DNA of 20,969 nt from a virus: positions 1 through 20,969 of IMG/VR virus record IMGVR_UViG_3300036845_000712. The stretch is one strand, 5' to 3'. The notes under the pieces are model-generated. The model worked only from the letters and a program-made list of their open reading frames with translations, did no database searches and was not told the origin of the DNA. Both the position numbers and the translations under genes were made by a program. Numbering within the stretch: the stretch's first letter is position 1; each line of letters opens with the position of its first letter. Of the stretch, positions 1 through 20,969 are shown piece by piece.

Positions 1-654
1 TTTATAAAGAAATATGGACTCAATATGACTCCTTTAGTTGTGGAGAGTTCAGAATATAACTTCTTGGGCGCATCCTTGGACGGACTATCTGATTGTGGAA
101 AGTACGTTCTTGAGATAAAAACGGGAGGTAATAACCTTCACAAGATGGCGCAGGATGGTATTGTACCTCAATATTATCTCGACCAAATTCAACATCAATT
201 GCTAGTAACTGGAGCAGAAAAGTGCTTCTATCAAGTTGGTAGCGAAAATGAGGAAAAGGATGTTTTAATTGAGATATTTCCAGATCCTACATTCCCGACA
301 AGATTCATACCAAAAGCTAGAGAATTTTTAAAATGCCTTGCTCTTGATGAATGTCCGGCTTTGCAGGATGCAGATTATAAAGATATGGCCAATGAACCAT
401 TATGGCAAGGATATGCTGAGGAATATAAGAAAGTTTCGGAGCAGATTAAAGACCTAGAAGAAATAAAAGATCGTTACAGAAAAGAAATTCTTAAACTTTG
501 CAGAGATGAAAACTGCTTAGGCGGCGGAATTAAAGTAATGAAAACCGTCATGCGCGGGCGCATCGCTTATGACGAAATACCAGAAATTAAAAATGTTGAT
601 TTAGATTCTTATCGAAAGAATTCCACTACAAGTTGGAAAATTCTTATGGCATGA
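1..654 (+). CDS. YqaJ-like viral recombinase / exonuclease, 5'-truncated
   Basis: The frame is open from base 1, so the gene begins outside the window and the ATG at 25 is internal; 217 residues are visible. They match the YqaJ/lambda-exonuclease nuclease core: an SLDGL motif with the metal-binding Asp (residue 27 counted from base 1), then EIK (Glu38, Lys40), followed by a YYLDQIQHQLLVTG helix typical of YqaJ proteins. A charged helical tail (about residues 135-170) follows, as in phage YqaJ proteins. Such enzymes resect double-stranded DNA ends for single-strand annealing recombination, usually with a RecT/Bet-type partner; no partner is visible here. It is convergent with the minus-strand small-protein cluster. 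Family assignment is firm; the missing N-terminus cannot be judged. Confidence 0.85.
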   Translation, partial: FIKKYGLNMTPLVVESSEYNFLGASLDGLSDCGKYVLEIKTGGNNLHKMAQDGIVPQYYLDQIQHQLLVTGAEKCFYQVGSENEEKDVLIEIFPDPTFPTRFIPKAREFLKCLALDECPALQDADYKDMANEPLWQGYAEEYKKVSEQIKDLEEIKDRYRKEILKLCRDENCLGGGIKVMKTVMRGRIAYDEIPEIKNVDLDSYRKNSTTSWKILMA

Positions 655-672
655 GATGCAATGAAAATAAAA

Positions 673-703
673 ATCCCTATATCGAATAAATCGATATAGG
701 GAT
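673..703 (-). terminator. Rho-independent terminator of the small-protein operon
   Basis: A perfect 13-bp inverted repeat (673-685 and 691-703) encloses a 5-base loop. Read on the minus strand, the stem is followed directly by a T-rich run (bases 672 down to about 663). Read on the plus strand there is no T-run after the stem. The arrangement therefore fits termination of leftward transcription just after the gene ending at 723. It may also help to end the convergent exonuclease transcript. Confidence 0.8.
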
Positions 704-722
704 AATGGAGAAAAATATATGA

Positions 723-881
723 TTATTTTTCTTTTTTATTATGCATCTTAGCGGCTTTCATCATACTTGAAGCATGTTTTTTTGCTTCTTTTAAATGATG
801 GTCATGCATTTTTTTATGATGCATATGACTATGTTGGCCGCCTTTTACTTCTTCAGCGTGGGACATTTTATGTTTTGCCAT
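723..881 (-). CDS. Histidine- and lysine-rich 52-residue protein
   Basis: This short ORF encodes 52 residues, beginning MAKHKMSHAEEVKGG, with a dense run of His, Met and Lys in the middle (HSHMHHKKMHDHH) and a Lys/Ala/Met-rich tail. The start is backed by an AGGA ribosome-binding site about 7 bases upstream. It is the last gene before the terminator at 673-703 and follows a 59-residue basic protein by 8 bases. The His/Met clusters could bind metal ions, and the strong positive charge would suit nucleic-acid binding or packaging inside the virion, but both are inference. No family is recognised. Confidence 0.6.
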   Translation of the reverse strand: MAKHKMSHAEEVKGGQHSHMHHKKMHDHHLKEAKKHASSMMKAAKMHNKKEK

Positions 882-889
882 AATTTTTC

Positions 890-1069
890 CTAATATTCAT
901 GAGAGTGTTTGATTCTTTTTTTAAGATCTTTTGCTGCTGACTTCGCTTCTTTACGCTCTATCATCTCTTCTTTTTTGTGCTTTCCTTTTGAATGTTTAGC
1001 TTCGTCAGCATAATGTGCAGCATCTTTATCTAAAGATTTTGCAGCTTTTTGCATGATTTTCTTATGCAT
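890..1069 (-). CDS. Lysine-rich 59-residue helical protein
   Basis: It encodes 59 residues starting MHKKIMQKAAKSLDKDA and ending in HSHEY. The composition is Lys, Ala and Glu rich with almost no hydrophobic core, predicting a charged helix. The start codon overlaps the stop of the upstream DUF6496-like gene by one base (TAATG), so translation is likely coupled. The C-terminal part, with alternating KK and AA steps, resembles histone-like or small phage DNA-associated proteins in composition only. Function unknown. Confidence 0.6.
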   Translation of the reverse strand: MHKKIMQKAAKSLDKDAAHYADEAKHSKGKHKKEEMIERKEAKSAAKDLKKRIKHSHEY

Positions 1070-1221
1070 TACTTCTTCCCTTTATTTGGTATTTTTGCAC
1101 CAGCTTTTCTAGCAACATTCAATGCAATTGCTATTGCCTGCTTGGGTTTTTTGCCAGCCGATATTTCTCGTTTTATATTTTCACCAATGGATTTTTTTGA
1201 ACCACTTTTTACTAAAGGCAT
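1069..1221 (-). CDS. DUF6496-like small basic phage protein
   Basis: It encodes 50 residues: MPLVKSGSKKSIGENIKREI, then a Lys-Gln segment and an AIAIALNVARKAG helix. The pattern (MPLVKSGSKKAI..NI..E...GK...QA.AIA) is that of the short DUF6496-type proteins found in many phage and bacterial genomes, whose role is not known. An AGGTGG ribosome-binding site lies 6 bases before the ATG. It heads the three-gene group of tiny basic proteins. The hydrophobic + strand frame across the same bases is a shadow. Confidence 0.7.
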   Translation of the reverse strand: MPLVKSGSKKSIGENIKREISAGKKPKQAIAIALNVARKAGAKIPNKGKK

Positions 1222-1317
1222 CTTAACCCACCTGTAGGTGCATTTTTTATATATTCATTTACATATCCATGTATACCATGAAAAAATAATTTCGTTATAT
1301 TAAAATATCACATTATC

Positions 1318-1518
1318 TCACACTTTTGGAGGAGGAGTCACATCTTTATGACTTTGTAAAATTTGGCAAACCACATCAATAGCGGCGTTTTTTGCATCTG
1401 CATCTTTCACATACTGGACACTTAAAATATTTACCAAATTTGCAATTTGTTGGAGTGTTCCTGCTGTGTGAGTATACTGAAAAGCTTCTTTGAAAAGTTC
1501 TTTGAGTACGTCTAACAT
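1318..1518 (-). CDS. Unknown 66-residue protein downstream of lipoprotein
   Basis: A 66-residue, mostly helical protein beginning MLDVLKELFKEAFQY and ending in a proline-rich tail (TPPPKV). There is no signal peptide or membrane segment, and one Cys near residue 51. Its ATG overlaps the TAA of the upstream lipoprotein gene by one base (TAATG), so the two are probably co-translated. A pair made of a lipoprotein and a small partner recalls spanin-type lysis pairs, but this protein lacks the N-terminal membrane anchor an inner-membrane spanin needs. No family is recognised. Confidence 0.55.
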   Translation of the reverse strand: MLDVLKELFKEAFQYTHTAGTLQQIANLVNILSVQYVKDADAKNAAIDVVCQILQSHKDVTPPPKV

Positions 1519-1724
1519 TATTTGTCCTTTTTGCTTATGGGTTCGTCTTTGTTTTTTACATTAACTTGAATATTTAAATCAGTCTCTTTTTGAAAAGTTT
1601 CCCTTGAAACTTCTACTTTGATAGCTGTATCATCGGCGATGTCTTCCGCGGTTTGAAAAAATGATGGAAGAGCCGCGCATCCACTTAGACTTATTAAGAT
1701 AGTGAGGAGAATTAAATGTTTCAT
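1518..1724 (-). CDS. Small lipoprotein (68 residues)
   Basis: The protein starts MKHLILLTILISLSGCAAL: a Lys/His n-region, a hydrophobic core and a lipobox L13-S14-G15-C16. Cleavage before Cys16 would leave a 53-residue mature lipoprotein. Ala at mature position +2 favours outer-membrane sorting in a Gram-negative host. The mature part is charged and ends in a Lys/Asp-rich tail. An AGGA ribosome-binding site precedes the ATG. The first 9 bases of this gene overlap the start of a + strand gene (1716-1952). Possible roles are outer-membrane spanin or superinfection-exclusion lipoprotein; neither is shown by sequence. Confidence 0.7.
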   Translation of the reverse strand: MKHLILLTILISLSGCAALPSFFQTAEDIADDTAIKVEVSRETFQKETDLNIQVNVKNKDEPISKKDK

Positions 1725-1952
1725 AGAATATCCTTTTTTTTAGTTAGTATTTTCACACTGTATTTTGAATTCCATATATGGTCCAAACCAATTAGAGAGG
1801 CATTTATCGGCTCTTTACCATCGGGCGAATTGGTAGTGTTATTTGATGAGCATGTAATAATCATTGATGAATGGCATCCATCAGACATCCATCCAAATTT
1901 TCAATGTGATCTTGTGGATATTGAAATATTAAGTCCCTACAAAAAATCCTGA
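1716..1952 (+). CDS. Unknown 78-residue protein with hydrophobic N-terminus
   Basis: The ORF encodes 78 residues: a hydrophobic stretch (residues 5-21, RISFFLVSIFTLYFEF), then an acidic, aromatic C-terminal half containing LPSGELVVLFDEHVIIIDEW. A strong GAGGAG ribosome-binding site sits 6 bases before the ATG, the main reason for calling it. No minus-strand ORF fills 1725-1928. The gene starts inside the oppositely oriented lipoprotein gene (9-base overlap) and ends 24 bases inside the 3' end of the C1q-like fibre gene. It could be an exported or membrane protein. Family not recognised; a chance ORF remains possible. Confidence 0.45.
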   Translation: MFHRISFFLVSIFTLYFEFHIWSKPIREAFIGSLPSGELVVLFDEHVIIIDEWHPSDIHPNFQCDLVDIEILSPYKKS

Positions 1953-2549
1953 AAATGAAGAATATGCTGTAAACTGATTAGAACTTAATGCACTTCCGCC
2001 TATTGATACATCTTGCAAAGTAGTTGTGGATAATACTTGAACAGCCATGGTATCTCCTGCTGTCATAGGAACCATCCAAGAATTACTAATAATAAGTGAT
2101 GTATCTGATATAGCAGCTTCAGATTGACTAACTTGGCTTAAAATTTGAGAATATACACTTCCAAAAGAACTTACTACTAATTCACTTCCTGCTGAAAATG
2201 TGGAACCAGATTGAAATTCAATCATTGTGTTAAAAGAATAAAAACCAGTTGAAGGAGCTGTAAAAACACCTGTAGAAGTGTTATATGCGGTCCCATCATT
2301 TCTAACCGTGGAATCAAATACCACTTGATAAATCACAGTATTTCCTGTAACGTTACTTTTTGCACTACTGCAATAAGAATAAAAAGCTTTGGTAGAACTT
2401 CCACCTCCACCAGCAGCCCATTTTACACCATCTGCTTGGGCTGAATCGGCAGTTAAGACGAAAGTATTAGTACCGACAGGCAAAATAACATTATTTGTGC
2501 CATTTCCTGTTAACAGGCCACCTTTAGGGAGAATTCCTATATTCGACAT
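1929..2549 (-). CDS. Tail-fibre protein with C1q-like C-terminal domain
   Basis: 206 residues. Residues 11-46 match the 45-residue repeat module of the fibre gene at 4122-5210 (GLLTGNG... VGTNTFVLTADSAQAD against VLVGAG... VGTTGQVLTGASAADP). After a Gly/Ser hinge (48-52), residues about 53-205 look like a C1q/TNF jelly roll: VVFDSTVRNDGTAYNTSTG, then VFTAPSTGFYSF and a final FSGFFVGT strand. C1q-like heads form trimers at fibre tips and often bind receptors, so this is a good candidate for a receptor-binding tip. An AGGTGA site precedes the ATG. It is the last gene of the four-gene fibre locus. The C1q fold does not imply a eukaryotic origin. Confidence 0.7.
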   Translation of the reverse strand: MSNIGILPKGGLLTGNGTNNVILPVGTNTFVLTADSAQADGVKWAAGGGGSSTKAFYSYCSSAKSNVTGNTVIYQVVFDSTVRNDGTAYNTSTGVFTAPSTGFYSFNTMIEFQSGSTFSAGSELVVSSFGSVYSQILSQVSQSEAAISDTSLIISNSWMVPMTAGDTMAVQVLSTTTLQDVSIGGSALSSNQFTAYSSFSGFFVGT

Positions 2550-2556
2550 GTATCAC

Positions 2557-3774
2557 CTATATTGTAAAGTAATTTGTTCCATTATATACCACTGTGATAG
2601 AACCATAATTTGTGTTAATAGGATAAGTAGTTAAGCCATCAATAGTTGCTCCCCCTGCCACTATTACAGAAATATTATTTGTACCAGCTCCCCCTGATTC
2701 ATCTTTAATCACGAACACTTGATTTTTTATCACACCAGTTGTTGGTAATGTTATAGTTCTTGTTGCTGCTGTGTTGATCACAGCAATATAATAATCTTGG
2801 TAAACAGCAGCATAATCTACAGTTACTCTAGCAGCTAGAAAGACATTCCCAACGTCGGATTGACCTTTTTCATATGTCATACTTGTGTTTGAATAAAAAT
2901 CATGTGGACCATAAGTATTATTGAATGTCTCAATTGTACCTGTAGTCATAGTATTGGCCACGATCGGCAAATAGCAAGCATTGAAGAATAAGAGCCCAGA
3001 GGTTGAACCAGCTAAAGTTCCTCCAAAATTTGAGTTCTGAAAAGAAGAAGTTCCAGAACCAGAATATGTTATAGTAAAGTTTAAAAGAGTACTATTTCTA
3101 ACTGAAAATTCTGTCCCAGAAATAGCTATAGAGGAACTAGTATCTGCTGTGGAATTATCAAAGAAAAACTGAAATCCTGAATGTGTTATTGACGCATTCG
3201 AATAACAATCAGAGACAGTAAAAGAACCACTTCCAGACATAACTAGAACAGCTGAACTGCTCATGTCGATATTTGAAAATATTATATTACCATTACCACT
3301 ATATGTAAAACTTCCATTGAATATTGGATTTGAATTGGCAAAAGATTGATTACTTTTTCCACCTGTACCCAATATGGAAATATTGATTCCATTTGTACTT
3401 AGAGAAATCGTTTCAGTGATAGTAGTATTACGAATATAAATCGCTGCCCCAGGCCCAGTCGTTGCCGCGCCATCGGAAATACATTGAGTAATGGCAGCCG
3501 CTAGTGTGGTAAAGGTTCCTTTACTACCATTTGTGGTAGACGGGTCTACTACATATGGTGAAAGATATGTTCTATTTTCCCAATTGAACTGACCAGCGCC
3601 ACCATTATATGAAAATAGGGGGTAAGCATTTCCACCACTATTAGCTGCCAATCCCTGATCATTAATATTATTCGCAACTGGAGAAACTGCGCCACCGCTA
3701 TTTGGAGTAAGTGTCTGGACATTGCTTCCACCTCCACCACCTCCAGAACCATTTCCTACATAAACTTGGCTCAT
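2557..3774 (-). CDS. Tail-spike/fibre protein with beta-helix-like body
   Basis: 405 residues. The N-terminus has a Gly run (11-16) and an adaptor-like segment (VQTLTPNSGGAVSPVANNIN, 19-38) also seen in the neighbouring fibre gene. Residues about 85-290 are Ser/Thr/Asn-rich short strands (IYIRNTTITETISLSTNGIN, IIFSNIDMSSSAVLVMSG), typical of a right-handed beta-helix of the pectate-lyase-like type. Residues 325-405 form a C-terminal module (RTITLPTTG, NQVFVIKDESG, ISVIVAGGATIDG, NYGSITVVYNGTN) common in phage fibres. No catalytic residues for polysaccharide cleavage can be assigned. A GGAGGT site precedes the start, and the ATG overlaps the upstream stop (ATGA). Confidence 0.7.
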   Translation of the reverse strand: MSQVYVGNGSGGGGGGSNVQTLTPNSGGAVSPVANNINDQGLAANSGGNAYPLFSYNGGAGQFNWENRTYLSPYVVDPSTTNGSKGTFTTLAAAITQCISDGAATTGPGAAIYIRNTTITETISLSTNGINISILGTGGKSNQSFANSNPIFNGSFTYSGNGNIIFSNIDMSSSAVLVMSGSGSFTVSDCYSNASITHSGFQFFFDNSTADTSSSIAISGTEFSVRNSTLLNFTITYSGSGTSSFQNSNFGGTLAGSTSGLLFFNACYLPIVANTMTTGTIETFNNTYGPHDFYSNTSMTYEKGQSDVGNVFLAARVTVDYAAVYQDYYIAVINTAATRTITLPTTGVIKNQVFVIKDESGGAGTNNISVIVAGGATIDGLTTYPINTNYGSITVVYNGTNYFTI

Positions 3775-4109
3775 GTAGTTACCTCCATAAATTCAATATA
3801 AACATTTCCTGTAGGTGATCCAGGAGCGCTACCTTGCCATTTAATATAAACCGTGGTTCCTTCACTCAACATTAATTGATTATGAGTTGGAGAATTTGTT
3901 GTTACATCATAAGCACCTCCAGAACTAGCTGGAAAACCCCATTTAGCTGTGGTTCCATCAATTCCAAGAACAATATCACCATTAGTACCATTCTTTATTC
4001 CCATCATGACGACAGGAAGAGAAACAGTAACAGCAGCCACATAACTTGTAGTTATACTGGCAGAGGCAACGACCGTCAAGGTCTGAAATTTAACACTATC
4101 TTTCCACAT
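3771..4109 (-). CDS. Small beta-rich tail/virion protein (112 residues)
   Basis: 112 residues with no signal or membrane segment. It is a string of short Thr/Val/Ser strands: QTLTVVASASITTSYVAAVT, then IVLGIDGTTAKWGFPASSG and a final VYIEFMEVTT. The composition suggests a small beta-sandwich. It lies between two fibre genes, with a GAGAGGTG ribosome-binding site and an ATGA overlap with the next gene. It may be a fibre connector, fibre chaperone or small head/tail ornament. No family is recognised. Confidence 0.55.
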   Translation of the reverse strand: MWKDSVKFQTLTVVASASITTSYVAAVTVSLPVVMMGIKNGTNGDIVLGIDGTTAKWGFPASSGGAYDVTTNSPTHNQLMLSEGTTVYIKWQGSAPGSPTGNVYIEFMEVTT

Positions 4110-4121
4110 TTTTCACCTCTC

Positions 4122-5210
4122 TTATGCTGCAAAATAGAATCCAGATATAGTTAATGTACCTGAAGTTTTAACTTGTGTTACTGTGAGATCAAAAGAAGCT
4201 GCGGCCGCATTACCTGTTCCACCTTCTTGTACTGATAATGTACATACAGAAGCTGCACTAGCGATTTTTCCATAGAAGTTTGCAGGCAAATTTGCAGTTT
4301 CTGCTGAAGCATCAATACCACTTCCATTAATTTGGATTTGTCCTGGTAGGGTGAATGCACCTGCTGCAACTGGAAGACTAACTCTCCAAACACCTGAACC
4401 CGTAGAGTTGGTAAACGCACTCCAAGTAATAGAAGCTGAAAAATGAACTACAGCGCCTACTTGATTATATCTTCCAAATTGCGTTGAATATGTCCAAGCC
4501 GAATCACCAGGAGTCGCAAGACTAAAAGCTGGTGTCCATGATGCTGCTGGAGTATAGGTGGCTGTTGTAAACGCTGAATTAGTATTACCAACAATAAGAC
4601 CTGTTAAATTGGAGTTAACACCCAAGGCGCCAAATGCTGGGTCAGCTCCTGTTGAACCTATAAGAACTTGTCCAGTTGTACCTGCGGCAGTAGCGGCAAT
4701 AGCCGAATTTCCTTCACCAAGCAATACACCATGAGCAGTTAACCCTGAGTTAGTTCCTAAAGCAGCAAAAGCTGGATCAGCAGCCGATGCACCAGTTAAA
4801 ACTTGTCCTGTGGTTCCAACAGCCAATTTTGTAATAGTTGTCGTACCAGCACCAACTAAAACTGCGTGATTGGTTAAACCTGTCAATGCTACTGTGGCGT
4901 TAGAACCAGAACCAGATGTAGTTGTGCTTCCAGAACCTTTTAAGTTTATATTTCCAGCTGTAGGAACTACCACAGTAGAGTCATCAGTTGTTAGAGTATC
5001 TAAAGATCCTGTAGATATATCTAAAAGTTCCCATACTCCTGCACCTGCATAAATATAAAAGGTGTAAGAGCCAACAACGCCTGTATAAACAATTTGACCG
5101 ATTTCGTAATTCGTTTGATTTGAATTAGGTGTATTTGCGAAATGAAGAGGAGGAGGAAGCACTGGAATCAGAGCTTGCCCAATCCCATAAACTTGAAACA
5201 TTTTCGACAT
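4122..5210 (-). CDS. Tail-fibre protein with 45-residue tandem repeats
   Basis: 362 residues, the first gene of the leftward fibre locus, with an AGGAG site before its ATG. The N-terminus (1-65) may attach to the tail. Residues 70-92 (LDTLTTDD... VPTAGNINLKG) echo the adaptor segment of the fibre gene at 2557-3774. Residues 112-201 are two tandem 45-residue repeats (LTNHAVLVGAG... and LTAHGVLLGEG..., both containing GTTGQVL and ADPAF), with a third decayed copy from 202. The C-terminal 130 residues (WTPAFSLATPGDSAWTYSTQ to the end) form a beta-rich head. Such repeats usually extend trimeric fibre shafts. No receptor can be inferred. Confidence 0.7.
   Translation of the reverse strand: MSKMFQVYGIGQALIPVLPPPLHFANTPNSNQTNYEIGQIVYTGVVGSYTFYIYAGAGVWELLDISTGSLDTLTTDDSTVVVPTAGNINLKGSGSTTTSGSGSNATVALTGLTNHAVLVGAGTTTITKLAVGTTGQVLTGASAADPAFAALGTNSGLTAHGVLLGEGNSAIAATAAGTTGQVLIGSTGADPAFGALGVNSNLTGLIVGNTNSAFTTATYTPAASWTPAFSLATPGDSAWTYSTQFGRYNQVGAVVHFSASITWSAFTNSTGSGVWRVSLPVAAGAFTLPGQIQINGSGIDASAETANLPANFYGKIASAASVCTLSVQEGGTGNAAAASFDLTVTQVKTSGTLTISGFYFAA
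4572..4877 (-). repeat. Tandem 135-base coding repeats in the fibre shaft
   Basis: Two full in-frame copies (4877-4743 and 4742-4608, read on the minus strand) plus a partial third copy to about 4572. They encode a 45-residue unit whose fixed positions are a GxG turn, GTTGQVL, ADPAF and AL. A related unit occurs in the N-terminus of the fibre gene at 1929-2549. Expansion or contraction by recombination would change shaft length in 45-residue steps. Confidence 0.75.
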
Positions 5211-5263
5211 ATTTTTACTCCTGTTAAGGTTAAAATCATAAATTGCGGTATAAAATTCATACG

Positions 5264-5302
5264 AGTCAACATATATATTCGTTGCTTAAAAGAGTGTTGA
5301 CA
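5264..5302. promoter_or_regulatory. Inverted repeat in the divergent promoter region
   Basis: GTCAAC at 5265-5270 and GTTGAC at 5296-5301 form an inverted pair, each running into an ATATAT tract. The right arm is the -35 box of the + promoter (TTGACA). The left arm, read on the minus strand, gives TTGACT, which could be a -35 for the fibre locus, although no good minus -10 follows at 16-18 bases. The symmetry would suit one regulator controlling both directions; the adjacent HTH protein is the obvious candidate. This is inference. Confidence 0.4.
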
Positions 5303-5325
5303 TATATGATGCAATACGTAACAAT
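5297..5325 (+). promoter_or_regulatory. Sigma-70-type promoter for the 5357-7841 operon
   Basis: A perfect TTGACA -35 (5297-5302) is followed after 17 bases by AACAAT (5320-5325), which matches four of six -10 positions. A start site near 5332 would leave a leader of about 25 bases before the HTH gene, containing its AGAGGTGG ribosome-binding site. The -10 is imperfect, so regulation by an activator or repressor is plausible. Confidence 0.5.
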
Positions 5326-5356
5326 ATGATGATATATATTACAAAGAGGTGGAAAT

Positions 5357-5545
5357 ATGAATTTTCTAACGGTAGATGAATTTGCATCGCGCATCAAGAT
5401 GCATCCGGTTAGTGTACGACGGATGATTAAAGAAGGTAAACTTTACGCTTCAAGACCAAGTGTAGGTAAGAGGGCGCCTTTTAGGATATCAGAATCAGAG
5501 CTTGAAAGATTACACCTTCAAAGCATGTGCGAGAAGAAAAAATAA
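5357..5545 (+). CDS. Small helix-turn-helix DNA-binding protein (excisionase/MerR-like)
   Basis: 62 residues, essentially one winged-helix domain: FLTVDEFASRIKMHPVSVRR (helix-turn-helix, about residues 3-22), MIKEGKLYASRPSV, then a short wing and SESELERL, the usual layout of the Xis/AlpA/MerR-N excisionase-family DNA-binding domain. A strong AGAGGTGG site lies before the ATG. It is the first gene of the rightward operon and sits next to the divergent promoter region with paired GTCAAC/GTTGAC arms, so it may autoregulate and control the fibre locus. No integrase is nearby, so a repressor or activator role is more likely than excision. Confidence 0.75.
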   Translation: MNFLTVDEFASRIKMHPVSVRRMIKEGKLYASRPSVGKRAPFRISESELERLHLQSMCEKKK

Positions 5546-5555
5546 AGGCATTATT

Positions 5556-5801
5556 ATGGATTGGATTGATATCAAAGATAGATTACCACCCGAATATTTC
5601 TTTGTTTTGGTTTATGCTCAAATGTCTGGAACAGGGGAACCATGTCCAATTTCTATTGCAAGATATGAAGGCAAAGAATGGGATATAATCGGTGACGATT
5701 TACAATCTAATGCATGTGCATGCGGAGATTTGTTTTGGGGTATTGAATCGCATGAAATTACACACTGGATGCCATTGCCGGAACTGCCTAGAGATAAATA
5801 A
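5556..5801 (+). CDS. DUF551 family protein
   Basis: 81 residues from the ATG at 5556, chosen over an upstream in-frame ATG at 5502 because it has an AAGG site and does not overlap the HTH gene. The sequence follows the DUF551 pattern: MDWIDIKDRLPPEYFFVLVY at the N-terminus, a central IARYEGKEWDI strand and the C-terminal THWMPLPELP signature. DUF551 proteins are common in phages and prophages and their function is not established. A cluster of Cys in the middle (ACACGD) is an individual feature. It is the second gene of the rightward operon. Confidence 0.75.
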   Translation: MDWIDIKDRLPPEYFFVLVYAQMSGTGEPCPISIARYEGKEWDIIGDDLQSNACACGDLFWGIESHEITHWMPLPELPRDK

Positions 5802-5823
5802 AACTTCTTATTAAGGATGCAGA

Positions 5824-6663
5824 ATGAAAAAAGAAAAATTGATAGCATGGGGATGTTTAATAGGTATACCGCTCTTCATCTTATGGGTATTCTGCTTCAA
5901 AATGATTTCTCCTGGATATGTGGGAGTAGTTGTAGATCTATTAGGCGACAATAAAGGCGTTGAATCAAAAGAATTGCATGTAGGCATGCACTGGATTGCA
6001 CCATGGAAATCAGTCTATCAGTTTCCAATCTTCGAACAAAATGACACCTGGGAGGGTGACCGTGAAGGATTCAATTTTCAAACATCCGAGGGTATGGCTG
6101 TATCTGCTGACATCGGCATCACCTACCATCTTAGGTCTGAGTCTATTCCTATTATCTTTCAGAGATACAGAAGAGGTATGGACGAGATCACTCATATTTT
6201 TATTAGGAACTATATTCGCGATGCTATTAATAAGTCCGCTTCACGTACGCGTATTGAAGATCTTTATAGCGGAAAAGAATCATTCTTCGAAGAAGTAGAA
6301 GCACATGTTAGACAGGATTTATCTCCTATAGGAATTGAATTGAGTAGAATTTATCTGATTGGGAGATTTCACTTTCCGCAGAATGTCATAGCCGCTTTAA
6401 ATTCAAAAATAGAAGCTATGCAACGCGCCCAGCAGAGAGAGAACGAATTGAGAGAGGCAGAAGCAGAGGCCAAGAAACAAATCGCCAAGGCGGATGGACA
6501 AGCGCGTTGCGTTATTGTCCAAGCGGAATCTGAATCTAAGGCTAACTTATTATTGTCTCGGTCTGTCACAGCGGAACTTATTCAATGGCAAGCGGTTCAA
6601 AAATGGGACGGTAAGCTTCCTTCTGTCACAAGCGGAGCAACACCTTTCATCCAGGTGAAGTGA
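5824..6663 (+). CDS. SPFH/prohibitin-like (Band 7) membrane protein
   Basis: 279 residues. An N-terminal membrane segment (about 7-27) is followed by an SPFH domain (about 28-190) that begins with the typical SPGYVGVVVDLLGD strand and carries GMHWIAPW. Residues 191-245 form an Ala/Glu/Lys/Arg-rich coiled coil (MQRAQQRENELREAEAEA), and the C-terminus has the prohibitin signature WDGKLPSVTSG. In bacteria and mitochondria such proteins form ring-shaped membrane scaffolds that regulate membrane proteases such as FtsH. In a phage this could protect or redirect host proteolysis or organise the membrane during infection. An AAGGA site precedes the ATG, and its stop overlaps the next start (TGATG). 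Confidence 0.85.
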   Translation: MKKEKLIAWGCLIGIPLFILWVFCFKMISPGYVGVVVDLLGDNKGVESKELHVGMHWIAPWKSVYQFPIFEQNDTWEGDREGFNFQTSEGMAVSADIGITYHLRSESIPIIFQRYRRGMDEITHIFIRNYIRDAINKSASRTRIEDLYSGKESFFEEVEAHVRQDLSPIGIELSRIYLIGRFHFPQNVIAALNSKIEAMQRAQQRENELREAEAEAKKQIAKADGQARCVIVQAESESKANLLLSRSVTAELIQWQAVQKWDGKLPSVTSGATPFIQVK

Positions 6664-7139
6664 TGCGATTGGTTCATTATGCGAATGAGAAATTTTCTCT
6701 TGAACCAAAAGAATATGCTCAATCTGAACTAAGCTGGCAGGCCAAACCAAATGGACTTTGGTTTAGTGTAGAAGGACCTTATGACTGGAAATGGTGGTGT
6801 ACTGGAGAAAACTTCAATCTTGAAAACCTCGCTGTTTCTTATGAATTAAAACTGAAGGAGAATGCAAAAATCCTCTATCTAGAAACCGAAACAGAAATAT
6901 TAGAAATGGCGGAAAAGTATCCTTTTAAAACTAGAACGTGGGATGCAGATTCAGACACATATCAGTTGAATTGGAATGACATTAAGAAAGAATATCAAGG
7001 GATTATCATTCCTCAATATCTCTGGGCTTGTCGTATGTCACAAAATAGTTGCTGGTATTATGGTTGGGATTGTGCGAGTGGTTGCATTTGGGATTTAGAT
7101 TGTATTGAAGAATTTAAATTAATGGAAAAAAATGAATGA
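6663..7139 (+). CDS. Conserved phage protein, possible ADP-ribosyltransferase-like fold
   Basis: 158 residues from the ATG at 6663 (TGATG overlap with the SPFH gene, AGGTGAAG site); a GTG at 6660 would add one residue. The sequence has an N-terminal LVHYAN strand, KPNGLWFSVEG, a Trp-rich DWKWWCTGENF stretch, then IIIPQYLWACR and WYYGWDCASGCIWDLD. This set of motifs recurs in phage and bacterial hypothetical proteins I have seen, but I cannot name the family. The order H-Y, then GLW-S, then a late acidic/aromatic motif recalls ADP-ribosyltransferases of the DarT/RNA-phosphotransferase type; that is inference only. Co-translation with the SPFH protein suggests a joint role. Confidence 0.6.
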   Translation: MRLVHYANEKFSLEPKEYAQSELSWQAKPNGLWFSVEGPYDWKWWCTGENFNLENLAVSYELKLKENAKILYLETETEILEMAEKYPFKTRTWDADSDTYQLNWNDIKKEYQGIIIPQYLWACRMSQNSCWYYGWDCASGCIWDLDCIEEFKLMEKNE

Positions 7140-7776
7140 TGAAATTTTATCTAAAAGATTAGATGGTATTGAACATCAATTAAAGTTTTTTGCTGATACG
7201 TATAAACATTTACATGACATATTTATACACGGTGTACATATAAAATTAGAGAAGTCTCTTTTAGAACCCACTCTTTCGGCATTAACAACTCAAATGAGAG
7301 AATTTAGTGCCTTGTATCAAAAGGTTAATGATGCTGTAAAGAACGATTCTGTTTTAGGGACTTTAGCATTCATGGCAAAAAGGCTTCACGAAATAGATAT
7401 AACTATCCAAGGAATAAAAGAAAATGGATTAAAGAAGAAAATCCAACTGGATTTCACCGTGGACGGATATGAAATGGTTAAAAGAAAACCTTTGGATATA
7501 GAAACTAACACTATTACACCAGAAGAAGCTTTGAAAAAACTGGTGGAATCTCTAGATGAAAGAGAGGGAATAGTGTTAATGCATAGATATGGTTTATTTG
7601 AAACACATTCTAAAACTTTGGTCGCGACAGGTAAAATAATAAAAGTAACTCCAGAAAGAGTTCGAGCTATACAAAATAAAGCGCTTAGAAAATGTAGAAT
7701 GCCATCAAGGAAAAAACTTTCAATGGCTATCACGCATCATGAATTGAAAAAAGATATTTTAGGAGAAGACGAATGA
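7132..7776 (+). CDS. Sigma-70 region 4-containing regulator
   Basis: 214 residues, starting 8 bases inside the previous gene. The first 100 residues are helical and probably coiled-coil (EHQLKFFADTYKHLHDIF). Residues about 132-192 match sigma-70 region 4: EEALKKLVESLDEREGIVLM, then HRYGLFE, TLVATGKIIKVTPERVRAIQ and NKALRKCR, the HTH that reads the -35 box in primary sigma factors. Regions 2 and 3 are absent, so it cannot act as a complete sigma factor. It may resemble phage co-activators or sigma appropriators that redirect host polymerase to late genes. The stop overlaps a possible 22-residue peptide start (ATGA). Confidence 0.8.
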   Translation: MNDEILSKRLDGIEHQLKFFADTYKHLHDIFIHGVHIKLEKSLLEPTLSALTTQMREFSALYQKVNDAVKNDSVLGTLAFMAKRLHEIDITIQGIKENGLKKKIQLDFTVDGYEMVKRKPLDIETNTITPEEALKKLVESLDEREGIVLMHRYGLFETHSKTLVATGKIIKVTPERVRAIQNKALRKCRMPSRKKLSMAITHHELKKDILGEDE

Positions 7777-7841
7777 TTATTTTAGCGTTTATTGCCGGAG
7801 CGACTATTTTCCTCTGGTTGGAGAGAAATATCTTTTGTTAG
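7773..7841 (+). CDS. Possible 22-residue membrane peptide
   Basis: A short ORF (MIILAFIAGATIFLWLERNI plus two residues, then TAG) begins in an ATGA overlap with the sigma-region-4 gene and has a good AGGAGA ribosome-binding site 6 bases upstream (7761-7766). It is one hydrophobic helix followed by a short charged end, the look of a tiny membrane peptide. It overlaps the last 60 bases of the oppositely oriented ejection-protein gene. The length is so short that chance is a real possibility. Confidence 0.3.
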   Translation: MIILAFIAGATIFLWLERNIFC

Positions 7842-9584
7842 CTCCTGAGCAAGAATTCCTGCTTGTTGAGGAGAATTATTCTTGGCAGCAACAATAATTC
7901 TCTTCATAATGTTTTGTTTTTCAGGATCAATCAAGAGTGATGTTGATAGTCTTTTAGCTCCTTCTAAACCAATGAAAGCAGCTAACGGAGACTTGTTTCC
8001 ATGAACGAGAAGTGAATGAAAAGCAGAAAGAAGTTTTAATTCCTGAATACTTTTATCTGTTTTAGGAATTTGTTTAAGAAGAGATTCAATAGCCTGGGCT
8101 CCTTTAGAAATAGATTTGATATTTTGAAGTTGCTCTGGGCCTAAAACTTTTTTGGCAAGTTCATGGTTGCTTGGATCATTGAGAAGAGAAGAAAGTTTTT
8201 TGAAGTTCATTCCTTCGACAGTTTGGGCTTTTTCAATAGTCTGCATGATATCTTTGGCATTGAGCCATTTCTTCCATGCTTCGTTTGTTTTATCGAAATA
8301 CTTTCCAAATTTAGCGCCTTCTGTCCCTGATGCGGCAAAAGTATCTTTAATACCTTGCTTAACCATTCCAAGGATATGCTCTTTTTGTTTCGGGTTTCCC
8401 CAGTTTCCAGCTCGTCCAAGATTTCTATAAAAACCTGTGAAGAAATCTGCGTTTCCCGCTCCAGGTAACTTCTTAAGACCATCTTGCATAAATTCAATGA
8501 ATTCTTTTTGCTCTTTCAGAAGTGGGTATTTCTCAAGATATGCAATAGCATTTTCGATAGACTTCTTTACTGGTTCTTTATTCTTTATGGGAACGCTGGA
8601 GGCCAATTCCTCCATTTGTTGATAAACGTTAGAAGCTTGTTTTTCAAGGTATGGTAAACCGCCTTCAGCATATCCTGGAAGTCCTTTTTTTATTTGTTCT
8701 TTGAACAAAGTCTCGCTATTCTTTACTCCTGTATTGATGGCATTTTCCGCTTCAGGAGTTAGTGACGCATACTTTTTAAGAATCTTCCTTTCTTCAAGAG
8801 CGCTCTTAGCTAGAGTAATATCTTTTTCTGAATATCCAGCTTTCCTTAAATCAGTGATGACTTTTTCTACTTCTTTACTTTTAGAAGTGACAGGAATATT
8901 TGTCTTGGGAGCGAATTTCAAAGAAGCGATTATCTCTGCCGCCGCTTGCGCCCAAGGAGGAGCACCCGCTTCTTCTAAGGTTTGTCCAGCTGTTCCGGCT
9001 GCAATTGGAGCCACAATTCCTGTGCCGCCAAGCGCAACGCTTCCACCGCCAATTTTCCCAATGCGACGACCATAACGACCAGCTGCTGTTTTAGGTTCTG
9101 AAACAAGTCCTACGTCTTTTCCCAAAGATTCGACATCTTGTGAAGAAGGAAGACGAGAAAATCTAGGCGCTATCTCATCATCTCCAGATAATTCCATGAG
9201 TTCTCCGACAGATGGAACTTGTCCTTGTTGCATCTTCTCCAATACATCAAACTCACGATTGTACTTGGCTTTTTCTCCTGGAAGGATTTCCTTAGCTTGC
9301 AATCCGAATAAATCGAGAATATCACCATAAGTGCCAAGAGAGCCAATTCCAAATCCCTGAGCAGTTTGCTTTCCGACATCTTTTGCATAGTCGCCAATGC
9401 CAAATTCTTTTTGTTTTGGAGGAGAATTGAAATAGTCTAAAACTTCTTTTCCGGTGTATCCAGCATCTTGGGCTTTTTGAACTTTTTCATTAAAAGAAGC
9501 ATCTTTTTGTGAAAGGTATTCCACGATTTCTTCGTCAGAATATCCAGATTGCTTGGCTTTGTGATATTTCTCTTGATAATTCAT
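7782..9584 (-). CDS. Large probable ejection (internal virion) protein
   Basis: 600 residues. Two N-terminal copies of a short motif (EKYHKAKQSGYSDEEIVEYL at 5-24 and EKVQKAQDAGYTGKEVLDYF at 33-52) match the GYSDEEI-type repeats seen in many phage internal virion proteins. A Gly/Ala-rich stretch (about 168-205, RRIGKIGGGSVALGGTGIV) may insert into membranes. The rest is long, charged helix. It is the last of three consecutive genes with this character after the tail-hub gene, the position of the P22-type ejection proteins that form a channel for DNA entry. The ATG overlaps the upstream stop (ATGA). Family inferred from layout and composition. Confidence 0.6.
   Translation of the reverse strand: MNYQEKYHKAKQSGYSDEEIVEYLSQKDASFNEKVQKAQDAGYTGKEVLDYFNSPPKQKEFGIGDYAKDVGKQTAQGFGIGSLGTYGDILDLFGLQAKEILPGEKAKYNREFDVLEKMQQGQVPSVGELMELSGDDEIAPRFSRLPSSQDVESLGKDVGLVSEPKTAAGRYGRRIGKIGGGSVALGGTGIVAPIAAGTAGQTLEEAGAPPWAQAAAEIIASLKFAPKTNIPVTSKSKEVEKVITDLRKAGYSEKDITLAKSALEERKILKKYASLTPEAENAINTGVKNSETLFKEQIKKGLPGYAEGGLPYLEKQASNVYQQMEELASSVPIKNKEPVKKSIENAIAYLEKYPLLKEQKEFIEFMQDGLKKLPGAGNADFFTGFYRNLGRAGNWGNPKQKEHILGMVKQGIKDTFAASGTEGAKFGKYFDKTNEAWKKWLNAKDIMQTIEKAQTVEGMNFKKLSSLLNDPSNHELAKKVLGPEQLQNIKSISKGAQAIESLLKQIPKTDKSIQELKLLSAFHSLLVHGNKSPLAAFIGLEGAKRLSTSLLIDPEKQNIMKRIIVAAKNNSPQQAGILAQELTKDISLQPEENSRSGNKR
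7868..7905 (+). terminator. Candidate terminator for the rightward operon, inside the opposing gene
   Basis: Arms 7868-7880 and 7893-7905 form a 13-bp stem (GAGGAGAATTATT with its complement) around a 12-base loop. The pair 7870-7903 is G-T, so it is a G-U wobble in + strand RNA but a C-A mismatch in minus strand RNA; the hairpin is therefore favoured in the rightward transcript. A T-rich stretch follows (7911-7921) after a short gap. It lies 27 bases past the 22-residue peptide. The gap before the T-run makes it weaker than a standard terminator. Confidence 0.4.
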
Positions 9585-10870
9585 TGAAAAATCTCATCTA
9601 AAGAAGGACGATTGTTTTTTTCTGTTTCCTGTTTAACCATACCTCTAGCTTGTGTGTTAACCGATTTTAATTGTTCTTCTAGTTGAGATTTTAAACGTCT
9701 ATAATTCTCAGTTGCATATTTCTTCACCAATACAGGATCAGCTCCAGAACCGTAATGATCCATGGCGGACTTGAAAGTTTCATCCTTTAAGTAAGCAATC
9801 CTATTACCTAAAGCAAGTTGCTCTGCAATAAGCGTACGGCCTTCTGAACTATTTGCTAGTGTAGGAAATCCCTGTTTAAACTGATCTAAGTCGAAATTTG
9901 TTACTCTTCCAGGAAAGAAATCTTTTGCTCTTCTGGCCATGCGTGCAATTGTTTTTACGTAATCTTGAGCTTCGGGAGTCGCTAAAGCTTTTACGCGTAA
10001 GTCTCCAGTATCCCAATTAACGTTCCACTTCTCAATTCCCTTCGGCAATGCACCTTGGATTTCATTCAAATCTTGAAGATGTTTGACTTCTCTATATTCA
10101 TCATCTAAAGCATTCAACCTATCTACCGCTTCAGTGTAGAAAGGAATATTTGTTTTTTCTCGATATTCATTCTGTTTAACTATATCAGAAGGCGTCATGC
10201 CGACAGGTTCTGGAAGTTCAGGAAAATCGAGTTCTAAACCACCTAGATTTGTTCCTGGAATATCAATATTCGGTTTAATTTCTTCTCTTGTTTCTTGCTG
10301 TTGACCTAATCCTTTTCCAGCTTTTGAACGTCTAATAAGATCGTTAACATTCTTAATTACATCAGATTGACCTCCTATTGGAGCGTTTTCCATCTGATTT
10401 TGCCATATTTTTGCAGTTTCTTCTGGATAACCAGCTTTAAGTAAAGAATCTAGAACGCTTTTGCCTGATTCCCTTCTTTTTTGTAATTCTTGAATTTTCA
10501 GTTGGTTTTGTGGAGAAACTTTGCTAAGATCTTTCGCTGAGACTTTTTCACCTGAAATTACACGACCAAGGACTTCCTGCTCAGCTTCACTTTTAGCTAT
10601 TTCTTGTTCTTGCCTTTCTTGCTGATCAATTTGCATGCGCTGTTGAAAGATTTCCTGGCCTTTTTCTCCGTAAGGGCTTAAGGCTGAACGCAATGCTTCC
10701 AACTTCTTAGACTGTGAAGCATTTTCAAGAGATTTATCTTTCAAGACACTGTCGAGGCTTCTATTGGCAAAGAAAGTATTCAGTCCACTTCCTATGCCTT
10801 GTCCTAAACTCATGCCAAGCATTTCGGATAGTCTTCCTCTAGGATCTTCTGTCTCTATTACTTGAACCAT
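9581..10870 (-). CDS. Probable ejection protein, coiled-coil rich (429 residues)
   Basis: 429 residues. A Gly-rich start (MLGMSLGQGIGSGLNTFFAN, 18-37) precedes a long Gln/Glu/Lys helix zone (about 85-150, e.g. QQRMQIDQQERQEQEIAKSE), then a Pro-rich linker (about 200-225) and a mostly helical C-terminal half with DYVKTIARMARRAKDFFPGR. No catalytic motif is recognised. The start overlaps the stop of the 211-residue neighbour (TAATG) and the stop overlaps the 600-residue neighbour (ATGA), so the three genes form a coupled block. Position after the tail hub and composition suggest an internal virion or ejection protein, but direct homology was not recognised. Confidence 0.55.
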   Translation of the reverse strand: MVQVIETEDPRGRLSEMLGMSLGQGIGSGLNTFFANRSLDSVLKDKSLENASQSKKLEALRSALSPYGEKGQEIFQQRMQIDQQERQEQEIAKSEAEQEVLGRVISGEKVSAKDLSKVSPQNQLKIQELQKRRESGKSVLDSLLKAGYPEETAKIWQNQMENAPIGGQSDVIKNVNDLIRRSKAGKGLGQQQETREEIKPNIDIPGTNLGGLELDFPELPEPVGMTPSDIVKQNEYREKTNIPFYTEAVDRLNALDDEYREVKHLQDLNEIQGALPKGIEKWNVNWDTGDLRVKALATPEAQDYVKTIARMARRAKDFFPGRVTNFDLDQFKQGFPTLANSSEGRTLIAEQLALGNRIAYLKDETFKSAMDHYGSGADPVLVKKYATENYRRLKSQLEEQLKSVNTQARGMVKQETEKNNRPSLDEIFQ

Positions 10871-11505
10871 TATATTATAGCCCCACTTCTAAATAAAGAA
10901 TCGTACATACCTGTTAAAGGAAATTGATTTTCTCCGCCTTCACCCTTCTTGAATAAGCTACTTATTCCACTTGCAACAGCTCCTCCCAAAGGACCTCCAA
11001 GTGCAGTCCCCGCCGCTGTTGCTAAAGGCGCGAACACTCCAGAAGATCCTTTCTGTTTTTCATAACTAAAAGGAGAATAATTTAATCCAAGTTGCGATAA
11101 ATTTCCAAATTGTCCTTGCTGTCGTCCGGCTGCTTGTCCTTGTAATTGAGCAAATAATTGCGCAAGATTTGACTGAAGACTCGAGGCTGAACCTCCAAGA
11201 GATTGACCAAATCCGCTAGAAGAAAGAGCGCCCATGCCAGCAAATCTCTCGGCAATTTGCGGCAGAATTTCTTCTTCAAATTGTTTTAGATAAGGAGAAG
11301 AAAATTGATTAAAAGCTTCCGGTCCATTTCCCAGTAAACTTTGATCATATTTATTGGCTAAATCTAATCCTCCGCCTTGTTGCATCATTTGTTGAAGAAG
11401 ATTTATTAAATCTGTTCCTCCGAACTGCGTTTGTTGCTTCGTTCCTGTGGGAACTTTTTTTAATTTGTCAGGACTGCCGAACAAAAAATCGCCTATACCG
11501 CCCAT
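10870..11505 (-). CDS. Small Gly/Gln/Ser-rich probable ejection protein (211 residues)
   Basis: 211 residues starting MGGIGDFLFGSPDKLKKVPT. The middle is Gln, Ser and Gly rich (LAQLFAQLQGQAAGRQQGQF) and the C-terminus has a small-residue hydrophobic stretch (FAPLATAAGTALGGPLGG), then ASGISSLFKKGEGG. Small-residue helices ending in Lys are typical of membrane-active virion proteins such as the smallest P22-type ejection protein. A GAGGTGAT site precedes the ATG. It is the first of the three consecutive ejection-type genes. Function is inferred from position and composition. Confidence 0.55.
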   Translation of the reverse strand: MGGIGDFLFGSPDKLKKVPTGTKQQTQFGGTDLINLLQQMMQQGGGLDLANKYDQSLLGNGPEAFNQFSSPYLKQFEEEILPQIAERFAGMGALSSSGFGQSLGGSASSLQSNLAQLFAQLQGQAAGRQQGQFGNLSQLGLNYSPFSYEKQKGSSGVFAPLATAAGTALGGPLGGAVASGISSLFKKGEGGENQFPLTGMYDSLFRSGAII

Positions 11506-11511
11506 ATCACC

Positions 11512-12015
11512 TCAGTTTTTTAAATACTCCATGACCCATACACACCACGTAAGAGCATTACCTGAATTATTCTGTATAATGATTGTATTTGTCGAGGCTT
11601 GATATCTCACGTAAATAGCTGGATCGTTTAAGAAATAAGACAGTCCAGTTGTATCTAATGCTCCTCCAAAACCTTGTACTGGATAAAGATATCCATTAAT
11701 TTTCATTGGCTGTGTGGAAGACGATAAGACTAAGTTAGTTGTGCCTCCTCCAATGTTTCCTCCATTTAGCGCCACCAGATCAGCGGTAATCCTATAAGCA
11801 TTGCGATTTTGTTGAGGATTGGCTGTCTGAAACCATTGTTCAAAGTTGGCATTTTCCTGAAGAAGAAAAAGGCCGCTTTCTTTGGTATTTACTGCATTGG
11901 CAATTCGGCGAAGATAAAGCAATAAAATACTTTGAAAATCTTTTTCATCGGGATTTGCATCCAAAGAAATTGGAAGCTGGTTTGTATTTAGCGGATTGTC
12001 ACTCGAAAATGTCAT
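11512..12015 (-). CDS. Phage virion-associated protein, hypothetical (167 residues)
   Basis: 167 residues. The N-terminal half contains ILLLYLRRIANAVNTKESGL and NPQQNRNAYRITADLVALNG, phrases that recur in hypothetical phage proteins near tail genes. The C-terminal half is beta-rich (TNTIIIQNNSGNALTWCVWV). No Shine-Dalgarno sequence is clear upstream, so the start is less sure. It lies between the tail-hub gene and the ejection block. It may be a tail or head-tail component; no function can be named. Confidence 0.55.
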   Translation of the reverse strand: MTFSSDNPLNTNQLPISLDANPDEKDFQSILLLYLRRIANAVNTKESGLFLLQENANFEQWFQTANPQQNRNAYRITADLVALNGGNIGGGTTNLVLSSSTQPMKINGYLYPVQGFGGALDTTGLSYFLNDPAIYVRYQASTNTIIIQNNSGNALTWCVWVMEYLKN

Positions 12016-12037
12016 ACTGTAAAGCCGCTTTATATGG

Positions 12038-14560
12038 TTAGTTGATTAATCTTCCGCCTTCACGCATCCAAAGGTTCATGGCATTAAGTTCCATGGGAGT
12101 TTGGTGCGTTGCTAACTGATTCATCAATGTGTCATCATAAGTCAATCCAATACGGAGATATTGCCCAAATTGAGCGCTATAGAAACGATACCATGCATAC
12201 TCTGAACCTGGAATATATATTTGACCATCAACAGGTGAAGTATTCCATATCCCCCCCGTAACATATGCGCTAAATCCAGTTGAATCGGTATTGTTCAGTG
12301 TAAAATTATTCGAGTTCACGACCGTAATGGTGTAAATAGCGGCATTAAGTTGCGTCATGCCTTGAACATTGGCAATATAGATAGAGGTTCCTGTAATCAA
12401 ACTATGGTCTGGACTCGTGATTTGACATGGATTTGCTTGTGTTGCATTGGTTATAAATCCGCAACCCTGCGAGGAATTGACAACTTCTTGATTCGTTGCA
12501 ATAAGATTAGCCTGCTCACCTAGATAAGAATTCACAAAAAGTTGAACCGTAATAGCTGAAATAGCAGGAGAGATAAGATTGGAGTCCATCTGAAAATCAA
12601 TAAATGAAAGTTTAAATTGTTTTCCAGCTCCTTGAAAAGGATTGAAATCCTTGCCTACGATATTCATTTTTGGAAATAGAGTTACTATTCCACCTCCGAG
12701 ATATACCGCTGATGTGATGTCGACGGCTTCATAATTTTGAGTAGCCTGATTCCATGTGCTTAAAGTGATCGTATTTGCATCTACAATAGTGACATTATAG
12801 ATCATATTATTCAGTCCAGGGTCAGTTCCACTCCAGATAGTGTTCTGAATATAGATGATCTCGCTATTGGCAAGATTGTGACTTGGAATAGTTATCTGTG
12901 TTGGATGCTGAGTAAAATCCACAGCCGTGATTGCTATTGTGGGAGCATATAGAGTAGTGACAGGTTGCGGCGTCTCCGCATCCGGATTATTATAAATGTT
13001 AATAAATCCTGCTTGCGTGCCCAATGCAACATAATCCACATATTGTTGATCGTCTACATTATCCCAACTTACATTGCTCTCCCAAAAAGTCGTTAAACTA
13101 TCCCAGGTGATGCCAAATTGGAACTGAGCCGGACCAAAACAAGTAATGGTATCTCGGAATTTCGCCCAGGTATTGTTTCTGTAGTTAAATAGGAGCACAG
13201 TATTTGGATATGACTGTGTTGCAGAGGCATTTGCTATGTCTAGATAATTCCAATAAACAAGTTCTTTCTCGAAGTCTCTAATTCCATGAACAAAATTAGG
13301 AGCTTGATTCTGAATTTCAAATCCAAACGCTTGCTCGGGTATCTGTTCATCCAGTCTCGTAACGCCATTCGCAGCAGCTTGTATAATACCTCTATCACTA
13401 ACTGCCATCACTCCCTGATCGAACACAATAGGACTATAAGTACCGACGGCGCCAAAATCGGAAGAAATTCGTTCAAAAATAAATGGAAGTCCATATTCTC
13501 CAATATAACGTAATTGCCAAGTAGAGTATTCAAAAAACACAATTAAAGTATTTCTAAAAAATGCCACGCTTACGATCGATTCATTTGTTGGAGCATCGAT
13601 GAAACCTCCTCTGCCAAATATATCAGAACGCCAGCCATTTGTTTGATCTGTTGGATCTCCTAATTGACTAAAACGACAGCGTGCAAAAAAGTTCGTGGCG
13701 CCTGTATATGTGCTAGCTGTAGGGCCTTCCCATGTATTCAAAGCAAGTAAACGACCATAATAAGGAATTAAAATTAGCGCTTGCCAAAGAGTTACAGTAG
13801 CGGTGAGAAGAGGTTGTAAATCAATCCAAGCGGAATTATTAAAATATCTAATTGGGTCGTAACTTGGAGCTACAAGGTCAATATTGTCATTAGTTACAAA
13901 AAAATAGCGAAGATCCGCCGTGGCTCCTTGAAAGTTTGCCGCCCAAAAGAAATCAGTATTTGTTCCTGTCCATGTAGTTCCGGAAACCAATTCTTGGAAG
14001 CCATTCACAAATTGATAGGCGTACTTAGTATCAAAAAAAACTGTGGCATCAATACCTAAAGTCGAAACATCTCTTTTTAATATTCCCATGACAGGAAGAG
14101 CCGGAAAGTAATTTATAGATATTGTAGTTGCATGTCCTGCACCAACAGTCGTTATCAAAGTTACATCGCCTGTCATGTAATTAATAGTTCCAGAATTTCC
14201 TGCCGTAGCATTAGTGAGAATTCCGTTTCCTTGATCAACAAATGGAGTTGCCAAAGTCGCTATGGTAATTCTAACGCTTCCAGGTTCAATTTGAGCATTT
14301 GGCTCAGGAGTAATGGAAAGTTTTGTATAGATATTAAATGTCCATGGAGATGCCGAACTATTTCCTATAGAAGCAGTCGTAAAAACACGACGAAGTCTTC
14401 CCATGGGAACTTCTCCATCACGTTTTTTTGTTCTATCACGGAAAACATAAGCGTTTTCTAAATCTGAATATGCCTCATTGGAAAGAAGCATCGGCTTCTT
14501 GTCTTGTGTAAGACCGCCTCCAGGATATCCTCCTATTAGAACTTGATGAAAGCCCGTCAT
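12038..14560 (-). CDS. Tail hub / DNA-stabilisation-like protein with two FCCH-like inserts
   Basis: 840 residues, the longest product here. The N-terminus (GGYPGGGLTQDKKPMLLSNE, then a Leu/Arg-rich ENAYVFRDRTKKRDG) and the following beta-propeller-like body (about 150-520, e.g. FRNTLIVFFEYSTWQLRYIG, then GVMAVSDRGIIQAAANGVTR) resemble the P22 gp10 tail-hub type. Two inserted small beta modules follow: residues 541-625 (ITAVDFTQHPTQITIPSHNL, ending YLGGGIVTL) and 702-772 (ITNATQANPCQITSPDHSLI, GMTQLNAAIYTITVVNSNNF). Such FCCH-like repeats often decorate phage tail proteins. An AGGTAA site precedes an ATG that directly follows the upstream TAA. Confidence 0.65.
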   Translation of the reverse strand: MTGFHQVLIGGYPGGGLTQDKKPMLLSNEAYSDLENAYVFRDRTKKRDGEVPMGRLRRVFTTASIGNSSASPWTFNIYTKLSITPEPNAQIEPGSVRITIATLATPFVDQGNGILTNATAGNSGTINYMTGDVTLITTVGAGHATTISINYFPALPVMGILKRDVSTLGIDATVFFDTKYAYQFVNGFQELVSGTTWTGTNTDFFWAANFQGATADLRYFFVTNDNIDLVAPSYDPIRYFNNSAWIDLQPLLTATVTLWQALILIPYYGRLLALNTWEGPTASTYTGATNFFARCRFSQLGDPTDQTNGWRSDIFGRGGFIDAPTNESIVSVAFFRNTLIVFFEYSTWQLRYIGEYGLPFIFERISSDFGAVGTYSPIVFDQGVMAVSDRGIIQAAANGVTRLDEQIPEQAFGFEIQNQAPNFVHGIRDFEKELVYWNYLDIANASATQSYPNTVLLFNYRNNTWAKFRDTITCFGPAQFQFGITWDSLTTFWESNVSWDNVDDQQYVDYVALGTQAGFINIYNNPDAETPQPVTTLYAPTIAITAVDFTQHPTQITIPSHNLANSEIIYIQNTIWSGTDPGLNNMIYNVTIVDANTITLSTWNQATQNYEAVDITSAVYLGGGIVTLFPKMNIVGKDFNPFQGAGKQFKLSFIDFQMDSNLISPAISAITVQLFVNSYLGEQANLIATNQEVVNSSQGCGFITNATQANPCQITSPDHSLITGTSIYIANVQGMTQLNAAIYTITVVNSNNFTLNNTDSTGFSAYVTGGIWNTSPVDGQIYIPGSEYAWYRFYSAQFGQYLRIGLTYDDTLMNQLATHQTPMELNAMNLWMREGGRLIN

Positions 14561-15175
14561 TTAGTTACCTATAGCAAACCAATAATAGCCCCACATATGA
14601 CCATCATCATTTTTTATAGAAAAACCTGAAGTGGTAGGAGTGGTAATTACCCACATGCTATTATCTCCAGGACTAGTCGACGCTCGTGTTCTAGTAACCT
14701 GAACATTGAAAAAATTTCTGGGAAATGTGACTGGAAATGTGACAGCTACTGTAGAAGATGATGTTTGGGCAACAAATCCCCATTGAAATAATATGCCTCC
14801 AGACCATGAATATCCATTTTGAGAGGCGCTATTTCCTGTTAACTGAGAAAGTCCTCCCATACCTGTAAGGGAATAAAGTTGAGTATCCCCGTTTGGAGGA
14901 ACATTAGGTGTTGTCACGGAATCAACAGCCAAAGTTCCTGGAACTCCACAAAATAATTGATTGTATCCAGTAACAGTAGTCACGCTGGTTTGAGGAACTT
15001 CATGAATAATAGTATGATATCCGGCAGGTCTTGAACCTGGTTGTCCGTTATTATTTACGTGGTCAACGTTAAGAGTTTGGAAAGTGCCATCAAGATTGTT
15101 TCTTATTGTAGCTTTTGTCTGACCTAATGAAGAACCGTCTGGAGGGTATCCTGGCGTATATGTTGGTATTGGCAT
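14561..15175 (-). CDS. Fibre-like protein with gp53-type C-terminal domain
   Basis: 204 residues. Residues 7-60 carry a phage-wide segment (TPGYPPDGSSLGQTKATIRN, then NNLDGTFQTLNVDHVNN). The C-terminal 85 residues look like the putative tail-fibre gp53-like domain: GYSWSGGILFQWGFVAQTSS, TVAVTFPVTFPRNFFNVQVT, GFSIKNDDGH and a terminal YYWFAIGN. This domain usually forms the tip of short fibres. It lies between the adaptor gene region and the tail hub, separate from the main fibre locus at 1929-5210. An AAAGGAA site precedes the ATG. Function as a short virion fibre is likely; target unknown. Confidence 0.65.
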   Translation of the reverse strand: MPIPTYTPGYPPDGSSLGQTKATIRNNLDGTFQTLNVDHVNNNGQPGSRPAGYHTIIHEVPQTSVTTVTGYNQLFCGVPGTLAVDSVTTPNVPPNGDTQLYSLTGMGGLSQLTGNSASQNGYSWSGGILFQWGFVAQTSSSTVAVTFPVTFPRNFFNVQVTRTRASTSPGDNSMWVITTPTTSGFSIKNDDGHMWGYYWFAIGN

Positions 15176-15184
15176 AGTATTCCT

Positions 15185-15319
15185 TTAAACTGCTACAGTT
15201 GCGATAGGTTGAACATCTTGAGGCCTGCGCAATTTTCGTTTAGCTTTTTCACTCATTTGAACTTTCAAAATAGATACAGGCTTTTTAAGTTTCTTTTCTT
15301 TTCCTTTTATAACTGTCAT
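15185..15319 (-). CDS. 44-residue basic micro-protein
   Basis: A short ORF encoding 44 residues, MTVIKGKEKKLKKPVSILKV followed by a Lys/Arg-rich middle (KAKRKLRRPQ) and a hydrophobic end. An AGGG sequence sits 6 bases before the ATG. It follows another micro-protein gene by 2 bases and precedes the gp53-like fibre gene, filling the gap with no spare bases. Strong positive charge suggests binding to DNA, RNA or an acidic virion surface. No family is recognised. Confidence 0.55.
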   Translation of the reverse strand: MTVIKGKEKKLKKPVSILKVQMSEKAKRKLRRPQDVQPIATVAV

Positions 15320-15321
15320 GA

Positions 15322-15438
15322 CTACCCTGTTGTTGATCTACCTACAAACGGACTTCCACCAAGTGGAATAGATTTGTTCGGCAATGGTTTAAGTTTTTTC
15401 TTTTTGATTGTTGGAGGCTTTTGCATTTTTTTCTTCAT
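15322..15438 (-). CDS. 38-residue Lys/Pro-rich micro-protein
   Basis: The ORF encodes 38 residues, MKKKMQKPPTIKKKKLKPLP then a Gly/Pro/Ser tail ending in STTG. Its ATG overlaps the TGA of the adaptor-like gene (ATGA), strong evidence for coupled translation. Repeated Lys and Pro with no hydrophobic core suggest an extended, charged peptide. It may be packed with DNA or sit at the head-tail junction. Family not recognised. The + strand frame over the same bases is a shadow. Confidence 0.55.
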   Translation of the reverse strand: MKKKMQKPPTIKKKKLKPLPNKSIPLGGSPFVGRSTTG

Positions 15439-16802
15439 ATTGAACCAAAGTTTGAACCCATTCCACCAAGACCATAATTAAAGGTAAGTTGATCGGTATA
15501 AATTGTATTAATGCGTTGTTGGCCTATCTGTGCGTATGTTCTCGTCTCGATTATGTCATAGCGTTCTTTAAGCATCTTATCGATGAAAATAACTCCATCA
15601 GAATCTAATCTTTCTTCGAATATCTTCTTAGATGCGCCTACAGCTAGTATTTCCCACCATTCCGAAAGTTCAGGATTTCCAGTCATGTCCGCTGCTATAA
15701 GGGCTTGAATAGGTTGACGATAGCATGTGAGCTCGATAGTGTAACCAGCATCTGGAGTAGGCGCTAGGGTAAATTGGTTCTGATAGAACATTATCGCTAA
15801 TGGGATAGATAACTTTTTCGGATTGTACTGAATCTGAATAGGTGTTCCAGAAGGAATAGGATCGGCGAATGTCAAACCTACAATTTGACCTGTTTGATAA
15901 TTAATTGTCGCATTGCCAGGGCTATTTGGTGTGGATGAAGCGTACTGTCTATAGTATGTCCATCCATAATTCTGATTTCCTGCATTAGAAGTTTGAAAGA
16001 TTTGAATTAAATTGCCTTGACCATCGTCAGTAACGTTTTGAGTCTGCCCTATTCCATTTGTTCCTATCACATTCGCTGTGATGAGAATATTTTGAACTCG
16101 GCTTTGTGGAAAGAATAGATTTTGATTATTTATAGGTCCTGGATCATTATTAACACTTCCAATGAGCGGAGCCGCTGTAGTGAATCCGTTATATGGTGAA
16201 GTAAACCAATCGCCTCCGGAAGTATACACGCCAAAACTGGTTGAATCGACATTTAGAGAAAAATTATTGGCATCAATGACCGTGATTATATAAGAATTTC
16301 CGTTTACATCCACCATGCCTCCCACATTGTTTAAAATGACTGTAATTCCAGTCACTAAACCATGGCTAGGCGCCGTAACAACGGCAGGATTAGCATTAGT
16401 TATATTTGTTATAAGACCTGTCTGGGAACCGGTAGTGCTATCACCAGAAGCAAAGGTAGTGAATTGTTGCCAATTGAAGTTAACTCCATAGAAATTCCAT
16501 GGGTCAGTGAATAGGCGCAGTTCTCTTTTAGAGCAATAGCAAGGTTGCTCAACAGTTATGTAAAGTTCGCTATTGAATGGATATACATCCTGACCAACAT
16601 TTGTCGTGAACGTATACATGTCCTTGAGTTTCAATGAACGGAATTTGGCCGGCAAATCATAGGAATAAAAACTATGCATCTGCTGCACGATATACGAATC
16701 CGTGACCTGAAACGAATTACTTGACCCCGTCAGCTTGCGTGTCTTAGTGACGGCATTCGCCAAAGTGGGATATAACGGAAATGTAGGTACAAATGTTGTC
16801 AT
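15435..16802 (-). CDS. Probable tail adaptor (gp4-like) with an FCCH-like insert
   Basis: 455 residues. The N-terminus (MTTFVPTFPLYPTLANAVTK) and C-terminus (ELSEWWEILAVGASKKIFEE, RLDSDGV, KERYDIIETRTYAQIGQQRI) resemble head-to-tail adaptor proteins of P22-like phages, with a helical C-terminal part. Residues 129-198 are an inserted beta module (LITNITNANPAVVTAPSHGL, GGMVDVNGNSYIITVIDANN, YTSGG) like the two copies in the tail hub. Two further variable stretches (about 205-330) are Asn/Gln/Thr-rich. The ATG overlaps the upstream stop (ATGA) and the stop overlaps the next start (ATGA). The adaptor assignment rests on position and general resemblance. Confidence 0.55.
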   Translation of the reverse strand: MTTFVPTFPLYPTLANAVTKTRKLTGSSNSFQVTDSYIVQQMHSFYSYDLPAKFRSLKLKDMYTFTTNVGQDVYPFNSELYITVEQPCYCSKRELRLFTDPWNFYGVNFNWQQFTTFASGDSTTGSQTGLITNITNANPAVVTAPSHGLVTGITVILNNVGGMVDVNGNSYIITVIDANNFSLNVDSTSFGVYTSGGDWFTSPYNGFTTAAPLIGSVNNDPGPINNQNLFFPQSRVQNILITANVIGTNGIGQTQNVTDDGQGNLIQIFQTSNAGNQNYGWTYYRQYASSTPNSPGNATINYQTGQIVGLTFADPIPSGTPIQIQYNPKKLSIPLAIMFYQNQFTLAPTPDAGYTIELTCYRQPIQALIAADMTGNPELSEWWEILAVGASKKIFEERLDSDGVIFIDKMLKERYDIIETRTYAQIGQQRINTIYTDQLTFNYGLGGMGSNFGSI

Positions 16803-17179
16803 AATAATGGTTGGTTATCAAATGCATCTTCTAGTGTCACCGTCGCTGTCCCTGGAGAGATTCCAGAGCCTGCCGGAACGGCAATACAAGGAATTTGAGG
16901 ATCTTGCACGTATATAAACGGATAAAAATTCAAACTGTCTACTGCTATTGTTACCGTATTAGGCGTAATAGAAATTATTAGCGCTTTTTGATTATTCAAC
17001 TGTATCATGCCATTAGGAGGAGGAATGCGAAAGCTTATCCACTCACCTATGGTAAAATTATGATTAGTAATAAATGCAACAATAGCAGTAGAAGCTTGAG
17101 TGATATTCGATATGTACTGCAAATTCGGTATAAATTCAGAACCGAATGGAGGCCCAAAATTTGAATTAGGAGCGCTCAC
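16799..17179 (-). CDS. Small FCCH-like virion protein, paralogue of the decoration-like protein
   Basis: 126 residues starting at GTG (17179), in a GTGA overlap with the upstream stop. Residues about 20-95 form one beta module (ISNITQASTAIVAFITNHNF, GMIQLNNQKALIISITPNTV). Residues 97-122 (IPCIAVPAGSG, LEDAFDNQ) match the end of the neighbouring 357-residue protein (SPAVCFPAGSG, LQDAFDNR). The two genes are therefore paralogues over this part; a tandem duplication with loss of the N-terminal half is the simplest explanation. It is likely a head or connector ornament. The motif similarity is visible directly; function is inferred. Confidence 0.6.
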   Translation of the reverse strand: MSAPNSNFGPPFGSEFIPNLQYISNITQASTAIVAFITNHNFTIGEWISFRIPPPNGMIQLNNQKALIISITPNTVTIAVDSLNFYPFIYVQDPQIPCIAVPAGSGISPGTATVTLEDAFDNQPLL

Positions 17180-17538
17180 AATACCGCCGTTGGTGTAAAC
17201 CTAACTCTTGAAACAGTCTCATAGCTGCGAGGAGTTCTTTGGCCACTAGCAGGTAATTCCATCGAATATCGTCTAACTTTCTTTTTTGTATTATTCAAAT
17301 GTCTAACAATTCCCATAGGAAGATCGCAAATCTCACCATGAATCATTTTGATCATTTGAATTGGTTCGCCTGGATATTTCCTATAAGCAAATTCCAACCA
17401 TCCACCTTGAGCATCAAGAAATTCAAACATGCCTGTGATGACTTTATCATCTTCTTTTCGCATCTTCTTAATAAGTTCATCCCTTTCTTGAGGAGGCAAT
17501 GTTTTTTTCGATTTTTTACCTAATTCTCTGACTTCCAT
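17176..17538 (-). CDS. Small charged virion-operon protein (120 residues)
   Basis: 120 residues. The N-terminus is Lys/Glu-rich helix (LGKKSKKTLPPQERDELIKK), the middle has DAQGGWLEFAYRKYPGEPIQ and ICDLPMGIVRHLNNTKKKVR, and the C-terminus is basic. No membrane segment is present. An AAGGAAAA site precedes the ATG, downstream of the hairpin at 17555-17585. The aromatic GGWLEFAYRKYPGEP segment is distinctive and recurs in hypothetical proteins beside phage capsid genes in my recollection, without a known role. It may be a head-completion protein. Confidence 0.55.
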   Translation of the reverse strand: MEVRELGKKSKKTLPPQERDELIKKMRKEDDKVITGMFEFLDAQGGWLEFAYRKYPGEPIQMIKMIHGEICDLPMGIVRHLNNTKKKVRRYSMELPASGQRTPRSYETVSRVRFTPTAVL

Positions 17539-17554
17539 TTTATTTTCCTTGTTT

Positions 17555-17587
17555 AGAGGAAGGAGACAAATTGCCTCCTTCCTTTTT
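17555..17587 (+). terminator. Intergenic hairpin with T-run facing the antisense direction
   Basis: A perfect 9-bp stem (AGGAAGGAG at 17557-17565, CTCCTTCCT at 17575-17583) with a 9-base loop is followed on the plus strand by TTTTT (17583-17587). Two more pairs (17556-17584 as G-U, 17555-17585) form only in + strand RNA. On the minus strand, the direction of all flanking genes, no T-run follows. It could block antisense transcription of the capsid genes, or act in minus-strand mRNA as a stabilising or processing hairpin. Confidence 0.4.
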
Positions 17588-17588
17588 G

Positions 17589-18662
17589 TTATGCATTTGT
17601 AATTGCGTTATTGAAATCAGCCTTGAACGCCATAACGACCATGTGAGCGGAAGCCGCTCCAACGACGTTAAGTCCAAGGTTCATGACATACTGTGCGCGA
17701 TTGTCAAAAGCATCCTGCAAGTTTGTTCCTGGAGGACTTTGTGGAATCGTTGCACTTCCATTGAAAGGAACGACGCCAGAACCCGCAGGAAAGCAGACTG
17801 CTGGAGATGCGCCGCCTGCAAAGCTTGCTGATAACGGATACACAAATGCAGTAAAGCCAGTTGTGTCGTAATCTAGAACGATAGACGACTCTGTTGCTGA
17901 ATTTGTGACCGTTAAGACGCGAGCTGCTCCAGGAGGATTTCCAAAAGCATCCTGTTCGGCTCTTCCAGTTAAATTACTCAACTGGGTCATGCCATAAGGA
18001 GTTGGAATCTGGAAATCGACAAGTTCGCCAGGCGTAAAGTCATTTGGTCTTCCAAAATAAACTTTAGCTTGTGTCGCTTGTGTTATGTACAGCACTGGCA
18101 ATTCTTTTGGGTACATAAAGCCTGGGTAGACTTTCTGATAAAAACCAGTTGTACCGCTTGCAATTGTCCAGCCTGCGCTAGCAGCGGTTGCAGCCATGCC
18201 AAGAGTAATGCTTACCCCGGCGGAAACTGCTGTTACTTTGAATAAAATACCGCTTAGTTCATGCGCTCCAACAACATTGATGAGTCTTACGAGATCACCA
18301 ACATTAATGCCTGTCGTTGTACCTGTTAAAACAACAAAAGTTGTTCCATTGACAGCCGTAATCGCTACTTTAGCGTAAGTAGGAGGACGAGTCTGATCAA
18401 TAAAGGTAAAACCTCCAGAAGTTCCAGAAGTCGCTGCGAGAGCATCTGTCGTTATTGTTTGACTCATACCAATGTAAGAGCCTTGAGCCATTGAACTAAA
18501 CCATTCCGATTCTAGCGCGGTAATGGCTGTAGTATCCCCCCAATTAGTTATATTCTTTACAATCACCCAATCAGGTTTATCCGTCATAGGAATATCGACG
18601 GCAACTGGAGTGTCAGGATTCGTATAATCCCACTTTCCAATAAATGAAAACGGTAATGCCAT
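17589..18662 (-). CDS. Decoration-like abundant virion protein with two FCCH-like modules
   Basis: 357 residues. It starts MALPFSFIGKWDYTNPDTPV; residues 97-170 (VAITAVNGTTFVVLTGTTTG, HELSGILFKVTAVSAGVSIT) and 190-276 (LYITQATQAKVYFGRPNDFT, GMTQLSNLTGRA) are two beta modules of the same general type. The end (289-322: VCFPAGSG, LQDAFDNRA) is shared with the 126-residue neighbour, and a hydrophobic tail (MNLGLNVVGAASAHMVVMAF) follows. The near-perfect AAGGAGGT ribosome-binding site predicts high expression. Directly after the major capsid gene, this suits a head-decoration protein or head fibre. Name inferred. Confidence 0.6.
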   Translation of the reverse strand: MALPFSFIGKWDYTNPDTPVAVDIPMTDKPDWVIVKNITNWGDTTAITALESEWFSSMAQGSYIGMSQTITTDALAATSGTSGGFTFIDQTRPPTYAKVAITAVNGTTFVVLTGTTTGINVGDLVRLINVVGAHELSGILFKVTAVSAGVSITLGMAATAASAGWTIASGTTGFYQKVYPGFMYPKELPVLYITQATQAKVYFGRPNDFTPGELVDFQIPTPYGMTQLSNLTGRAEQDAFGNPPGAARVLTVTNSATESSIVLDYDTTGFTAFVYPLSASFAGGASPAVCFPAGSGVVPFNGSATIPQSPPGTNLQDAFDNRAQYVMNLGLNVVGAASAHMVVMAFKADFNNAITNA

Positions 18663-18672
18663 ATTAACCTCC

Positions 18673-19620
18673 TTAAATACCTGTTGAGCGCAAGTTTTGA
18701 ATCCAGAGGTCGTTAGTTATGCATTGTCCTTGATAGAACGAGCAACCAGCTGTATGCCTTAACATGCACGGGTCGTTGTTATATCCAGGCGGTAGATAGA
18801 TAAAGCGAGCCTTACCACCTGCCTGCCACACAACTTTGTAAGCTTCTTTTGCAGCTACGAAGCAGTTAGCAATGTCATTCCCAAGCAAAGATTCGTTAGG
18901 TGTGACAGAGCCTTGCTCAGATACAAAGAAACGAACGTTATTAGCTCCACCAATCTCGGTAGACAATGTCTGAGAGATGTTTGGATACTGGAATTTCTTT
19001 GTAAAACCAGTCATGTTGTATAACACAGGAATCATACGTGTCGTCGCCATGCAACCATAGGCATCACCAATTGGCGATGTGCCAAAGCGCAGTTCGGCTT
19101 CCACGATATTCGTGATATACTCTCCAGAGTTGTTCTGAAGCACTGTAAAGACATCGTCCACATCTGAGATAGTCATCTCAGTAGGAATGTCGCCGTTCGT
19201 ACCGCCAACGCAGTTTATAATACTTGCAGAACTTTCCAGATTATCTCTCTGGAGGGCGTCCTGTGTTTCCCTGAGAGATTGTCCCAAACGAGCTGCTGCG
19301 CTATTAAGCACAGGATCTTCGTTGGTGATTGTTACCTGACGCGTCAACACGATATAAGTCGCGTAAACACGTACACGGCAATCGACATCAACGCGGTTAA
19401 GCTGTTGTGGCGGTGGGTTGTTTTGTGCATCGTCAAGCGGCACTTCAAACAAGTCAAGCCTGTCGTAGCGCGATTGACGATCAATAAAGCCTTGGTTATC
19501 CGGCAACTCCACAGGTGTAGCAAACAACTGGTGAATCAAGTTATGCTCTGGAGTTGACAGCAACTTAGCATTATATCGCTGCTGAATTTGAGGCGGCAGC
19601 GTACTAATTGATACTGTCAT
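18673..19620 (-). CDS. Major capsid protein, N4-gp56 type
   Basis: 315 residues. The N-terminus (LPPQIQQRYNAKLLSTPEHN, LIHQLFATPVELPDNQG) and the following IDRQSRYDRLDLFEVPLDD match the layout of N4-gp56-family major capsid proteins, an HK97-fold group. Later landmarks are VYATYIVLTRQVTITNEDPV, GTSPIGDAYGCMATTRMIPV (near residue 180) and LGNDIANCFVAAKEAYKVVW. It follows the scaffold gene directly and precedes a protein with a very strong ribosome-binding site. An AAGGG site lies 6 bases before the ATG. The protein would form the icosahedral shell. Confidence 0.8.
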   Translation of the reverse strand: MTVSISTLPPQIQQRYNAKLLSTPEHNLIHQLFATPVELPDNQGFIDRQSRYDRLDLFEVPLDDAQNNPPPQQLNRVDVDCRVRVYATYIVLTRQVTITNEDPVLNSAAARLGQSLRETQDALQRDNLESSASIINCVGGTNGDIPTEMTISDVDDVFTVLQNNSGEYITNIVEAELRFGTSPIGDAYGCMATTRMIPVLYNMTGFTKKFQYPNISQTLSTEIGGANNVRFFVSEQGSVTPNESLLGNDIANCFVAAKEAYKVVWQAGGKARFIYLPPGYNNDPCMLRHTAGCSFYQGQCITNDLWIQNLRSTGI

Positions 19621-19638
19621 GGTTTTCCCTTCGACCTA

Positions 19639-20400
19639 CTAGGTCATTTCGGGAACCGAATTGGCCATAGCCGCATATCCATGCATTTCACGATAAAGGT
19701 CTTTCTTCATGGCATCAGTAAGCTTGAAAGCTTGGGCAATAGGCCGCTTATCCATAGCCATTGGAGACATGATCGCCTTCTCTGACTTTGCGATAGCTTT
19801 GTCTACTTCCTTCTCTCTCCTACTTTCCTTTGCTGTTTGGGATAAACCCATCGCTTTGATGTATTTGTAGCTTTGGACTCCGATCTTATATGGGTCTTTT
19901 GACTCCGCAATCGTAGCCGCCAATTCCGGTTCCCTTTCTTCTAATGTTGATAAAGTTTCAGGATTGACGATCTCGGAGAAATCTGAATATTGACGATTCA
20001 AGCGATCCATGAACTGATTATCTTGTTCTTTCTTAAGGGCTTTTTGCACCTCTTGACGAACAAGTTCTTCGGCGTTTTTTAGAACCTTCTGAGTATTTCT
20101 CTCAGCTAGCCTTTTGACTTTTCCCAAAGGAATGAATTCTTCATCACCGATTTTATCAAACTCATCGATCTCTTGTCTTACAGGTGCATTATTGGCAAGT
20201 TGTGCTTGCATTATCTGCATCTGATTATCTCGCAATTGTTTCAGTTCTCTTTCGAGTTCGGCATTCTTAAGACGCATTGCTTTCAAATGCTGGTTTGTTA
20301 CCGGCTCTTGATTTTTTTGCGTTTCATTCACTTCATTGACTTGGTTTTGTTCAGGAGGCGCTACCTCTTGGACTTCGCTGTTTTGAACTTCTTCAGTCAT
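19639..20400 (-). CDS. Scaffolding protein candidate
   Basis: 253 residues from the ATG at 20400, preferred over a GTG 42 bases upstream because AAGGAAATTC lies just before it. The N-terminus is acidic and disordered (MTEEVQNSEVQEVAPPEQNQ). Residues about 35-75 form a coiled coil (HLKAMRLKNAELERELKQLR), followed by FDKIGDEEFIPLGKVKRLAE and more charged helix, and a C-terminal helix ending NSVPEMT. No catalytic residues are seen. An acidic N-terminus, a coiled coil and a position just before the capsid gene are what scaffolds show. Assignment is by composition and position. Confidence 0.7.
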   Translation of the reverse strand: MTEEVQNSEVQEVAPPEQNQVNEVNETQKNQEPVTNQHLKAMRLKNAELERELKQLRDNQMQIMQAQLANNAPVRQEIDEFDKIGDEEFIPLGKVKRLAERNTQKVLKNAEELVRQEVQKALKKEQDNQFMDRLNRQYSDFSEIVNPETLSTLEEREPELAATIAESKDPYKIGVQSYKYIKAMGLSQTAKESRREKEVDKAIAKSEKAIMSPMAMDKRPIAQAFKLTDAMKKDLYREMHGYAAMANSVPEMT

Positions 20401-20481
20401 GAATTTCCTTTTGTTTTGTGGTCGGCTAGTCCCACGGTTCACGCCGTAGCGAATGGCTAATTCGCCTTGTATACGCCTTTC

Positions 20482-20510
20482 TTGACTTTCTTTAATAAAA
20501 TTATTATAAG
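20482..20510 (+). promoter_or_regulatory. Sigma-70-type promoter for the rightward zinc-ribbon gene
   Basis: TTGACT (20482-20487), 17 bases, then TATAAG (20505-20510): five of six matches in both boxes and ideal spacing. The start site would fall near 20517, only about 14 bases before the ATG at 20531, so the transcript has almost no leader and no Shine-Dalgarno sequence is visible. Confidence 0.65.
20503..20508 (-). promoter_or_regulatory. Consensus -10 box for the leftward late operon
   Basis: On the minus strand TATAAT reads from 20508 down to 20503, inside the -10 box of the opposing promoter. No good -35 lies 16-18 bases upstream on that strand (TAATGT at 17). If it drives the virion operon, the leader would be about 95 bases and would include a perfect 6-bp hairpin (20449-20454 with 20460-20465). 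A weak -35 is what a promoter needing a phage activator would show; inference. Confidence 0.35.
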
Positions 20511-20530
20511 TCTATAGAAAAGTGAACATT

Positions 20531-20812
20531 ATGATTTGCGATTGTTGCAAAATAGATAAATTATTTAGCGATTTTATAAATAATCAGAATATTTGCTATA
20601 AGTGCATTTATCGGAAAAAGCTAAAAAAATCACTGGAAAAACAAACGGAAAAGCAGACTTTTTGTAGGATATGTAAAAAAGAAGTGACACGAATAGACAA
20701 CTTAAAAAAACGTCAAAGAACAGTATTTTGTTCCTGCGAATGCGCTAAAGCAGGTCACAAAAAACTCACAAAGAGTCACTGGACAAGGCAAATAACATCT
20801 GGGAGGATTTAA
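20531..20812 (+). CDS. Small zinc-ribbon-like protein
   Basis: 93 residues from ATG 20531; an in-frame GTG at 20522 would add three. Cys pairs are clear: CDCC near the N-terminus and CYKC after about 16 residues, then a Lys-rich helix (RKKLKKSLEKQTEKQ) and a second set, CRIC and FCSCECAKAGH. This looks like two zinc-binding sites separated by a basic linker, suggesting nucleic-acid binding or a phage regulator or HNH-like remnant; no HNH catalytic His/Asn is visible. It is driven by the promoter at 20482-20510 and followed closely by another gene. Family not recognised. Confidence 0.6.
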   Translation: MICDCCKIDKLFSDFINNQNICYKCIYRKKLKKSLEKQTEKQTFCRICKKEVTRIDNLKKRQRTVFCSCECAKAGHKKLTKSHWTRQITSGRI

Positions 20813-20813
20813 A

Positions 20814-20969
20814 ATGGATTTAACATCGAAGATTGACCCCACACGTAATACTGTAGGATCGATTTATAGAGATGCGCAAATAAATGGAGAGAAAGGAGTC
20901 ATCATTGGTGACATTAATCATGAAATAAAAAAAGGGCTAGTCGAAGATATCAATGAAGCTATTGAACAA
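20814..20969 (+). CDS. Unknown phage protein, 3'-truncated by window end
   Basis: The frame is open to the window end, with 52 residues visible: MDLTSKIDPTRNTVGSIYRD, then a segment ending IGDINHEIKKGLVEDINEAI. A strong GGAGG ribosome-binding site (20802-20806) is 7 bases before the ATG, which lies one base past the previous stop, so the pair is probably one operon. The GDINHE/GLVEDINEAI wording resembles a conserved phage hypothetical protein in my memory, but I cannot name it. No portal or terminase motif is visible in this part. Confidence 0.6.
   Translation, partial: MDLTSKIDPTRNTVGSIYRDAQINGEKGVIIGDINHEIKKGLVEDINEAIEQ

What the first reader, a model, noticed from the sequence alone, without database searches (positions are those of the whole stretch)
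12245..18374. One small beta module spread across four neighbouring virion genes
Modules with the pattern I(T/S)xxTxAxP..V....H.(L/F)..G..(V/I).....(G)M..LN...Y.(I/V)T(V/I)xx(A/N)(N)xFxL....S..F..Y..GG occur twice in the tail hub (12245-12457, 12686-12940), once in the adaptor-like protein (16209-16418), as the bulk of the 126-residue protein (16799-17179) and twice in the decoration-like protein (17835-18095, 18153-18374). FCCH-like repeats are known in phage proteins, but reuse in hub, adaptor and decoration proteins of one phage suggests a mobile surface module spreading by recombination.
Basis: partly seen in the sequence, partly recalled or inferred. Interest (0 to 1): 0.7.

Follow-up and report, generated by a model that had tools for sequence, protein, structure and literature searches.

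The report
FCCH-like beta module in podovirus virion genes
Four neighbouring virion genes of an uncultivated short-tailed phage really do carry copies of one small beta-barrel domain, already known from the ubiquitin-activating enzyme E1 and from other phage tails; most copies sit in old, vertically inherited positions, but those in the tail adaptor and the nozzle's N-terminal (platform) domain come and go between close relatives like exchangeable cassettes.

Summary
Six copies of one ~70-residue domain lie at essentially the stated coordinates, in the tail nozzle (two), adaptor (one), a 126-aa protein (one) and the gene next to the capsid gene (two). The domain is Pfam E1_FCCH (PF16190). An iterated profile finds 462 copies in 160 related loci, all in these four genes and none in about 2,300 other ORFs. 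Structure predictions for nozzle and dec match ubiquitin E1 FCCH domains.

Recent spread inside one genome is not supported: 453 of 458 modules are nearest to the same gene slot of another phage. hubB, hubC, p126, decN and decC are inherited vertically. The adaptor and nozzle-platform slots are mobile: adaptors occur with and without the module among close relatives (10 changes on the tree). Filled alleles share a junction residue, empty alleles are clean, and filled state is unlinked to most of the genome, so a cassette seems to move by recombination between phages. Platform modules sit at three or more sites, adaptor modules at two.

Likeliest role, inferred: externally displayed accessory domain, as in the T1 tail tube protein, probably for adsorption. 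The domain and its mosaicism in phages are known; the four-gene, polymorphic usage is a new instance.

The parts
12038..14560 (-).
   Evidence: phrog_3287 3e-19; AF2 model pLDDT 73, pTM 0.76; Foldseek to solved podovirus nozzles Pa223 2e-13, SU10 2e-12, VP1 6e-12, T7 1e-8, P22 1.6e-4
12245..12457 (-). Module hubC (aa 702-772), E1_FCCH-like, conserved slot in near relatives
   Evidence: Pfam PF16190 2.6e-10; UBA6 6e-5 by phmmer; vertical, Mantel r 0.76; no module detected at this slot in several distant relatives
12683..12934 (-). Module hubB (aa 543-626), long-loop variant, conserved slot
   Evidence: HMM 2.9e-21; non-circular HMM 1.4e-12; vertical, Mantel r 0.86
14099..14353 (-). Nozzle platform-type beta domain (D.GNG.L...GTINY.TG); carries 0, 1 or 2 inserted modules in relatives, none here
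   Evidence: Insert sites; homologous to the adaptor beta domain, hhalign prob 95, E 5e-8 against control prob 0.2
15435..16802 (-). Adaptor-like protein, 455 aa, module-filled form (about 382 aa when empty)
   Evidence: Weak Pfam SU10_adaptor 0.0028, below cut-off; position before the nozzle; no adaptor chain found in the PDB by profile
16197..16427 (-). Inserted segment SQTG-module-WFTS between GTTG and PYNG; module proper 16206-16415
   Evidence: Absent in relatives that read ...GTTG|PYSG...; Pfam PF16190 2.1e-9
15810..16109 (-). Adaptor beta domain homologous to the nozzle platform domain
   Evidence: hhalign prob 95, E 5e-8
16799..17179 (-). p126, 126 aa: one module (16907-17116) plus a PAGSG...DAFDN tail; paralogue of the dec C-terminal half
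   Evidence: BLASTP to dec 33% over 130 aa, E 1e-14; vertical, Mantel r 0.91
17589..18662 (-). dec, 357 aa virion-like protein next to the capsid gene, two modules; exact role not established
   Evidence: AF2 pLDDT 85.8; Foldseek PDB to UBA6/UBA1 FCCH prob 1.00; closest viral models are uncharacterised
17835..18095 (-). Module decC (aa 190-276)
   Evidence: HMM 3.4e-18; hhalign prob 98.5 to nozzle/adaptor modules
18138..18365 (-). Module decN (aa 100-175), most diverged copy
   Evidence: HMM 9e-15; non-circular 8e-7, hhalign prob 98.5; A2 profile hits T1 tail tube protein 0.0014 over model positions 104-183
18673..19620 (-). Major capsid protein (context, no module)
   Evidence: phrog_1357 5e-19
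19639..20442 (-). Scaffold-like protein (context, no module)
   Evidence: Position and composition only; no family hit

Best explanation
The repeated unit is a phage version of the E1 FCCH beta-barrel domain, used as an accessory domain set into virion proteins. SHOWN: six copies in four genes. Five slots (hubB, hubC, p126, decN, decC) are old duplications inherited with their genes. Two kinds of slot vary: the adaptor loop, and loops at or in the nozzle platform beta domain. In the adaptor, one filled haplotype (module plus the following PYNG) and the clean ancestral empty form segregate among close relatives largely independently of other genes; the simplest reading is that the module region moves by homologous recombination through conserved flanks. 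The platform carries diverged modules at several sites. INFERRED: the domain is displayed on the outside of the tail and of the dec protein, as the T1 tail tube protein displays its domain, and adds weak contacts with host surface glycans or proteins, or with fibres. It is probably dispensable for assembly of adaptor and platform, because natural relatives lack it there.
For: Family. Fold: dec and nozzle models match UBA6/UBA1 FCCH (7pyv rmsd 1.4 over 85 columns, 34% identity). Vertical slots: Mantel r 0.76-0.91 and 453 of 458 nearest neighbours in the same slot. Mobile slots: platform modules r 0.14, p 0.2; adaptor presence 10 changes, single clade rejected p 6e-5; PYNG in 20 of 20 filled against 0 of 22 empty alleles of the shallow clade; filled state concordant with the adaptor part after the site (p 0.005) but not with the part before it (p 0.61), the nozzle (0.52) or p120 (0.47). 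Display: the module profile hits T1 tail tube protein residues 22-89, described as an outward Ig-like domain at 16-94 (PMC11945409). [quoted passage not shown]
Against: No experiment shows display, binding or dispensability. Some 70 columns resolve few deep forks. Adaptor-site-1 module monophyly is neither proven nor rejected (p 0.25). For adaptor modules without two outliers the module-backbone correlation is weak but significant (r 0.33, p 0.004), so part of the history is vertical. About ten linkage tests were run, so p 0.0045 is near the edge after correction, and dec also gives p 0.04. Loci were fetched with this window's nozzle and capsid proteins, which biases sampling. The adaptor name rests on a sub-threshold Pfam hit and gene position.
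Confidence: 0.66

Rival explanations
1. The modules are rigid structural spacers or inter-subunit staples that stabilise the tail and head; they have no adsorption role.
For: SU10 nozzle domains stabilise the tail by contacts between neighbours (PMC9509320). Five slots are strictly conserved and co-evolve with their backbone. decC is more conserved than its protein backbone (0.91 against 0.84).
Against: Adaptor and platform modules are absent from close relatives with otherwise similar proteins, and platform modules are interchangeable with diverged versions at several sites, which is odd for a staple.
Confidence: 0.35
2. One reading: a mobile module recently spread by recombination between genes of the same genome.
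For: hubC and the adaptor copy are 51% identical over 79 aa including the TSPxxG flank. Platform modules of L039, L041 and L149 nest among adaptor modules (98/90). The second p126 module of L137/L160 groups with the site-2 adaptor modules (100/99).
Against: No own-genome closeness for adaptor-hubC (p 0.78), adaptor-hubB (0.88) or decN-decC (0.63); same-slot copies elsewhere are 77-95% identical against at most 50% in the own genome. The cross-gene joins lie in relatives, are old (about 60% identity or less), and long branches are involved.
Confidence: 0.08
3. One ancient adaptor insertion followed only by repeated precise losses, without recombination between phages.
For: Adaptor site-1 modules may be one clade (AU p 0.25), and parsimony cannot tell gain from loss.
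Against: Empty alleles nested among filled ones have the clean ancestral sequence and never keep the filled-haplotype N (0 of 22). Filled state is unlinked to the adaptor N-part and to most other genes.
Confidence: 0.15
4. The similarity is chance or convergence of small T/N/G-rich beta proteins.
For: Direct comparisons of decN and some cross-pairs are near chance.
Against: Profiles, non-circular HMMs, hhalign 96-99.6, no hits in about 2,300 other ORFs including other T/N/G-rich fibre proteins, and structure matches.
Confidence: 0.02

Closest known systems
Pfam PF16190 E1_FCCH; first catalytic cysteine half-domain of human UBA1/UBA6 (PDB 2v31, 7sol, 7pyv)
   Same: Same sequence family (PDB profile search 5e-13) and same predicted fold
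   Different: No adenylation or catalytic-cysteine domains here; the module sits in virion proteins. [quoted passage not shown]
FCCH-annotated nozzle/stabilisation proteins of HTVC010P, Vibrio phages 1.185.O and MZH0603, Xanthomonas CP2
   Different: In the outgroup stretches examined the module was found in one gene only; here it is also in the adaptor, p126 and dec
T1 tail tube protein gp41 outward domain (PDB 9l0f)
   Same: Module profile matches residues 22-89, the domain the authors call Ig-like (16-94), set into a beta-sandwich protein
   Different: Siphovirus tube, one copy per subunit; similarity weak (E 8e-4)
Promiscuous Ig-like domains on phages (Fraser et al. 2006, cited in PMC8718954) and phage domain mosaicism (Smug et al. 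2023, PMC10684548)
   Same: Small beta domains added to otherwise conserved virion proteins and shuffled between phages
   Different: FCCH family, not Ig; the 2023 main text does not mention FCCH; here four adjacent genes are used at once with segregating filled and empty alleles
Endosialidase beta-barrel domain (Pfam PF12195; PDB 1v0e)
   Same: Weak profile similarity (0.00042 to the adaptor; PDB 0.036)
   Different: Below cut-offs; its glycan-binding role (own knowledge) is only a lead for this module

Membership tests
Pfam E1_FCCH (PF16190) domain family | Profile match above the gathering score | tested here: met
   Met for hubC (40.7) and adaptor (37.7 against 29.5 bits); not met individually for p126 (18.1), hubB, decN and decC, which join through profiles of relatives
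Pfam E1_FCCH (PF16190) domain family | FCCH fold | tested here: met
   AF2 plus Foldseek for dec and nozzle: UBA6/UBA1, prob 1.00; adaptor and p126 were not modelled
Ubiquitin-activating enzyme E1 | Adenylation domains and catalytic cysteine | tested here: not met
   Only the roughly 70-residue segment of Ube1 matches, far below cut-off (19.8 against 750 bits)
Podoviral nozzle protein (T7 gp12 / P22 gp10 type) | Nozzle fold | tested here: met
   Foldseek 2e-13 to 1e-7 against several solved nozzles; nozzle model confidence moderate
Podoviral adaptor protein (SU10 gp11 type) | Adaptor sequence profile or fold | tested here: inconclusive
   SU10_adaptor 18.5 against 27 bits; no PDB profile hit; not modelled
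Capsid decoration protein (dec) | Binds the outer capsid surface | not testable with these tools
   Only gene position next to the capsid gene; closest structures uncharacterised
Promiscuous accessory domain of virion proteins | Presence/absence within otherwise alignable proteins | tested here: met
   Adaptor 20 filled, 53 empty, 3 at another site; nozzle platform 0, 1 or 2
Promiscuous accessory domain of virion proteins | Displayed on the virion surface and non-essential | not testable with these tools
   Analogy with T1 gp41 only
   At most 50% within the genome against 77-95% same-slot elsewhere

The most novel reading that the evidence does not exclude
Phages hold a large, freely exchanging pool of FCCH modules that hop between virion genes and between phages as filled/empty cassettes, and the FCCH domain of eukaryotic ubiquitin E1, which recent literature treats as eukaryote-specific, was recruited from such a pool.
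Probability: 0.15. Interest if true: 0.65.

Novelty: new member of a known kind. Interest (0 to 1): 0.42.

Why it matters
It gives a natural experiment: close relatives with and without the same surface-type domain at the same adaptor loop, and with 0, 1 or 2 copies on the nozzle platform, so the effect on adsorption can be tested by comparing or deleting one short cassette. It also extends the known mosaicism of phage receptor-contact proteins to adaptor and nozzle, and shows that FCCH is a common phage virion domain rather than a eukaryotic speciality.

Tried and rejected
Chance or low-complexity similarity: rejected by profiles, non-circular HMMs and absence from other ORFs.
Recent intragenomic copying: rejected for the window by nearest-neighbour and own-genome permutation tests.
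Adaptor and platform modules as alternatives (one excludes the other): not seen; 4 of 13 site-1-filled genomes also have a platform module.
Coupling of the adaptor module to the neighbouring fibre-like gene 14561-15175: no signal (p 0.14).
Literature on FCCH in phage virions: none found in searches, beyond annotation names in GenBank records; an endosialidase beta-barrel search gave one unrelated preprint.
PDB sequence search for the adaptor backbone gave nothing useful.
Host: only two bacterial MAG contigs carry the capsid gene, from different phyla (Verrucomicrobia, Acidobacteria), so host is undecided.
A first genome search with a versioned accession failed and was repeated.
Full report
WHAT THE WINDOW IS. 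The window is the whole of a virus record of 20,969 bases, which may itself be a fragment: it belongs to a short-tailed phage group with records of about 35-40 kb in many environments. Reading the minus strand from high to low coordinates, the virion genes are: scaffold-like 19639-20442, capsid protein 18673-19620 (phrog_1357), 'dec' 17589-18662, a 120-aa protein 17176-17538, 'p126' 16799-17179, an adaptor-like protein 15435-16802, a fibre-like protein 14561-15175, and the nozzle 12038-14560. No cultured phage in the collection is close.

THE OBSERVATION. Direct comparison of the six segments gives strong pairs: hubC-adaptor z 25, p126-decC z 14, hubB-hubC z 10. Others are weak, and decN is marginal. 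Pfam names the module E1_FCCH in nozzle and adaptor above its cut-off. A profile started from the three clearest copies and iterated over 2,654 unique ORFs of 160 loci finds 462 copies, every one in nozzle, adaptor, p126 or dec, and none in the other roughly 2,300 ORFs. A profile built only from nozzle and adaptor modules still finds hubB, p126 and decN; decC needs p126 as a bridge; hhalign links all groups at probability 96-99.6. A module profile finds human UBA1 and UBA6 in the PDB at E 5e-13. The dec and nozzle models both match E1 FCCH domains, 7pyv with rmsd 1.4 over 85 columns at 34% identity. A Pfam search of whole related records finds the family only in ORFs of the sizes of these genes.

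ANATOMY IN RELATIVES. dec has two modules in nearly all relatives and p126 one (two in L137 and L160). The nozzle has hubB, then hubC in the nearer relatives, and 0, 1 or 2 extra modules in its N-terminal platform region. The adaptor comes in two forms: about 459 aa (open frame) with the module and about 382 aa without.

THE ADAPTOR CASSETTE. The empty form reads ...GTTG|PYSGFTTA...; the filled form reads ...GTTG-SQTG-module-WYSS-PYNGFTTA.... On an adaptor tree built without the module the filled state needs 10 changes, and one filled clade is rejected (p 6e-5). All 20 filled alleles have PYNG, while none of 22 empty alleles in the shallow clade has it. Empty alleles lying among filled ones therefore look like the untouched ancestral site, not like deletions. 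Filled state is concordant with the adaptor part after the site (p 0.005) but not with the part before it (p 0.61), the nozzle (0.52) or p120 (0.47); dec gives 0.04. The simplest reading is that one inserted haplotype moves between phages by homologous recombination, with a breakpoint near the site. A second, independent adaptor site is used in L133, L150 and L130.

THE PLATFORM. Nozzle N-terminal modules sit at three or more positions: before the PGSV strand (L025, L033, L037, L044), in the loop before GTINY (L048, L060, L063, L071, L075), and elsewhere (L047). Their identity does not follow the nozzle backbone (Mantel r 0.14, p 0.2), unlike hubB 0.86, hubC 0.76, p126 0.91, decN 0.79 and decC 0.85. 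The adaptor and the platform share a homologous beta domain with a D.GNG.L...GTINY.TG motif (hhalign prob 95 against 0.2 for a control), so similar carrier regions receive similar modules.

In the module tree and by nearest neighbour, 453 of 458 modules are closest to the same slot of another phage. Window copies are 77-95% identical to the best same-slot copy elsewhere and 26-50% to the best copy in their own genome. Own-genome pairs are not closer than shuffled ones for adaptor-hubC (p 0.78), adaptor-hubB (0.88), decN-decC (0.63) or platform-hubC (0.33). The small effects for hubB-hubC and p126-decC (one percentage point) are as expected from shared ancestry. Cross-gene joins exist only in relatives: three platform modules inside the adaptor clade, and the second p126 modules with site-2 adaptors. 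With 70 columns and long branches these are leads, not proof. Module exchange is real, but the spread across these four genes is old. p126 and decC share a longer segment including the DAFDN tail, so p126 is a gene-level paralogue of the C-terminal half of dec.

LIKELY FUNCTION. Nothing here shows function. Leads: the module profile matches residues 22-89 of the T1 tail tube protein, where the authors describe an outward Ig-like domain at 16-94 (PMC11945409). Removing the analogous Ig domain of lambda gpV lowers activity 100-fold without stopping tail formation (PMC8718954). [quoted passage not shown] The endosialidase beta-barrel is a weak relative. I favour an outward accessory contact domain; a stabilising spacer is the main rival, as SU10 nozzle domains do that (PMC9509320).

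LIMITS. Trees rest on 70 columns or on quick searches. Loci were chosen by similarity to this window. The group compositions for tests were set after seeing the data. Adaptor and dec names are not proven. The eukaryotic link is domain homology only; its direction was not tested.

Noticed in passing
window 5824-6663 (+): A phage-encoded SPFH/Band 7 (prohibitin-like) membrane protein, Pfam 2e-29, near a sigma-70 region 4 protein (7132-7776)
   Followed up: partly
window 1929-2549 (-): Probable fibre/tip protein with a C1q-type domain (Pfam 2e-10)
   Followed up: partly
window 14099-14353 and 15810-16109: Nozzle platform domain and adaptor share a homologous beta domain (GTINY.TG motif)
   Followed up: yes
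L148 about 4680-4960: The capsid gene is interrupted by about 275 bases that look like a small group I intron; an Rfam gathering search found no match
   Followed up: partly
L023 11836-11840; L077 961-965: Nozzle gene split into two ORFs by an in-frame stop in or after hubB; real or assembly error not tested
   Followed up: no
L138 2568-4728: Two tandem copies of the dec gene, each with two modules
   Followed up: no
L171, L172: Capsid gene relatives (95% and 76%) in contigs binned as Verrucomicrobia and Acidobacteria; host hints only
   Followed up: no
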